Shown here: in pieces, positions 1-64,000 of the stretch
Layout: each line of letters begins with the position of its first letter
Numbering within the stretch: position 1 is the stretch's first letter
Assembly (NCBI GenBank): GCA_017390475.1
Contig: JAFPBO010000001.1
Span: 118,556-182,555, forward strand
Reading direction: 5' to 3'
Origin: Loktanella sp.
Lineage (GTDB): Bacteria > Pseudomonadota > Alphaproteobacteria > Rhodobacterales > Rhodobacteraceae
DNA: 64,000 nucleotides
Made by a program: the position numbers and the translations under genes
The notes under the pieces: model-generated
Seen by the model: the letters and a program-made list of their open reading frames with translations, nothing else
Database searches by the model: none
What the model was told of the DNA's origin: nothing

Positions 1-2
1 GT

Positions 3-911
3 AACCAGATCGCGGGGATGATGGCGCAAGAGGGGCTGTCCACCGGACCCCGCCTGCTGAACCTGACGATGCAGGAAACGGGCGGCACCCGTGCGACAAT
101 CGCCGCCGGGATTGCAGCAGTGGAAGAAATGCTGCCAGAGGCGAATGCGGTTGAGCGTGTTCCTGTGCCGGTCAGCCATCTGAAAATCGGCTTGCAATGT
201 GGCGGGTCGGACGGGTTTTCTTCGATCACCGCCAACCCGGCCTTGGGCCATGCCGTCGATATCCTGTCCCGCCACGGCGGCACCGCGATCCTGTCGGAAA
301 CGCCAGAGATTTATGGCGTGGAACATACGCTGACCCGGCGCGCGCAGACTGTGGAAGTTGGCGAAAAACTGATTGACCGCATCCGCTGGTGGAAAGAGGA
401 ATATTCCCCTGGGCGCGATGTGCAGATCAATGGCGCGGTCAGCCCCGGCAACCAGATCGGCGGCCTGGCGAATATCCTCGAAAAATCGCTTGGCTCTGCG
501 ATGAAAGGTGGCACCGGTCCCTTGATGGAGGTGTATCGCTATGCCGAAAAGGTCACGCAACCGGGGCTGGTGTTCATGGATACGCCGGGCTTTGATCCGG
601 TCTCGGCCACCGGCCAGATCGCAGGCGGGGCCAATCTGATCTGCTTTACCACCGGACGCGGGTCGATGTTTGGGTCCAAACCAGCGCCAGCGATCAAGAT
701 CGCGACCAATACGGCGATGTATTCACGATTGACCGAGGATATGGACCTGAATGCGGGCGTGATCCTTGACGGCGATGCGACACTCGAAGAAGTCGGGATG
801 CAGATATTCGAGGAAATGATTGCCGTCGCATCCGGTAAGAAGACCAAAAGCGAAGAACTGGGCCTTGGCGATAATGAATTCGTGCCGTGGAGCATCGGCA
901 TCATGAGCTGA
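3..911 (+). CDS. UxaA-family dehydratase, C-terminal domain protein (5' partial)
   Basis: The reading frame is open at the left edge of the window, so the start lies outside; the visible part is about 302 residues. It carries the hallmarks of the UxaA/GarD C-terminal domain: LQCGGSDGFSSITANPALG, SPGNQIGGLANILEKSLG, and MDTPGFDPVSATGQ followed by a GGANLICFTTGRG stretch. Family members are altronate or galactarate dehydratases and sulfolactate sulfo-lyase large subunits, all acting on C2/C3 hydroxy acids in the cytoplasm. The substrate cannot be read from this sequence. It is followed after 20 bases by a LarA-like gene and then a membrane carrier, so the three probably form one sugar-acid or hydroxy-acid operon. 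A small SAF-domain partner may lie upstream of the window. Confidence 0.85.
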   Translation, partial: NQIAGMMAQEGLSTGPRLLNLTMQETGGTRATIAAGIAAVEEMLPEANAVERVPVPVSHLKIGLQCGGSDGFSSITANPALGHAVDILSRHGGTAILSETPEIYGVEHTLTRRAQTVEVGEKLIDRIRWWKEEYSPGRDVQINGAVSPGNQIGGLANILEKSLGSAMKGGTGPLMEVYRYAEKVTQPGLVFMDTPGFDPVSATGQIAGGANLICFTTGRGSMFGSKPAPAIKIATNTAMYSRLTEDMDLNAGVILDGDATLEEVGMQIFEEMIAVASGKKTKSEELGLGDNEFVPWSIGIMS

Positions 912-931
912 TCGGAAGAAGGAAGACGACA

Positions 932-2215
932 ATGAGCGATGTGATTGCCAAAGTGCTCGACCCTGTGAGCCTGCCGCGCATGGTGCCGGTGCGGCAGATT
1001 TTCACCGATGATGCCTTGCCCGATATCGCAGGTGCTGTGCGCGGGCAGATCGCGCGGCCCGATATCGCCGCAAGGGTGCGCCCCGGCATGTCCATCGCGG
1101 TGGGCGTGGGCAGTCGCGGCCTTGCCGATTTGCCGGTCTTGGTCGCTACCGTTATTGCGGCGCTCAAAGACCTTGGTGCTGTCCCTTTCATTGTGCCCGC
1201 CATGGGCAGCCACGGCGGGTCCAGTGCGGAAGGCCAGCGTAAAATGCTCGCCTCGCTTGGCGTGACAGAGCAAAGCGCAGGCTGCGAAATCCGGTCCAGC
1301 ATGGAGACGGTCGAGATCGGGCGTTTGCCAAACGGCTTGCCCATTGCGATGGACAAGATCGCCATGGCGGCGGATGGTATCGTCGTGATCAACCGGGTCA
1401 AACCGCATACCAGTTTCAGCGGCACCATCGAAAGCGGGTTGGCCAAGATGATTACCATCGGGCTGGGCAAACAGGTCGGCGCGGATGCCTGCCATATGCT
1501 GGGTTTTGGCCATATGGCGGAGCAGGTGATCGCGATGACTAAGGTCAAGATCGCCAAGACAAAGGTGCTGTTTGGTCTGGCGACGGTCGAAAATGCCTAT
1601 GACCATATCAAACTGGTCGAGGCGGTAGGGGCCGAGGATATTCTGGCGCGCGAGGCAGAACTGCTCGACATCGCGCGGGGCTGCATGCCGCGCATTCTGT
1701 TCAGTCCGCTGGATGTGCTGGTCGTAGACCGGATGGGCAAGAATTTTTCCGGCACCGGGACTGACCCGAATATTACCGGGCGCGCGGCGACACCCTATTT
1801 GCGGCTGACGCAGGAGGTGGGCAAGATGGTGATCCTTGATCTGGACGACCGCAGCCATGGCAATGCGGCTGGGGTCGGGCTGGCCGATATCTGCACAAGG
1901 CGGCTGGTCGATAAGATCGATTATGAAGCGACTTACATGAACCACATCACCTCGACCGCGCTGGTCGGGGGTAAGTTGCCGGTCGTGATGGAGCATGACC
2001 GCCATGCCGTGCAATTGGCGGTCAAGACCTGCAATGCGATGCCGGGGCTTGGGCTGCGAATGGTGCGCCTGTCCGATACATTGCATCTGGAACGTATCCT
2101 GATTTCCGAAACCATGCTGGATGATGCAAAGGCGCATGATCAGATTGAGGTGCTGGGCGATCCGGTGCCGTGGGATTTTGATGCGGATGGCGGCTTGCAG
2201 GGACGCGCAGTCTGA
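932..2215 (+). CDS. LarA-like (lactate racemase N-domain / DUF2088) protein
   Basis: This 427-residue protein starts at the ATG at 932, chosen because a purine-rich ribosome site (GGAAGAAGGAAG, 914-925) precedes it; an in-frame upstream ATG would overlap the previous gene. It resembles the N-terminal domain of nickel-dependent lactate racemase LarA: an early segment with VPAMGSHGG, then INRVKPHTSFSG and a GLAKMITIGLGKQ motif. LarA-type enzymes racemise or epimerise 2-hydroxy acids with a pincer-nickel cofactor, but many DUF2088 proteins are uncharacterised. Its place between a UxaA-family dehydratase and a transporter suggests that it interconverts the stereochemistry of a hydroxy acid that the dehydratase then uses. 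That is inference; family membership is firmer than function. Confidence 0.75.
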   Translation: MSDVIAKVLDPVSLPRMVPVRQIFTDDALPDIAGAVRGQIARPDIAARVRPGMSIAVGVGSRGLADLPVLVATVIAALKDLGAVPFIVPAMGSHGGSSAEGQRKMLASLGVTEQSAGCEIRSSMETVEIGRLPNGLPIAMDKIAMAADGIVVINRVKPHTSFSGTIESGLAKMITIGLGKQVGADACHMLGFGHMAEQVIAMTKVKIAKTKVLFGLATVENAYDHIKLVEAVGAEDILAREAELLDIARGCMPRILFSPLDVLVVDRMGKNFSGTGTDPNITGRAATPYLRLTQEVGKMVILDLDDRSHGNAAGVGLADICTRRLVDKIDYEATYMNHITSTALVGGKLPVVMEHDRHAVQLAVKTCNAMPGLGLRMVRLSDTLHLERILISETMLDDAKAHDQIEVLGDPVPWDFDADGGLQGRAV

Positions 2216-2242
2216 ATTCAGATAAGTCAGGACAGGCACATC

Positions 2243-3652
2243 ATGGCGGCACCGCTGGGCATTCTGATGGTCGCCCTGATCTTTGCGCAATTACTGGCAC
2301 GGATCACCGACAATCCGCTGGCACAGATGGCAACCTGGATGATTGCCGGTTGCGTCGTCGTCTTGGCGCGCAAATCCATGGGACTGCGCGAAGCCTATCT
2401 GCTGGCGCTCAGCGCGGTGCTGGCCGGATTGCTTGTGGTTTGGGGGAGTGATCCGGCGGGCGATATCGCGTCCGCATTGGATCAGGCAACCTTTCTGATG
2501 ACCTTCATCCTGTTGATGGGGCTGCTGCATGAGGCGGCCTCGACATCGCCTTCTGTCGAAAGTTGCGGACGCTATCTGACCCAGCAGCCCGCCGGACGGC
2601 AATATCCTGCACTTTATACCGGCACTGGTGTCATGGCCGTGTTGTTCAATCTGGGTGTCGTCAGCTTTCTGGTGCCTTTGGTCCGTCGGGGGATCGCCGC
2701 CGCGACACCGGGTGACGCGCAGAACCCGACCCGTGAACGCCGCCAGATCAGCGCGGTGTTGCGCGGTTTTGCCTGGTCAGTTGTCTGGTCGCCCACGGCC
2801 ATTGCGCCCTTGGCGGTGGTCGAGCTGATCCCCGGCGTCAACCGGCCGCTGTGGATCGGGCTGGGCTTTGGTATTTATCTGGCGATGCTGCTGCTGGGGG
2901 CGGTCGAAGACCGGCTGCGGTTTCGTGGGTTTCTGTTCGACAAGGACCGGCCTGCAGCGCCGTTTCCGTTGCTCGCCGCTACACTGTTCTTTGCGGCCTG
3001 CGGCGTGATGTTCATGATGACCCTGATCGCAATGTGGCTGACCGGCGATACCGTCGTGTTCGGCTTGATGCTGGCCTGCCCGGCGATGTTGATCGGCTGG
3101 GTGGGTGCGCAATATCTTCAACCGGCCGGGCAACCGCAGATGGTCGCCGCACAACAAGCCCTTACGGCGACTGGGCGGCGCTTGCATCACATCATCACGA
3201 TCAACCTACCGAAATCAGCGGCTATTGCGGTGACTTTGGGTTGTTCGGGCTTTGTCGGACGCGCTGCTGCGACGCTCATGCCTGCTGACGCGCTGGCCTC
3301 TGGTCTGGGCATTTACGCGATGCCGGATTTTGTGCTGCTCTCGCTGATCCCTGTGTTGCTGAGTCTGCTGAGCTTGCTTGCCCTCAGCCCGATCATGATG
3401 GCTGTGTTTTTCGGCAGCCTGTTCGGTTCGTTGGAGGTGATGCCCGCAAATCCCACGCTGATCGCGCTGTCGATTTCCTGCGGCTGGGCCTTGTCGATGA
3501 CCTTTTCGCCCTTTGCAACGGTTGTGCTGCTGATCGACCGGGTCGCGGGGATACCACCGCGACGGCTGACATGGGGCTGGAACCTGACCCATGCCGGGCT
3601 CAGCGCAATTGCCCTGGTCCCGGTTTTCGCCCTGCTTGCATGGTGGGTGTGA
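2243..3652 (+). CDS. polytopic membrane transporter, family unassigned
   Basis: The 469-residue product is strongly hydrophobic, with about 11-12 likely membrane segments. It has a cytoplasmic basic loop near residues 150-165 and a hydrophilic loop around 220-240. The general plan resembles ion-transporter-superfamily or GntP/DctM-like carboxylate carriers, but no diagnostic motif was recognised. It lies 27 bases after the LarA-like gene, probably in the same transcript, and the next feature is a cobalamin riboswitch that starts a new unit. Import or export of the hydroxy or sugar acid handled by the upstream enzymes is the simplest reading. Confidence 0.6.
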   Translation: MAAPLGILMVALIFAQLLARITDNPLAQMATWMIAGCVVVLARKSMGLREAYLLALSAVLAGLLVVWGSDPAGDIASALDQATFLMTFILLMGLLHEAASTSPSVESCGRYLTQQPAGRQYPALYTGTGVMAVLFNLGVVSFLVPLVRRGIAAATPGDAQNPTRERRQISAVLRGFAWSVVWSPTAIAPLAVVELIPGVNRPLWIGLGFGIYLAMLLLGAVEDRLRFRGFLFDKDRPAAPFPLLAATLFFAACGVMFMMTLIAMWLTGDTVVFGLMLACPAMLIGWVGAQYLQPAGQPQMVAAQQALTATGRRLHHIITINLPKSAAIAVTLGCSGFVGRAAATLMPADALASGLGIYAMPDFVLLSLIPVLLSLLSLLALSPIMMAVFFGSLFGSLEVMPANPTLIALSISCGWALSMTFSPFATVVLLIDRVAGIPPRRLTWGWNLTHAGLSAIALVPVFALLAWWV

Positions 3653-3694
3653 CGGGTTGACGACTGCGTTGGAATGTCACAATCTGGCGGCCGG

Positions 3695-3882
3695 ATGGTT
3701 CCCGGAAAGCCAAAGCTGACCGGGATGAAAAGGGAACACGGTGCGGAATAGCCATCAGGCGCCAAACCCGTGACTGCCCCCGCAACTGTGAGCGGTGAGC
3801 GACCCCGAGAATGCCACTGGACCAGCTACAGGTCCGGGAAGGTTTGGGGAAGTGTCGACCCGCAAGTCAGGAGACCTGCCAT
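3695..3882 (+). promoter_or_regulatory. cobalamin (adenosylcobalamin) riboswitch
   Basis: The segment contains the conserved blocks of the B12 riboswitch in order: AAAAGGGAACACGGTG at about 3728-3743, CCCGTGACTGCCCCCGCAAC (3767-3786), the B12 box GCCACTG (3812-3818), GGGAAGG (3836-3842), and the closing CGCAAGTCAGGAGACCTGCC (3861-3880). It precedes the importer genes at 4150-6941, so high cobalamin should lower their expression. A GCAA-tetraloop hairpin (3887-3902) and a GC-rich hairpin (about 3917-3935) follow and may form the expression platform; no T-run follows them, so control of ribosome access is more likely than termination. Confidence 0.93.
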
Positions 3883-4149
3883 CCGGGGTGTCGCAAGACA
3901 CCTGAATGTAATGCGACCCGGGCGGGGTGCCCCGGAAAAGAGGTCATGATGGCAAGACAACGGCTGATGCCGACAGAATTGGTCTGTTCCGACTTTTTGC
4001 AAGCCCCGCTTTGGCGCGGAGGGCTGCATGGAACAATCGAAACCACAAACCACAACTTTCATCATCGTCGGAAAGGACCGCAGGTGCGGGCTTGACCTGA
4101 TCGCCCGGCCATCGGCGATGTTGATCCGCCCCAGCGCGGGATCGGGGCA
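3883..4149 (+). other. riboswitch expression platform and leader with two short ORFs
   Basis: Between the aptamer and the ATPase start are about 267 bases with no recognisable gene. The best ribosome site after the riboswitch (AAGAGG, 3938-3943) precedes an ATG at 3946 that opens a 49-codon frame ending at 4095. A second 41-codon frame (ATG 4028) ends in an ATGA overlap with the ATPase start at 4150. Neither peptide resembles a known protein. One could be a leader peptide coupling riboswitch control to the transporter, or they may be the decayed remains of a former first gene. Confidence 0.4.
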
Positions 4150-4941
4150 ATGACGGCTGCGGCGATCACGGCAGCCAACCTTGGCTGGGGTCCGTCTGGT
4201 CAGCCTGCGATCCTGTCGGATGTCAGCTTTGATCTGGCACCGGGCCGGATGCTGGGGATCGTCGGGGCCAATGGGGCGGGTAAATCGACGCTGTTGCGCA
4301 TGCTGTACCGGTTCCATCGCCCGATGATCGGGGCGGTGACGCTGGATGGTGCTGATCTGTGGCAGCTGTCCGCGCGTGAAGCGGCTTGCCGGATCGCGGT
4401 GGTTCTGCAGGAACAACCCACCGATTTCGCCCTGAATGTGCGCGAGATTGTGGCCCTGGGTCGCACGCCGCATCGGCGCGGCTTTGCCGGTGGCGGCGCG
4501 CGTGACAGTCGGATCATCGAAAGCGCGTTGGACAGGCTTGGCCTGCAGCCTTTGGCGCACCGAGCGCTTGGCACGCTGTCGGGCGGCGAAAAACAGCGTG
4601 TGATGGTTGCCCGCGCGCTGGCGCAGGAACCCGGTCTGCTGATCCTGGATGAACCGACAAACCACCTTGATATCCGCCATCAGCTGCAGGTTCTGGCACT
4701 GGTGCGCGGCCTTGGCATCACCATTGTGACCAGCCTGCATGATCTGAACCTTGCCGGCGGGCTTTGCGATGACGTGCTGGTGCTGGCAGAGGGTCGGGCG
4801 CTGGCCTTTGGTCCGCCCGCCGAGGTGCTGACTGAAGCCATCGTCGCGCGCAGCTTTGCCGTCGTTGCCCGCCGCCAGACACTGCAGCCCAGCGGGCAGG
4901 CGCATTTTACCTATCATCTTACCGATCCTGAAAGGACCTGA
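4150..4941 (+). CDS. ABC transporter ATPase, BtuD/FecE type
   Basis: This 263-residue ATPase has Walker A GANGAGKST near residues 39-47, a Q-loop (VVLQEQPTD), the signature LSGGEKQR, Walker B LLILDEPTNHLD and the H-loop SLHDLN. That pattern is the FecE/BtuD/FhuC class, which energises metal-chelate and cobalamin import with FecCD-type permeases. It is the first large gene after the cobalamin riboswitch and is followed within 3 bases by the binding protein and then the permease. With the riboswitch, the likely substrate is cobalamin or a corrinoid precursor. The start ATG overlaps a short upstream frame as ATGA. Confidence 0.9.
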   Translation: MTAAAITAANLGWGPSGQPAILSDVSFDLAPGRMLGIVGANGAGKSTLLRMLYRFHRPMIGAVTLDGADLWQLSAREAACRIAVVLQEQPTDFALNVREIVALGRTPHRRGFAGGGARDSRIIESALDRLGLQPLAHRALGTLSGGEKQRVMVARALAQEPGLLILDEPTNHLDIRHQLQVLALVRGLGITIVTSLHDLNLAGGLCDDVLVLAEGRALAFGPPAEVLTEAIVARSFAVVARRQTLQPSGQAHFTYHLTDPERT

Positions 4942-4944
4942 ACC

Positions 4945-5889
4945 ATGAAACACCTGACTATTGCGGCCTGCGCATTGGCTGCAACGCAAGCCGCAGCACA
5001 AGATTATCCTATCACCGTGCAAAGCTGCGACCGACAGGTGACTTTTTACGCGGCCCCGGCGCGTGCGGTATCGCATGACGTGGCAATCACCGAAATGATG
5101 CTGGTGCTGGGCCTGCAGGGCCACATTGTCGGCTATACCGGGATCAGTGGCTGGAACAAGATTGATGAAATGCTGCGCGTCGATATCGCCGCGCTGCCGG
5201 AACTGGCCCCGCAAAGCCCGACCCGCGAAGTGCTGATCGGCGCGGATGCAGATTTTTTCTTTGCCGGATGGAATTATGGCCTGCGGGTAGGCGGCGAGCT
5301 GACCCCGGAAACGCTGGGTCAATATGGGATCGCGGTTTACGAGCTGACCGAAAGCTGTGCCCATATTATGGACAAGGGCAAGGCCAGCCTTGACGACATG
5401 TATGCGGATATCCTGAACCTTGGCCTGATCTTTGGTGTCTCAGACCGGGCCGAAGCCTTGGTCGCAGACTGGCAGGCCGAGGTTGCGGCGCTGACCGCCG
5501 ATGTTGCCCCGGACGACCTACCGCGGGTCTTTGTCTATGACAGCGGCGAAGATCAGCCGTTCACCGCTGGCCGCTATGCGATGCCGACCGCCTTGATCGA
5601 GGCGGCAGGCGGCACCAATATCATGGACACATTTGAGAAAAGCTGGGCCACCGTCGCATGGGAAGAAGTGATCGCGCAGGACCCCGAAGTGATCATGATC
5701 GTCAATTATGGCGACGTGACCGCCGAACAGAAACGCGACTTCATGCGCAATAACCCGGCCTTTGCAGACCTTCAGGCTGTGCGCAACGATCATTTCGTCA
5801 CGCTGGAATATGTCGAAGCGGTGCCGGGCCCGCGCAATATCAACGCGATCGCGACGCTGGCAGCCGCTTTCGCAGATGCGCGGCAATGA
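4945..5889 (+). CDS. periplasmic binding protein of corrinoid/siderophore ABC importer (BtuF/FecB-like)
   Basis: The 314-residue product begins with a Sec signal peptide (MKHLTIAACALAATQAAAQ), with cleavage likely after residue 19. The mature part has the two-lobe helical-backbone pattern of the TroA/BtuF/FecB class: an N-lobe segment around VSHDVAITEMMLVLGLQ, a central PREVLIGADADFFFAG-like region, and a C-lobe with WEEVIAQDPEVIMIV. Its place between the ATPase and the permease under a cobalamin riboswitch supports delivery of cobalamin or cobinamide to the permease. Siderophore binding is the main alternative, since the fold is shared. Confidence 0.85.
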   Translation: MKHLTIAACALAATQAAAQDYPITVQSCDRQVTFYAAPARAVSHDVAITEMMLVLGLQGHIVGYTGISGWNKIDEMLRVDIAALPELAPQSPTREVLIGADADFFFAGWNYGLRVGGELTPETLGQYGIAVYELTESCAHIMDKGKASLDDMYADILNLGLIFGVSDRAEALVADWQAEVAALTADVAPDDLPRVFVYDSGEDQPFTAGRYAMPTALIEAAGGTNIMDTFEKSWATVAWEEVIAQDPEVIMIVNYGDVTAEQKRDFMRNNPAFADLQAVRNDHFVTLEYVEAVPGPRNINAIATLAAAFADARQ

Positions 5890-6941
5890 CCGATCTGGCG
5901 ATCACAACGGCCCGACGGGTGATCCGGGCGCGGCGGGCCTTTCCTGTGGCGCTGATCCTGTCGGCATTGGTGCTGCTGGTGTCGGTCTCTGCGGCGATCA
6001 GCGTCGGAGCCGTGACCGTGCCGACGCGCGTTGTCTGGGGGGTGATCACCGACAATCTACTGCCCGGCGTCATCACGCCGGATTGGTCGCCAGGGCGCAA
6101 TGCGATAGTCTGGGAATTGCGCCTGCCGCGCGCCTTGCTGGCGGCGATGGTCGGGGCCGGGCTGGCGATGGTCGGTGCAACCTTGCAGGCGGTGACCCGC
6201 AACCCTTTGGCCGATCCGCATCTGCTGGGGATCTCATCCGGCGGAGCCTTTGGCGCGATTGTCGCCCTGCTGCATACCGGCCTGATGCTTGGCGCGCTGA
6301 CGGTGCCGTTGTTTGCGTTTCTGGGCGCACTGGTGGCGACGGCGCTTGTTCTCGGCGTTGCCCGTGTGGCGCGGGCGTCATCGGCGGACCGGCTGGTGCT
6401 GGCGGGGGTGGCGGTATCCTTCATCGTGATGGCGGCGGCAAATGTGATGATCTTTCTGGGTGATCCACGCGCCACCCATACGGTGGTGTTCTGGATGCTG
6501 GGTGGGCTTGGGCTCGCGCAATGGCCGCATCTGATCTATCCGTTGGGCGTCTTGCTGGTTTGCGGTGCCTGGTTCCGCTGGCGCGCGCATGATCTGGATG
6601 CGATGACCGTCGGCGATGAGACCGCCGCAACGCTGGGCATCGCCGTTGCACGGTTCCGGCTGGAGGTTTTCGTAGCAGGCGCGCTGGTCACCGGTGTGAT
6701 GGTTGCCTTTTCCGGCGTCATCGGTTTTGTCGGGCTGATGATCCCGCATATCGTGCGGATGGTCGTTGGCGGCAGCTATGCGCGGGTACTGCCGGTCTCG
6801 GCGCTGTTCGGTGCCGTGTTTCTGGTCTGGTGCGATATTCTGGCCCGCACGATCCGCGCGCCCGAGGAATTGCCCATCGGCATTGTCACCGGCCTGATCG
6901 GCGGGGTGTTTTTTGTCTGGCTTCTGGGGCGGCGGATTTGA
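5886..6941 (+). CDS. FecCD-family permease of corrinoid/siderophore importer (BtuC-like)
   Basis: This 351-residue permease overlaps the binding-protein stop by ATGA, which suggests translational coupling. It shows the FecCD/BtuC pattern: a first membrane helix near residues 20-40, the conserved stretch GLAMVGATLQAVTRNPLADP followed by LLGISSGGAFGA, and the coupling-helix region GFVGLMIPHIVRM near residues 280-292. About ten membrane helices are expected; the protein homodimerises in the inner membrane and pairs with two copies of the ATPase. It completes a riboswitch-controlled BtuFCD-like system. Confidence 0.92.
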   Translation: MTDLAITTARRVIRARRAFPVALILSALVLLVSVSAAISVGAVTVPTRVVWGVITDNLLPGVITPDWSPGRNAIVWELRLPRALLAAMVGAGLAMVGATLQAVTRNPLADPHLLGISSGGAFGAIVALLHTGLMLGALTVPLFAFLGALVATALVLGVARVARASSADRLVLAGVAVSFIVMAAANVMIFLGDPRATHTVVFWMLGGLGLAQWPHLIYPLGVLLVCGAWFRWRAHDLDAMTVGDETAATLGIAVARFRLEVFVAGALVTGVMVAFSGVIGFVGLMIPHIVRMVVGGSYARVLPVSALFGAVFLVWCDILARTIRAPEELPIGIVTGLIGGVFFVWLLGRRI

Positions 6942-7062
6942 ACATGCCCCCTCGCACCATTTTGAACGCTGCGACATGGGTGCAGCTTGCATCTTTGGGT
7001 CAGGCGGTGATGATAGAGGTCTCGCGCCGCTGTGGCGCGATTGCCCCGTGGAGGATGTTAGC

Positions 7063-7374
7063 ATGTGCCAGATCTTCGCCGGCCAGGACCCGAGCCGCTA
7101 TGAATATGTCACCCGCCGCGTGCGGTTGAACGGGCAATCCACGAGTGTGCGGCTGGAACGCTCTTTCTGGCGGATCGTCGATCAGATGGCAGAGAAAGAC
7201 GGCGTCACCACCCCTGCCTTTTTGTCGAAACTGCATGCCGAGGTGTTGGAACAACGCGGCGAGGCGACGAATTTCACGTCGCTTTTGCGCTGTGCCTGTA
7301 CGATCCATCTGGGCGAATTGCAGCAGATCCCGCAGCCTTTGGCTGCAACCAGCACAAGTTTCGCGGCGGAATAG
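7063..7374 (+). CDS. ribbon-helix-helix domain protein (RHH_4 type)
   Basis: The 103-residue product starts at the ATG at 7063, preceded by GTGGAGGATG. The segment RRVRLNGQSTSVRLERSFWR followed by a short helix-turn-helix-like region (IVDQMAEKDGVTTPAFLSKL) matches the small ribbon-helix-helix domain proteins common in Rhodobacterales. Such proteins are thought to be DNA-binding, although the role of this subgroup is not established. The C-terminal 25 residues are low-complexity and rich in Ala, Thr and Ser. It stands alone between the corrinoid importer and a VOC gene. Confidence 0.75.
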   Translation: MCQIFAGQDPSRYEYVTRRVRLNGQSTSVRLERSFWRIVDQMAEKDGVTTPAFLSKLHAEVLEQRGEATNFTSLLRCACTIHLGELQQIPQPLAATSTSFAAE

Positions 7375-7388
7375 CAAAAATCTGACCT

Positions 7389-7406
7389 GTAGTAGCGACC
7401 TACTAC
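7389..7406. promoter_or_regulatory. perfect 18-bp palindrome, candidate operator
   Basis: GTAGTAG and CTACTAC flank a 4-base centre (CGAC), giving 7-bp perfect arms. It lies 58 bases before the VOC gene and 14 bases after the RHH gene, with no T-run, so a protein-binding operator fits better than a terminator. The cognate regulator is not evident. Confidence 0.45.
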
Positions 7407-7463
7407 CTGCGGCCAAAACTGGTCTGCTAGCCTTACCAGAATGCATAAAGTTCTGGAGGGCAC

Positions 7464-7859
7464 ATGGCCAAAGCTATTCACTCAATGATTCGTGTTCTGG
7501 ACGAGGCACGTTCCGTCAGCTTTTATGAACAGGCTTTTGGGCTGACTGTGGCCGACCGGCTGGATTTCGACAGTTTCACACTGGTCTATATGTCCAATGC
7601 CGAAACCAGCTTTGAACTTGAACTGACGGTCAACAAGGGCCAGTCGGCCCCCTATGACCTGGGCGATGGCTATGGCCACCTGGCGTTTTCGGTTGATGAC
7701 GTCGATGCCGAACATGCCCGCCTGACCGCAGCGGGTTTCGCACCGCGCAAGCTGGTCGATTTCGCCCCGGCGGGCGAGGTGATTGCGAGATTTTTCTTTA
7801 TTGCTGACCCCGATGGTTACCAGATCGAGGTTTTGCAACGGGGTGGTCGCTATCTGTGA
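7464..7859 (+). CDS. VOC-family protein, glyoxalase I-like
   Basis: The 131-residue protein has the two beta-alpha-beta-beta-beta modules of the vicinal-oxygen-chelate fold. Candidate metal ligands in the glyoxalase I positions are His6, Glu51 or Glu53, His72 and Glu122 (DPDGYQIEVLQ). The length and ligand set fit lactoylglutathione lyase, which converts the methylglyoxal-glutathione hemithioacetal to S-lactoylglutathione. Some VOC dioxygenases and isomerases share these features, so the substrate is not certain. A GGAGGG ribosome site precedes the ATG, and an 18-bp palindrome lies upstream. A two-gene dehydrogenase follows after 58 bases. Confidence 0.8.
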   Translation: MAKAIHSMIRVLDEARSVSFYEQAFGLTVADRLDFDSFTLVYMSNAETSFELELTVNKGQSAPYDLGDGYGHLAFSVDDVDAEHARLTAAGFAPRKLVDFAPAGEVIARFFFIADPDGYQIEVLQRGGRYL

Positions 7860-7917
7860 CCCCAAACCCGTTCTTGGGAGGGAACGGGCAACATAGGCTC
7901 ATTCAGGGAGGAGAGTC

Positions 7918-8439
7918 ATGAATATTCAGGGAAAGCGGGGGCTCAGCCGTCGCCAGCTTTTGTCGCGGTCCATCGCGGCCGGGGCGACATTCATGGTGGG
8001 GGCGGGCTATGTCGCGGCGCAGGACGCGACATGGGCGACGGAAGTGGTCGCACTGAAACCCGAAACCATGGCGACCCTGGTGCAGATGGCGCGGGACATC
8101 TACCCGCATGACCATGTGCCGACGGAATTCTATGTCATTGCCGTCAAAGGCTATGACACCGAAGCGGCCGCCGCTGACATCGAGGCGGGCGTGACCGCTC
8201 TGAACGCTGCAGCGCAGGGCAAGGGCTATGGCAGCTATCTGGATATGGGCTGGGAACGAGACCGTGTCGACGTGCTGCGCGGGATCGAACAAAGCGCGTT
8301 CTTCCAGCAGATCCGCGGCGGGTTGGTGACCGGGCTTTACAACCAGAAAGCCGTCTGGCCGCTGTTTGGCTATGAAGGTGAATCGTTCAGCCAAGGCGGA
8401 TATCTCGACCGTGGCTTTGACGATATCGCGTGGCTTTGA
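7918..8439 (+). CDS. gluconate 2-dehydrogenase subunit 3-like, Tat-exported small subunit
   Basis: The 173-residue protein starts after GGAGGAGAG and begins with a twin-arginine signal (SRRQLLSRS, Arg11-Arg12) and a hydrophobic stretch ending in AAQ near residue 35. The mature part resembles the small (gamma) subunit of membrane-associated GMC dehydrogenases such as gluconate 2-dehydrogenase: an early MARDIYPHD motif and a C-terminal LYNQKAVWPLFGYEGES segment. In that family the small subunit escorts the flavoprotein through the Tat system. The GMC gene follows after 14 bases, which supports the pairing. Substrate unknown. Confidence 0.82.
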   Translation: MNIQGKRGLSRRQLLSRSIAAGATFMVGAGYVAAQDATWATEVVALKPETMATLVQMARDIYPHDHVPTEFYVIAVKGYDTEAAAADIEAGVTALNAAAQGKGYGSYLDMGWERDRVDVLRGIEQSAFFQQIRGGLVTGLYNQKAVWPLFGYEGESFSQGGYLDRGFDDIAWL

Positions 8440-8453
8440 GGGGGGGCAGGAAC

Positions 8454-10025
8454 ATGGTTGCAAAGTTTGAACTGACCGACAATTCGGTCGTCGTCATCAT
8501 CGGCACGGGTGCAGGTGGCGGCACATTGGCCAATGAGCTGGCACAAAAAGGTGTCAAGGTTGTCGCGCTGGAAGCAGGCGGTCGGTATTTGCCGCAGGAT
8601 TATATCAATGATGAATGGGACAGTTTTGGCCAGCTGGCCTGGCTGGACAAACGTACCACCAGCGGCGACTGGCGTGTTGCCCGCGATTTCAGCGGTCTGC
8701 CGACGTGGATCGTCAAGGCGGTCGGCGGCAGCACGACCCATTGGGCCGGTGCCAGTCTGCGGTTTCAAGACCATGAATGGAAGGCGCTGTCATCTTATGG
8801 GCGTGTGGATGGGGCCAATCTGCTGGACTGGCCGATCGACGGGGCCGAAATGGCACCGTGGTATGATCTGGCCGAAGAAAAGATGGGCGTCACCCTGACA
8901 GGTGGTCGTCCGGGCTTGCCGGGCAACAACAATTACAAAGTGCTGGAAAAGGGTGCTTTGGAATTGGGCTATACAGAGGTCCATACCGGGCGCATGGCGA
9001 TTCAGTCCAATGATGACGGGCCGCGCATGGCCTGCCAGCAGACTGGTTTCTGCTTTCAGGGCTGCAAATGGGGTGCGAAATGGTCCACCGCCTATACCGA
9101 AATCCCCGAAGGCGAAGCCACCGGCAATCTGGAGGTTCGCGAACGGGCCCATGCAGCGCGGATCCTGCATGACGATGACGGCAGGGTCACGGGCGTGGTC
9201 TATTTTGATGCTGACGGGGTCGAGCAGACCCAGATGGCCAGGATCGTCTGTGTCGCAGGCAATACAATCGAAAGCCCGCGCCTGCTGCTGAATTCCGCAT
9301 CCGAGATGTTCCCGGATGGTCTGGCCAATTCATCTGGTCAGGTCGGGCGCAACTATATGCGGCACGTGACCGGATCGGTCTACGGGGTTTTTGACAAGCC
9401 GGTGAAAATGTGGCGTGGCACAACGATGGCAGGCATCGTTCAGGACGAGGCGCGGCACGATCCGTCACGCGGCTTTGTGGCCGGTTATGAGCTGGAGACC
9501 CTGGCGCTGGGTCTGCCGTTCATGGCGGCTTTCCTAGATCCAGGTGGCTGGGGGCGCGAGTTTACCACCGCATTGGACAGCTATGAAAACATGGCCGGAA
9601 TGTGGATCATGGGCGAGGATATGCCGCAGGAAACCAACCGTATCACCCTGAACCGTGACCAGCCGGATCAGTTCGGCCTGCCATCGCCGAATGTGCATTT
9701 CAGCGATCACCCCAATGACATCGCCATGCGCAATCATGCCTATCAGCAGGGCATGGCGATCTATCGTGCGGTCGGGGCGACACGGGTGTTCCCGACGCCG
9801 CCTTATCCGTCAACGCATAACCTTGGCACCAACCGGATGTCGGAAAATCCGCGCGATGGTGTGGTCAACAAATGGGGGCAGGCGCATGATGTGCCGAACC
9901 TGTTCGTCTCTGACGGTAGCCAGTTCACCACCGGGGCCGCAGAAAACCCGACCCTGACAATTGTGGCCCTGGCGATCCGGCAGGCCGATCACATTGCCAG
10001 CGAAATGGCGGCGGGCAATCTGTGA
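8454..10025 (+). CDS. GMC-family FAD dehydrogenase, large subunit
   Basis: The 523-residue protein starts at the ATG at 8454 behind a G-rich ribosome site; an in-frame GTG at 8430 would overlap the upstream gene. It has the FAD motif IGTGAGGGTLANELA near residues 16-30, the GMC segment AVGGSTTHWAGASLR (89-103), a cysteine cluster Cys194/Cys200/Cys204, and C-terminal STHNLGTNRMSENP with GAAENPTLTIVALAIR. It should oxidise an alcohol, sugar or sugar acid in the periplasm with the Tat-exported small subunit. The cysteine cluster may hold an Fe-S centre as in FAD-glucose dehydrogenase; that is inference. No cytochrome c subunit lies beside it. A strong hairpin terminator follows. Confidence 0.88.
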   Translation: MVAKFELTDNSVVVIIGTGAGGGTLANELAQKGVKVVALEAGGRYLPQDYINDEWDSFGQLAWLDKRTTSGDWRVARDFSGLPTWIVKAVGGSTTHWAGASLRFQDHEWKALSSYGRVDGANLLDWPIDGAEMAPWYDLAEEKMGVTLTGGRPGLPGNNNYKVLEKGALELGYTEVHTGRMAIQSNDDGPRMACQQTGFCFQGCKWGAKWSTAYTEIPEGEATGNLEVRERAHAARILHDDDGRVTGVVYFDADGVEQTQMARIVCVAGNTIESPRLLLNSASEMFPDGLANSSGQVGRNYMRHVTGSVYGVFDKPVKMWRGTTMAGIVQDEARHDPSRGFVAGYELETLALGLPFMAAFLDPGGWGREFTTALDSYENMAGMWIMGEDMPQETNRITLNRDQPDQFGLPSPNVHFSDHPNDIAMRNHAYQQGMAIYRAVGATRVFPTPPYPSTHNLGTNRMSENPRDGVVNKWGQAHDVPNLFVSDGSQFTTGAAENPTLTIVALAIRQADHIASEMAAGNL

Positions 10026-10033
10026 AGAAGGCA

Positions 10034-10068
10034 AAGGGCGGTCTGTCAGGACCGCCCTTCGTTCCGTC
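10034..10068. terminator. intrinsic hairpin between convergent genes
   Basis: AAGGGCGGTC and GACCGCCCTT form a perfect 10-bp stem around a 6-base loop, followed by a T/C-rich tail. It lies between the GMC gene and the convergent old-yellow-enzyme gene and can serve both directions, although the T-run is weak. Confidence 0.7.
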
Positions 10069-10071
10069 GTC

Positions 10072-11151
10072 TTAGTTCAGCGCCGGGTAATCAATATAGC
10101 CTTTGGCCCCGCCACCATACATCGTTGACTGATCCGGCTCTGCCAGCGCAGCCCCAGTTTTCAGGCGCGCGACCAAATCGGGGTTGGCAATGAACGGCCG
10201 GCCAAAAGCGACCAGATCTGTCTTTGACGCGGCGATCTGCTGTGTAGCGAGTGCCAGATCGAAACCGTTATTGGCGATATAGGTATTGCGGAAAGCAGCG
10301 CGCAAAGCGGCATAATCAAATGCTGCGTTGTCGCGGGGTCCGCCAGTCGCGCCTTCGATCACATGCAGATAGACAAGGTTCAGCTTGTCCAGTTCGCGCA
10401 CGATGTAATCAAACTGCGCCTGTGGGTCGCTGCAGCTGATGCCATTGGCGGGCGATACCGGTGACAGCCGGATTCCGGTGCGTCCTGCGCCGATCTCTTC
10501 GGCCACGGCGGCTGCGACTTCCAGCATCAGCCGGGCACGGTTTTCGATTGATCCGCCATAGGCATCATCGCGATGATTGGCACCATCCTTGGCGAATTGA
10601 TCCAGCAGATAGCCGTTCGCGCCATGGACTTCGACACCGTCAAAACCGGCGACGATGGCATTGGCTGCGGCTTTGCGGAAATCCGCGACAATCCCGGGCA
10701 ATTCATCCAGATCAAGAGCCCGTGGCTCTGACACATCGGCAAAGGTGTTGTTCACGAACGTCTTGCCTTCGGCCCGGATCGCCGATGGGGCAACCGGGGC
10801 TGCACCGTCTTTTTGCAGATCGACATGGGAAATCCGACCGACATGCCACAATTGCAGGAAAATCTTGCCGCCGGCGGCATGGACCGCTGATGTGACGGCC
10901 TGCCAGCCTGCGATCTGGGCGTCAGAGTAGATCCCCGGCGTATCCTGATAGCCCTGACCCTGCTGCGAAATCTGCGAGGCTTCGGCGATGATCAACCCGG
11001 CAGTGGCACGCTGTGCGTAATAGGTCGCCGCATCAGGACTGGGCACCATGCCGGCAACAGCGCGGTTACGTGTCAGCGGGGCCATCACGATGTGGTTGGC
11101 AAGCGGGATTTCCCCTAATGTATAGGGTTCAAATAGCGTGGTCTGTGTCAT
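10072..11151 (-). CDS. alkene reductase, old yellow enzyme family (NemA-like)
   Basis: The 359-residue protein has the TIM-barrel pattern of the old yellow enzyme family: MAPLTRNRA near the N-terminus, FLQLWHVGR, GFDGVEVHGANGYLLDQF with the substrate-binding region, YGGSIENRARLMLEV, and FGRPFIANPDL for FMN phosphate binding. Such flavoproteins use NADPH to reduce activated C=C bonds or nitro groups of electrophilic compounds. It is transcribed toward the GMC gene and shares the hairpin between them. Family assignment is firm, substrate open. Confidence 0.93.
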   Translation of the reverse strand: MTQTTLFEPYTLGEIPLANHIVMAPLTRNRAVAGMVPSPDAATYYAQRATAGLIIAEASQISQQGQGYQDTPGIYSDAQIAGWQAVTSAVHAAGGKIFLQLWHVGRISHVDLQKDGAAPVAPSAIRAEGKTFVNNTFADVSEPRALDLDELPGIVADFRKAAANAIVAGFDGVEVHGANGYLLDQFAKDGANHRDDAYGGSIENRARLMLEVAAAVAEEIGAGRTGIRLSPVSPANGISCSDPQAQFDYIVRELDKLNLVYLHVIEGATGGPRDNAAFDYAALRAAFRNTYIANNGFDLALATQQIAASKTDLVAFGRPFIANPDLVARLKTGAALAEPDQSTMYGGGAKGYIDYPALN

Positions 11152-11414
11152 GGAGTGCTTTCAGTAAACATGTTCTGGCCCCGGATCAGACAATGATGCC
11201 AGCCGGTTCCACCACATGATGTGGGGGCTGCCGGGACCGCAGACAAGCACCGGTGCCGCAAAGGAAATGCAACGGTTGCGGTCGTTGGCGGTTGTTGCAG
11301 CGCTGTGCTGCTGTCGATGCGTATGACCCGCTGATACCGCTATCGCGCAGAATTGACAGCCGGGCGGGGCTATGCGCGTTGCGCTTTGGCACCGGCCGCT
11401 TTAGCGATGGGCGC

Positions 11415-11771
11415 ATGACGTTTTTGCGCATCTTGTTGATCCATTGTCTTGTGCTGGTGATGCTGCCCTGGGGCGCAGGGGCCAATGCTGTGGCTGCTGT
11501 CGCGCATCTGCCGCAGCATCAGGCGGTTGATGCAGGCACTGATGTGCCGCAGCTTCGGGCCGGGGCAGAGGAACCGACCCTTTTGCCCAAGACCAAACGC
11601 TGCCGGATCGCGGTTCTGGCCGGTATATCCTGCGGGGCCGATAAGCTCTGGCACCGGACCGCCGCTTTTGCTGCGGATGGAAGGGTCCTTGATATGGTAT
11701 TCTTTGCCGGGGTCGTATTGCCACAGGGCATTACCGCCAGCGGGCCACTGCACCCGCCGCGGCAAGGCTGA
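11415..11771 (+). CDS. small secreted protein of unknown function
   Basis: The 118-residue product starts at the ATG at 11415, followed by a clear signal peptide (MTFLRILLIHCLVLVMLPWG, Ala-rich cleavage region to about residue 30). The mature part contains TKRCRIAVLAGISCG with two cysteines that may form a disulfide in the periplasm. It ends in a Pro/Arg-rich tail. No function was recognised. It precedes an L,D-transpeptidase lipoprotein gene by 59 bases. The frame extends upstream to 11253, but those residues do not look like protein and would precede the signal peptide. Confidence 0.6.
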   Translation: MTFLRILLIHCLVLVMLPWGAGANAVAAVAHLPQHQAVDAGTDVPQLRAGAEEPTLLPKTKRCRIAVLAGISCGADKLWHRTAAFAADGRVLDMVFFAGVVLPQGITASGPLHPPRQG

Positions 11772-11830
11772 TCATCGCCACCGCGTGTTTGCGCGGCAAT
11801 CCATGATTATCAGCCAATAAGGAAGATCCT

Positions 11831-12541
11831 ATGATCACGCGACGCAGCCTCTTGTCCGGGGGCACCGCTGCTGTGCTGTCGGCTTGCGGGATTTCACCGC
11901 AGCACCCAGCCACGCCGGACCCCGGCCCCCCATTGCCACAGGTACCGCTTTTGCCGCTGTTGCCCGCACATTACGGTGCGATTACCGATGAACCATTCCC
12001 GATCCCGGCGGTGCCGGAAAATGTTGTCCCACCAAGGTTGTGGCGGCAAGAGGTCGACAATCCGTTTCCGGGTGACGCCGTCGGCACGATCATTGTCGAT
12101 CCTGATGCAGGATATCTGCATCTGATCGGTGAGAACGGCCGCGCCATGCGTTACGGGGCCGGGACCGGTGCTGATGCCTTTTCCTGGCATGGCACCGCGC
12201 GGCTGCAATTCTGCCGCAGCTGGCCACGCTGGCGGGTGCCCGAAACCATGATCGCGCGCCAGCCAGAGCTGGAACCCTATTCGGTGGCCAATGGCGGTAT
12301 GGATCCAGGGCCGGGCAACCCGTTGGGCGCACGCGCGCTGTACCTATTCCAGAACGGCGAAGATACGCTGTACCGGATCCACGGCGCTTGCGAGCCGGAA
12401 TATCTGGGCAAGGCGGTGTCCTCGGGCTGTATTCGCTTGTTGGATCATGATGTCATCGACCTGCACCGGCGGGTGCGCCACGGGGTCGATATCCGGGTAT
12501 TGCCGTCAATGGCCCCGGCGCAATTTGCGACGGTTTATTGA
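11831..12541 (+). CDS. L,D-transpeptidase (YkuD domain) lipoprotein
   Basis: The 236-residue protein begins with MITRRSLLSGG and a lipobox LSAC (Cys19), so it is probably a Tat- or Sec-exported lipoprotein. A proline-rich spacer to about residue 50 leads to a YkuD catalytic domain with His184 (IHGACEP) and the nucleophile Cys200 in SSGCIRL. L,D-transpeptidases form 3-3 cross-links in peptidoglycan or attach proteins to it. The start is set by GGAAGA upstream. It may be co-transcribed with the small secreted protein before it. Confidence 0.9.
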   Translation: MITRRSLLSGGTAAVLSACGISPQHPATPDPGPPLPQVPLLPLLPAHYGAITDEPFPIPAVPENVVPPRLWRQEVDNPFPGDAVGTIIVDPDAGYLHLIGENGRAMRYGAGTGADAFSWHGTARLQFCRSWPRWRVPETMIARQPELEPYSVANGGMDPGPGNPLGARALYLFQNGEDTLYRIHGACEPEYLGKAVSSGCIRLLDHDVIDLHRRVRHGVDIRVLPSMAPAQFATVY

Positions 12542-12687
12542 ACTCCTGCGCCCGGCATTACGGCCAAGCTGCCGGGCGCATTGCGGGTTGCACCGGGGGG
12601 GTGGGACAGTTAATTTCACCCGTCTAACCAATTGTAATGGTGTCGCGGTCAGCCGCCTGCGTCAGTTTGCCAGAAAGTAGCAGATAT

Positions 12688-13065
12688 ATGTCCAGTGAAC
12701 GCGACAAACTCCGCGAAGATGTTCAGTTCCGCATCCTGCGTCTGTTGCAGGAAAACCCAGAATTGTCGCAGCGGGAGCTGGCCCGCGCGGTCGGTGTCAG
12801 CACCGGGGGGGTACATTATGTGCTGACGGCGCTCGTGGAAAAGGGTCTGCTGAAGCTTGGCAATTTTACCGCCGCCGCAGACAAACGCCGCTATGCCTAT
12901 GTGCTGACGCCCAAGGGCCTTGCTGAAAAGGCGCGGCTGACCCAGCGTTTTCTGATCCGTAAGATGCAGGAATATGATGCGCTGCGCGCCGAGATTGACG
13001 CGGTCCGCGCTGATCTGGGGGACGATAACACAGTGATGTTGCAGGCTGATCAGGACCGCCGCTGA
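12688..13065 (+). CDS. MarR-family EPS-associated transcriptional regulator
   Basis: The 125-residue protein has a winged helix: QFRILRLLQENPELSQRELARAVGVSTGG (about residues 11-39) and a wing with NFTAAADKRRYAYVLTPKG. This matches the small MarR-type regulators found near exopolysaccharide loci in many proteobacteria. A C-terminal helix (residues 90-120) is likely a dimerisation coiled coil. The ATG at 12688 places the helix-turn-helix at the expected distance; an ATG at 12637 would add 17 residues without a ribosome site. No EPS gene adjoins it, but a glycan region lies 31 kb downstream. Confidence 0.8.
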   Translation: MSSERDKLREDVQFRILRLLQENPELSQRELARAVGVSTGGVHYVLTALVEKGLLKLGNFTAAADKRRYAYVLTPKGLAEKARLTQRFLIRKMQEYDALRAEIDAVRADLGDDNTVMLQADQDRR

Positions 13066-13189
13066 CGCCTGCCAAGGCGGTTGCGCGGTATTGGCCGGAT
13101 TGTACACCGCACATTGCGACATAGAGGGCGAAACCTTTTTGTCGCGAGTGGATCAGCGATCCTGATATAGCGGAAATGTATATCGAAGG

Positions 13190-13224
13190 GGTCCGGGCAG
13201 ACCAAACTGCCCGGACCTTTGCTT

Positions 13225-13226
<2 letters not shown>
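13190..13226. terminator. intrinsic terminator at katG 3' end
   Basis: GGTCCGGGCAG and CTGCCCGGACC form a perfect 11-bp stem with a 6-base loop (ACCAAA), followed on the plus strand by TTTGCTTTT. It lies 8 bases beyond the katG stop and between convergent genes, so it can stop transcription from both sides. Confidence 0.8.
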
Positions 13227-15444
<2,218 letters not shown>

Positions 15445-15484
15445 TCATGTCAGTTTGATTACGTTGATGCCTTACCGCAGTCCT

Positions 15485-15514
15485 TTCATAAATTCCAATT
15501 GAATAAATTATGAA
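15485..15514. promoter_or_regulatory. candidate OxyR operator between katG and oxyR
   Basis: TTCATAA (15485-15491) and TTATGAA (15508-15514) form an inverted repeat in an AT-rich segment containing CAATTG near the centre. It sits 18 bases before oxyR and 77 before katG. Position and symmetry fit a LysR-type T-N11-A operator controlling both genes; the assignment is inference. Confidence 0.5.
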
Positions 15515-15532
15515 TTTCGATAAGTAGGGATT

Positions 15533-16465
15533 ATGATAAACGTGACCTTGAAACAACTGCGTTATTTCGCGGCTTTGGCCAAGCACCAGCATTTCGGTCG
15601 GGCGGCAGATGCCTGTGCAATCTCGCAACCGGCCTTGTCCTTGCAGGTCAAGGAGTTGGAAAATATGTTTGGCACCCCGCTGGTCGAGCGTGGGTCGCGC
15701 AAAGTGCATCTGACCGCGACGGGTGAAGAGTTTTTGCGCAAAGGGCACCAGATTTTGGCGGGTGTCGAAGAGCTTGGTAATCTGGTGCGCGCATCGGATG
15801 AGCCTTTGTCGGGGGCGTTGCGGCTGGGAATCATCCCGACGATTGCGCCTTACCTGTTGCCCGATATCGTGGCGGGGTTGGCGCGGGATTATCCGGGCGT
15901 GACGCTGGAACTGCGCGAATCCGTGACCAATGCATTGATCAACGACCTGCTGGAGGCGCGGCTTGATCTGGCTATCGTGGCGCTGCCGATCTCTGAACCC
16001 AACCTGCGCGAACTGGCCTTGTTCGAGGAGGATTTTGTATTGGTTCGCCCGCTGTCCGAGGCTGACAGAAAAGTGCCCAGCCCGAAATCCCTGCAATCCA
16101 TGCGGCTGTTGTTGCTGGAAGAAGGGCATTGTTTCCGCGATCAGGCGCTGTCGTTCTGCGACATCACCCAGGTACAGGCGCGTCAGGTGATGGAAGGCAG
16201 TTCGCTGTCTACGCTGGTGCAGATGGTCGGCGCGGGGCTGGGGGTGACACTTATCCCCGAAATTGCAATGAATCTGGAACAAAGGGCAGGAGGAATTTGT
16301 GTCGCGCGTTTTTCCGATCCGGCCCCAAAGCGCAGTATCGGGCTGATCTGGCGCAACACCAATCCGCTGTCGAACCAATTGGCAAAATTGGGCGAGATCA
16401 TTCGCCAGGCCGGGCTGCAAAAACGTGACGCTGCGCGGGCGACCGAGGCAGCCCGCGCCCTGTGA
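15533..16465 (+). CDS. oxyR: hydrogen-peroxide-sensing LysR-type regulator
   Basis: The 310-residue protein has an N-terminal LysR helix-turn-helix (LKQLRYFAALAKHQHFGRAA onward, residues 6-65) and a C-terminal sensing domain with Cys200 and Cys209 in LLLEEGHCFRDQALSFC. The 9-residue spacing and flanking sequence match the peroxide-sensing Cys199/Cys208 pair of E. coli OxyR. Oxidation forms a disulfide that switches the tetramer to activate katG and related genes. It is divergent from katG by 124 bases. Its stop abuts the convergent amidohydrolase stop. Confidence 0.95.
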   Translation: MINVTLKQLRYFAALAKHQHFGRAADACAISQPALSLQVKELENMFGTPLVERGSRKVHLTATGEEFLRKGHQILAGVEELGNLVRASDEPLSGALRLGIIPTIAPYLLPDIVAGLARDYPGVTLELRESVTNALINDLLEARLDLAIVALPISEPNLRELALFEEDFVLVRPLSEADRKVPSPKSLQSMRLLLLEEGHCFRDQALSFCDITQVQARQVMEGSSLSTLVQMVGAGLGVTLIPEIAMNLEQRAGGICVARFSDPAPKRSIGLIWRNTNPLSNQLAKLGEIIRQAGLQKRDAARATEAARAL

Positions 16466-17914
16466 TCAGCGGAACAGGTTCTGTTCGATCCCGGCGGCAG
16501 CGAATAGCCCGTCGCGGCTGGTCTCCAGTTTGCTCCGTAAAGCGTCGATGTCATGACCCAGCAATTCGCCCTGCCATTTGCGCACTTGTCCGGCGCAGAT
16601 CACGGTGGACACATTGGACCGTTCCATCAGCGTCACGACCGCCCCAGCCACATGGTTCAGGGGTGCCACGTTCAGCGCATTGGCATCCAGCAGGATGATA
16701 TCCGCCTCTTTGCCCGGCGTCAGCGAGCCGGTTTTATGGTCCAGCCGCAGCCCCTTGGCCCCGTTCAGCGTAGCAAATCGGATCGCATCCATCGCGCTTA
16801 GAAGTTGCGGGTAGTCTTCGCCCAACAGCGCCTTTTCATTGCAGAACATGCGTTGCGAGGTGATCAGGCTGCGCATCTGCGTGAACATATCCGCCGTCAT
16901 CGTGCATTCGACATCGGTGGACAGTGACGCCGTCATCCCCATATCCAGCACCTTCTGCGTCGGCGGCGTACCGTGGCGCATCTGCATTTCAATCGGAACC
17001 GACAGCGACACATGCGCGCCTGCATCTGCCGCATGTTGCCATGCCAGATCGGACATGCCGGTCATGTGGATAAAGATATTATCAGGTCCGAACTGTCCCG
17101 CCGTCGCCAAAGCATCAAAGGTCGGGGCCATCCCGAAGGTGCCGACGACATGCAGGGCAATCGGCAGGCCCAGTTCACGCCCGATCCGCCAGCTTTCCTC
17201 ATAACCCGGCAGATAAATCTCGCCGCCCATGACCATGCTCAGCAGGCTGTCATCGCTGGAAAAATGTTCCTTGCGCAGGCGGGCGGCATCGTTTGGATAT
17301 TGCGCCTTTTCGCCCCAGCCCTCGAAATAGCCGAACACGGCGCGGCGGCCCGTGTCATGTAACGCTTTGACCACCGCATCGGAATGTTCGGGGCTGTGGT
17401 GGATCTGGCTGACATCCATCACCGTGGTCACACCTGCATCCAGCTGCGACAAGCCGCCGAAGAGTTCGCTGATATAGACATCCTCGGGGCTGTAGAGCAT
17501 CGAGAATTTCTGCAGGATCATCTCATAATAATTGAACTCACCCCCTGGACGGCCATCATTCATCAGCACTGCATCGGCAAGAAAAGCGCGTAAGGCGGTT
17601 TCAAACTGGTGGTGATGGGTGTCGATGAAGCCGGGCATGACGACATGGCCGGTCGCGTCTATGACAGCGGCATCGCCCGCGTCGATATCCGCGCCGACCT
17701 GAAGGATTTTGGACCCTTCGATCAGCACATCGCCTTTGGTGTAATTACCGACCGCATCATCCATCGACAGCACATAGCCGCCCTTGATCAGCGTCCTGCG
17801 TCCCGGCGCGCCGATGCCCTGCGGCATGGGCTGGTGTTTGCGGTTTGGCCGAAGTGACGGGTTGCCTTCACCGGCGGGCATATGCACGGCATTGGTCTTG
17901 CAGAGTCTACACAT
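16466..17914 (-). CDS. amidohydrolase, TRZ/ATZ family
   Basis: The 482-residue protein starts at the ATG at 17914 behind GGGAGGAG; a longer frame lacks a ribosome site. It has the amidohydrolase barrel: the metal motif MPGFIDTHHHQFETALR, a metal histidine in LGLPIALHVVG, IFIHMTG, and SLSTDVECTMT with the catalytic Asp; NAAKGL-like NGAKGLRLDHKTGSL with PGKEADIILLD closes the barrel. Members deaminate or hydrolyse ring or amide C-N bonds. It faces the same way as the IclR and intradiol dioxygenase genes and probably belongs to their catabolic operon. The substrate is unknown. Confidence 0.85.
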   Translation of the reverse strand: MCRLCKTNAVHMPAGEGNPSLRPNRKHQPMPQGIGAPGRRTLIKGGYVLSMDDAVGNYTKGDVLIEGSKILQVGADIDAGDAAVIDATGHVVMPGFIDTHHHQFETALRAFLADAVLMNDGRPGGEFNYYEMILQKFSMLYSPEDVYISELFGGLSQLDAGVTTVMDVSQIHHSPEHSDAVVKALHDTGRRAVFGYFEGWGEKAQYPNDAARLRKEHFSSDDSLLSMVMGGEIYLPGYEESWRIGRELGLPIALHVVGTFGMAPTFDALATAGQFGPDNIFIHMTGMSDLAWQHAADAGAHVSLSVPIEMQMRHGTPPTQKVLDMGMTASLSTDVECTMTADMFTQMRSLITSQRMFCNEKALLGEDYPQLLSAMDAIRFATLNGAKGLRLDHKTGSLTPGKEADIILLDANALNVAPLNHVAGAVVTLMERSNVSTVICAGQVRKWQGELLGHDIDALRSKLETSRDGLFAAAGIEQNLFR

Positions 17915-18001
17915 GGGGTCTCCTCCCTTTCCATGTTTCGCTTTGCGAAAAATAATTCGCTGTCTGTTCAAGGTAAATTCAGTCAGCCCCGGCAGTTGGC
18001 C

Positions 18002-18826
18002 TCAGGCTGACAGAGTGGATTCAAGCACCGGATTGCGGGCGATATTCTGGCTGAGCCGGGACGCCGCCGCGCGCAGTTCTTGCAAGCGCTCTGCGACCAA
18101 TATGTCCGGCGTGACCTGCCCGCTATAGCCGGATGAATTCAGCGCCGCGACCGTCTGCCCCTGCGCGCCGCGGATCGGCACGGCCAGCGCGGTAACGCCG
18201 TAATCCAGTTCATCCACCGTGGTGGCAAAGCCCTGTTCGCGTACCCGGTAGACCAGTCGGCGCAATTCATCTCGGTTGGTTACGGTGCGACTGGTCAGGC
18301 TGACGGGCTGCACCTCCGCGAAATAGGCGTCCAGCCTTGCGTCGGGCAGGCCCGCCAGCAGAACGCGGCCCAAAGACGTGGCATGTGCCGGATAACGCGC
18401 GCCCACCACGGCAGAGGCGCGGCGCGCACGTTGCTGCGAGTAATGCGCAACATAGAGCACGTCATGGCCTTGCAGGCTGGCGACTGAACTGGCGTCACCG
18501 AACAATTCGACCAAGGCGCGCAATTCGGTCTGGAATGCCTGATCAATGCCAGCGGCGAAATAGAAGGCCGAGCCAAGACCCATCACTTTGGGTGTCAGAT
18601 GAAACCGTTTGCCGACCTGCCCGACATAGCCCAGCGTGACCAGCGTGATCAGGCTGCGCCGCGCTGTCGCGGGGGTCAGATCAGCGCGGCGCGCAACCTC
18701 GCTGAGTGTCATTTCATTATGCGAGACGTCGAAACTTTCCAGAATCCGCATCCCATTGGCCAGGGCTTCGACAAATTCTGATGGTCTGTCTGTCACCGCA
18801 ACCTCTTGCAAAGCCAGCGGGATCAT
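18002..18826 (-). CDS. IclR-family regulator, PcaU/PcaR/PobR-like
   Basis: The 274-residue protein has an N-terminal winged helix (FVEALANGMRILESFDVSHN, then LSEVARRADLTPATARRSL) and a C-terminal effector domain (SLGRVLLAGL, ELDYGVTALAVPI). The sequence resembles the PcaU/PcaR/PobR branch that responds to aromatic-pathway intermediates. Its start overlaps the dioxygenase stop by ATGA; a downstream GTG (ten codons in) is an alternative start. It probably controls the cluster from the 19.68-19.80 kb divergent promoter region. Confidence 0.87.
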   Translation of the reverse strand: MIPLALQEVAVTDRPSEFVEALANGMRILESFDVSHNEMTLSEVARRADLTPATARRSLITLVTLGYVGQVGKRFHLTPKVMGLGSAFYFAAGIDQAFQTELRALVELFGDASSVASLQGHDVLYVAHYSQQRARRASAVVGARYPAHATSLGRVLLAGLPDARLDAYFAEVQPVSLTSRTVTNRDELRRLVYRVREQGFATTVDELDYGVTALAVPIRGAQGQTVAALNSSGYSGQVTPDILVAERLQELRAAASRLSQNIARNPVLESTLSA

Positions 18827-19683
18827 TCCGGTGACAGGACGAAATCGAATTCAAACATGGCATCGGGCGTGCGTTCCAGCGGCAGACCCAGATCCTGTCC
18901 CTTTTTCACAGGTTTCAGCGAAGTGATCAAGGATTTGCGCACACCGAAAACCGCGTCGTTATCCACATATTCGGTGTTTTCAAAGAAAACCTCAGTCGTG
19001 ATATCGCGGTAGCCGGTCGCGCGCAGGATGTAGTGCAGATGGGCCGCGCGCCACGGATGCCGCTTACCTGCGCGCATGAGGTCACCGACAGGCCCGTCGA
19101 ATGGCACGGTATAGGGTTTCGGCAACACGGTGGTGTAGTAATATTCACCCTTTTCATTGGTGGTGAACTTGCCGCGCAGATCATGTTTGTCCTGCCCGCG
19201 TTCCTGTTCCTGAATGGGGTAGGTGCCAGACCCATCGGCCTGCCAGGTATCCACGATGGCACCGGCCAGCGGTTTGCCCAGAATGTCGCGCACGACACCT
19301 TTGGCCAAAATGATCACACCGTCGCGGTCTGTCGCCAGATCGGCACCAAGTGCCTTGACCGGCGCATCATCCAGATAAAACGGCCCAAGGTTCGATCCTT
19401 CGGTGCCACCGCCGCGTGTGTTGATCATATCGACCAGCGCCGAGAACCCCAGCACGTCAGAGGCGAGGATGAATTCATGCCGCTCCGGCGTGGAAATCTT
19501 GCCGCAATCATACATGAAATTCAGCACGCCCATCCATTCGGCGTGTGTCAGGTTCGTCTCGCGGGTGAAATCATGCAGGTGGTCGATGAAAGATTCGAGC
19601 AGGAATTTGAACCGCGTGCCTTCCTCGGTCTTGAACGACTCCTTCACCGCCTCGGTCAGGGTGAATTGATTAAGCTTATCCAT
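18823..19683 (-). CDS. intradiol ring-cleavage dioxygenase
   Basis: The 286-residue protein starts at the ATG at 19683 behind GGGAGGA. An N-terminal helical domain (residues 1-100) precedes a beta-sandwich catalytic domain. Predicted iron ligands are Tyr155, Tyr191, His215 and His217; their spacing (36, 24, 2) equals that in catechol 1,2-dioxygenase. The enzyme opens an ortho-dihydroxylated ring between the hydroxyls with non-haem Fe(III). The sequence recalls hydroxyquinol 1,2-dioxygenases, but no maleylacetate reductase is nearby, so the substrate may be different. It heads the minus-strand operon with the IclR and amidohydrolase genes. Confidence 0.9.
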   Translation of the reverse strand: MDKLNQFTLTEAVKESFKTEEGTRFKFLLESFIDHLHDFTRETNLTHAEWMGVLNFMYDCGKISTPERHEFILASDVLGFSALVDMINTRGGGTEGSNLGPFYLDDAPVKALGADLATDRDGVIILAKGVVRDILGKPLAGAIVDTWQADGSGTYPIQEQERGQDKHDLRGKFTTNEKGEYYYTTVLPKPYTVPFDGPVGDLMRAGKRHPWRAAHLHYILRATGYRDITTEVFFENTEYVDNDAVFGVRKSLITSLKPVKKGQDLGLPLERTPDAMFEFDFVLSPE

Positions 19684-19724
19684 AGCGTCCTCCCAAAGAC
19701 ATAAAACATCCCGCAACAGCGGGG

Positions 19725-19754
19725 TTGACGGAAGATTATTTCATGTCGTATCTT
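19725..19754 (+). promoter_or_regulatory. candidate promoter for the lyase/CoA-transferase/TRAP operon
   Basis: TTGACG (19725-19730) and TATCTT (19749-19754) are separated by 18 bases and lie 44 bases before the ATG at 19799. This is a fair match to a housekeeping sigma promoter. It sits in the divergent space shared with the dioxygenase, where the IclR protein is likely to bind. Confidence 0.5.
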
Positions 19755-19798
19755 ACGGCAAGAGAAAATTTATGCGCCTAGCGAAAAAAGGAACAGCC

Positions 19799-20596
19799 AT
19801 GCGAATTGGGAAGACCGATCAAGCCTTTACCGCGATCTGCACTTCGGATGCGGAATCGATCACCGTGCGCGGCCTTGACCTGTGCAATGATCTGATCGGC
19901 AAGATCGATTTTACCGAATATTTCTGGCTGCTGGTCTTGGGCGAAAAGCCGGCACCTAAACAACGCGCCATGCTGGATGCCTGCCTTGTCGCCATCGCTG
20001 AACACGGCCTTGTCCCCAGCGTGCAGGCCGCACGCATGACTTTGGCCGCCGCACCCGAGGCATGGCAGGGCGCGATGTCGGCGGGGCTGTTGGGCATGGG
20101 TACGGTCGTCGCCGGATCGACGGAAGTGGCAGGGCGGTTTCTGGAAGAGATTCGCGTCGCCGCTGACAAGGACGGCAAAGGCGATGAAGCTGCGGTGATC
20201 GAGGCGCTTGAAGCCCTGAAAGCCCGCCGCGCCAAAGTGCCGGGGCTAGGCCATCCGCAACATTCCGAAGGCGACCCGCGCGCATTGCGCCTGATGGAGT
20301 TGTGTGACGAACACGAGGTGTCAGGCCGCTATGTCGGCATCCTGCGCCTGCTGGGCGAACATGCCCCGAAAATCATCAACCGCCCGCTGCCGGTCAATGT
20401 ATCCGGCGCGATCCCTGCGGTGATCCTTGACGCAGGCTGGCCGGTCGATGCGCTGAAGGCGGTGCCTTTGGTCGCCCGCGCCGGTGGTCTGGCCGCGCAT
20501 TTGCTGGAAGAATCGCGCCGGTCCATCGGGTTTATCCTGTCCCACAACGCCGATCTTGCCATTTCCTATGATGGCAAAGACGCGCAGAAAGGCTGA
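19799..20596 (+). CDS. citryl-CoA-lyase-like short citrate synthase homologue
   Basis: The 265-residue protein starts at the ATG at 19799 behind AAAAGGA. It is much shorter than citrate synthase (about 430 residues) and matches the stand-alone citryl-CoA-lyase-type domain: SITVRGLDLCNDLIGKIDFT, IAEHGLVPSVQAARMTLAAA and PGLGHPQHSEGDPRALRLM with the active-site His region. Such proteins cleave a citryl-CoA-like thioester into a ketoacid and an acyl-CoA, or run the reverse condensation. The next gene, 4 bases on, is a class III CoA-transferase, which fits activation followed by cleavage of a tertiary hydroxy acid. The actual substrate is unknown. Confidence 0.75.
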   Translation: MRIGKTDQAFTAICTSDAESITVRGLDLCNDLIGKIDFTEYFWLLVLGEKPAPKQRAMLDACLVAIAEHGLVPSVQAARMTLAAAPEAWQGAMSAGLLGMGTVVAGSTEVAGRFLEEIRVAADKDGKGDEAAVIEALEALKARRAKVPGLGHPQHSEGDPRALRLMELCDEHEVSGRYVGILRLLGEHAPKIINRPLPVNVSGAIPAVILDAGWPVDALKAVPLVARAGGLAAHLLEESRRSIGFILSHNADLAISYDGKDAQKG

Positions 20597-20600
20597 TCCC

Positions 20601-21746
20601 ATGGTCAAGATTTTGAAAAACATCCGCGTCGTCGAAATGGGCACCTATATCACTGGCCCCGCCGCCGCGATGCATCTGGCCGACCTCGGCGCTGACGTGA
20701 TCAAGGTCGAACGCCCCGGCACCGGTGATCCGTTCCGCGCGTTCAAGGGGGGGCTCTACAGCCCGCATTACCAGACCTATAACCGCAACAAACGGTCGAT
20801 CGCGCTGGATACCCGCGACGCTAACGATCTGGCGGTGTTTCAGGACCTGATTGCCACGGCAGACGTGTTCATCCAGAACTTCCGCCCCGGCGTCGCCGAA
20901 AAGCTTGGCGCGGGCGAGGCTGATCTGCGCAAGATCCGCCCTGATCTGATCTATTGCGCGATTTCGGGTTTCGGCACTTCCGGCCCGGCGCGGGATCGTC
21001 CTGCCTATGATACTGTCGCGCAGGCGGCGTCCGGTTTTCTGCGGCTAGTGACACCGCCGACCAATCCGCGCGTGATCGGGCCTGCGCTCGCCGATGCAAT
21101 GACTGGGCAATATGCCGCGATGGGGATCATGGCGGCGCTGATCGAACGGGGCGGGACAGGGACGGGGCGTCGCCTCGATATCTCGATGCTTGAGGCAATG
21201 TGCCATTTCAACCTCGACAGCTTTACCCATTATTACAGCGTGGGCGAGGTGATGGGCCCGTTGTCGCGCCCGGTCGTGTCGCAAAGCTATACGTTTGAAT
21301 GCAGCGATGGAAAATGGATCGCTTTCCATATGTCATCGCCCACGAAGTTCTGGGAAGGGATGCTCCGCGCCACCGGGAAGGAAGAATTGCTGGATGATCC
21401 GCGCTTCTCAGAACGGTTGGAGCGGATCAAGCATCAGGATGATCTGATCGACATCCTTGCGCCTGTCTTCAAGACCCGCACACGCGATGAATGGTGCGAA
21501 AGATTCGAGGCCGAGGAAGTGCCATATTCCCCCGCCTATGATGCGGATGAGGCGCTGGAAGACCCGCAAGCCCAGCATCTGCAAATCGCGGTTTCCACCG
21601 ATCACGCGGAGATGGGTAAGTTCACCACCGTCCGCGCGCCTTACAATTTCGACGGCACACCGGAACTGGGGGTGATCGCGCCACCGGTTCTGGATGAACA
21701 CGGTGCCGCGATCCGCGACGAACTGGCCAAACGCAAGGCTGGCTGA
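20601..21746 (+). CDS. class III CoA-transferase (CaiB/BaiF family)
   Basis: The 381-residue protein has the family pattern: VVEMGTYITGPAAAMHLADLGADVIKVERP at the N-terminus, NRNKRSIALDTRD, the catalytic Asp165 in ALADAMTGQYAAMGI, and GRRLDISMLEAM. Class III transferases move CoA from an acyl-CoA donor to a carboxylic acid. It lies between the citryl-CoA-lyase-like gene (4-base gap) and the TRAP transporter, so it probably activates the imported acid or a ring-cleavage product for the lyase. Donor and acceptor cannot be read from sequence. Confidence 0.92.
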   Translation: MVKILKNIRVVEMGTYITGPAAAMHLADLGADVIKVERPGTGDPFRAFKGGLYSPHYQTYNRNKRSIALDTRDANDLAVFQDLIATADVFIQNFRPGVAEKLGAGEADLRKIRPDLIYCAISGFGTSGPARDRPAYDTVAQAASGFLRLVTPPTNPRVIGPALADAMTGQYAAMGIMAALIERGGTGTGRRLDISMLEAMCHFNLDSFTHYYSVGEVMGPLSRPVVSQSYTFECSDGKWIAFHMSSPTKFWEGMLRATGKEELLDDPRFSERLERIKHQDDLIDILAPVFKTRTRDEWCERFEAEEVPYSPAYDADEALEDPQAQHLQIAVSTDHAEMGKFTTVRAPYNFDGTPELGVIAPPVLDEHGAAIRDELAKRKAG

Positions 21747-21796
21747 TTAACCGGCCTGCCGGGAGGGCAGGTCATTCATTTCCAAGGGAGGAATTC

Positions 21797-22873
21797 ATGA
21801 AACATCTACGCACCACGGCGATTGCCGCAATTCTGGCACTGCCATCCTTTGCCGCAGCGCAAGAAACCATCTCGCTGACGGTGGCCTCCAGTCACCCGAC
21901 GACGATCCCATGGGTCGGCATGATCCAGACCCATTTTATGGCTGAAACTGACCGCATTCTGGCCGAAGCGGGCAATTACGAGATTTCATGGGATGAGGCG
22001 TTCGGCGGCACGCTCTACCGCGCCAATGCCACGCTGACCTCGGTCGAGCAGGGGATCACCGATATCGGCTGGGTCTTCTCCTACCTCGAAGGCGCGAAAA
22101 TGCCTTTGTCGCAGGTCACCGCCTATACGCCCTTTGCGACCAGCAACGTGCCGGTGCAGTTGAGCGTGATGCGCGAATTGTTCAACGAAAACGAAGCGTT
22201 CCGCAACGAATGGGAACAATACAATATCGTCATGCTGGGGATGACGGCATCGGACAGCTATGATCTTTATACCAAGACACCTGTCGCGACTTTGGCCGAT
22301 CTGGACGGGATGCGTATTTCCGCGCCCGGCGTGCTCGGCACATGGTTGCGTGGCACCGGGGCAAGTGCGGTCGATGGCGCGCTGACCACATTCTACACCG
22401 ATATCCAGACTGGCGTGTCGGATGGCGTGCTGTCGCTGGCCTTGGGTGCATTGCCGACGCGCATCTATGAAGTTGCTCCTTACGTGACCCGCGTGCAGAT
22501 GGGCACCGTGTTTTCGGGCGGCGTGGCGATCAACCGCGACCGTTGGGAAAGCCTGCCCGAAGAAGTGCAGCAGGCCATGCTGGACGCCGGTGCCTATTAT
22601 TCCGAAGCCCATGCGCAGGATATGATGGACCGTCCCGAAGTCGCGATGGAACAGATCGCCACCTTGGGGGCTGATCAGAGCACACCGGTGACCATCGTCG
22701 AAATGGACCCGGCAGAGCGTCAGGCCTGGGTCGATGCTTTGCCAAATCTGGCCGGTGAATGGGCGGCGGAAAATGACGGTCGCGGCCTGCCAGCGGCGGA
22801 TTTCCTTGCGGCCTATATGGACGGTCTGCGCGCCGGGGGTGAGATGCCCGCGCGTGACTGGTCGGCAGAGTGA
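21797..22873 (+). CDS. TRAP transporter solute-binding protein (DctP family)
   Basis: The 358-residue product begins with a Sec signal peptide (MKHLRTTAIAAILALPSFAAAQ) and has the DctP pattern: EQGITDIGWVFSYLEG, a central ADLDGMRISAPG segment, and the arginine-containing region that normally binds a substrate carboxylate. It should capture an organic acid in the periplasm for the DctQM permease encoded next. Ribosome site GGGAGGAA. Its location inside the dioxygenase/lyase cluster suggests an aromatic or tricarboxylic acid substrate. Confidence 0.92.
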   Translation: MKHLRTTAIAAILALPSFAAAQETISLTVASSHPTTIPWVGMIQTHFMAETDRILAEAGNYEISWDEAFGGTLYRANATLTSVEQGITDIGWVFSYLEGAKMPLSQVTAYTPFATSNVPVQLSVMRELFNENEAFRNEWEQYNIVMLGMTASDSYDLYTKTPVATLADLDGMRISAPGVLGTWLRGTGASAVDGALTTFYTDIQTGVSDGVLSLALGALPTRIYEVAPYVTRVQMGTVFSGGVAINRDRWESLPEEVQQAMLDAGAYYSEAHAQDMMDRPEVAMEQIATLGADQSTPVTIVEMDPAERQAWVDALPNLAGEWAAENDGRGLPAADFLAAYMDGLRAGGEMPARDWSAE

Positions 22874-22882
22874 TCCGCCACA

Positions 22883-23452
22883 ATGGCCGAATATAACCAA
22901 AACGCGCGCCCTGACGACGGGGCGCGCACCCCTTTGATTGCGCGTGCCTGGGGTGCGCTGGTGGATGGTCTGGGCGCGCTCGGGTCGCTGCTGATCGTGG
23001 CGCTGATGCTGGTGATCTGCGCCGATGTGCTGTCGCGCAATATCATGGGATCATCGCTGCCTTTGGTATCGGAACTTGGCGCGCTGATGGTCGTCATGAT
23101 CGTCTATCTGCAACTGGCGACAACGATCCGGCATGACCGGCTGGCGCGAGCGGATGTGTTCTATTCCGGCTTTTGCGAAAAACATCCGCGCAAGGGGGCT
23201 GCGCTGGGCGCGATTTTTGATCTGGCGGGTATCTGGATGATCGGGGTGATGGCGCTGGCTACGCTCAACCTGCTGACGCGGGATATCGGCGCGAACCAGT
23301 TTATCGGCGTCACCGGCGTCATGACCTTGCCGACATGGCCGTTTCGCGCGGCAATTCTGGCGGGCATGGTCATCGGCGGGCTGCAATTCATCCTGCAACT
23401 GCTGGGCGCGCTGCGCATCGTGATACAAGGACCACAAAATGACCGGGCTTGA
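22883..23452 (+). CDS. TRAP transporter small permease (DctQ family)
   Basis: The 189-residue membrane protein has four predicted helices (about residues 30-52, 62-82, 106-128, 150-172), with the DctQ feature VFCADVLSRN-like ICADVLSRNIMGSSLPLVSELG near residues 46-66. It bridges the binding protein and the large permease. Its end overlaps the start of the large permease gene by 14 bases, indicating translational coupling. Confidence 0.9.
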   Translation: MAEYNQNARPDDGARTPLIARAWGALVDGLGALGSLLIVALMLVICADVLSRNIMGSSLPLVSELGALMVVMIVYLQLATTIRHDRLARADVFYSGFCEKHPRKGAALGAIFDLAGIWMIGVMALATLNLLTRDIGANQFIGVTGVMTLPTWPFRAAILAGMVIGGLQFILQLLGALRIVIQGPQNDRA

Positions 23453-24752
23453 AATCGGGCTTTTGGCTATCGCCCTGCTGATCGGGCTGATCATTCTGGG
23501 CATGCCCATCGCGATCGGCATGTTGATCGTGTCCTTCGGCGGCGTCACGCTGTTGCGCAATGACACCGTCGCGATGAGCATGGCAGGCGCTGTCGCCAAT
23601 GATTCACTGCGCGAATATCTTTATGCGGTGGTGCCGCTTTTCGTGCTGATGGGGCTGCTGGTCACGATATCAGGTGTTGGGAAGGATACGTTCGACGTCT
23701 TCCAGCACCTTATGCGGCGGGTCCGCGCCGGGCTGGGCGTGGCGACGGTATTCGCCAATGCTGTCTTTGCCTCGATCACCGGGGTGTCTATTGCTTCGGC
23801 TTCGGTCTTTTCCCGGGTGGCGGTGCCGGAAATGCTGCGGCACGGCTATCGCAAGGAATTCGCCACAGGTGTCGTCGCCGGATCATCGGTGCTGGGGATG
23901 CTGATCCCGCCATCTTTGTTGATGATCGTCTATGCCGTGCTGGCCGAGGAATCGGTGGGGCGCATGTTCCTTGCGGGTATCCTGCCGGGTATCCTGCTGG
24001 CGCTGGTGTTTTCGGTCACCATCGTCCTGCTGGCAACCTTCCGGCGCGACTTCGTTTTCGAACCACTCGCCACATCAAGCGAGATTGAACGCCTGTCAGG
24101 GGTCCAGATGGCGGGTAAATTCGTCCCGATCCTCGCCCTGATGGGCCTGGTCCTGGGCGGGCTTTATTCCGGTTTCTTCAACCCGACAGAGGCCGGTGCC
24201 GTCGGTGCCGCAGGTGCGCTGATCATCGCGCTCGCGCGGCGGTCGCTGAACCCGCGCACATTCTGGGGTCTGTTGGTGGAGACCGGGCAGATCACTGTAT
24301 CGGTCCTATTCCTGATCATGGCCGCGACATTCTTTAGCAGGATGTTGGCGATGTCGGGCCTGCCACGGGTCGCGGCGGATATGTTCCTGTCAGGCCCATT
24401 AGGACCCTATGGGTTTCTGTTCGTCTTTGTCGCTTTGGTCATCGTGCTGGGTTTCATCATCGATTCAATCTCGATCATGTTGATCCTGTTGCCCATCGCG
24501 TTGCCTGTGGCATCTGCCGCCGGGTTTGACCTGATCTGGTTCGGCGTGATCACCGTCATCGCGGTCGAGATCGGATTGCTGACGCCGCCCTTTGGCTTAT
24601 CGGTCTATACGATCAAATCGGCGATGAATGACCCCAATCTCAAGGTCGGGCAGATCTTTCGCGGGGCGTTTCCCTTTGTTCTGGCGATGCTGTTGACGCT
24701 GGTGATCATCATTGCCTTCCCTTCTATCGCGACATGGCTCGCGCGTGGCTGA
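23439..24752 (+). CDS. TRAP transporter large permease (DctM family)
   Basis: The 437-residue protein has about 12 membrane segments and the DctM motifs GMPIAIGMLI near the N-terminus, SVLGMLIPPSLLMIVYAVLAEESVG (around residues 148-172), GLYSGFFNPTEAGAVGA and the C-terminal LTPPFGLSVYTIKS. It is the Na+-coupled transport subunit that completes DctPQM. It is followed by the FMN reductase gene after 13 bases. Confidence 0.95.
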   Translation: MTGLEIGLLAIALLIGLIILGMPIAIGMLIVSFGGVTLLRNDTVAMSMAGAVANDSLREYLYAVVPLFVLMGLLVTISGVGKDTFDVFQHLMRRVRAGLGVATVFANAVFASITGVSIASASVFSRVAVPEMLRHGYRKEFATGVVAGSSVLGMLIPPSLLMIVYAVLAEESVGRMFLAGILPGILLALVFSVTIVLLATFRRDFVFEPLATSSEIERLSGVQMAGKFVPILALMGLVLGGLYSGFFNPTEAGAVGAAGALIIALARRSLNPRTFWGLLVETGQITVSVLFLIMAATFFSRMLAMSGLPRVAADMFLSGPLGPYGFLFVFVALVIVLGFIIDSISIMLILLPIALPVASAAGFDLIWFGVITVIAVEIGLLTPPFGLSVYTIKSAMNDPNLKVGQIFRGAFPFVLAMLLTLVIIIAFPSIATWLARG

Positions 24753-24765
24753 CAAGGAGAACGAC

Positions 24766-25296
24766 ATGACACAAATCTTGGGCATCGCAGGCAGCCTGCG
24801 GGTGGCATCATCATCAAAAGCAGTTTTGCGCGCCGTATTGGACAATCTGCCCGCAGGGGTCGCGCAGGCCACGGCAGATATCGGTGCATTGCCGCATTAC
24901 AACGCCGACCATGACGGTGGGGCAGAGGTGGCAGCCTTCACCCAAAAGATCGCCAAGGCTGATGGGCTGATCTTTGTCACGCCGGAGTACAATTATTCCA
25001 TCCCCGGCGTGCTGAAAAACGCCATCGACTGGGCCTCGCGGCCTGCCTATGCCTCGGTGTTTGTGGGCAAGCCCTGCCTGATCATCAGCGTGTCAGGGGG
25101 CGCTTTGGGTGGGGTGCGCGCGCAGGCGCATCTGAAATATATTCTGAACGGGATGCTGGCCCATCTGCATCCGGGGCAGGAAATTGTGGTGCCTCAGGCA
25201 CCCAAGAAAATGACCGATGGTGCGTTCAACGACCCCGATTTTCTGGCCTTCATCGCGCCGCAAGTCACGGCGTTCTGTAAAAGTTGCGGGACGTGA
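24766..25296 (+). CDS. NAD(P)H-dependent FMN reductase, flavodoxin-like
   Basis: The 176-residue protein starts behind AAGGAGAA. It has the FMN-phosphate loop GIAGSLRVASSSK at residues 5-17 and the family motif TPEYNYSIPGVLKNAIDWAS in the middle. These flavoproteins reduce FMN or quinones with NAD(P)H. As last gene of the catabolic operon it might supply reduced flavin to a monooxygenase, although none is encoded in this cluster, or reduce quinones formed from a catechol-type substrate. Confidence 0.9.
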   Translation: MTQILGIAGSLRVASSSKAVLRAVLDNLPAGVAQATADIGALPHYNADHDGGAEVAAFTQKIAKADGLIFVTPEYNYSIPGVLKNAIDWASRPAYASVFVGKPCLIISVSGGALGGVRAQAHLKYILNGMLAHLHPGQEIVVPQAPKKMTDGAFNDPDFLAFIAPQVTAFCKSCGT

Positions 25297-25322
25297 TTGT
25301 AAGGTCCGCCCGAAGGCGCACC

Positions 25323-27530
25323 CTATTTTTTCCCGCCATACCGGCTTTTCCCGCCGCGCATCCCGCCACGTCCGCCGGTGCTACGCCCTGACGCGCGGGA
25401 GGCGTCGTCGACCGCCTTGTCCACCGCCTGTTGCCGCGCCAGCGGATCATCGGCGATGGCAAGTTCGACGGCCTCCAGACGTTTCAATTCATCACGTAAC
25501 CGCGCCGCTTCTTCGAATTCGAGGTTCTCGGCGGCTTTGCGCATATCGGTGCGGATGCCGTCGATGACTGTCTGGATATTGCCGCCACCGCGGCCCTTGT
25601 CGATCTTGGCGGTGACACGGTTCATATCCACGTCGCCTTTGTAAAGTCCGGCGAGGATATCCTCGACATTCTTCTTCACCGTCGTCGGGGTGATCCCGTG
25701 TTCTTCGTTATAGGCCAACTGCTTGGTCCGGCGGCGTTCGGTTTCGTTCATCGCACGTTCCATGCTGCCGGTGATCCGGTCGGCATACATGATCACCCGG
25801 CCTTCGGCATTCCGCGCCGCCCGCCCGATGGTCTGGACCAGCGAGGTTTCTGACCGCAGGAAGCCTTCTTTATCCGCGTCCAAGATCGCCACCAACCCGC
25901 ATTCGGGGATGTCCAAACCTTCCCGCAACAGGTTGATCCCGATCAGCACGTCGAAAGCGCCCAGACGCAGGTCGCGCAGGATTTCGATCCGCTCAATGGT
26001 GTCGATGTCGGAGTGCATATAGCGCACGCGGATACCCTGTTCATGCATATATTCGGTCAGGTCCTCGGACATGCGTTTGGTCAGCGTCGTCACAAGCGTG
26101 CGGTAACCAGCCGCGGCGACTTTGCGCACCTCATCCAGCAGATCATCGACCTGCGTTTCCACCGGGCGGATTTCGATCATCGGGTCAATCAACCCGGTGG
26201 GGCGGATGATCTGTTCGGTGAAAACACCGCCCGTTTGTTCCATTTCCCATGCGGCGGGCGTGGCCGAGACAAACACCGATTGCGGGCGCATCGCGTCCCA
26301 TTCTTCAAACTTCAGCGGGCGGTTATCCATGCAGGACGGCAGACGGAACCCATGTTCCGCCAGCGTCATCTTGCGCCGAAAGTCGCCCTTATACATGCCG
26401 CCGATCTGCGGCACGCTGACGTGTGACTCATCGGCAAAAACGATGGCATTGTCGGGGATGAATTCGAACAGGGTGGGCGGCGGTTCACCCGGCGCGCGGC
26501 CGGTCAGATAGCGGGAATAGTTTTCGATCCCGTTGCAGACGCCGGTCGCCTCCAACATCTCCAGATCGAAATTGGTGCGTTGTTCCAGCCGCTGTGCTTC
26601 CAGCAACTTGCCTTCGGCGACCAGTTGGTCAAGCCGCATCCGCAGCTCTTTCTTGATGCCGATAATGGCCTGCTGCATCGTCGGCTTCGGCGTGACGTAA
26701 TGCGAATTGGCATAGATGCGGACCTTGTCGAACATCCCGGTCTTGGTGCCGGTCAGGGGGTCGAATTCGGTGATGCTTTCCAATTCCTCGCCAAAGAACG
26801 ACAATTTCCACGCGCGATCATCAAGGTGAGCGGGCCAGATTTCGAGGCTGTCGCCGCGCACACGGAACGTCCCGCGCTGGAAGGCCGCATCATTGCGCCT
26901 GTATTGCTGGGCGATCAGATCGGCGATGATCTGGCGCTGGTCATAGCTTTGACCTGCATGGATATCCTGCGTCATGGCACCGTAAGTTTCGACCGAGCCG
27001 ATACCATAGATACAGGAGACCGAGGCGACGATGATCACATCATCGCGTTCCAGCAGCGCCCGGGTCGCCGAATGGCGCATCCGGTCGATCTGTTCGTTGA
27101 TCTGGGATTCCTTTTCAATATAGGTATCCGACCGCGCAACATATGCCTCTGGCTGATAGTAATCATAATAGCTTACAAAATATTCAACGGCATTGTCGGG
27201 AAAGAACCCCTTGAATTCGCCGTATAATTGCGCGGCCAAGGTCTTGTTCGGGGCAAGGATAATCGCCGGGCGCTGGGTCTGTTCGATCATCTTTGCCATG
27301 GTGAAGGTCTTGCCGGTCCCGGTCGCACCCAACAGCACCTGATCGCGTTCACCCGCCATGATCCCGGCGCTGAGTTCGGCAATCGCGGTGGGCTGATCGC
27401 CTGCCGGTTCAAATTCAGTCTTCAGCACGAATCTTTTGCCGCCTTCCATCTTGTCGCGCGTGCGCACATCCGGGGCGGGATTGGACAGAAACTGCGGTGC
27501 AGGCGACTTGTCAGTCTGGGCATAGGCCAT
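25323..27530 (-). CDS. uvrB: excinuclease ABC subunit B
   Basis: The 735-residue protein is a full UvrB. It has Walker A GATGTGKT, the damage-recognition hairpin region [10 protein letters not shown], helicase motifs with [24 protein letters not shown], and a C-terminal UVR motif ([16 protein letters not shown] region) that binds UvrC. A basic Gly/Arg-rich tail follows. The ATG at 27530 was chosen for its AAAGGA ribosome site; a longer frame begins 15 codons upstream. UvrB verifies lesions and loads UvrC in nucleotide-excision repair. It is divergent from the M29 aminopeptidase by 100 bases. Confidence 0.97.
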
Positions 27531-27630
27531 GGCGGGGATTCCTTTGGTTAACCTATAGTTGTTGTCTTTGGTCACTGGATCAAGGGCCGCCGCTGGCCTA
27601 AGGTCGCGTCATACGCAAAAGAGGTAAGTT

Positions 27631-28860
27631 ATGTCCATTGATCCCGTGAAACTCGACCGTCTGGCCGAAGTCGCCGTGCGCACCGGCGTGAACCTGCAAA
27701 AAGGGCAGGATCTGGTGATCACCGCACCTTTGTCCGCCATCGAATTGGTCCGCGCGATCACTGTGCATGCCTATAAGGCGGGCGCTGGCATCGTGATGCC
27801 GTTCTTTACGGATGAGGCGATCACCTTGGCCCGCTATGAAAACGCCGAGGACGCCAGTTTCGACCGCGCGCCGGCATGGTTCTACGAAGGTCTGGCCGCA
27901 GCCTATAAAGGCGGTGCCGCGCGTATGGCCATCACCGGCGATGACCCGATGCTGCTGGCAGACCAAGACCCGGCAAAGGTCGCGCGGCTGTCCAAGGCCA
28001 CATCGATTGCCGCCAAACCGGCCATGGCCCCGATCGTTGGGTTCGAGGTGAATTGGAACATCGTCGCTTTCCCCGGTGCCGGTTGGGCGGCGCGGGTGTT
28101 CCCCGATCTGCCGGTGGAAGAAGCCCAAGGCAAGCTGATGGATGCGATCTATGCCGCGTCGCGTCTGGACGGCGATGATCCGGTTGCAAACTGGGCGGAT
28201 CATACCACCGAATTGAAAAAGCGTGTCAAATGGCTGAACGACCATGATTTCGCCGCGCTGAAATACACCGGCCCCGGCACCGATCTGACACTGGGTCTGG
28301 CGGATGGGCATATCTGGAAAGGCGGCGCATCGCCCGCGCTGAACGGCGTGGTCTGCCAGCCCAATATCCCGACCGAGGAAGTGTTCACCTGTCCCCACGC
28401 CTATAAGGTCGATGGCATCGTGTCAGCGACCAAACCCTTGGCGCATCAGGGCAATGTGATCGAAAACATCAAGGTCCGGTTCGAGGCCGGGCGGATTGTC
28501 GAAGCCTCCGCCACCAAAGGCGAGGCGGTGCTGAAATCCCTGCTGCAAACCGATGACGGTGCCTGCCGGATTGGTGAGGTGGCACTGGTCCCGCATTCAA
28601 GCCCAATCAGCCAGTCTGGAGTGTTGTTCTACAACACGCTTTTTGACGAAAACGCCTCCTGCCATATCGCGCTGGGGCAATGCTATGCCGATACAATCAC
28701 CGGCGGGTCTGAATATTCGGCTGATGAGCTCCAGCAAAAGGGCGGCAACCAAAGCCTGATCCATGTCGATTGGATGATCGGGTCTGACCAGGTCGATATC
28801 GACGGGATCACCAAGACGGGCGATGTAGTGCCGGTCATGCGGCAAGGCGAATGGGCTTGA
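27631..28860 (+). CDS. M29-family aminopeptidase
   Basis: The 409-residue protein matches thermophilic-type (AmpS/AmpT) metallo-aminopeptidases. The C-terminal catalytic region carries likely metal ligands: a Glu in NIPTEEVFTCPH, His in NASCHIALGQCY, and His/Asp in LIHVDWMIGSDQVDIDGI. These cytoplasmic enzymes release N-terminal residues from peptides with two divalent metals. Start supported by AAGAGGTAAG. It stands alone between uvrB and the complex I accessory gene. Confidence 0.92.
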   Translation: MSIDPVKLDRLAEVAVRTGVNLQKGQDLVITAPLSAIELVRAITVHAYKAGAGIVMPFFTDEAITLARYENAEDASFDRAPAWFYEGLAAAYKGGAARMAITGDDPMLLADQDPAKVARLSKATSIAAKPAMAPIVGFEVNWNIVAFPGAGWAARVFPDLPVEEAQGKLMDAIYAASRLDGDDPVANWADHTTELKKRVKWLNDHDFAALKYTGPGTDLTLGLADGHIWKGGASPALNGVVCQPNIPTEEVFTCPHAYKVDGIVSATKPLAHQGNVIENIKVRFEAGRIVEASATKGEAVLKSLLQTDDGACRIGEVALVPHSSPISQSGVLFYNTLFDENASCHIALGQCYADTITGGSEYSADELQQKGGNQSLIHVDWMIGSDQVDIDGITKTGDVVPVMRQGEWA

Positions 28861-28932
28861 TGCGACATAGGCGGGGCTTGCGAAATCCCCGTCTTTTGCG
28901 CATATGAAGATCACAGAGGAAAGGGCAAAAAG

Positions 28933-29244
28933 ATGCGCGCACGAATCTACAAGCCAGCCAGAACCGCGATGTCATCCGGCACCGCCAAAACGCGGGATTG
29001 GGTGCTGGAACATGTCGCTCAAAGCCCGCGCGCGATTGACCCGCTGATGGGCTGGACCTCATCCGCCGATACGCAGGCGCAGGTGCGCCTGCAATTCGAC
29101 AGCAAAGAGGCCGCGCTGGAATATGCCCGCGAACACGGTATCGACGCCGTGGTGCAGGAACCCAAACCGCGCAAGGTAAACATCCGCCCAGGCGGCTATG
29201 GCGAGAATTTCGCCACCAACCGGCGCGGCGTCTGGACCCATTAA
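28933..29244 (+). CDS. complex I accessory subunit, NDUFS4-like
   Basis: The 103-residue protein matches the alphaproteobacterial homologue of mitochondrial NDUFS4 (18-kDa, ETC_C1 domain): [20 protein letters not shown] at the start, then [26 protein letters not shown] and a C-terminal [12 protein letters not shown]. It is a peripheral subunit at the NADH-dehydrogenase module of complex I. As usual in this group it is encoded away from the nuo operon. Ribosome site GAGGAAAGGG. Confidence 0.93.
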
Positions 29245-29297
29245 CACTGTTTCAGTCTTGCCAAACGCCCCCTTGCCGCGCCATACCCCGGCTCAGC

Positions 29298-29374
29298 GGT
29301 CTCATAGCTCAACTGGATAGAGCAGCTGACTTCTAATCAGCAGGTTCGGGGTTCGAGTCCTCGTGGGATCGCCA
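29298..29374 (+). tRNA. tRNA-Arg (anticodon TCT)
   Basis: A full cloverleaf can be drawn: acceptor GGTCTCA/TGGGATC with two G-U pairs, D-arm GCTCAACTGGATAGAGC, anticodon stem GCTGA/TCAGC with loop CTTCTAA (anticodon TCT at 29332-29334), T-arm CGGGG-TTCGAGT-CCTCG, discriminator G and encoded CCA. It reads AGA codons, which are rare in this GC-rich sequence. Confidence 0.95.
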
Positions 29375-29387
29375 GCGGGTTTCCGCC

Positions 29388-29987
29388 TTACCCCGCCAGC
29401 ATGGGCCACAGCGACCCCACTAACAGCAGCGCCATTGTGATATTGAACACCCGCAACCGCCGTGCCGTGCCAAGCCAGCGGCGCAGCTGCATGCCCATCC
29501 AGGCCCAGACCGAGACAGCGGGCAGATTGGTCGCGGCGAAAACTGCGGCGACCATCAGCGCGCCGATCATGATGTTGCGGTCCTGCGGCGCATAGGCGCT
29601 GATTGCGGTGATTGCCATGAACCAGGCCTTTGGGTTGACCCATTGAAAGGCGGCGGCCTGCAGAAAGGTAAACGGGGTGCCGGTCACCGACTTTGCCTCT
29701 GGCGGGACGGCATTGGCGATTTTCCACGCCAGCCAGAGCATGTAGGCGGCGCTGATCACTTTCAGCGCGATGTTCAGCACCGGATAGGTCACGAAAACCT
29801 GCAACAAGACGACGCCGACCATCCAGACCATGAAAGCATGCCCCAAAGAAATGCCCAGCATATGCGGCACCGTGCGCCGCATACCGTAATTGGCACCCGA
29901 GGCCATCAGCATCAGGTTATTCGGCCCCGGCGTCACGGAACTGGCAAAGGCAAAGCCGATAAGGGCGATCAGGATGTCATAGCTCAT
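29388..29987 (-). CDS. LysE/RhtB-family amino-acid exporter
   Basis: The 199-residue membrane protein has six predicted helices and the LysE/RhtB signature SVTPGPNNLMLMASGANYGMRR near residues 15-36, plus FQWVNPKAW in the middle. Members export amino acids or derivatives from the cytoplasm. The ATG at 29987 begins directly before the first helix; the frame continues upstream but would overlap the promoter of the divergent Lrp-type gene, which probably regulates it. Confidence 0.9.
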   Translation of the reverse strand: MSYDILIALIGFAFASSVTPGPNNLMLMASGANYGMRRTVPHMLGISLGHAFMVWMVGVVLLQVFVTYPVLNIALKVISAAYMLWLAWKIANAVPPEAKSVTGTPFTFLQAAAFQWVNPKAWFMAITAISAYAPQDRNIMIGALMVAAVFAATNLPAVSVWAWMGMQLRRWLGTARRLRVFNITMALLLVGSLWPMLAG

Positions 29988-30059
29988 TGCGCAACAATAA
30001 TTGGTATATGGCACAATGAAATTGCCAAATAATGCGTGAATGGGATATCTGTGCAATCA

Positions 30060-30512
30060 ATGATGCAATATGATCCAATCACCGCTAGTATATTGCGTGC
30101 CTTGTCGCAGGACGGCCGGATCAGCAATCTTGCGCTGGCTGAAAAGGTGGGGCTTTCACCGTCTGCCTGTCTGCGTCGGGTGCAGGAACTGGAACGCAGC
30201 GGCGTGATCAAAGGCTATCGCGCGCGGCTTGACCCGGCGAAAACCGGACGCGCCTATGTCGTCTATGTCGCGGTGGGTTTGGCGGAACATACCAAGGCGG
30301 CGCAAACCGGTTTTGAACGGGCCATGCAGGGCGCTGATCAGGTGACAGAATGCCATAATATCGCCGGGGCGTTCGAATATATCCTGCGGGTCGAGGTGGC
30401 CGATTTGCCTGCCTACAAGGCGTTTCATACAGATATCCTTGGCACCGTGCCGCATGTGCGGTCAATCACCAGCTATATGGTGATGGGCTCGCCCAAGGAT
30501 ACGCGGGGCTGA
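30060..30512 (+). CDS. Lrp/AsnC-family transcriptional regulator
   Basis: The 150-residue protein has an AsnC-type helix-turn-helix (ILRALSQDGRISNLALAEKVGLSPSACLRRVQELE, described over about residues 9-45) and a C-terminal RAM ligand-binding domain (AYVVYVAVGL; EYILRVEVADLPAYKAF). Ligands in this family are amino acids. It is divergent from the LysE-type exporter by 72 bases, the standard arrangement for an amino-acid-sensing regulator and its target. An ATG at 30036 would add eight residues; 30060 places the first helix at the usual distance. Confidence 0.88.
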   Translation: MMQYDPITASILRALSQDGRISNLALAEKVGLSPSACLRRVQELERSGVIKGYRARLDPAKTGRAYVVYVAVGLAEHTKAAQTGFERAMQGADQVTECHNIAGAFEYILRVEVADLPAYKAFHTDILGTVPHVRSITSYMVMGSPKDTRG

Positions 30513-30632
30513 TCCTTTCTCGCGCTCATCATCATCACTGATCCCGGTGCCCTGATCACAAATCCTTGACAGAATATCAGCAAGTGGAAAAAATGGCCGC
30601 ATCGCCGTTCTACCGATGAACAGGGGTATCCG

Positions 30633-31742
30633 ATGCCGTTCAAGAAAAACGCGACTGCTGTGCTGCTTCTGGCCGTCCTCACTTCGGCCAGTGGGTGTCA
30701 GGAAACTGGCGGCGCGGCGGTTGTCACGCGGAGCGTCCCGGCGCCTTCCGTTGCCTTGATGTCATATGACGGCTTGGGAAATTGTGCCGTGGCGTTGCGC
30801 CCGGTCCCGGCGCCCTGGCTGGTGGTTGATCCCAAAGCGGAATATTACGGCGCAACCTCTGATCCGATGTCCGACGCCCTTGATGGCTATGCCGATGCAA
30901 TCGGGCGTCTGGGTGCCGCCGCCTATGGATCGACGACCGCGCAGGCCGCTTTGCGCGTGGCAATCCTGTCATGGGCGCAGGCAGATGCGATGCGCTGGCC
31001 CACAAACTGGAATGACGGACCCGATTCCGGTCCTGCGACCGTCTATTTCACGACGCATACGCTGGTGCCTGTCGTCATCGCTTATGGCGAACATCGCGCG
31101 CTGTTCTCAGCGACCGAACAGATGTTGATCGAGGCGTGGATCAAACGCCTCGTTGACCGGACCGGCAATAATGAGTGGATGCGGCGCTGGACGCTGGACA
31201 ACAAAGCATATCTCTGGGGCAGTTTCGCCATGGCTTACGGGATCATCTCGGATGATGAAGCCTATATCCAGCGGGGTGTCCGGATTTACCAGACCGCCAT
31301 CCGCGGTATGCGTTCCGACGGCAGTCTGCCGAATGACAGCGGGCGCGGGGGCAGCGCCATTCACTATTCGGGGGTCGCCATAGCGTCACTTGTGTTGACG
31401 GCGGAACTCGCTGCAGGGCGCGGCATCGATCTATATGGCTTTTCCGCCGGAGGCAGGACGATCCATACAGCGATTGACTATCTTCTGGATGCGACGGCGG
31501 ACCCCAGGCTGATTGCAGGCTACGCGGCCGAAGACACCGGGGCGAGCTTTCGCGGATTCACCCCCACAAATCAAAAGCGTGACTGGGTCAACACGCCTGC
31601 GGGTTCATGGGGCAGCTACTATATCAAGCGGTTTGACGGCACACCCACAGCCACAAGGCTGCGCGCTGCGGCACCTATCGTCCGTTCGCCCCGCGCGGAA
31701 AGTAACGGCTCAGCCGGCGGAGTCGCCCGCTGTCTTGCGTGA
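30633..31742 (+). CDS. alginate-lyase-like (PL5-type) lipoprotein
   Basis: The 369-residue protein starts with a lipoprotein signal (lipobox SASGC, Cys22). The rest is helical and resembles PL5 alginate lyases: LDNKAYLWGSFAMAYG at residues 188-203 and DGSLPNDSGRGGSAIHYSG (229-247) followed by TAELAAGRGIDLY. By position, AlgL catalytic residues map to Asn190, Arg238 and Tyr245, but the expected His after Asn is Lys191. It could therefore act on a different uronan or be weakly active; that mapping was done by eye. It stands alone, with no alginate genes beside it, and ends 28 bases before the small-RNA terminator on the other strand. Confidence 0.7.
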   Translation: MPFKKNATAVLLLAVLTSASGCQETGGAAVVTRSVPAPSVALMSYDGLGNCAVALRPVPAPWLVVDPKAEYYGATSDPMSDALDGYADAIGRLGAAAYGSTTAQAALRVAILSWAQADAMRWPTNWNDGPDSGPATVYFTTHTLVPVVIAYGEHRALFSATEQMLIEAWIKRLVDRTGNNEWMRRWTLDNKAYLWGSFAMAYGIISDDEAYIQRGVRIYQTAIRGMRSDGSLPNDSGRGGSAIHYSGVAIASLVLTAELAAGRGIDLYGFSAGGRTIHTAIDYLLDATADPRLIAGYAAEDTGASFRGFTPTNQKRDWVNTPAGSWGSYYIKRFDGTPTATRLRAAAPIVRSPRAESNGSAGGVARCLA

Positions 31743-31769
31743 ATGTGGAACGTCATCGGAATTGAACAT

Positions 31770-31810
31770 AAAAAAAGCGGCCATGCCCGGGAGGAGGTGG
31801 GCATGACCGC
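31770..31810 (-). terminator. CcsR-like hairpin 7, also intrinsic terminator
   Basis: GCGG-C-CATGCCC pairs with GGGCATG-A-CCGC (11 pairs, one mismatch) around a loop that reads ACCTCCTCCC on the minus strand. Seven T residues follow on that strand (31770-31776 as A in the plus strand). The last small RNA thus ends on its own terminator. Confidence 0.85.
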
Positions 31811-31820
31811 TCTATGATCA

Positions 31821-31859
31821 GCGCCTCCTTGCGTCTCGGGAGGAGAAGAAGCAAGGCGC
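31821..31859 (-). ncRNA. CcsR-like hairpin 6 (variant motif)
   Basis: GCGCC-TTGC pairs with GCAA-GGCGC, with a three-base bulge. The loop reads TCTCCTCCC on the minus strand, the only unit that departs from CCTCCTCCC, and it has the largest loop. Confidence 0.7.
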
Positions 31860-31864
31860 GTCCT

Positions 31865-31902
31865 CGCTGGTGTTGCTCGGGAGGAGGTGAGCGTGACCAG
31901 CG
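31865..31902 (-). ncRNA. CcsR-like hairpin 5
   Basis: An outer 7-bp stem (CGCTGGT/ACCAGCG) and an inner 4-bp stem (GCTC/GAGC) are separated by a 3x3 internal loop. The apical loop on the minus strand contains ACCTCCTCCC (motif 31879-31887). Confidence 0.8.
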
Positions 31903-31913
31903 GTATTATCGGT

Positions 31914-31940
31914 TCCAACCCGGGAGGAGGTGGGCGGTTC
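31914..31940 (-). ncRNA. CcsR-like hairpin 4 (weak stem)
   Basis: The exact motif (31922-31930) is enclosed by a short CCC/GGG stem and a CC/GG extension across an internal loop. This is the least stable fold of the seven; flanking CGGTTCC direct repeats may offer alternative pairing. Confidence 0.6.
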
Positions 31941-31958
31941 CGAAACTTGTGTCTTAAA

Positions 31959-31992
31959 GTGGCGGCACCTGGGAGGAGGTAGGTGCCGCCAC
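31959..31992 (-). ncRNA. CcsR-like hairpin 3 (12-bp perfect stem)
   Basis: GTGGCGGCACCT and AGGTGCCGCCAC form a perfect 12-bp stem. The ten-base loop on the minus strand is exactly ACCTCCTCCC, so the loop consists of nothing but the motif and one A. This is the clearest unit. Confidence 0.88.
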
Positions 31993-32001
31993 CTTAATTT
32001 T

Positions 32002-32035
32002 GGCCCGCTGCCCTGGGAGGAGGTAGGGTCGGGCC
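32002..32035 (-). ncRNA. CcsR-like hairpin 2
   Basis: GGCCCG/CGGGCC (6 bp) and CCCT/AGGG (4 bp) stack across a 3x1 internal loop, with ACCTCCTCCC in the apical loop on the minus strand (motif 32015-32023). Confidence 0.8.
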
Positions 32036-32040
32036 GGTCA

Positions 32041-32072
32041 GATCTGCTTTTTCAGGGAGGAGGCAGCAGATC
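32041..32072 (-). ncRNA. CcsR-like hairpin 1
   Basis: GATCTGC/GCAGATC form a perfect 7-bp stem with an 18-base loop that holds GCCTCCTCCC on the minus strand (motif 32055-32063). It begins 12 bases after the DUF1127 stop codon. Confidence 0.8.
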
Positions 32073-32084
32073 CGATTTCAGAAT

Positions 32085-32300
32085 TCATTTGCCGTAGGCG
32101 GCTTCCATTGCAATGAACCGGATGTCGGACCGGGACAAGCCCAGGTCAGCCAGATCGCGGTTTGACAGCGCCTGCAATTCACGCAGTGTCGTCATGTAGA
32201 CTTTGCGCTTTGCCAGCTTGTCTGCCAGAGTGACGCGGAAGCCTGACAGGCGCTCAGCGAAAGATGTCGTCGCTGGGATTGTGATGTTGAATGTTGTCAT
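32085..32300 (-). CDS. DUF1127 small protein, CcaF1-like
   Basis: The 71-residue protein ends with a typical DUF1127 domain: TTLRELQALSNRDLADLGLSRSDI (residues 37-60) followed by RFIAMEAAYGK. In Rhodobacter sphaeroides the DUF1127 protein CcaF1 is an RNA-binding factor that influences maturation and stability of the CcsR RNAs encoded behind it. Size, domain and the array 12 bases downstream support the same role here. The start at 32300 is the only ATG placing a plausible N-terminus; the ribosome site is weak. One transcript with the RNAs is expected. Confidence 0.9.
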   Translation of the reverse strand: MTTFNITIPATTSFAERLSGFRVTLADKLAKRKVYMTTLRELQALSNRDLADLGLSRSDIRFIAMEAAYGK

Positions 32301-32355
32301 TTCGCTACTCGTCTTTTCTGTCTTAGTGGCTGTAGTGCCGTTCTGTTGTGACCAA

Positions 32356-32383
32356 TATGTATGATGATGCTGCACTTGCACAA
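32356..32383 (-). promoter_or_regulatory. candidate promoter for the DUF1127/CcsR-like transcript
   Basis: On the minus strand TTGTGC (32378-32383) and TACATA (32356-32361) are 16 bases apart, 56 bases before the DUF1127 start. In R. sphaeroides this locus uses RpoHI/RpoHII promoters; whether these elements fit that sigma class was judged only by eye. Confidence 0.3.
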
Positions 32384-32548
32384 TGGTCGAATGGGCAATG
32401 CTGCTATGCAGAAAGTGCATAAGTATTGCTGACCTAATGTCATCTTTTTGTTGCAAAACTAGGCGGGCAGGCCGTTCCCCTTGCGGATTGCTCAAAACGT
32501 GCCAGAACGTGATGAAAAAATTGGCGAAATTGAAACGGAGGTGCTGAG

Positions 32549-33622
32549 ATGGCCCTGAATCGCGACGACATTCTGAAAGCTCTGGCGCGGATAAACTTGC
32601 CCGGTGGTGGCGATATTGTAACCCGCGACATGGTGCGCGCCCTGACGATTGACGATGACAAAGTCCGATTCGTCATCGAGGCCGCTGACCCGACAGAGGC
32701 CGCAGGTCTGGACCCTGTGCGCCTCGCTGCCGAAGACATCGTGCGCGCCTTGCCGGGGGTCGGGTCCGTCTCTGTTATCCTGACGGCACATGGTCCTGCG
32801 TCAAAACCGGCAGCCCCCCCATCGCTCAAGGTCGGCCGTCACCCGACACCGCAGGCTGGCCCTGTGAAGGTCAGCGGCGTTGACCGTATTCTGGCCATCG
32901 CCTCTGGCAAAGGCGGGGTCGGGAAATCGACCGTCTCTTCCAATCTCGCCGTGGCGCTGGCGCGGCAGGGTCGCCGCGTCGGTCTGCTGGATGCTGATAT
33001 CTATGGTCCCAGCCAGCCACGGATGATGGGGGTGAACAAACGCCCCGGCAGCCCGGACGGCAAAACCATCATCCCGTTACAGGCTCATGGCGTCACCATG
33101 ATGTCGATCGGCCTAATGATGGACCCGGCCAAGGCGGTGGTCTGGCGTGGCCCGATGCTGATGGGGGCGTTGCAGCAGATGCTGGGGCAGGTGGCCTGGG
33201 GCGAACTGGACGTGCTGATCGTTGACCTGCCGCCCGGCACCGGTGATGTACAACTGACCCTGTGCCAGAAAACCGAGTTGACCGGCGCGATTGTGGTCAG
33301 CACACCGCAGGATGTGGCCTTGCTGGATGCGCGCAAGGCGCTTGATATGTTCAACACGCTGAAAACTCCGGTGCTGGGGCTGATCGAGAATATGTCGACC
33401 TATATCTGCCCCAAATGCGGGCATGAGGCGCATATATTTGGCCATGGCGGCGTCGCGGCCGAGGCTGAACGGATCGGCGTGCCTTTCCTGGGTGCTTTGC
33501 CGCTTGATCTGGATACGCGGCTGGCCGGCGATTCGGGCACGCCGATTGCTGCGGGTGACTCTGCCATGGCTGATGCCTATGCGGTGCTGGCCCGTCGCCT
33601 TGTCGATGGCGGTATGGCGTGA
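32549..33622 (+). CDS. Mrp/NBP35-family Fe-S cluster carrier ATPase
   Basis: The 357-residue protein has an N-terminal MIP18-like domain (residues 1-90), then a P-loop ATPase with deviant Walker [11 protein letters not shown] (about residues 118-127), [14 protein letters not shown], and [13 protein letters not shown]. The CPKC motif near residue 290 is the dimer-interface site that holds a transferable [4Fe-4S] cluster. Mrp/ApbC proteins deliver Fe-S clusters in the cytoplasm. Ribosome site GGAGGT. The next gene overlaps its stop as GTGA. Confidence 0.94.
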
Positions 33623-34116
33623 TCACGATCCGGCCAGCTGTCGCGGCAGATTTTGACGCGCTTTGGCCGATCCTGCGCGACGTGTTTCGCGCAGGCACGA
33701 CCTATGCGGTTGATCCCGCGATCAGCCGGGATGCGGCCTATACCTATTGGATGAAACAGCCTGACGCGACCTATGTGGCGGTGTCCGATGACGGGGTCCT
33801 CGGCACTTATTATATCCGCACCAACCAGCCCGGGGGCGGCGCGCATATCTGCAATTGCGGCTATGTCGTGGCACCGCAGGCGCGCGGGCAGGGGCTGGCC
33901 GCGCAGATGTGCCTGCACAGCCAGGATCAGGCCAGCGCCATGGGTTATCTGGCGATGCAGTTCAATTTTGTGCTGGCCAGCAATGCGGGCGCGGTACGGC
34001 TCTGGCATCGGCTGGGATTTGCGACTGTGGGGACGATCCCGGATGCGTTCCGTCACCCTGATCAGGGCTTTGTTGCGGCCTATGTCATGTATAAGCCGCT
34101 GATTACCCCGGCTTGA
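33619..34116 (+). CDS. GNAT-family N-acetyltransferase
   Basis: The 165-residue protein begins with GTG overlapping the mrp stop (GTGA). It has the GNAT core: [18 protein letters not shown] at the start, the acetyl-CoA loop [19 protein letters not shown] (about residues 88-106; Q/R-x-x-G-x-G/A pattern), and [15 protein letters not shown] with the C-terminal fold. It should acetylate an amine of a small molecule or peptide. Substrate unknown. Confidence 0.9.
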
Positions 34117-34678
34117 CCGGGATTTCATGGAATCGATCACGTTTCCGAATCAATCTGTGAGATTTCGCGAGTGAGATGCCACAGGTCAGGCTGAGTCGGC
34201 ATTGGTCACGGCAGGTTTTTCATAGCGCTGCGATTTTTCTGCATCAATCCGCCTATGCTGTTTTGTACCTTATATGGTGTATGATCTTTGCCGTTACGCT
34301 ATATTTACGAAAATTTTGCGGCAATATGGTCAGAAAGGCGATCTGGCGGCGACCCTTCGTCCCATCAAGTTCCATGAATTCCCAAAAAGTTGTTGATCAC
34401 CATTGCCGGTGATGGCACAACAGGGACAAGGTGATGCCGGACACGACAACAATGGGGCAGATCAAGAACCCCAACCGGCAAAAAGCAGGTTTCATACAGG
34501 CTTCGGCAGCACCAAAAACGATCCGGCGCGTGAGCGAGCAGACATCCCCCCAGGTGGCACGCGTAGTCGGACTTACCCAGCGATGGGACGAGGATGGCGG
34601 ATTGTGCAGTGGCAGCAGCGCAATCCGCCATTTTCACATCCGGAAAGTGGTTTCCGGCGGGCAGTAGGGACGTAGGGC
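34117..34678. other. 562-base gap before mraZ
   Basis: No convincing gene or structured RNA was recognised. The first 270 bases are AT-richer than their surroundings and probably hold the promoter of the dcw cluster. An inverted repeat ATCACC/GGTGAT (34396-34413, 6-base centre) is present. Immediately before the mraZ start, GGG recurs every 8 bases (34659, 34667, 34675). Short frames in the right half encode nothing recognisable. Confidence 0.5.
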
Positions 34679-35173
34679 GTGGATCTGAGTTTTACAGGCG
34701 AACACACCCAGAAGGTGGACAGCAAAGGGCGCATGTCGATCCCGGCTGATTTTCGTCGCGTACTCGAATCCGGCGATCCCGAATGGACCCCGGACCGCAC
34801 CCCGCGCATGTATCTGCTGTATGGCGAACACCTCAAAAATCAGTTGCACGGCTACACGGTCGCTGAATTCAATCAGGTCGTAGCTCAGATCAGCGCCTTG
34901 CCGCGTGGGTCCGAGCGCAAGAAAATTTTGTCCCGCCTGATCATCGGCCAGTCGATCCGGCTGGATGTGGATAAAGACGGGCGCACCGTCATGCCGATCA
35001 GGCAACGTCAGAAGCTGGGTATCACGGATGGCGAACTGACCTTCAGCGGCCTTGGCGATCATTTTGAAATCTGGAAAGCGGATACCTTTGATGCAGAAGT
35101 GTCAGAGACTATGGCCGCCTACCTGGCGGATAAGCCTGATGGCTTTGATCCGCTGGCCTTGCTGGACGAATAG
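34679..35173 (+). CDS. mraZ: MraZ, transcriptional regulator of the dcw cluster
   Basis: The 164-residue protein starts with GTG at 34679. It carries the two AbrB-like MraZ repeats: [24 protein letters not shown] (residues 3-26) and the second DxxGR motif in [21 protein letters not shown]. MraZ forms a ring and binds direct repeats upstream of its own operon to repress dcw transcription. It is the first gene of the cluster, 8 bases before rsmH. Confidence 0.95.
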
Positions 35174-35181
35174 GGGCGCGC

Positions 35182-36150
35182 ATGTCTGAAGCCCCACATA
35201 TCCCAGTTCTGATCCGACCGCTGATCGCAGCGGTCGCGCCCGTTTCTGGGGTCTGGCTGGATGGCACGTTCGGCAATGGCGGCTATACCCGCGAATTGCT
35301 GGCGGCGGGTGCCGATCAGGTGATAGCGGTGGACCGTGATCCACTGGCCTTTGAGCTCGCGGCAGATTGGGCGGCGGATTATGGTGACCGGATCGTGATG
35401 CGCGAAGGCGTGTTTTCACAGCTCGACACCTACGGTCAGGAACTTGACGGCGTCGTGCTGGACCTTGGGGTCAGCTCGATGCAGCTTGATCTGGCCGAAC
35501 GTGGATTTTCCTTCATGCGCGACGGGCCTTTGGATATGCGGATGTCGCAATCGGGCTTGTCTGCCGCCGATCTGTGCAATGATGCCGAAGAATCCGAACT
35601 GGCCGATATCATCTATCTTTACGGTGAAGAACGCGCCTCGCGACGGATTGCCAAGGCGATTGTTGCCGCCCGCCCGCTGTCCACGACTGGCGAGCTGGCG
35701 AAAATTGTCGAAGGCTGCCTGCCACGCGCCAAACCGAACCAGTCGCATCCCGCCACGCGGACATTTCAGGCGCTGCGGATCGCGGTCAACAATGAATATG
35801 GCGAACTCGCCATGGGCCTGATGGCCGCTGAACGCGCGTTGAAACCGGGCGGGCAACTGGCTGTCGTGACCTTTCATTCGGTCGAGGACCGGATGGTCAA
35901 ACGGTTCCTGCAGGCGCGGTCCGGCAACAATGCGAATGCGAACCGCTATGCGCCGGAAGTTGAACAGATCACACCGGCCTTTCGTGTCGAAAAACGCAAG
36001 GCCATCGGGCCGGATGCGCAAGAGTTGGCAGAGAACCCAAGGTCACGCTCGGCCAAGTTGCGCATCGCGATCCGCACCGATGCACCGGCGCAGGATATTG
36101 ACCCCGCCGATCTGGGCATGCCGATGATGCGCAACAAGGGGGGCCGCTGA
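35182..36150 (+). CDS. rsmH: 16S rRNA (cytosine1402-N4)-methyltransferase
   Basis: The 322-residue enzyme has the N-terminal [10 protein letters not shown] start, the SAM motif [14 protein letters not shown] (about residues 29-42), [12 protein letters not shown], and the C-terminal [15 protein letters not shown] with [10 protein letters not shown]. It methylates C1402 of 16S rRNA at N4 in the ribosomal P-site. It sits second in the dcw cluster and its stop shares one base with the ftsL start. Confidence 0.97.
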
Positions 36151-36509
36151 TGCGGGGGTTTCTGTTTGTTTTCGCTGCTTTCGCGGTCATTGGGCTGGCT
36201 TTCTGGGCCTATCAGGAAAATTACACCACCCAGACGGCGATCCGCGAAGTGCGCGGGCTTTACAATGATATTGGTGCCGCCCATGACCGCCTGCAGATGC
36301 TGCGCGCGGAATGGGCCTATCTGAACCGGCCTGACCGGCTGGCGGATCTGGCTGATCTGAACTTTGACAGGCTGGGCCTGCTGCCCCTGCGCCCAGAGGC
36401 CTTTGGCGCGGTCGATCAGATCATCTATCCGGTGCCGCCGATCATGCCGATCACCGACCCGATCGAGTTATCCGCCGATATGATTGACCTAGCAGAGGAT
36501 CCTTTGTGA
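36150..36509 (+). CDS. ftsL: cell-division protein FtsL
   Basis: The 119-residue bitopic protein has one N-terminal membrane helix (residues 2-22) and a periplasmic heptad-like segment (IREVRGLYNDIGAAHDRLQM to about residue 60), typical of FtsL. It forms the FtsQLB complex that activates septal peptidoglycan synthesis by FtsWI. Assignment relies on topology and its place between rsmH and ftsI, because FtsL sequence is poorly conserved. It overlaps both neighbours. Confidence 0.88.
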   Translation: MRGFLFVFAAFAVIGLAFWAYQENYTTQTAIREVRGLYNDIGAAHDRLQMLRAEWAYLNRPDRLADLADLNFDRLGLLPLRPEAFGAVDQIIYPVPPIMPITDPIELSADMIDLAEDPL

Positions 36510-38290
36510 TGCGCACGCCGCTGCGGCCTTTGGCCCGTATCCTCAAGGCCCGCGAAAAGGGTGAAAACCCCGATATGATCGAGGCGGAAAACCGTGCCCG
36601 CCGCCATGCCGCAGCACAGGATAAGGCGCGCAACCGTGCCGAAGGACGGCTGCTGCTGCTGGGCCTGATGTTTTTCTGCGCCTTCATCGTGATCGGCGGG
36701 CGGATGGGCACGCTGGCCTCCTCTGTCCCCGAAGAGCCGCGCGCCGCCGCCGAAGGCAATCCGATCATCGGCCAGCGCGCCGATATCGTCGACCGCAACG
36801 GCAGGCTGCTGGCGACCAATCTCGATACATTCTCGCTCTATGCGCATCCGCATCAGATGGTGGACCCGGTGCGCACGGCTACGCAACTGGCGGCGATCTT
36901 TCCTGAAATGAATGTTGACCGGCTGATCACCGATTTCACCGGCCAGCGTCGGTTCTTGTGGCTGCGCCGCCAGTTGAGCCCTGAACAGATGCAGGCCGTG
37001 CATGACATCGGCAGCCCCGGCCTGCTGTTTGGCCCGCGTGAAATGCGGCTTTACCCCAACGGATCACTTGCCGCGCATATCCTGGGCGGGGCCAGCTATG
37101 GCCGCGAAGGTGTCTCCAGCGCCGAGGTGATCGGCGTGGCGGGCGTGGAACGCCACTTTGACGCTTTCCTGCGCGATCCTGCGAATGAAGGCGCGCCGCT
37201 GCAATTGTCGATTGATCTGTCGATTCAGGCGGCCACTGAACAGGTGCTGGCCGGTGGCATGTCCTTGATGAATGCCAAAGGCGCATCAGCCGTGTTGATG
37301 GATATCCATTCCGGCGAGATTATCGCCATGGCCTCTTTGCCCGATTTTGACCCCAACAATCGCCCGCAGGTCGCCACCACCGGCGATCAATCCGACAGCC
37401 CGCTGTTCAACCGCGCGGTGCAGGGGGTCTATGAGCTGGGATCAGTGTTCAAGATTTTTGCCGTCGCGCAGGCGATGGAACTCGGGTTGATCAATGCCAA
37501 TACGATGATCGACACCACCAACCCGCTGACCTGGGGCCGGTTCCGGATCCGCGATTTCCGCAATTACGGCGCACAGAACAGCGCCACGGATGTGATCGTG
37601 AAATCCTCCAACGTCGGCACAGCACGGATCGCGATGCAGATCGGTGCAGAGCGACAGCGCAGTTTCATGGGCCAGCTGGGTATGTTGCAAGCGACTCCGG
37701 TCGAAATGGTCGAGGCACCGACCGGCGCGCCGCTGTTGCCGCGCAACTGGTCAGAGATTTCGACAATGACGATTTCCTACGGCCACGGCTTGTCCTCTTC
37801 GCCCCTGCATCTGGCGGCGGCCTATTCGGCGATGGTGAACGGCGGCACGAAAGTTGAACCGACTTTATTATTGAACCCCACTCCAGAACCCGGGCCTCGT
37901 ATCATCAGCGAGGCGGTCAGCGAATCCATCGTCAGCATGCTGCGTCAGACAGTTGTGCGCGGCACCGCCTCGATGGGTGATGTCGAAGGCTACGAGGTTG
38001 GCGGCAAGACCGGCAGCGCCGACAAACCGCGTGCGGCGGGCGGCGGGTATTACGACGATAAGGTGATCGCGACCTTTGCGACGGTGTTTCCGGCAAGTGA
38101 TCCACAATACGTGCTGGTCCTGTCACTGGATGAAGGGGTTGAAACCTCGGGCACTGAACCACGCCGCACCGCAGGCTGGACCGCCGTGCCCGTCGCGGCA
38201 GAAGTGATCCGCCGCGTCGCACCGTTGCTGGGCCTGCGACCACACGTGGACATGGGCGATCCTGTCGGTATAACACTGACCTCGAATTAG
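36506..38290 (+). CDS. ftsI: penicillin-binding protein 3, septal transpeptidase
   Basis: The 594-residue protein has a cytoplasmic basic N-terminus (to about residue 48), one membrane helix, a pedestal domain with IVDRNGRLLATN, and a transpeptidase domain. Active-site motifs are SVFK with the nucleophile near Ser313, KSSN, and GGKTGSAD (Lys near 501). It cross-links septal peptidoglycan with FtsW. GTG at 36506 overlaps the ftsL stop; the ATG three bases on is equally possible. Confidence 0.96.
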   Translation: MMRTPLRPLARILKAREKGENPDMIEAENRARRHAAAQDKARNRAEGRLLLLGLMFFCAFIVIGGRMGTLASSVPEEPRAAAEGNPIIGQRADIVDRNGRLLATNLDTFSLYAHPHQMVDPVRTATQLAAIFPEMNVDRLITDFTGQRRFLWLRRQLSPEQMQAVHDIGSPGLLFGPREMRLYPNGSLAAHILGGASYGREGVSSAEVIGVAGVERHFDAFLRDPANEGAPLQLSIDLSIQAATEQVLAGGMSLMNAKGASAVLMDIHSGEIIAMASLPDFDPNNRPQVATTGDQSDSPLFNRAVQGVYELGSVFKIFAVAQAMELGLINANTMIDTTNPLTWGRFRIRDFRNYGAQNSATDVIVKSSNVGTARIAMQIGAERQRSFMGQLGMLQATPVEMVEAPTGAPLLPRNWSEISTMTISYGHGLSSSPLHLAAAYSAMVNGGTKVEPTLLLNPTPEPGPRIISEAVSESIVSMLRQTVVRGTASMGDVEGYEVGGKTGSADKPRAAGGGYYDDKVIATFATVFPASDPQYVLVLSLDEGVETSGTEPRRTAGWTAVPVAAEVIRRVAPLLGLRPHVDMGDPVGITLTSN

Positions 38291-38301
38291 AGGGTCACGC
38301 A

Positions 38302-39780
38302 ATGAAGACATTGACGGCGCTGGGTTTGACCGCAGCACAGGGGCGCGATGTGCCCATCTCATCCCTGGCCGTAGACAGCCGCGACGTGACTCCCGGCTGT
38401 CTGTTCGCCGCCCTGCCTGGTGCAAAGGTACATGGCGCGGAATTCATCCAATATGCCCTGCGCATGGGGGCCGTCGCCGTGCTGACCGATGGCGCAGGCG
38501 CGCGGATCGCCGCGGATGTGCTGGCCGCCAGCGATGTCGCGCTGATCGTCGCACAGGACCCGCGCCAGACCTTGGCGCAGACCGCGTCGCTTTGGTTTGG
38601 TGCGCATCCTGCCACGGTGGTGGCAGTGACCGGGACCAACGGGAAAACGTCAGTCAGCAGCTTTTGTCGCCAGATCTGGGAGGTTCTCGGGCTGGCAGGC
38701 GTCAACCTTGGCACCACCGGGGTCGAGGGGGCCTGGGCCTACCCGCTCAAACACACCACGCCCGAACCGATCACTCTGCACCGCGTCATGGCCGAGGCTG
38801 CCGCGAACGGTGTCACCCATGTCGCGATGGAGGCGTCGTCGCATGGTCTTGACCAGCGGCGTCTGGATGGGGTGTTGCTGGCTGCTGCCGGGTTCACCAA
38901 TTTCACGCAGGATCATCTGGATTACCACGAAACCTTTGGCGCCTATTTTGCCGCCAAGATGGGCTTGTTCACCCGCGTTCTGGCTGAAGATGGCGTCGCC
39001 GTTGTCAACCTCGACGATCCCAAAGGGCCGGAGGTTGCGGAAATCTGCACAACACGCGGGCAAGAGGTCATTGGCGTCGGTCGCGCGGCTGACGCGCGTC
39101 TGCGCCTGACAGGTCAACGTTTTGATGCGACGGGGCAAGAGCTGCTGTTCACCTGGCAGGGTCGCCCGCATCACGCGCGCCTGGCGCTGATTGGCGGCTT
39201 TCAGGCCGAAAACGTGCTGCTTGCTGCCGGTCTGGTGATCGCCGCAGGGGCTGATCCTTTGGAGGTTTTCGCCGCCTTGCCGCAGCTTGGCACCGTGCGG
39301 GGGCGGATGGAACTTGCTGCGACCCGCACCAACGGGGCGGCGGTTTTTGTTGATTACGCGCATACGCCGGACGCAGTGCAGACCGCGCTTAGGGCGCTGC
39401 GCCCGCATGTAATGGGCCGGATTGTCGCGATCATCGGGGCAGGGGGCGACCGTGACCGCGCCAAGCGGCCTTTGATGGGGGCTGCTGCGACAGAATGCGC
39501 CGACAGCGTCATCGTCACCGATGACAACCCAAGGTCGGAAGACCCTGCCAGCATCCGCGCTGCCGTGATGGCTGGGGCGCAAAGCTGCGACAGCCTGCTG
39601 GAAGTCGCTGACAGGGCCGAGGCGATCCTGCGCGGCATCGACATGCTGCAGCCGGGTGATGCGCTGCTGATCGCGGGCAAGGGCCATGAAAGCGGCCAGA
39701 TCATCGGTGATACGGTGATGCCCTTTGACGACGTCGAACAGGCCAGCGTGGCCGTGGCCGCATTGGAGGGGCGGATATGA
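38302..39780 (+). CDS. murE: UDP-MurNAc-L-Ala-D-Glu:meso-diaminopimelate ligase
   Basis: The 492-residue Mur ligase has SLAVDSRDVTPGCLFAALPG at the N-terminus, the ATP loop TGTNGKTSV, MEASSHGLDQ with the lysine-carbamate region, and the DNPRSEDP motif near residue 412 that binds meso-diaminopimelate, which separates MurE from lysine-adding forms. It adds the third residue to the peptidoglycan stem peptide. Its stop overlaps murF as ATGA. Confidence 0.97.
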   Translation: MKTLTALGLTAAQGRDVPISSLAVDSRDVTPGCLFAALPGAKVHGAEFIQYALRMGAVAVLTDGAGARIAADVLAASDVALIVAQDPRQTLAQTASLWFGAHPATVVAVTGTNGKTSVSSFCRQIWEVLGLAGVNLGTTGVEGAWAYPLKHTTPEPITLHRVMAEAAANGVTHVAMEASSHGLDQRRLDGVLLAAAGFTNFTQDHLDYHETFGAYFAAKMGLFTRVLAEDGVAVVNLDDPKGPEVAEICTTRGQEVIGVGRAADARLRLTGQRFDATGQELLFTWQGRPHHARLALIGGFQAENVLLAAGLVIAAGADPLEVFAALPQLGTVRGRMELAATRTNGAAVFVDYAHTPDAVQTALRALRPHVMGRIVAIIGAGGDRDRAKRPLMGAAATECADSVIVTDDNPRSEDPASIRAAVMAGAQSCDSLLEVADRAEAILRGIDMLQPGDALLIAGKGHESGQIIGDTVMPFDDVEQASVAVAALEGRI

Positions 39781-41207
39781 ATGCTCTCTGGACTGCCGCT
39801 GATGCGCTGGAGGCCACGCATGGCGTGACCAGCTGCGACTGGGCCGCGACGGGCGTGTCGATCGACACAAGGACCTTGCAGCCTGGCGATCTTTTTGTGG
39901 CTTTGAAAGATCTGCGTGACGGGCATGATTTCGTGAAACTGGCGCTGGAAAAAGGGGCCGCCGCCGCGATGGTGACCCACCGTCCCGCCGATGTCGGCCC
40001 GGATGCGCCCCTGCTGGTCGTGCCCGATGTGCTGAAAGGGCTGGAGGCTTTGGGCCAGGCTGCCCGCGCGCGCAGCAAGACCCGGATCATTGCGATCACC
40101 GGATCGGTCGGCAAGACATCTACCAAGGAAATGCTGCGGACTGTGCTGTCGCGGCAGGGCAAGTGCCATGCTGCCGAAGCGTCCTATAACAATCATTGGG
40201 GCGTGCCGCTGACCTTGGCGCGGATGTCTGCCGATGCCGATTATGCCGTGATCGAGATCGGGATGAGCAATCCGGGAGAAATCGCGCCGCTGTCGCAGCT
40301 GACCCGGCCGCATGTGGCGATGGTCACCACCGTGGCCGCCGCACATCTGGCGCAATTTGATAGCCTTGACGGGATCGCCGCCGAAAAAGCAACGATCGTG
40401 GATGGTCTGGAACCCGGCGGCATCGCGGTGCTGAATGGCGATATCGCGACCAGTGGGCTGTTGCAGGACCGCGCGCGCGCCGCAGATGCGCAGATCGTGC
40501 TTTTTGGCGAAACCACGGGTGACTGGCGGATCAGTGATCTGCGTATCTGTCAGGATGTGACCGTAATCGCAGCGGGATCGCCGGGTCATGATTACCTGTT
40601 CAAACTGTCTGTGCCGGGGCGGCATTTCGCGTTGAACGCCGTGGGCGTCTTGGCGGTGGTGGCGGCTTTGGGTGCCGATCCGGTGGCAGCATCGCTGGAT
40701 CTGGCGCTTTGGGTGCCGCCTGCGGGGCGGGGTACCCGCGAAATCATACAGCTTGATCAGGCCAGTGAATTTGAAACGCTGGATCTGATGGATGATGCGT
40801 TCAACGCCAATCCGACATCGCTTGCCGCATCGCTGGAAGTGATCGCCGCAGGCCAGCCGCGCGACGGTGTCGGAAGGGTCGCCAAGGGGCGGCGGATCGC
40901 GGTTTTGGGGGATATGCTGGAACTGGGACCGGATGAGGTGGCTATGCACCAGGCCATGGCGCAGAACCCGCATCTGCAACAGATCGATCTGGTTCATTGC
41001 GCCGGACCGCTGATGCGGCATCTCTGGCAGGCCCTGCCAGAGAACCAGCGCGGCCAATGGATGCCGACCGCCGCCGATCTGGCGGCCAGAGCCGCACGGT
41101 TGGTGGATGCCGGCGATGTTGTGCTGGTCAAGGGGTCCAAAGGCAGCAAAATCGCGCTCGTCGTTGACGCGATCCGCAAACTCGGGCATCGCCGCCCCTA
41201 CGCATAA
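39777..41207 (+). CDS. murF: UDP-MurNAc-tripeptide D-Ala-D-Ala ligase
   Basis: The 476-residue Mur ligase has GVSIDTRTLQPGDLFVALKD at the N-terminus, the ATP loop ITGSVGKTSTKEML, YNNHWGVPLTL, and the central DAFNANPTSLAASLE segment with GDMLELGPDEVAMH typical of MurF. It joins D-Ala-D-Ala to the tripeptide precursor. It overlaps murE by four bases and precedes mraY by 12. Confidence 0.97.
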   Translation: MNALWTAADALEATHGVTSCDWAATGVSIDTRTLQPGDLFVALKDLRDGHDFVKLALEKGAAAAMVTHRPADVGPDAPLLVVPDVLKGLEALGQAARARSKTRIIAITGSVGKTSTKEMLRTVLSRQGKCHAAEASYNNHWGVPLTLARMSADADYAVIEIGMSNPGEIAPLSQLTRPHVAMVTTVAAAHLAQFDSLDGIAAEKATIVDGLEPGGIAVLNGDIATSGLLQDRARAADAQIVLFGETTGDWRISDLRICQDVTVIAAGSPGHDYLFKLSVPGRHFALNAVGVLAVVAALGADPVAASLDLALWVPPAGRGTREIIQLDQASEFETLDLMDDAFNANPTSLAASLEVIAAGQPRDGVGRVAKGRRIAVLGDMLELGPDEVAMHQAMAQNPHLQQIDLVHCAGPLMRHLWQALPENQRGQWMPTAADLAARAARLVDAGDVVLVKGSKGSKIALVVDAIRKLGHRRPYA

Positions 41208-41219
41208 CAGGACATACAG

Positions 41220-42302
41220 ATGTTTTACTGGCTTACGGCACTTTCGGACGGCGGCGACGTTTTCAACCTCTTTCGCTATATCACTTTTCGGGCTGGCGGT
41301 GCCTTTCTGACGGCGCTGGTCTTTGGCTTCATCTTTGGTCGCCCGCTGATCAACGTCCTGCGGCGCCGTCAAGGCAAAGGTCAGCCGATCCGTACCGACG
41401 GACCCGAAGGCCATTTTGCCAAGGCCGGTACCCCAACGATGGGCGGTTTGCTGATTGTCGGGGCCTTGACCGTTTCGACCCTGCTTTGGGCGCGGCTGGA
41501 TAACCCGTTCATCTGGATGGTGCTGTTTGTCACCTTGTCCTTTGCCGCCATCGGTTTCGCCGATGATTACGCCAAAGTATCCAAACAGAACACATCCGGC
41601 GTATCGGGCAGGGTCCGTATCCTGTTGGGTATCACAATTGCCGCCATCGCAGCCTATTGGGCGGCGCAATATCACCCGGACGATCTGACCAATCAATTGG
41701 CGGTCCCGGTGTTCAAGGCGACGCTGATCAATCTGGGGTTGTTGTTTGTACCTTTCGCGGTGATCGTGATTGTCGGATCGGCCAATGCGGTCAACCTGAC
41801 CGATGGTCTGGACGGTCTGGCGATCATGCCGGTGATGATCGCGGCGGGCACCTTTGGTGTGATCGCCTATGCGGTGGGTCGGGTCGATTTCACCCAATAT
41901 CTGGATGTGCATTATGTGCCTGATACCGGCGAATTGCTGATTTTCACCATGGGGTTGATCGGCGGCGGCCTGGGCTTTTTGTGGTATAACGCACCGCCTG
42001 CGGCGGTATTCATGGGCGATACCGGGTCACTGGCGCTGGGTGGCGGGCTGGGCGCCATTGCCGTGGCCACCAAACACGAGATCGTGCTGGCCATCGTCGG
42101 CGGCCTGTTCGTAGTCGAGGCTTTGTCGGTGATCATTCAGGTGCTGTATTTCAAGCGCACCGGCAAACGGGTTTTTCTGATGGCTCCGATTCATCACCAC
42201 TATGAAAAACAAGGCTGGTCGGAACCGCAGATCGTGATCCGGTTCTGGATCATCGCGCTGATTCTGGCGATGATCGGACTGGCAACGCTGAAGGTGCGTT
42301 AG
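41220..42302 (+). CDS. mraY: phospho-MurNAc-pentapeptide transferase
   Basis: The 360-residue membrane enzyme has about ten helices and the MraY motifs [28 protein letters not shown] with the catalytic Asp pair, [25 protein letters not shown] and [14 protein letters not shown]. It transfers phospho-MurNAc-pentapeptide to undecaprenyl phosphate to make lipid I. The stop is followed by 95 bases with GTCGGGT/ACCCGAC pairing before murD. Confidence 0.98.
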
Positions 42303-42397
42303 CAACCCTGTCGGGTCAGCCGGGTTGAAACTCACCCGACGCTTGCGCCGGGTGCAGGCCGGTCGCATTGTGCGGCGCAATCAAGAGAGGCCAGAGA

Positions 42398-43810
42398 ATG
42401 ATTCCAGTCCGCGGATATGATGGTGCCACCGTTGCGGTGCTGGGCATGGGCCGCTCTGGCCGCGCGACAGCGGCGGCTTTGCAGGCGGGCGGGGCCAGCG
42501 TGGTGGTCTGGGACGATGGTCAGGCCGGGCGCGATGCGGCAGAGGCGGCAGGTTACGGTCTGCGCGATCTGACCCAGGCTGCGTCTTACGCGGGGGTTGC
42601 GATACTGATCGTCAGCCCCGGTATCCCGCATCTTTACCCCGCGCCGCATCCGGCCATTGCCGCTGCCTGGGCTGCCGGGGTGCCGGTGGATAACGATATC
42701 GGCCTGTTCTTCCGATCTTTTGCCACCGATGACTGGGATGGATTCGAGACCACACCGCGCGTTGTTGCGGTGACCGGATCGAACGGCAAATCCACCACAT
42801 CGGCGCTGATCCATCATATCCTGACGGCGAACGGCCGCCCAGCGCAGCTGGCGGGCAATATCGGGCGCGGCGTACTGGATATCGAACCTGCCCATGATGG
42901 CGAAGTCGTGGTGTTGGAACTGTCGTCCTATCAGACCGATCTGGCGCGGGCGCTGACGCCGGATGTCGCGGTCTGGACCAATCTGACACCTGATCATCTG
43001 GACCGGCATGGCGGTCTGGGCGGCTATTTCGCCGCCAAACGGCGGCTGTTTGCCGAAGGCGGGCCGGATCGCGCGGTCATCGGTGTCGATGAAAACGAAG
43101 GTCTTTATTTGGCCAATCAATTATCCGAACGGCCCGGCGATGACCGGGTGCTGCTGGTCTCGTCGGGGCAGAAACTGACCGAGGCAGGCTGGTCGGTTTT
43201 CGCACGCAAAGGGTTTTTGTCCGAATACCGGCATGGGCGACAGGTCGGCACCATTGATCTGCGGGGCATTGCGGGCCTGCCGGGGGCGCATAATCATCAG
43301 AACGCCTGCGCGGCCTATGCCACCTGCCGTACCTTGGGGCTGGGCCCACGTGCGATCGAGGCGGCGATGCAATCCTATCCCGGTCTGCCGCATCGCAGCC
43401 AGTTGGTCGGCGAACATCAGGGCGTGCGTTTCGTCAATGACAGCAAGGCCACCAATGTCGACAGCGCGGCCAAGGCCTTGCAGGCTTTTCCGCGGATTCG
43501 CTGGATTTGCGGCGGTTTGCAGAAAGATGGCGGGCTGGAGGGCGTGCTGCCCTATCTGGACCATGTGGCCAAAGCCTATGTGATCGGCCGCGAAGCTGCC
43601 GATTTTGCCCGCCAGTTGCGCGGCGCAGAGGCAGAGGTCTGCACCACCATGGCGCAGGCAGTGTCCCGCGCGGCGGCCGAGGCAGAGCCTGGTGATGTCG
43701 TTCTGCTGGCCCCGGCGGCGGCATCCTTCGATCAATACGACAATTTTGAAAAGCGGGGCGATGATTTCACGGCCTGTGTCGCGGCCTATCTATCCCGGCA
43801 GGCCGATTGA
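42398..43810 (+). CDS. murD: UDP-MurNAc-L-alanine:D-glutamate ligase
   Basis: The 470-residue Mur ligase starts at the ATG at 42398 behind AGAGAGG. It has a Rossmann-like N-terminal domain ([17 protein letters not shown]), the ATP loop [34 protein letters not shown] and the C-terminal [15 protein letters not shown] with [10 protein letters not shown]. It adds D-Glu to UDP-MurNAc-L-Ala. It is the last dcw gene here: ftsW, murG and murC, which usually follow, are absent downstream in this window. Confidence 0.97.
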
Positions 43811-43826
43811 CCCTGCCGGTGCAGGG
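43811..43826 (+). repeat. hairpin directly after murD
   Basis: CCCTGC/GCAGGG with a 4-base loop begins one base after the murD stop. No T-run follows, so it may stabilise the transcript end or act as a weak Rho-assisted terminator where the dcw cluster breaks off. Confidence 0.4.
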
Positions 43827-43994
43827 CGGGTGATGTCGGGCCGCTGGCAGCGATAAAACACCCTTGCAGATATGTGCTGAGTGGCACAAAGTCAGGCGCG
43901 TATGGTTCAGGGGGCGACCCAGGGACCGGTCCGGCGATCACAGAAAGACGTTTGTGATCAGCCTGGCATGTTGTGTGAGTGATGAGGGTACAGC

Positions 43995-45608
43995 ATGAGC
44001 GAAAACTACACGATTGGCGCGCTTTGGATGGAAGGTGCCTTGAGTTTTCTGGAGCAGCTTTGCCTTAAATCATTCATCGATGCCGGACATCAGGTGGTGC
44101 TGTACCATTACGGGCCGCTGGAAAATGTCCCTGACGGGATCACGCTGGCCGATGCCAATGACATCATGTCGCGCGATAATTTTCTGACCCATGAACGCAC
44201 CGGCAGCCCGGCGCTGCATTCCGATCTGTTCCGCTACAAGATGCTCAGATCCCAGCGAAACATGATCTGGGCCGATACTGATGCCTATTGCATGAAAAGG
44301 TTTGAAACCCAGACCGGGCATTTCTATGGCTGGGAATCCAAATCCCATGTGAATGGCGGTGTGCTGGGGCTGCCACATGACAGCGATACCTTGCAGGCGC
44401 TGCTGGATTTTACCGCTGATGAATTTGCGATCCCGCCCTATTACGGCCCGGACTATGCCGCTGAGCTGGAACAAAAGCGCGATGCAGGCGATCCGGTACA
44501 TGCCAGTGAACAGCCTTGGGGGGTCTGGGGGCCGCATGCAGTGACACATTTTCTGCACCAGACCGGCGAGGTCAGATATGCCCTGCCGCAAGAGGGGCTT
44601 TATCCCTTTACCTTCAAGGATCGTCGCCTGATGCTGCGCCGCGATTTTGATACCACCGGCTATATCACCAAAGACACATTCTCGGTCCATCTCTATGGTC
44701 GGCGGATGCGGGCGCGGCTGGTGGAACGGGAGGGCGGCGCGCCGCATCCCCAAAGCCTGTTGGGCAAGCTATTGGTCAAACACGGCATCGATCCCGCCAA
44801 AGCTCCGATCATCCGCAAGCCCAAACCAAAGGACGCAAAAGCCGTGGCCCCTGTCAAAATCAAAAAACCTGTCCCACCGCTGCCTGTCACGTCAAAGATC
44901 GAACCGATCCCGGCTGCGGCGAAATACGGGCGCGGGCAGGTGAACCTGACCGATCTGGCCGATGCCTATGGGTCTGACAAAGGCTCGTCCAAGCATCGCT
45001 ATACCGAACTTTACCAGATGCTGTTCCAGCCCTATCGTGAGCCGAAGATCAATTTTCTGGAAATGGGGCTGCAGATCGGCGGCCCGGAACATGGCAATAG
45101 CGAGGATCGGCAAACCACCGATCTGCCGTCGGTCCGCATGTGGCTGGAATATTTCCCCAAGGCAAAGATCACCGGTCTGGATATCTCGGATTTCAGCTGG
45201 TTCGTGGACAAGCGGTTTAACTTTGTCCGCTGCGACATGGACAGGCGTGAAAACATCGCTGCCGCGATCAAGGACCAGCCAGAGTTCGATATCATTATCG
45301 ACGACGCCAGCCATGCCTCGCATCACCAGCAATATGCCTTCATCGAACTGTTCCCGAAACTGAAATCCGGCGGGCTGTATATCATCGAGGATCTGCGCTG
45401 GCAGCCGGCACCCTATGAACGCCCGGGGATCACCAAGACCGCCGATCTGATCCAAGGCTATCTGCGCGATGGTGTCTTTACCCATGGCGACGCCGAGATT
45501 GCCGATGGATTCAACGCACAGCGGATCGATATTTCAGGCTGTTTCATGTTTCAGGCGCTTTACGACAAAAAACGCAAGGATCAGGTGGCTGTGTTTCACA
45601 AACGCTGA
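43995..45608 (+). CDS. two-domain glycosyltransferase / SAM-methyltransferase-like fusion
   Basis: The 537-residue protein has an N-terminal glycosyltransferase-like domain (residues 1-240) with a DxD motif in IWADTDAYC (Asp94, Asp96), similar to small capsule or GT32-like transferases. A Lys/Pro-rich linker covers about residues 270-310. The C-terminal domain (315-537) resembles O-methyltransferases of the macrocin or cephalosporin-hydroxylase type: AYGSDKGSSKHRYTELYQ, FLEMGLQIGG, ITGLDISDF, and IIDDASHASHHQQYAF. It may build and methylate the same glycan in the cytoplasm. It is separated from murD by 184 bases and has its own ribosome site. Confidence 0.72.
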   Translation: MSENYTIGALWMEGALSFLEQLCLKSFIDAGHQVVLYHYGPLENVPDGITLADANDIMSRDNFLTHERTGSPALHSDLFRYKMLRSQRNMIWADTDAYCMKRFETQTGHFYGWESKSHVNGGVLGLPHDSDTLQALLDFTADEFAIPPYYGPDYAAELEQKRDAGDPVHASEQPWGVWGPHAVTHFLHQTGEVRYALPQEGLYPFTFKDRRLMLRRDFDTTGYITKDTFSVHLYGRRMRARLVEREGGAPHPQSLLGKLLVKHGIDPAKAPIIRKPKPKDAKAVAPVKIKKPVPPLPVTSKIEPIPAAAKYGRGQVNLTDLADAYGSDKGSSKHRYTELYQMLFQPYREPKINFLEMGLQIGGPEHGNSEDRQTTDLPSVRMWLEYFPKAKITGLDISDFSWFVDKRFNFVRCDMDRRENIAAAIKDQPEFDIIIDDASHASHHQQYAFIELFPKLKSGGLYIIEDLRWQPAPYERPGITKTADLIQGYLRDGVFTHGDAEIADGFNAQRIDISGCFMFQALYDKKRKDQVAVFHKR

Positions 45609-45621
45609 TCCTTGGCGCAGG

Positions 45622-47760
45622 TCAGGCGATGCTGACGCCTTTGATCGCCTGCCGGACTGCGTTGTGATCGGTATTCAGGATCAGCAGACGTTCAGTTGTG
45701 CAGGTGACGGCCACATCATGGCCGGTCTGGCTGATCTTGACCGGTCCGATCATCGCCCAATCGGTCAGATCCAGCGTTGTTCCGGCGCTGATCCCTTCGA
45801 CCGTCTGCGGCAGTGCTGTGCGTTCGATCACCACGGTGTTGCGGCCCTCGCCCAGGATCACCCGGTTGGTACCGCCGTCCAGAATGATACGGTTCTCGCC
45901 GGGGCCAGTATCAATGATATTCGCGCCGTCGCCGGAATAGATCGTGTCATGCCCCAGACCGCCATAGATGGTTGCGCAGCCCTTTCCGCCGTGGATCAGG
46001 TTATTGCCGCCCCCGGCATGGATCGTGGCCAATCCGGTCCCCCCGAACACCTGCGCATCCGATGCCCCGGCCTTGACCGTGCTGGTCCCGCTGCCAAGAT
46101 AGGCGATCAGGCTGTCTGATTGCGTTTCGATATGGTCGGTTCCGGCACCGCCTACGACCTCCAGCGTAAAGCGGTTATGCCCGCCGAAAATATAGATCCG
46201 GTTGCCTGCATCATTGCAGGCGACGCGGAAATGGGTCACGCCGCCATTGGTGTCCGAGGCAAACAGCAGTTCTTTCAGCCCGGGGGCCAGCGTCAGGGTG
46301 CCGTTTGCGGCCAATGTCGCAAAATGTTTGCGATAGCCGGGATCGGTCAGCGCGGGCTGCACATCGCCAATCGTGATGATCCCGTCACTGGGCAGCCGGT
46401 CCGGCTCATCGCCACCGGCATGGACCGAGATGAAATGCGCCGCCTCATTGGCGGATTGACCATCCTCGACGATCAGCACGCCGTAGTCGCGGCAGGTGTC
46501 GATGAGCGCCTTGTGCATATCCTCATAGGCGGGGTCTTGACCGGCAAGATTGGTATTCAGCCAAGGGTCGGTCCTGACATTGTGAAATTCGGCACTGCCG
46601 TCTTGATACAGGGTGATCCGGTAATCCCCCTTGCGGATCGAGGCGCTGCCATACCAGAAGGTCGGGACCGCCCGATCCGGACCCGCATCGCCCTGCACGA
46701 TATCGCGCAGGCTGCGGCCGACGGCATGGGCCATCGGCCGCGCCCCGGCATAATCCAGAATGGTTGGCCCCATATCGACCAAGGCCACCGGATCATCCAC
46801 AAAACGTCCCGCGCTTTGCGGGTCATGGATGATGAAAGGCACCCTTGTCGCCTCTTCCCACAGGGTGAATTTGCGGAAACGGTTCTTGTCGCCCATGTGA
46901 TAGCCATGATCCGAAAAGATCACGACAATTGTATTGGCGGCATGCGGCGATGATTTGAGCGCGTCCCAAACCCGACCGATCTGATAATCCACATGGCTGA
47001 AGGCCGAGAAATAGTTGCGGATGGATTTCTGCCAGTCTTCGACCGCCTGCTGGCTATCCATGTTTTCGGCCATGAATATCTTGGTAAAGGCCGACAGGTC
47101 AAAGCCTTGCGCCCATGCATTGGGGCGGATGAAATCACCGACGTTGTAAAGTTCCTTGAACCGCGCCGGCGTGCGGAACGGCGGATGCGGGTGGTGAAAA
47201 CCGACCTCGCGATAGAACGGCTGGTTGCCTTTATAGCTGGCCAGAAATCTAATCGCATCCTGCGCTGACCGGTGATCGTAGTAGTGGCGGTCGTCATCGG
47301 GGTTTGTCGTGCCGCCACCGCCCATCCTGCCGCCGAAATTCACCGCCTCTGCCTCGCGCTTGGGTCCGAAAAACACCCGGCGGCTCGGGTGGGAATACAG
47401 CGTGTTATGCACCGCGTCGGGAAGTGGTTTGTAACCGTGATGGATCTTGCCAGCAGTGCTGCAATGGTAGCCATCCTGTTTGAGCCGGAATTGCCACATC
47501 TGGTCCGGGCGCAGAACATCAAAGACATTGGTGTAATTGTCGAAAATGCCGGTTTCATAGGGCGACAGTCCGGACATTGCACTTGCCCGCGACGGGCCAC
47601 AGACCGGGATCTGGCAATAGGCGGCGGTAAAGGCGGATGATACCGCGCAGATCCGGTCCAGATTGGGGGTCTGCAATTGCGCGCCAAAACAGGTCTTGAA
47701 CCGCCAGAATGCAAAGGCATCGTCCATGCCGATCAGCAGGATATTCTTGCGGTCATTCAT
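45622..47760 (-). CDS. sulfatase with C-terminal RTX (calcium-binding) repeats
   Basis: The 712-residue protein has a type I sulfatase domain (residues 1-480): metal residues in LIGMDDAF (Asp13, Asp14), the formylglycine site Cys54 in VCGPSRAS, and IVVIFSDHGYHMGDKNRFRK. Homologues include choline- and iduronate-sulfatases. Residues 510-680 hold hemolysin-type repeats (GGAGTDHIE, GGTGLATIHAGGG, GGKGCATIYGGLGHDTI, GDGANIIDTGPGENRI). There is no N-terminal signal peptide, so export by a type I system through the C-terminus is likely. It overlaps the upstream gene by eight bases. It probably removes sulfate from an extracellular glycan. Confidence 0.85.
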   Translation of the reverse strand: MNDRKNILLIGMDDAFAFWRFKTCFGAQLQTPNLDRICAVSSAFTAAYCQIPVCGPSRASAMSGLSPYETGIFDNYTNVFDVLRPDQMWQFRLKQDGYHCSTAGKIHHGYKPLPDAVHNTLYSHPSRRVFFGPKREAEAVNFGGRMGGGGTTNPDDDRHYYDHRSAQDAIRFLASYKGNQPFYREVGFHHPHPPFRTPARFKELYNVGDFIRPNAWAQGFDLSAFTKIFMAENMDSQQAVEDWQKSIRNYFSAFSHVDYQIGRVWDALKSSPHAANTIVVIFSDHGYHMGDKNRFRKFTLWEEATRVPFIIHDPQSAGRFVDDPVALVDMGPTILDYAGARPMAHAVGRSLRDIVQGDAGPDRAVPTFWYGSASIRKGDYRITLYQDGSAEFHNVRTDPWLNTNLAGQDPAYEDMHKALIDTCRDYGVLIVEDGQSANEAAHFISVHAGGDEPDRLPSDGIITIGDVQPALTDPGYRKHFATLAANGTLTLAPGLKELLFASDTNGGVTHFRVACNDAGNRIYIFGGHNRFTLEVVGGAGTDHIETQSDSLIAYLGSGTSTVKAGASDAQVFGGTGLATIHAGGGNNLIHGGKGCATIYGGLGHDTIYSGDGANIIDTGPGENRIILDGGTNRVILGEGRNTVVIERTALPQTVEGISAGTTLDLTDWAMIGPVKISQTGHDVAVTCTTERLLILNTDHNAVRQAIKGVSIA

Positions 47761-49915
47761 GCGCTGATGCCTCGATTATGCGGACCCGGGCGGACAGAGC
47801 GTAGCGGTGCAGAACCGCGTTCGGGCAAAGAACGCTTGGCGCTGACCACTGGTCGCGTACACCACCTGCGTTGGCCGGGGTTGATCCGTCGGTTTGGGTC
47901 ATGCCCCAGGCATAGGTCAGCCAGGGGTCCTGCGACATCAGGGGCTGGTCGCAGGCAAGAATGGCGGTGGTCCCATCCAGCCGGACCAGTCGCGGGATGA
48001 TGATCTGCGCGCCGTCACGCACCCGAAACCCATGGTCTGAACCATCCAGCACAAGGCCGGACATGGCCGTAAATTCGGCGGTGATCAGCGCGCCACGGAT
48101 CAACGCATAGCGCAGCAACGGGCAATGCCATTGCCGGCCTTGCTGCACCTCTGCGACGGCGCGCGCTTCGAGTTCGTCCACCAATATCTGCGCGGCGGGA
48201 TCAAGCGTTGCTGGCATGTCCTCCATCAAGGCAAAGGGATAGGTCGGCGTGGCCACGATAAACCCGGTTGCCGGGTTGTCCTGATCCAGCCGTCCTTCTG
48301 CGAGCGCAACCGGCGAGCGGCCGTCGGTCCATGACCCGAATGTCTGGCTGATGACGATCTTTGGAAAACTTTTCTGCCCGGTGACGCGGGGAATATCACG
48401 CTGCAGCGCGCGGGCGACATGAACGTAATCACGCGTCGCCTGATCCTCTGCCGTATCGGGCGCACCTGACAGAAGCCGCAAGGCGACACGGTCCACGAAA
48501 AGCGATTTGCCCCATTCGGCAAGTGCATCGACAGCAGCGGTCAGATCAGCCGCGACCGCCGCAAACAACGGGCCATCCGGTGCCGTCTCTGGTGCGGTGA
48601 CACCGGCCTTAATCACGTCGGTGGCAAGGATGGTGCAAAGAGCCTCGGCATTGGCATCCTTCAGCCGGTTGGTCGCAATCCCCATCGCCCGTGCGCCAGT
48701 AGGTCTGCCAGTGCCGTCGAGTGCATGGGTGATGACATGATAGCGAAAATCCTCTGGCACCGGTCGGTCGACCTTGGCAACACCGCCAAAGGCAACGTGG
48801 CCGATGACAAGATCGGCGGTCTGCGCCAGGGTGATGCCGTTCCTTTCTTCAAAACCCATGACGCGGCCAGCATAGCGGTCTGACATGTACCGAAAGGCGC
48901 CGTCGCGGTCTTCGGCCATCCAGATATTGACATTGGCGGCATGGCTGCGCGGTTGGGCCACAGGGCGGGGTTGCATTTTCGTGGGGTTCTGCAACGCAGG
49001 CTCCGGGTCTGATGCTGTTTTCGGATCGGCTGATACCGTTGCCGCTGCAGCGCTTTCGGTCTGGCGGCGGCGCAAGCGAAAGGCTTGCTGCAGTTGGGGA
49101 ATCCGCGCCTCTTTCCCGCGGCTGGTCAGATGCGTTTCCATCACTTTGCGATAGATCACCAGGTTCCTTCGCGGCCGGATCATGCGGTAAAATTCTGCCT
49201 CGGTCAGTTCACCGGTCAGGGCGCGGGCCATGATCGGTTTAAGCACCTCCATCCGCCGCAGCACAACGGCGGTCTTGTGGCCGCAGCCGAAAGCCTTGAG
49301 ATGGATCACACGGTCGCTTTTCAGCCGCTGCACCTGTGCCAGGTCATTTTGCAGAAACGGATCGTACAGCGTATAGATGAACCGGGCTTTGGAAATAGTT
49401 GCAGCCGCATCGGAATAGGGCAGGGACCAATCGAACCGCTGTGCCTTCTTGAACCGGTTTTCCCAAGGGACCTTTGCCAGATCCAGCGTCGTCTGCGGGC
49501 TGAGCGCCATGACAATGGCCCCCGGTGCGTGGTCCGAATAGGCCAGCGCGGCGAAACCACCCATGGATGTCCCGGTGAAAGTGACCGATTTGAACCCGGC
49601 AAAGAAGTTCCGGTCGCGCAGCCCGTCAAAGAAATCATTGATCTGCCTGTCGCGATACCAGGACGGGCCGCGCGCATAGATGCCGAGATGGCTCCAGCCA
49701 TTGTCCTGCACGAATTTCGCGGCCCAAGGCTGCACGTCCAGATACGGGTTACCCGCATCTGACAGATTGTCGAAAGACACGATCAGCCTGTCCGACCCGC
49801 GATCCACGAAAGAGGCCGCGTAATAGCCCATCTTGTGATAGAAACCATCGCTGGGGCCTGCGGGGAAAATCTCGCGGTACCAGTTGGGAACGCGGTCGTG
49901 GTGGCTATCGCTCAC
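47753..49915 (-). CDS. two-domain protein of unknown role with alpha/beta-hydrolase-like N-terminus
   Basis: The 720-residue protein begins with GTG behind GGAAGG. Residues 1-240 resemble an alpha/beta-hydrolase: the nucleophile elbow GTSMGGFAA (Ser117), a likely acid Asp185 in YTLYDPFLQND, and His213 in GCGHKT. A low-complexity link (about 275-330, Ala/Pro/Arg) joins a second domain of about 390 residues that was not recognised. No signal peptide is seen. It lies between the GT25 gene and the RTX sulfatase on the same strand, so a role in making, modifying or exporting a surface glycan is plausible but unproven. Confidence 0.6.
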   Translation of the reverse strand: MSDSHHDRVPNWYREIFPAGPSDGFYHKMGYYAASFVDRGSDRLIVSFDNLSDAGNPYLDVQPWAAKFVQDNGWSHLGIYARGPSWYRDRQINDFFDGLRDRNFFAGFKSVTFTGTSMGGFAALAYSDHAPGAIVMALSPQTTLDLAKVPWENRFKKAQRFDWSLPYSDAAATISKARFIYTLYDPFLQNDLAQVQRLKSDRVIHLKAFGCGHKTAVVLRRMEVLKPIMARALTGELTEAEFYRMIRPRRNLVIYRKVMETHLTSRGKEARIPQLQQAFRLRRRQTESAAAATVSADPKTASDPEPALQNPTKMQPRPVAQPRSHAANVNIWMAEDRDGAFRYMSDRYAGRVMGFEERNGITLAQTADLVIGHVAFGGVAKVDRPVPEDFRYHVITHALDGTGRPTGARAMGIATNRLKDANAEALCTILATDVIKAGVTAPETAPDGPLFAAVAADLTAAVDALAEWGKSLFVDRVALRLLSGAPDTAEDQATRDYVHVARALQRDIPRVTGQKSFPKIVISQTFGSWTDGRSPVALAEGRLDQDNPATGFIVATPTYPFALMEDMPATLDPAAQILVDELEARAVAEVQQGRQWHCPLLRYALIRGALITAEFTAMSGLVLDGSDHGFRVRDGAQIIIPRLVRLDGTTAILACDQPLMSQDPWLTYAWGMTQTDGSTPANAGGVRDQWSAPSVLCPNAVLHRYALSARVRIIEASAHE

Positions 49916-49927
49916 GTTGTCGCCTTC

Positions 49928-51250
49928 CTACCCTGCATTGATGCTGCTGAACCCGTGGTCCCTGGTGTCGATTAACGGCATGTTGGTGGTGAACCCGGTC
50001 ACCAGCGGTAGATCAGGCGCATCGTTCAACTGGTTGTACAGGTTCTTGAGCGCACGGGTACGATGCCAGGGTTGCAGATGCCTGTGGCAGATCATTTGCA
50101 ATTGCCAGTCAACCGCACCCAGAATACCGATCTGCTGCCAGATCCCGGCCAATCGCCGGGCCATCGCGCCGGTGACCAGATAGCCGTCTGCGCCCCAGCC
50201 AGGATCCAGCGGTCGCCAATCGGCTGGCGTGGGATGCGTAGCTGCGTCAACATTTGCAAAGCGGATCTCATCTGCAGGCAGATTTGCGGTTGTGGCACCG
50301 CAGGCGCGCCGGCTGATGAAAATCAGACCGGCGCCAACCTCGTCTGCGGCGCGCAGGATGTCATTCAGACCTCTTGGCGCGCCAAACATGAACCGGGCAT
50401 CATCTTCGACGATCAACGCAAAATCATCTTTGCCCAGACTGGCCGCAACCATTTCCCAGGCTTTGATATGTGACAGGCTGCAACCAATTTCAGAATCCGT
50501 GATGCTGCGACCGTCGCCCCGGATCAAGGCGGCTTTCGCCACCTCGGGCAGGATGCGCCCGGCAATGGCTTCGACAATATGAAATGGGCCGCCGTGATCA
50601 ATGAAATGACGGGTCGTCGACAGGCGGCGATGATCGTTCGGCAGAGAAATACAATAGATCGGCACATTGCAGGGATCACCTGACAGCCGATCAGCTTGCG
50701 CCACACGCGGCTGTCGCTCAGCCAATTGCCGATGCTGCGCGCGCAGCCAGTCAAGCTGACCTGCCTCGATCAGGATAGTGGCCAGTTTCTGGGCCTGCTG
50801 GCGATCCGTCTGCGCAATCTGGGTCAGGGATTTCTTGATCAGCTGAATGGCCTTGCCGGGAAACCCGGCGATGAAAAACTGATCGATCAACAGCAGCCGC
50901 GCCCCGGTCGATCCTTGCTCTGTCCGATGTAATTCGGCGCAATATTGCAGCGCATCATCAAACCGCCGCTGATGGTTCAGTGCGGCGACATAGGGGTGAT
51001 GCACCATGCCGGGCCGATATCGCCGTGCCAAGGCTGTGCGTATCTTGTCCAGCATGGCGGGCGGATGAAAAGCGGCGGTCATTTTCAGGCAAAGCGTGAT
51101 CCGCAGCGCAAGATCGTCAGCCATCGTCATGTCGTCATGGATCAATTGCTGCCGAAGGGCCGGATAAAGCCTGCTGCCACGCTGCCACACATGCCGTGAG
51201 AACGGATTGATCCGGCGCAGGTTTTCGGTTGATAGGCTGTCGTCCGCCAT
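49928..51250 (-). CDS. glycosyltransferase family 25 with helical N-terminal region
   Basis: The 440-residue protein starts at the ATG at 51250 (a GTG lies two codons upstream). Residues 1-180 are helical and TPR-like. The C-terminal part is a GT25 LPS-type transferase: PIYCISLPNDHRRLSTTRHF, SEIGCSLSHIKAWEMV, and the metal motif ALIVEDDARF near residue 300. GT25 enzymes add galactose or glucose to lipooligosaccharide or to proteins. It heads a minus-strand operon with the 720-residue protein and the sulfatase. Confidence 0.85.
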   Translation of the reverse strand: MADDSLSTENLRRINPFSRHVWQRGSRLYPALRQQLIHDDMTMADDLALRITLCLKMTAAFHPPAMLDKIRTALARRYRPGMVHHPYVAALNHQRRFDDALQYCAELHRTEQGSTGARLLLIDQFFIAGFPGKAIQLIKKSLTQIAQTDRQQAQKLATILIEAGQLDWLRAQHRQLAERQPRVAQADRLSGDPCNVPIYCISLPNDHRRLSTTRHFIDHGGPFHIVEAIAGRILPEVAKAALIRGDGRSITDSEIGCSLSHIKAWEMVAASLGKDDFALIVEDDARFMFGAPRGLNDILRAADEVGAGLIFISRRACGATTANLPADEIRFANVDAATHPTPADWRPLDPGWGADGYLVTGAMARRLAGIWQQIGILGAVDWQLQMICHRHLQPWHRTRALKNLYNQLNDAPDLPLVTGFTTNMPLIDTRDHGFSSINAG

Positions 51251-51256
51251 CTGCAC

Positions 51257-51582
51257 TTATGTCACCACACTCGTTCACACTACCGGCGCGATTTGAAACA
51301 AGCCTCGCACCCAGTCTGGTCACTTTTCTGCGCAGCATCACAGACTATAGCCCGGATAGTCCAGTTTCGTGACACCCGTCAAGCATCTGCACCAGTGCAT
51401 TGCGCGATAGTCGGTTGGTGGTGGTTCATCGTCGGATCGCCATGCGACCTGATCCAAGACGAAAGCTGCGGTTTGAGGGCTGCGATAGCTTGACGGGGGC
51501 GATCTGTTCAGTCCCTATTCGGACTGCCTCGGTGATCCGCTGTTTCGAGGTCGTGTTGGTAAAATTTTAAGAGGTACCTTGT
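51257..51582. other. 326-base divergent promoter region of the glycan genes
   Basis: No gene was recognised between the GT25 gene and the plus-strand fusion gene. The region presumably holds both promoters; TTGACG at about 51490 is a possible -35 element for the rightward gene, but no well-spaced -10 partner was found. No strong hairpin or repeat stood out. Confidence 0.4.
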
Positions 51583-53235
51583 ATGCAGATCATCAATCAG
51601 AAAAAGAAAAGTGAAACAGGGGTCAAGTCGGCCCCCGGCTTTCCCCGGATGGAACAAGTTCACTATTTTGACCGCCTGGCTGAACTGCACGATCTGATCC
51701 AACCCAAAGCCTATCTCGAAATCGGGAGTGAAACCGGTGCCAGTCTGAGCCTCGTGACCTGCGAAGCCGTCGCTATTGATCCGGTCTTTCAGCTACGGCC
51801 CGGTGCAACCCATGGCAAATCCGTCATCCATCTTTTTCAGCAAGCCAGCGATGACGCTTTCGCAGATCCTGCCTTCCGGCGCCTCGGCCTGATCTATGAT
51901 CTTGCCTTTCTCGACGGGATGCATCTGTTCGAATATCTACTGCGCGATTTCATAAGAACAGAACGCAATATGGCGGCGGCTGGTGTCATTGCCATGCATG
52001 ATTGCGTGCCGTTCAATCCGCTGGTCGCAGAACGGGATTGGGATAAATCGAAAACAATGTCATGGACCGGCGATGTCTGGAAACTGATCCCGATCCTGAA
52101 AGAATGGCGGCCGGATCTGGATATACAGGTTGGGGCCTATGCCCCTACCGGGCTGGTCGAAATCCGCAACCTTGATCCGGGTAGCACAGTTCTGGAACGG
52201 GCCTATACCGAAATTTGCGACCGTTACATGGCGATGTCGCTGCAAGACTACGGGGTGCATAACTTTTGCAGGCTTTGTGACCTGCCCGCCGTCGCTGATC
52301 TGGCTGGGTTGGCACAGGATATGCGGTTGTTGGTGATCAAGACATGCACGCCTGACGCAGCGACCAAGCCTGATTTCGGCGATCATCATTTTGCTGTCGG
52401 TCTTGCCCGTGGGTTCGAACAGCTGGGTTGGCGAACGCGGATCGATGCACGTGATGCCTGGGCGATACCGCCAGAGCCTTCGCAACTTGATCTGGTACTG
52501 CGTGGACACGGTTTTTATGCGCCGCATGCGGGTACGACCTGTCTGATGTGGTATATCTATCCCGGCAAACCTCCGGTGACGCCGCAGGAACTGGACAGCA
52601 TGGCGCATGTTTTTGCAAGCTCACGGCTTGTCGCGCAACGTCTGGCCACCAATCGTGGGGCAGGGCGGTTTTCCTTTTTGCCACAGGCGGTTGATCCCGA
52701 GGTCATGTATCCACCAGAGGCTGCGGCGCAGCGATCCGGCATCGTCTTTGTCGCCAATAATCATTTCGGCCATGGGCAGATGCGGCCGATGGCTGCACTC
52801 GCCAGTGAAACCGGAACCGATCTGCAGATCTGGGGCTACAAATGGGAGGATACGCCCGTCGCATCCGCCGTGATGGCGACGTCTTTGGCGAATAACAAGG
52901 TTGGCGCGACCTATCGCGCTGCCGCGATCGTGCTGTGCGATCATAACAGGTTAATGGCGCAAAAAGGTTATCTGTCCAATCGCGTTTACGACGCGCTGGC
53001 CTGCGGTGCGGCGGTGATCTGCGATCCTGTGCAGGATATGCCCGACGAATTCCGGCCCTATGTCACCTGCGTCGCGACCGCAGATGAGTTTGCGGCTGCG
53101 GTCCAGAAAATCTCTGCCGAGACGCCTGCATTCAAAGATCAGCGCCGCCGCTTCGCGTTGGAGGTGATGGAAAATCACAGCTTCGTCGCCCGCGCCCGCC
53201 TGATGATGGACGTCGCAGGTCTGGTACCAAATTGA
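51583..53235 (+). CDS. methyltransferase / glycosyltransferase fusion
   Basis: The 550-residue protein starts behind AGAGG. Residues 20-200 form a class I methyltransferase-like domain (YLEIGSETGASL, AIDPVF, LAFLDGMHLFEYLLRDF, GVIAMHDCVPFNP), similar to the C-terminal half of the other fusion. Residues 245-545 resemble a CgeB-like GT-B glycosyltransferase (FASSRLVAQRL, SFLPQAVDPEVMYP, GYLSNRVYDALACGAAVICD). The domain order is the reverse of the 43995-45608 gene. It probably acts in the same glycan pathway. Its stop lies beside the stump of a truncated methyltransferase gene. Confidence 0.75.
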   Translation: MQIINQKKKSETGVKSAPGFPRMEQVHYFDRLAELHDLIQPKAYLEIGSETGASLSLVTCEAVAIDPVFQLRPGATHGKSVIHLFQQASDDAFADPAFRRLGLIYDLAFLDGMHLFEYLLRDFIRTERNMAAAGVIAMHDCVPFNPLVAERDWDKSKTMSWTGDVWKLIPILKEWRPDLDIQVGAYAPTGLVEIRNLDPGSTVLERAYTEICDRYMAMSLQDYGVHNFCRLCDLPAVADLAGLAQDMRLLVIKTCTPDAATKPDFGDHHFAVGLARGFEQLGWRTRIDARDAWAIPPEPSQLDLVLRGHGFYAPHAGTTCLMWYIYPGKPPVTPQELDSMAHVFASSRLVAQRLATNRGAGRFSFLPQAVDPEVMYPPEAAAQRSGIVFVANNHFGHGQMRPMAALASETGTDLQIWGYKWEDTPVASAVMATSLANNKVGATYRAAAIVLCDHNRLMAQKGYLSNRVYDALACGAAVICDPVQDMPDEFRPYVTCVATADEFAAAVQKISAETPAFKDQRRRFALEVMENHSFVARARLMMDVAGLVPN

Positions 53236-53250
53236 CGATGGCCTGATCAA

Positions 53251-53497
53251 TCATCTCGGCTGAAGGATCGACGCCGTCGAAACGCCAGTCGGGTTGCATG
53301 TCCGCGACGGCGCGCAGTTTGAGGCCCCCGCCAGCCCCCAGCACCAGCACGCGGCTGGACGGCGGGACCCGTTCCGCCAGCAAGGGCCCCGCCCTACGGT
53401 AGACGTCATGCAGGCCGGGGGCGTGGCGCGCGGCCCGTGCCGCATATCCGGCGGTGTCGTGGCTGAAGGCATGATGGGTCGGCCTATACTGCCTCAC
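53251..53497 (-). pseudogene. 5' stump of a class I SAM-methyltransferase gene
   Basis: The frame opens with an ATG that overlaps the oxidoreductase stop as ATGA and encodes HDTAGYAARAARHAPGLHDV, then RVLVLGAGGGLKLRAVADM and WRFDGVDPSAEMI, a good N-terminal methyltransferase half with the SAM glycine loop. After about 82 codons similarity stops and the frame runs into the antisense of the neighbouring fusion gene. The catalytic remainder is missing, so a deletion or recombination joint probably lies near 53240-53250. It was once the third gene of the Rrf2 operon. Confidence 0.7.
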
Positions 53498-54390
53498 GAC
53501 ATCGTCTCTGGCCAGACCAGCGAACGATGCAACTGAATGCCAGCCAGTGCGCCATCGCTGACAGCGAAGGAAACCGCCCCCGGAACGAAGGCCACGTCGC
53601 CGCAGGCGAAGACGCCGGGCACTGTCGTCTGCTTCGACTCATTCACGGCTATGATGCGGCCCATCGGGTTCTCCTTGATCTCGCAGCCCAGGTCCGACGG
53701 AAGGCTGCTGGATGGGGCGATCGTCGTGGCGACGAACAATCCCGCAAAGGACAGGACCCTGTCGTCGGTCAAATGCACGTCCGCGTCGCCCGCGATGGCG
53801 CGGATTGACGTGTCCTCGACGGTGATGCCCTTGCGCTCTAATTCCTCCCGCGCTGCGGGCTCCAGCGTCAGGGCACCGTTGGTGAGCAAAGTGGCCTTGC
53901 CCCACTCGGCCAGCAATTCCGCCTGATGCACCGACATCGGGCCTGTGGCGATGATACCGATGCGTCCTTGATCAAGCTCATAGCCATGGCAATAGGGACA
54001 GTGAAAGACCGACTGCCCCCAGCGCTCTGCCAGTCCCGCGATTTTTGGCAACTGATCGGTTACGCCGGTCGCGAACAGGACACGTCGACCGCGATGGCTT
54101 TGGCCGTCGGCAGATGTGACGACAAAGGTATCCTGCTTCCCCGTGATCCCGGTGGCTTCAGACTTCAACCACGTCAGTGTCGGGTAGGCCTCCAGTTGGC
54201 GGCGGGCCGTGCTGGCGATCACCGCGGGGTCGACGCCGTCCTGTCCCAGAAAACCATGTGCGTGGCTGGCGTAGCGGTTGCGCCTTTGCCCCGCGTCGAT
54301 AACCAGGACCGACCTGCGCGCACGCAGAAGCTGGAGGGAAGCTGCCATGCCAGCGTAGCTTCCCCCGATGACGATGACATCGTGGATCAT
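53494..54390 (-). CDS. NAD(P)/FAD-dependent oxidoreductase, thioredoxin-reductase-like
   Basis: The 298-residue protein has the FAD motif VIVIGGSYAGMAASLQLLRA at residues 5-24, a redox-active CPYC near residue 130 (VFHCPYCHGYEL), and the C-terminal FACGDVAFVPGAV. It belongs to the thioredoxin-reductase-like family, but the true substrate may be a small thiol or another partner. It begins directly after the stop of the Rrf2 gene on the same strand, indicating an operon under that regulator. Confidence 0.9.
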   Translation of the reverse strand: MIHDVIVIGGSYAGMAASLQLLRARRSVLVIDAGQRRNRYASHAHGFLGQDGVDPAVIASTARRQLEAYPTLTWLKSEATGITGKQDTFVVTSADGQSHRGRRVLFATGVTDQLPKIAGLAERWGQSVFHCPYCHGYELDQGRIGIIATGPMSVHQAELLAEWGKATLLTNGALTLEPAAREELERKGITVEDTSIRAIAGDADVHLTDDRVLSFAGLFVATTIAPSSSLPSDLGCEIKENPMGRIIAVNESKQTTVPGVFACGDVAFVPGAVSFAVSDGALAGIQLHRSLVWPETMS

Positions 54391-54837
54391 TCAGGGTTCT
54401 TTCTGGTTGCGCCGTGCGGCGTGCCGGACCGCGAAATCCGCGGCAAGGTCGGCAAGGGTGACATTTTCGAAACGTGCCAACAGCATGGCCTCGGCTTCGG
54501 CAAAGCTCTGGTCCAGTGCTGCGTTGACCGTCTGTTCGACCAGACATCCCGGCGCATTGTTGCGATTGCCGACGGCAAACAATGCAGGCTCGCCCAAGGC
54601 GTCATGCAGGTGCCGGAGCGAAACGACCGACAGGTCTGCCGTGATCCGCCACCCGCCTGCATGGCCCCGGTCGGATGCCACGATCCCGGCCTCGCGCAGA
54701 AAGCCCATCGTGCGCCGGACAACGACCGGGTTAGTGCCAAGGCACTGCGCCAGATCATCTGATGTCATGGGCCCATCTCGCTCTGCCATGTGGAGGAGCG
54801 CGTGGAGGACCGAGGAAAGGCGGCTGTCACGTTTCAT
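54391..54837 (-). CDS. Rrf2-family transcriptional regulator
   Basis: The 148-residue protein has an N-terminal winged helix (LSSVLHALLHMAERDGPMTS, LAQCLGTNPVVVRRTMGFLREAG) and the Rrf2 wing GGWRITADLSVVSLRHLHDAL. The three clustered cysteines that bind an Fe-S cluster in IscR and NsrR are absent; only isolated cysteines remain, so redox sensing through a cluster is unlikely. It heads the operon with the flavoprotein and the methyltransferase stump and has a near-consensus promoter upstream. Confidence 0.9.
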   Translation of the reverse strand: MKRDSRLSSVLHALLHMAERDGPMTSDDLAQCLGTNPVVVRRTMGFLREAGIVASDRGHAGGWRITADLSVVSLRHLHDALGEPALFAVGNRNNAPGCLVEQTVNAALDQSFAEAEAMLLARFENVTLADLAADFAVRHAARRNQKEP

Positions 54838-54843
54838 GTAACT

Positions 54844-54872
54844 TCAATAGTTCTGATTCGATCTGCTGTCAA
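54844..54872 (-). promoter_or_regulatory. promoter of the Rrf2 operon
   Basis: On the minus strand TTGACA (54867-54872) and TATTGA (54844-54849) are separated by 17 bases. The -10 element ends seven bases before the Rrf2 start codon, so the transcript has almost no leader, and the regulator may bind across it. Confidence 0.6.
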
Positions 54873-55148
54873 GATGACCACTTTTTCGCAGGCGCGGATA
54901 GGCGATGTGGGGTCGGAGCAGACCTGCGAGAGCCGAATATGGCGCCTCTGGCGCGTCCAAGTCAGCTATCGACACAACCGGTCCAGGGCAGTCGTGTGTG
55001 CATCCCATCTGATGCTGCGGTACGGTCTGTCGAAGCGGATATTCTTATGCTGCGCCACACCTTGACGCGCCCGATGTCTGCAATTGTGGTCATTCACCCG
55101 GGCGTTTGGCTCTGGCTTCAACTTGGGTCGTTCAAGTGCTGCGACAGT
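54873..55148. other. gene-free stretch before the first phosphorus-type importer
   Basis: Nothing recognisable is encoded between the Rrf2 promoter and the Pho-box-like repeats. Short frames are present on the plus strand but show no protein-like composition or ribosome site. Confidence 0.4.
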
Positions 55149-55166
55149 TTGTCATGAAACAGTCAC
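55149..55166 (+). promoter_or_regulatory. Pho-box-like direct repeat
   Basis: TTGTCAT-GAAA-CAGTCAC matches the PhoB consensus CTGTCAT-N4-CTGTCAY at 12 of 14 repeat positions and has the correct 4-base spacer. It lies 22 bases before the ATPase start. This suggests phosphate-starvation control of the importer; it was found by eye. Confidence 0.55.
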
Positions 55167-55188
55167 ATGGTGTCGATAACAGGAGCAA

Positions 55189-56262
55189 ATGAACAAAAAT
55201 GCTGCCAATTCGCCATATTTTGCGCTTCATGCCGAAAGAATAACCAAATCATTCGGTGAAACGCAGGTCCTACGCACAATCGACCTCAACCTCGCCCCGG
55301 GTGAAGTCGTTGCTTTGCTGGGCCCATCTGGCTGTGGCAAGACAACCTTGCTGCGCATTGCAGCGGGGCTATTGCCTGCAACCAGCGGTCAGATGAAGAT
55401 TGCGGGAAAGCAGGTCGTTGATGGCAGCAAATTTAACGCCCGTCCCGAACAGCGCGGCATCGGCATGGTGTTTCAGGATTACGCAATCTGGCCGCATCTG
55501 AGCGTGCTGGACAATGTCGCCTTCCCGCTGCGGATGCGCAAGCTCGGCCGCAAGGCCCGCGAGACACGCGCACGAGAGGCGCTTGACCGTGTCGGCCTTG
55601 TCCATCTGGCAGATCGTTTCCCCGGCACCTTGTCGGGTGGTCAACAACAGCGCGTGGCCCTTGCCCGCGCGATTGTCGCTGAACCGCCGCTCGTGTTGTT
55701 CGATGAGCCCCTGTCCAACCTCGACCGTGAATTGCGCGAAGGTCTGGCGCTGGAGATTGGCGCGCTTCTGCGTGAACTCGGGTTGTCGGCGATCTACGTC
55801 ACCCATGACCAGACCGAGGCCTTCACCATCGCCGACCGCGTCGCCGTGATGCTAGGCGGTGAAATCGCCCAGATCGCCGCACCGGAGGAACTTTTCGCCG
55901 CCCCCGCCTCGGTTGAGGTGGCGCAGTTTCTGAATATCGGCGCGCTGATCGACGGACAGGTCTGCGCCGCGCGCGGCTTTACTTGCGCGCATGACCACAT
56001 CAACCTGCCCGGTCTTGCGGGCAATTCGCCCGAAGGGCCGGCGCGCATCCTGATCCCGCGCACCGCCGTGCGGCCTGACCCGCATGGCCCGCTGACGGCA
56101 CAAGTGCTGCGCTGCCAGTTTCAGGGTGACCGTTATCTGCTGCATTTGGGGCTGGGCGGCGCTGGCGCCAGCCTTGTCTGCCCGGCGGACCGCCCGGCCA
56201 TCGTGAACAGCCAGATACCGCTGTCGATTGATCCTGATCGCCTACGCGTTTTCACAAATTGA
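55189..56262 (+). CDS. ABC importer ATPase (FbpC/PotA-like), with TOBE-type tail
   Basis: The 357-residue ATPase has Walker A GPSGCGKTT near residues 46-54, Q-loop VFQDYAIWPHLSV, signature LSGGQQQRVALA, Walker B LVLFDEPLSNLD and the H-loop YVTHDQTEA. The C-terminal 110 residues form a regulatory TOBE-like domain. By homology it is usually called iron(III) transporter ATPase. The Pho-box-like site before it and the metallophosphoesterase at the operon end point instead to a phosphorus-containing substrate. Ribosome site AGGAG. Confidence 0.9.
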   Translation: MNKNAANSPYFALHAERITKSFGETQVLRTIDLNLAPGEVVALLGPSGCGKTTLLRIAAGLLPATSGQMKIAGKQVVDGSKFNARPEQRGIGMVFQDYAIWPHLSVLDNVAFPLRMRKLGRKARETRAREALDRVGLVHLADRFPGTLSGGQQQRVALARAIVAEPPLVLFDEPLSNLDRELREGLALEIGALLRELGLSAIYVTHDQTEAFTIADRVAVMLGGEIAQIAAPEELFAAPASVEVAQFLNIGALIDGQVCAARGFTCAHDHINLPGLAGNSPEGPARILIPRTAVRPDPHGPLTAQVLRCQFQGDRYLLHLGLGGAGASLVCPADRPAIVNSQIPLSIDPDRLRVFTN

Positions 56263-56284
56263 ATTCATAATAAAGGACCATAAC

Positions 56285-57244
56285 ATGAACCGCACGACAG
56301 TTATTGCCGCTTCCTTCGGCCTGATCGGCACATTTGCCCATGCCGACACACTGACGTTTTACACCGCAGGCCCCGGCGGTTTGGCCGATGCATTGGCCGA
56401 GGCGTTTCAGGCTGAAACCGGCATCACCGTGAATGTGTTCCAAGGCACGACCGGGCAGGTCATGGCGCGGCTGGAGGCTGAAGAATCCAACCCACAGGCC
56501 GATGTCGTCGTCTCTGCCAGCTGGGGATCCGCCGTTGACATGCATGAACGCGGTCTACTGATGGAATATATGTCGCCAAACGCGGAGAATGTACCAGACA
56601 GCCTCAAGCACAGCCATTACACCGCTCAAGGTGTTTCCGCGCTGGCGCTTGTATGGAACACGCAAAGTGACGCGCCCCGCCCGTCCGAATGGGCTGATCT
56701 GACTGATGAAGCCTACCGTGATCTGGTCACCATGCCGGACCCCGCGCAATCCGGCACGGCCTTTGACCTCGTCGCCGGTCTGGAAGCGTCGATGGGGGAA
56801 GAAGCGTGGGACCTTCTCGCCGCACTGGCGGATAATGACATGATCGTGCCGGGGCCGAATGCTGCCGCACTAAACCCGGTGCTGCAAGGTGCCAAGGCCG
56901 TGGTATTCGGCGCTGTCGATTACATCAGCTATGGTCAGGCCGCCGCCGGTGAGACCATCGAAGTGATCGTGCCGGAAAGCGGCACCGTCATCGCACCCCG
57001 CCCGATGATGATCCTTGAATCCTCTGCCCAGCCAGAGGCCGCGCAGCAATTCGTGGATTTCGTGCTGTCCGATGCCGGGCAGGAATTGGTTGCCGCCACA
57101 TGGATGATGCCTGCCCGCGCCGATATCGAAGGTCTGCGCCCCGGTATCGATGATCTGGCCGTGATCGCCGTGGATGAAGACGCCGTCGCCGCGCGCCGGG
57201 ATGAGATCATCAGCCGTTTCAACGACACCGTGATCAACCGCTGA
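56285..57244 (+). CDS. periplasmic binding protein, FbpA/AfuA/PhnS-like
   Basis: The 319-residue product starts at the ATG at 56285 behind AAAGGACC and has a signal peptide to about residue 21 (ATFAHA-like GTFAHA). The mature protein shows the class of extracellular binding proteins labelled iron(III): TLTFYTAGPGGLADALAEAF, QADVVVSASWGSA, and VDFVLSDAGQELVAA near the end. The paired tyrosines that coordinate ferric iron in FbpA are not seen in the corresponding segment (VDYISYGQAAAGE). Related family members bind 2-aminoethylphosphonate or hexose phosphates. It sits between the ATPase and the permease. Confidence 0.85.
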   Translation: MNRTTVIAASFGLIGTFAHADTLTFYTAGPGGLADALAEAFQAETGITVNVFQGTTGQVMARLEAEESNPQADVVVSASWGSAVDMHERGLLMEYMSPNAENVPDSLKHSHYTAQGVSALALVWNTQSDAPRPSEWADLTDEAYRDLVTMPDPAQSGTAFDLVAGLEASMGEEAWDLLAALADNDMIVPGPNAAALNPVLQGAKAVVFGAVDYISYGQAAAGETIEVIVPESGTVIAPRPMMILESSAQPEAAQQFVDFVLSDAGQELVAATWMMPARADIEGLRPGIDDLAVIAVDEDAVAARRDEIISRFNDTVINR

Positions 57245-57263
57245 TCCAGCCCCAATATCGTAG

Positions 57264-57298
57264 ATGGCCCCGAGCATTTTCGGGGCCATTTGCATTTT
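57264..57298 (+). terminator. hairpin with T-rich tail between binding protein and permease
   Basis: ATGGCCCCGA and TCGGGGCCAT form a perfect 10-bp stem with a 6-base loop, followed by TTGCATTTT. It lies 19 bases after the binding-protein stop. Partial termination here would yield more binding protein than permease, a common arrangement in importer operons. Confidence 0.75.
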
Positions 57299-57314
57299 AC
57301 AAGGAACCCTGTTC

Positions 57315-58988
57315 ATGTTGCGCGCGCAATCTGTCCTGACGACTTTGGCGGCGGTATCTTTGCTGGTGCTTGTTGGCCTGCCGGTGCTCTTCATCCTGCT
57401 GCAAGCCGTGTTCCCGCAATTCGCGCGCGGGTCTTTTGACGGCGCTTTTGCCAGCCTTGCGATGCTGACCGACAATGACCGCCTGCTGACACAGGCCCGC
57501 AACACACTGGGGCTGGCGTTTTCTGTCATGCTGGGCTGTCTGGTCTTTGGTCTGCCTATCGGGGTTTTGCGCGGCCTGTTCAACGTGCCAGGCGCGCGGG
57601 TGTGGGATGTGGTGTTCCTGATCCCTTTCCTGATCCCGCCGTTCATAGCTGCGATTGCGTGGATGATGACATTGCAGCCGCGTGGTTATCTTTTCCAGCT
57701 TGTGGGGTTCGATCTGGGAAATTTTCTGTTCAGCTTCACCGGCGTTGCCTTTGTGATGACGCTGAACCTGTTTCCGCTGGTCTATTTCGCGGTCTCGCGC
57801 GCGCTCGAAATGGTGGGGGGCCGCTTTGCCTCTGCCGCGCGGGTGCATGGGGCGCGGCCTTTGCAGGCGTTTTTCCTAATCACCCTGCCTTTATCGATCC
57901 CGGCGATTGCCGCCAGCCTGCTGATCGTTTTCGCCATGTCGATCGAGGAATTCGGCACCCCCGCGGCCCTTGCCTCCCGCACCGGGTTCGAGGTTTTGGT
58001 GACCGGCATCTACACCCGCTTGTCGGACTGGCCGATTGACCTGTCAGGGGCGGCGTTGGGGTCCGTCATGCTGATGGCGATGGTGCTTGCCGCCTATACG
58101 TTGCAAAACTGGATCGCGACGCGGCGCTCCTATATCAGCCAGACTGGCAAACCCTCCGATCTGGATAAGGCTGATCTGGGGCCGTGGCGGTGGCCGGTGC
58201 TGGGGCTGTTCGCACTGGTCGCCCTGATCGGTGTCGTGATCCCGCTTGCCGCGATTGGTGTCACATCCGTGATGGGCACGATTTCGGGCGGCCTGCGCTG
58301 GTCGAATTTCGATACCCGCCATTACGAGCCGATCTTCCGCACCGGCAGCAACGCCTACCAAGCCCTGCTGACCAGCGGCTGGCTGGCCGTGCTGACCGCT
58401 TTTGCCACGGCTGTCATCGGCGGGCTGGTCGCGTATATCGTCGTGCGCGGCACAGGACGGGGCAGTGTGGTGATGGACGGGCTATCAGTGCTGCCCAATG
58501 CGATACCGGCCATCGTGCTGGCGGTGGGGATCATTCTGGTCTGGAATTCGCCCTATCTGCCGGTCACCCTTTACGGCACGGCGGGCATTTTGCTGATCGC
58601 CTATATTGGCATTCTGTTGCCCTATCCGATCCGCTATGCCGTGGCGCGGTTGCGGCAAATCTCGGGCTCGCTGGATGATGCCGCCCGTGTGGCGGGGGCC
58701 GATCAGATGCAGGCCTTGCGCCATGTGATCCTGCCGCTGATGGCACCTTCCCTGATCGCTGCAATGATGCTGGTTTTCGCCATCGCGTCGCGCGAGCTTG
58801 TCGCGTCGATCATGTTGGCCCCTGCTGGCATGCGCACGGTCGGTACATTCGTGTTTTCGCAATTCGAGCAAGGCTCGGTCCAGACCGGCATGGCGATGAG
58901 CGTGATCGCGATCACCCTCACCTCTGGCATCTTGCTGGCGGTCAACCTGTGGCTGGCGCGCCAAGGCAGCAGCGCGTTTTCGGGATAG
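57315..58988 (+). CDS. two-domain ABC importer permease (FbpB/PhnU2-like)
   Basis: The 557-residue protein starts at the ATG at 57315 behind AAGGAA. It contains two fused permease halves with about 12 membrane helices. Each has an EAA-type loop: GARPLQAFFLITLPLSIPAI (about residue 178) and GADQMQALRHVILPLMAPS (about 466). Fused permeases of this size occur in the iron(III) and 2-aminoethylphosphonate ABC families. It uses the ATPase and binding protein encoded before it; the next gene begins 4 bases after its stop. Confidence 0.9.
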   Translation: MLRAQSVLTTLAAVSLLVLVGLPVLFILLQAVFPQFARGSFDGAFASLAMLTDNDRLLTQARNTLGLAFSVMLGCLVFGLPIGVLRGLFNVPGARVWDVVFLIPFLIPPFIAAIAWMMTLQPRGYLFQLVGFDLGNFLFSFTGVAFVMTLNLFPLVYFAVSRALEMVGGRFASAARVHGARPLQAFFLITLPLSIPAIAASLLIVFAMSIEEFGTPAALASRTGFEVLVTGIYTRLSDWPIDLSGAALGSVMLMAMVLAAYTLQNWIATRRSYISQTGKPSDLDKADLGPWRWPVLGLFALVALIGVVIPLAAIGVTSVMGTISGGLRWSNFDTRHYEPIFRTGSNAYQALLTSGWLAVLTAFATAVIGGLVAYIVVRGTGRGSVVMDGLSVLPNAIPAIVLAVGIILVWNSPYLPVTLYGTAGILLIAYIGILLPYPIRYAVARLRQISGSLDDAARVAGADQMQALRHVILPLMAPSLIAAMMLVFAIASRELVASIMLAPAGMRTVGTFVFSQFEQGSVQTGMAMSVIAITLTSGILLAVNLWLARQGSSAFSG

Positions 58989-58992
58989 GCTG

Positions 58993-59745
58993 ATGGCATT
59001 GATTGCACAGATCACCGATCTGCACCTGCGCGATGACGGTGCTGACCCGGCGCATGATCCCGCGCAAGCGCTGCGGCAGGCCTTTGCGCAGATCGCGGCG
59101 ATGGACATGCGGCCAGATGCGATTGTCCTGACCGGTGATGTTATCGACCGGACGGCGGGTGGCTATGATCAGGCACTGGCGCTTTTGCGCGAAGCCCCCG
59201 TGCCACTGATCCCAATGCCGGGCAATCACGACCCGGCCCCTGCGTTTCGCGCGGCTTTCGCCGATTGGGTGGATTTCGCGCCAGATCATCTGAGTTTCAC
59301 TCAGAAAATTGGCACCCTTAATCTGATAGCGCTCGACAGCACTTTGCCCGACGGCACGGCAGGCGTCGATGACGCAAGGCTGCAATGGGTGGAATCCGCC
59401 TTGGCTGCGGCGTCTTGGCCGACATTGCTCGCCATGCACCACCCGCCATTTCCGACCGCAGTACCGCATCTCGACAAGACCGGTTTTGTAGGAGCTTCAG
59501 AGTTGTCCAACATGATTGCGAAAAGCGCGGTCTGCCGTGTCATAGCCGGACATACCCACCGCGCAATGCAGACCATCTGGGCGGGTTGCCTTGCCAGCAC
59601 AGCACCGGCGATCGGACATGGGCTGACCCTTTCATTGACAGGCAGAACGCCCTCTCGGCCCGCCAAAACGACCCCATCGTTCGAGCTTCATGTGATCACA
59701 CCAAAGGTCATGGCCAGTCATCTTGTCGAAGTGTCATTGCCATAG
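58993..59745 (+). CDS. cytosolic metallophosphoesterase (CpdA/GpdQ-like)
   Basis: The 250-residue protein has the calcineurin-like metallophosphatase motifs in order: ITDLHLRDD (D-x-H), LTGDVID, MPGNHDPAP, LAMHHPPF and AGHTHRA. No signal peptide is present, so it works in the cytoplasm. Relatives hydrolyse cyclic nucleotides or glycerophosphodiesters. Being the last gene of an ABC importer operon, it may process the imported phosphoester, which is the main genomic argument against iron as the substrate. Confidence 0.88.
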   Translation: MALIAQITDLHLRDDGADPAHDPAQALRQAFAQIAAMDMRPDAIVLTGDVIDRTAGGYDQALALLREAPVPLIPMPGNHDPAPAFRAAFADWVDFAPDHLSFTQKIGTLNLIALDSTLPDGTAGVDDARLQWVESALAAASWPTLLAMHHPPFPTAVPHLDKTGFVGASELSNMIAKSAVCRVIAGHTHRAMQTIWAGCLASTAPAIGHGLTLSLTGRTPSRPAKTTPSFELHVITPKVMASHLVEVSLP

Positions 59746-60002
59746 ACCGGTAGGCCTATGTTACGCCTCACCCTTTGCGCCGCACGCAAATTTACCGTAT
59801 CTGCCTTGCAAATCCTCATGTTCCAAAGGATGTGCTTTCGCATTCATGTAAAACAAGACACTGCTTCAGATGTCAGGGTCTGGCCGGGTCAGCGCCCAAC
59901 CGGGTGTTCAGCGCTTTCGACAGTGCATCAACAAGCGTAATCATCACGCTGACCAGACATCGAACCGGCATTTCAGAAGTGATGCTTCGCGACACTACAC
60001 AA
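59746..60002. other. gene-free stretch, possible coding remnant on the minus strand
   Basis: No intact gene was found. On the minus strand about 59876-59960 encodes VMITLVDALSKALNTRLGAD, which reads like the tail of a real protein but has no start or domain; it may be a remnant of a former regulator gene. The rest shows nothing recognisable. Confidence 0.3.
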
Positions 60003-60022
60003 CTGTCACAATTGTCTGTCAG
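60003..60022 (+). promoter_or_regulatory. TGTCA direct repeats, Pho-box-like
   Basis: CTGTCAC (60003-60009) and CTGTCAG (60016-60022) are separated by six bases, two more than the canonical Pho box spacer; the palindrome ACAATTGT lies between and over them. The site is 32 bases before the second binding-protein gene. Similarity to the 55149 site suggests shared control. Confidence 0.4.
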
Positions 60023-60054
60023 TAACCTCTGAGATTTGTTGAAAGGAATTCTGC

Positions 60055-61038
60055 ATGCGACCCACAGCAACTGCTCTCTCCACCCTTCTTGCATTTCTGC
60101 CCTCTGTTCTTTTGGCGCAGGATATCACGGGCACATTGGTTCTTTACACGTCTCAACCCAATGAAGACGCGCAACAAACCGTTGATGCCTTCATGGCTGC
60201 CCATCCGGGTGTCCAGGTGGAATGGTTCCGCGATGGCACGACGCAAGTCATGGCCAAGCTTGCCGCCGAGTTTCAGGCAGGCGCACCCGAGCCTGACGTA
60301 TTGCTGCTTGCCGATTCCGTCACGATGGAAGGCCTGAAAGCCGAAGACCGCCTGATGGCCTATCCCGAAGCCGATACCAGCGCCTATGCTGACGGTGTGA
60401 TGGACCCCGACGGTTTCTGGTTCTCAACCAAGCTGATCACCACAGGCATCGTCTATAACACATCTGCCGAAATGGTGCCGTCGTCGTGGAACGATCTGAC
60501 TGCGCCAGAGGCGGAAAACAATATCGTGCTGCCATCGCCGCTGACCTCGGGTGCCGCCACGATCCATATGGTGTCCATCGCAGGTGTGCCGACTTTGGGT
60601 TGGGAGTATTACCAAGCGCTGGCTGATCAGGGTGCCATTGCGCAAGGCGGCAATGGTGGCGTCTATCAGGCAGTCGCAGGCGGCGAAAAGCTTTATGGTT
60701 TCGTCGTCGATTTCCTTGCGATCCGTGGCAAGAACGATGGCGCGCCGGTCGAATTTGTCTTCCCCGAGGAAGGTGTCTCTGCCGTCACTGAACCTGTGGC
60801 GATCCTGTCCACTGCGCGGAACCCTGACGCGGCAAAAGCATTTGTCGATTTCGTCATCTCTGTTGAGGGGCAAGAGCTGGCTGCGGCCCAAGGGTATCTG
60901 CCCGCCCATCCTGACGTGACACCGCCCGAAGGTTTCCCGCCGGTGAGCGAGATCAATCTGATGTCCTTCGATCCCGCCGCCGCATTGGCCGAAGATACCG
61001 AGAACAAAATGCGCTTTACCGAGATGTTCGGCGGCTGA
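60055..61038 (+). CDS. second periplasmic binding protein, FbpA/AfuA-like
   Basis: The 327-residue product has a signal peptide to about residue 21 (FLPSVLLAQ) behind GAAAGGAA. The mature part resembles the same family as the 56285 gene: GTLVLYTSQPNEDAQQTVDAF, EPDVLLLADSVTMEGL, and FVDFVISVEGQELAAAQGYLP. Again no tandem tyrosines are found in the ferric-ligand region (GFVVDFLAIRGKNDG). It is followed one base later by a fused permease gene and is likely part of a second phosphorus-compound or related anion importer. Confidence 0.87.
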   Translation: MRPTATALSTLLAFLPSVLLAQDITGTLVLYTSQPNEDAQQTVDAFMAAHPGVQVEWFRDGTTQVMAKLAAEFQAGAPEPDVLLLADSVTMEGLKAEDRLMAYPEADTSAYADGVMDPDGFWFSTKLITTGIVYNTSAEMVPSSWNDLTAPEAENNIVLPSPLTSGAATIHMVSIAGVPTLGWEYYQALADQGAIAQGGNGGVYQAVAGGEKLYGFVVDFLAIRGKNDGAPVEFVFPEEGVSAVTEPVAILSTARNPDAAKAFVDFVISVEGQELAAAQGYLPAHPDVTPPEGFPPVSEINLMSFDPAAALAEDTENKMRFTEMFGG

Positions 61039-61039
61039 T

Positions 61040-62785
61040 TTGATCACTGACGCAATCTTCCGGGGCGGTTCGCGCCGCCCCGGCCGGCCTTCCTTGCGCT
61101 ATGGCGAAGGGCTGACGCTTGCCCTTGTCATCGCGATCGTGACTTTGCTGGCAGGTGTGCCGCTCGCACTCTTGTTTCGCACCGGCCTGACGGATGATGC
61201 AGGTTACACGCTTGGCCTATTGTTGGCGGCGATGGACAGCACTGCCTTGCAACGTGCGCTGTGGCATTCGGTGCAAAGTGCTGGGCTGTCGGCGCTTTGC
61301 GCCACCATATTCGGCACACTTTTGGCCTTGATCATCGGCCTGACCGATGTGCGCGCCCGCGGACTGCTGGTGTTTCTGATCCTGCTGCCGATGATGATCC
61401 CGCCGCATGTCACCGCCATCGCCTGGCTGCAGGCCATGGGTCCGGGCAGCCCGCTGTTGAATATGTTCGGCCTCGCGCCGCCGCCCGGATCGCCGCATCC
61501 GATGCATGGGCTGGGTGGGTTGGTGGCGCTGCTGACAATCCAGCACACAGCCTTAGTGTTTCTGATCCTGCGCGCCGCCCTGCGCGGTTTCCCGCGTGAG
61601 ATGGTCGAGGCTGCGCGCCTGTCGGGTGCTGGCATGGTCCGTATCCTGTGGCGCGTGATCCTGCCGCTCTTGGCACCTGCTCTGTTAGCCGGGTTCATGC
61701 TGGCGTTTACCGCAGCCTTGGGCAATTTCGGGATCAATGCGCTGATAGGAATCCCTGCGCGCTATACCACCTTACCCGTTCTGATCTGGCAGCGACTGGC
61801 TGCCTTCGGCCCCGGTATGCTGCCTGGTGTCGCGGTGATCGCGATCATTCTGGCACTGCTGACGGTCACGGTGCTGAGCCTGCAGCTTTTCCTGACCCGC
61901 CGCCTGCGCACGCAGATGAGCGGGCTGGCCCAGACCCCGCTGGCGCATCCATTGGGCGTCTGCCGCCCCTTCGTTGAAGGCGGGTTGTGGATTGTCGTGA
62001 TCGCAACGCTGGTGTTGCCGCTGACCGCTTTGGTCGCCACATCCTTGGTCCCGACCTACGGCGTGCCATTGTCTGGCGCTACGGCTACATTTGCGAATTA
62101 TGCCGAAATTCTGTTTCGCCAATCTGTCACTGCCCGCGCCTTTGCCAATTCAACGTTCATCGCCGGTTCTGCCGCGATTCTGATCGCGATCCTCGCCATC
62201 GCTTTAGGGCATTTCATGACACGCGGATCGCAATCAAGCCAGTGTGTCGCAAACATTGCTGCAGGCCAAGCCGAGATGGCCTATGCCATTCCGGGTCTGG
62301 TCATCTCGGTCGCGTTCATCCTTGCCTTTCTACAACCCTTGCCCGTGCTGGGGCTGCGACTTTACAATACGCTTTGGATTATCCTGCTGGCCTATGTCGC
62401 GGCCTTTCTTGCCATCGGGCTGAAACCCGTGGTCGCCGCTTTCGCACAGATGGACAGCAGCCTTGATGATGCGGGTCGTGTTTCGGGTGCCGGTTTTGCG
62501 CGCCGGATGCTGCGGATATCCGGCCCGCTGGCGGCGCCTGCCGCTGCGTCGGGTGCAATGCTGGTGTTTCTGACGGCTTATAACGAGGTGACGGTGTCGT
62601 CCCTGCTGTGGTCTACCGGAAATGAGACAATCGGCACCGTGATCTTCAATTATGAAAACGGTGGCTATACGACACTGGCGGCGGCAATGTCGGTTGTCAC
62701 CGTGCTGGCCACAATCGTGCTGATGCTAGGTCTGAACCTGTTTGCCCGCCGTTTTCCGCCCGGCGTGATCCCGTGGCGGGCCTGA
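61040..62785 (+). CDS. second two-domain ABC importer permease
   Basis: The 581-residue protein appears to start with TTG at 61040, one base after the binding-protein stop; no better start precedes the first helix (about residues 25-47). It has two permease halves with EAA-type loops LSGAGMVRILWRVILPLLAP (about residue 195) and VSGAGFARRMLRISGPLAAP (about 480). It matches the fused FbpB/PhnU2 architecture. Its ATPase is probably the convergent gene just downstream, which ends 2 bases from this stop. Confidence 0.88.
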   Translation: MITDAIFRGGSRRPGRPSLRYGEGLTLALVIAIVTLLAGVPLALLFRTGLTDDAGYTLGLLLAAMDSTALQRALWHSVQSAGLSALCATIFGTLLALIIGLTDVRARGLLVFLILLPMMIPPHVTAIAWLQAMGPGSPLLNMFGLAPPPGSPHPMHGLGGLVALLTIQHTALVFLILRAALRGFPREMVEAARLSGAGMVRILWRVILPLLAPALLAGFMLAFTAALGNFGINALIGIPARYTTLPVLIWQRLAAFGPGMLPGVAVIAIILALLTVTVLSLQLFLTRRLRTQMSGLAQTPLAHPLGVCRPFVEGGLWIVVIATLVLPLTALVATSLVPTYGVPLSGATATFANYAEILFRQSVTARAFANSTFIAGSAAILIAILAIALGHFMTRGSQSSQCVANIAAGQAEMAYAIPGLVISVAFILAFLQPLPVLGLRLYNTLWIILLAYVAAFLAIGLKPVVAAFAQMDSSLDDAGRVSGAGFARRMLRISGPLAAPAAASGAMLVFLTAYNEVTVSSLLWSTGNETIGTVIFNYENGGYTTLAAAMSVVTVLATIVLMLGLNLFARRFPPGVIPWRA

Positions 62786-62787
62786 TC

Positions 62788-63831
62788 CTAACCCAGCGGC
62801 AATACCCAGCCGCCGCGGAGTTCAAGGTTAACCCTATCACCCACGGTGGGTTTGTTCTGCAGGCTGATCGGCACTGATGCGGCCACATCATCAAGCTCCA
62901 CCACAGCATCCCAGTGATTGCCGCGAAAGGTGACACGGGAAATGCGTGCGGACAGCCCGCCCGCACCCAAGGCCACCTGCTCTGGCCGCAGCATAATCCG
63001 CGCGGCCCCCGGCGTGGTGCCGACAGGGCAATCCGCGTCAAATAATACTCTGTCCAGTCTGACCTGCGCCTTTGTCCCTGCAACAGCGACCACCTCGGCA
63101 GGTATGACAACTCCTTTACCTATAAATCCTGCCACACGTTCGCAGACCGGCCAGGCATAAACCTCTTCCGGCGGGCCCGATTGCAGGATGCGGCCTTCCC
63201 ACATCACAGCAATCTGCCCGGCAAGCGCCATTGCCTCGTGCTGGTCATGGGTGATGTAAAGCGTCGTCGCCTCACTTCGGCGGTGAAAGGCGGCGAGCTC
63301 TTCCTCCATGCTGGCGCGCAGATGCGGGTCCAGGTTCGCGAGCGGCTCATCCATCAGGATGGTCTTTGCGCCTTGCGCCAGACAGCGGGCAAGGGCGACG
63401 CGTTGCCGTTGCCCGCCCGACAATTCCGCAGGCTTGCGCGCGGCAAGCGGGCCAAGGGCCACCGTTTCCAGATGCCCCGCCGCCGCCATCTGCGCAGCCT
63501 TGCGGCCCATCCCTGCCGTTTCCAGCGGAAAGGCCACATTGCCCGCGACGCTCATATGTGGCCACAGAGCATAGGATTGAAACACGACGCCCACACCGCG
63601 ATCTTCGGGGCCGACATGGATGTCTGTACCGGCCACGACCTTGCCATTCAGGGCGATGCTGCCGGTATCGGGCTTTTCCAGCCCGGCTATCAGGCGCAAC
63701 AGCGTCGATTTCCCACAGCCGGACGGGCCAACGACGACGAAAAACGTACCTGCAGGAATATCAAGGCTGACATCCGCGACCGCGCGCTTACCCGCAAAGC
63801 TGCGTGTCACAGCGTTTAGTTGAATGCTCAT
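62788..63831 (-). CDS. second ABC importer ATPase (FbpC/UgpC-like)
   Basis: The 347-residue ATPase has Walker A GPSGCGKST near residues 36-44, Q-loop VFQSYALWPHMSV, signature LSGGQRQRVALARC, Walker B TILMDEPLANLD and H-loop YITHDQHEAMAL; the C-terminal 110 residues are TOBE-like (RIMLRPEQVALG). It is transcribed toward the second permease, an unusual convergent arrangement for one importer. It may serve that permease, or another transporter starting beyond the right edge. Confidence 0.88.
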   Translation of the reverse strand: MSIQLNAVTRSFAGKRAVADVSLDIPAGTFFVVVGPSGCGKSTLLRLIAGLEKPDTGSIALNGKVVAGTDIHVGPEDRGVGVVFQSYALWPHMSVAGNVAFPLETAGMGRKAAQMAAAGHLETVALGPLAARKPAELSGGQRQRVALARCLAQGAKTILMDEPLANLDPHLRASMEEELAAFHRRSEATTLYITHDQHEAMALAGQIAVMWEGRILQSGPPEEVYAWPVCERVAGFIGKGVVIPAEVVAVAGTKAQVRLDRVLFDADCPVGTTPGAARIMLRPEQVALGAGGLSARISRVTFRGNHWDAVVELDDVAASVPISLQNKPTVGDRVNLELRGGWVLPLG

Positions 63832-63921
63832 GGCTTTGGTTCCGTTCTTGACCGGGCCGACTTAACCCGAATTATTCATGAGGGGTTGGCGAGGGTAGCT
63901 TAAGCGTTTGAAAGGATGTAT

Positions 63922-63944
63922 TTTTTGGTTGTCTCGACCAAAAA
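63922..63944. promoter_or_regulatory. inverted repeat upstream of a divergent gene pair
   Basis: TTTTTGGT and ACCAAAAA are perfect 8-bp arms around a 7-base centre, with an inner TTG/CGA pairing that allows one G-T. It lies between the ATPase start (63831, minus) and an ATG at 63974 (plus). An operator for one or both genes is more likely than a terminator, given its position upstream of both. Confidence 0.45.
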
Positions 63945-63973
63945 TGCAAATTCCAAAGCCCGGCACCCTCACC

Positions 63974-64000
63974 ATGAAACACTCTATCTCCACAGCACCA
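63974..64000 (+). CDS. possible start of a secreted or binding protein (3' partial)
   Basis: The last 27 bases open with ATG and read MKHSISTAP, which looks like the beginning of a signal peptide. The ATPase diverges from it, so a binding-protein gene would fit. No clear ribosome site precedes it, and only nine residues are visible. Confidence 0.3.

Follow-up and report, generated by a model that had tools for sequence, protein, structure and literature searches.

A row of seven CcsR-like hairpins behind a DUF1127 gene, kept across a genus of the Yoonia/Loktanella group

In Rhodobacter sphaeroides, a 71-aa DUF1127 gene is described as co-transcribed with small RNAs in an operon that ends in a Rho-independent terminator (PMC10253847). 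According to the same account, this ccaF1-CcsR locus has an RpoHI/RpoHII promoter, the association with DUF1127 is known as the CIN1 locus, and the CcaF1 protein binds RNA and takes part in CcsR maturation (PMC10253847). The CcsR1-4 RNAs are reported to target flhR (PMC8307010) and to contribute to a decrease in the pyruvate dehydrogenase complex (PMC7074977). In Rfam, the name of CcsR1 derives from the conserved motif CCUCCUCCC. RNAs with CCUCCUCCC loops, variable stems, and a varying number of hairpin modules were described by Reinkensmeier et al. 2011 (PMC3927594), among them a two-stem-loop relative in Rhodobacter. Since the Rhodobacter sRNA RS0680a is given as two stem-loops (PMC3927594, section 2.7), we infer that the four CcsR RNAs comprise about eight hairpins. 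Related RNAs occur in other alphaproteobacteria. The ar14 RNA of Sinorhizobium meliloti, NfeR1, carries three identical and redundant CCUCCUCCC loops and is described as silencing ntrB and the mRNAs of two ABC periplasmic components by masking their ribosome sites (PMC10746234).

We analyzed a window, a 64,000-nt stretch of Loktanella sp. DNA, in which an earlier note had described seven hairpins, six with the loop CCTCCTCCC and one with CTCCTCCC, behind a same-strand DUF1127 gene of 71 residues and ending in a terminator. This anatomy was confirmed (Table 1). Seven CTCCTCCC cores occupy the minus strand from 31789 to 32062 (lower coordinates 32055, 32015, 31971, 31922, 31879, 31838, and 31789), and each falls within a predicted hairpin. 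Six are preceded by C, which makes them exact copies of CCTCCTCCC; the core at 31838-31845 is preceded by T. The 4.13-Mb genome contains 10 copies of this 9-mer on both strands together, six of them in the array and the other four as single copies on other contigs, where we viewed 100-nt contexts. A chance cluster in CT-rich DNA was ruled out by these counts (six 9-mers on one strand in 283 nt, P ~2e-24) and by simulation: 60 order-1 simulated windows yielded no 300-nt cluster of more than two.

Table 1. Coordinates, in the window, of the features of the DUF1127 gene and hairpin row
Feature	Position	Strand	Remarks
Palindromic element TTATGCACTTTCTGCATAGCAGCATTG	32396-32422	-	Upstream of the promoter-like site; conserved in the genus
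Promoter-like element TTGTGCA...TGCAGCAT...TACAT	32357..32383	-	Conserved in the upstream alignment of genus loci
DUF1127 (ccaF1-like) gene, 71 aa	32085..32300	-	ATG start; span includes stop; PF06568, 48.3 bits (cut-off 23.3)
Seven-hairpin row, whole	31770-32075	-	Directly 3' of the DUF1127 gene
Hairpin 1, loop CCTCCTCCC	32038..32075	-	Helix 1: double changes in 9/11 pairs
Hairpin 2, loop CCTCCTCCC	32002..32035	-	Lowest position specificity (59% same-position best matches)
Hairpin 3, loop CCTCCTCCC	31956..31995	-	Double changes in 8/13 pairs
Hairpin 4, loop CCTCCTCCC	31909..31943	-	Double changes in 4/9 pairs
Hairpin 5, loop CCTCCTCCC	31865..31902	-	3' end overlapped by GAGGA (31861-31865)
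Hairpin 6, loop CTCCTCCC	31821..31859	-	AAGGAGG within 3' arm; double changes in 3/6 pairs
Hairpin 7 = intrinsic terminator, loop CCTCCTCCC	31770..31811	-	Runs on into seven T; helix 11 paired in 99.1% of cells

The locus is of the ccaF1-CcsR kind ("CIN1" or cuckoo-type), a known class of bacterial regulator, as the earlier note had recognized: a short DUF1127 gene stands directly upstream on the same strand, the hairpins have CCUCCUCCC loops, and a Rho-independent terminator follows at the 3' end. Covariance models of the CcsR and cuckoo families, proposed there as a check, matched at E values near 2e-7 but below their gathering scores (ar14, RF02344, 47.6 bits, E 1.7e-7, gathering 58.8; CcsR1, RF02791, 37.4 bits, E 2e-7, gathering 65.3), and the array was therefore filed under neither family. 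The match to ar7 (RF02342) was weak (33.5 bits, gathering 60). Gene order is the same as in R. sphaeroides (DUF1127 gene, RNAs, terminator), with seven single hairpins 37-52 nt apart in place of the eight or so inferred for Rhodobacter. With the cuckoo RNAs, and with ar14, the row shares identical CCUCCUCCC loops on strongly differing stems; the stem differences that define cuckoo RNAs (Reinkensmeier and Giegerich 2015, as quoted in PMC4504443) are found here between units of one array. However, those RNAs have two to four hairpins as quoted there, three in ar14, and are described as stand-alone sRNA genes present in multiple copies, whereas the window has seven hairpins in one row behind a DUF1127 gene. 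AbcR1/AbcR2 and other alphaproteobacterial anti-Shine-Dalgarno (anti-SD) sRNAs are likewise described with anti-SD motifs, and ABC transporter mRNAs abound among their predicted targets; they differ in being Hfq-binding RNAs of three stem-loops with two CU-rich motifs, for which the relevant part of PMC7143759 mentions no DUF1127 link. In the literature that we searched, we found neither rows of 7 to 26 such hairpins nor a genus-fixed hairpin number nor an array lacking its DUF1127 gene; the original family papers may describe some of these.

The window genome belongs to the Yoonia/Loktanella group; among the closest named matches of its DUF1127 protein were Loktanella sp. B1Sed10_179 (80%) and two genomes of Yoonia vestfoldensis (73% and 70%). 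A protein search found a DUF1127 match at E<=0.001 in 30 of 31 genomes of the genus, the window's own included. Seven units stood beside ccaF1 in 29 of the 30 loci when cores were counted over the first 345 nt from a loose list in which variants such as GCCTCCCC or CTCGTCCC also qualify; a seven-unit array contains between 3 and 7 exact 9-mers. The exception is an 83% complete genome (G198, locus L058) with a decayed row, in which two cores are recognizable and which was left out of the genus alignment (A2, 29 of 30 loci). Counting one further genome (G204, below), seven units are present in 30 of the 31 sampled. A fold-based detector, which misses some degenerate units, gave seven hairpins in 24 of the 30 loci, six in 4, eight in 1, and two in 1; one locus (L053) has an extra core about 100 nt past the terminator. 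Spacing was narrow across the genus, at 37-52 nt overall, 37-45 nt for units 4-5, and 42-52 nt for units 6-7, the widest range of any gap.

Individual units could be followed from species to species. The best match of a stem was the same-numbered unit of another species in 4,584 of 5,684 comparisons (81%; chance, 14%), and arms scored +11.8 within a position versus -6.1 between positions, with units of one array differing strongly in their stems. By this sequence comparison, the units are positional orthologues across the genus. The consensus structure of the 29-sequence alignment has 70 pairs, with 96.5% of 2,007 cells paired, and a T run follows hairpin 7 in all 29 arrays. Compensatory changes in relatives were found, as expected from the earlier note's view that loop motif and fold are under selection: both sides had changed in 43 of the 70 pairs, compared with a shuffled mean of 18.3 and with 11-15 when partners were slid. 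Hairpin 2 was the weakest, with four consensus pairs in the whole-array alignment and none when the units were aligned separately. Together, the seven-unit counts, positional orthology, and covariation argue that the row is old, that its units have kept their places, and that loops and folds are under selection. Seven hairpins thus look like an old, fixed feature of the genus and not like a recent expansion.

The loop cores are predicted to be open. Their five central bases averaged 93.5% unpaired versus 40% for the whole array, and the mean unpaired probability over the 29 genus arrays ranged from 0.77 in unit 6 to 1.00; in the minimum-energy fold of the window, the unit-6 core is partly paired, and a first detector missed this unit. 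Between hairpins 5 and 6 lies an SD-like pentamer, GAGGA (31861-31865, minus strand), which 27 of the 29 genus arrays have and which could pair with the array's loops. A self-masking switch through GAGGA or the AAGGAGG of hairpin 6 is conceivable, and the predicted folds give no clear sign of one.

The array also occurs where the gene before it is missing. One 99% complete genome (G204) is the only one sampled in the genus without a DUF1127 match at threshold, and the array is still there: around 1440-1850 of its locus (L149), a promoter-like element is followed by seven exact CCTCCTCCC hairpins and a terminator. At this locus, no DUF1127 frame lies between the promoter-like element and the hairpins, and the distance from TACAT to the first loop core is 54 nt, as against 298 nt in the window. 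The RNA row has therefore been kept in G204 without its neighbor gene. Two other DUF1127 matches exist elsewhere in that genome, so that such a protein may help in trans. An element resembling the palindrome TTATGCACTTTCTGCATAGCAGCATTG is visible in G204 too. By analogy with R. sphaeroides, the promoter-like element might be linked to RpoHI/HII.

Outside the genus, hairpin number varies widely. In a scan of the family with a single genome for each genus (198 genomes), 143 had two exact 9-mers 10-40 nt apart, with a reversed-pattern control lower in most of those genomes. Thirty family loci were fetched, and 23 had a DUF1127 match, 21 of them with at least two hairpins; the seven others include a stretch that ends before the gene (L007). 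Around 80 named DUF1127 loci, an approximate detector counted no hairpins at 7 loci, 2-6 at 28, seven at 14, 8-15 at 30, and 23 at one, some loci sharing a genome (e.g., two each from Paracoccus acridae and WLY502). The earlier note had suggested that this lineage expanded the array to seven. We reject an expansion in the window's lineage as unsupported: seven is common to the sampled genus, Rhodobacter has about eight hairpins by inference, and by the same approximate counts 31 of the 80 named loci exceed seven, 14 equal it, and 35 fall short of it, 7 of them with no hairpins at all. Array-bearing relatives carry from 2 to 26 hairpins. Four Loktanella loci have 15, 15, 15, and 23, and their rows group together (100/98) in a tree of 81 DUF1127 rows, which has 72 columns and many unresolved forks and which we used for this grouping only.

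The note's argument against recent tandem duplication holds for the window's genus but not for some relatives. In Loktanella atrilutea (L074, about 4170-5150), the row of 23 contains repeats of near-identical four-hairpin blocks. Another genome (G165, locus L146, reverse strand) has a DUF1127 frame followed by 26 exact CCTCCTCCC loops, which extend from ~2381 to 3552 of the reverse complement; for the most part, its units repeat with a period of three hairpins. Among the 67 named arrays of at least four hairpins, 18 show an alternation of short and long gaps that would suit hairpins arranged in pairs, a pattern that the arrays of the window's genus lack. Carriage on mobile elements was considered as well, and 31770-32330 had no DNA-level match in the plasmid or phage collection. 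At the protein level, the DUF1127 sequence matched six plasmid records, four of which were fetched. Two have CTCCTCC cores after the gene, five on plasmid pAK2 of Paracoccus sp. AK26 (L375) and two on a plasmid of Pseudorhodobacter turbinis (L376); behind the DUF1127 genes of the others (L374 and L377) there were no CTCCTCC cores.

How the row might act is suggested by its described relatives. Probably under stress, one transcript would comprise the small CcaF1-like frame and the seven hairpins, the last serving as terminator. Every hairpin would display an identical unpaired CCUCCUCCC loop, similar to the anti-SD end of 16S rRNA. Cleavage in the linkers, presumably by RNase E and perhaps with the DUF1127 protein taking part in maturation, would free the hairpins as redundant anti-SD regulators in trans. 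By pairing with GGAGGAG(G)-phase ribosome-binding sites, these would prevent translation. The likeliest targets would be genes for nutrient uptake by transporters (periplasmic binding proteins and TRAP, ABC, or TTT parts), together with some central-carbon genes, e.g., pyruvate dehydrogenase E1. We consider such silencing of GGAGGAG-phase mRNAs, mostly for uptake transporters, to be the best explanation of the row and a probable one. The 16S tail GGCTGGATCACCTCCTTT was found in two of six genus genomes searched, and ACCTCCT is common to tail and loops; in the window's own assembly, the tail was not found, and a single hit there proved to be an SD-like site that precedes an ATG.

We compared genes behind two phases of the SD sequence in the window genome. 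GGAGGAG-N3-10-ATG sites numbered 45 versus 3 for the reversed control, and AAGGAGG sites 31 versus 11, which makes the AAGGAGG comparison set noisier and slightly lowers our confidence in the mechanism. From the 45 GGAGGAG sites (44 loci, one of which, L157, is the array's own complement), 27 frames of at least 100 aa were kept and 17 dropped; from the 31 AAGGAGG sites (30 fetched), 18 frames were kept and 12 dropped, and one gene (L158 = L195) is counted in both sets. Parts of uptake transporters accounted for 15 of 27 genes behind GGAGGAG versus 3 of 18 behind AAGGAGG (Fisher P = 0.013), and solute-binding proteins for 10 of 27 versus 0 of 18 (Fisher P = 0.003), in classes chosen after the hits had been seen, so that the enrichment is post hoc. 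The ten solute-binding proteins were four DctP, two TctC, two Peripla_BP_4, one Peripla_BP_6, and one SBP_bac_1, in addition to five further transporter parts. The GGAGGAG set also contained an E1_dh protein resembling pyruvate dehydrogenase E1 (L219), a thiolase (with a frame open far upstream), a short-chain dehydrogenase, and an acetyl-CoA-synthetase-like enzyme. An open frame of at least 50 codons lay upstream of 4 of 27 GGAGGAG and 4 of 18 AAGGAGG starts.

Two further genomes were examined in the same way. In G226, a scan of 2.0 Mb of about 4 Mb left 13 frames from 18 GGAGGAG sites and 10 from 12 AAGGAGG sites. Here the tendency was the same but weak and not significant: transporter parts made up 7 of 13 versus 1 of 10 (P = 0.07) and solute-binding proteins 4 of 13 versus 1 of 10 (P = 0.34), three of the ten AAGGAGG proteins being judged by their first 50 residues and not by Pfam. 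Several of these genes look like orthologues of those in the window genome, and the replicate is therefore not independent. In G130, a presumed array-less control in which absence was judged by eye, 40 of 144 sites were fetched, giving 39 distinct frames, of which 18 were kept; uptake-transporter parts were 1 of 18, but 10 of the 18 starts had an open frame of at least 50 codons upstream and are doubtful, which makes the genome a poor control. Sites of the form GGAGGAG-N3-10-ATG numbered 144 in G130 and 153 in G101 (reversed controls, 27 and 26), as against 45 (control, 3) in the window genome; this roughly threefold excess in two genomes that both seem to be without the array may come from base composition. 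Strong SD sequences in front of solute-binding genes may also simply reflect high expression. We treat the transporter enrichment as a lead that agrees with published work rather than as proof.

Other readings of the row were weighed against the silencing of GGAGGAG-phase mRNAs. On the plus strand, the same DNA would form hairpins with GGGAGGAGG loops, like the CsrB/RsmZ sponges of CsrA. GGA in hairpin loops is the pattern that CsrA binds, and the GGGAGGAGG loops carry it; moreover, single-sequence energies are nearly equal between the strands (minus lower in 17 of 29, which is not decisive), and the plus-strand consensus fold taken alone also has more G-U than A-C cells (242 versus 62). We nonetheless disfavor a CsrA sponge as highly improbable, given that T-tract, promoter-like element, and ccaF1 are all on the minus strand, that consensus folding is stronger there (-102.6 versus -65.8 kcal/mol), and that, for the 48 pairs which both strands are predicted to form, the minus strand has 56 G-U versus 20 A-C cells. 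It is very unlikely that the row acts in cis only, as a 3' UTR with a protective or processing role for the ccaF1 mRNA and as its transcription terminator. Its place directly 3' of the gene and its terminator end would suit such a role, but G204 keeps a promoter-like element and seven hairpins with no DUF1127 frame between them, and what is most constant is the loop sequence, for which a stabilizing 3' UTR would have no need.

Repeated hairpins might instead bind and titrate a protein, be it CcaF1 itself, Hfq, or an RNase, and the RNA binding and maturation role reported for CcaF1 of R. sphaeroides (PMC10253847) speak for this. Against it, the constant part of the row is complementary to SD sequences, and the G204 array persists with no ccaF1 at the locus, although with the two other DUF1127 matches mentioned above; we regard a protein sponge as rather unlikely. 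Somewhat unlikely, too, is a general brake on translation, in which the loops would act as SD decoys that titrate mRNA ribosome-binding sites at large under stress, with no specific regulon and with hairpin number setting the dose. Near-identical anti-SD loops that are all predicted to be open would fit a brake, as would the range of 2 to 26 hairpins in array-bearing relatives. What counts against it is that seven is kept throughout the sampled genus, that the genome has few GGAGGAG-phase starts (45 sites), with a functional skew among them, and that the studied relatives are described as having named targets.

Tentatively, and with less confidence than in the silencing of GGAGGAG-phase mRNAs itself, we propose that hairpin number may be an evolvable dose dial, set and then kept in each lineage (7 in the genus, 15-23 in four Loktanella loci, 26 in G165) and growing by blocks of three or four. 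The regulon might be written in the phase of the SD sequence, with GGAGGAG sites of transporter genes fitting the sRNA loops better than the ribosome, and the array might turn into a free-standing sRNA gene after loss of the protein.

Two other features of the window were noted. A cobalamin riboswitch (135.4 bits) is located at 3679-3897, and a gap of ~560 nt (34117-34678) lies ahead of a 164-aa frame that resembles MraZ. A search of this presumed mraZ leader (34117-34678) with Rfam for UpsM returned only one weak, unrelated match. In R. sphaeroides, the sRNA UpsM is described in the dcw leader (PMC5089854).

The retention of seven hairpins within a genus, the block-grown rows of 23 to 26, and the G204 locus with no protein gene are, in our view, more interesting than the expansion first proposed. 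They turn a one-genome curiosity into comparative data on a loop that occurs in 2 to 26 copies after genes of one kind, and they raise testable questions about the reason for this repetition and about the need for CcaF1 in cis. The idea that SD phase marks the regulon would provide a concrete and falsifiable list of targets.
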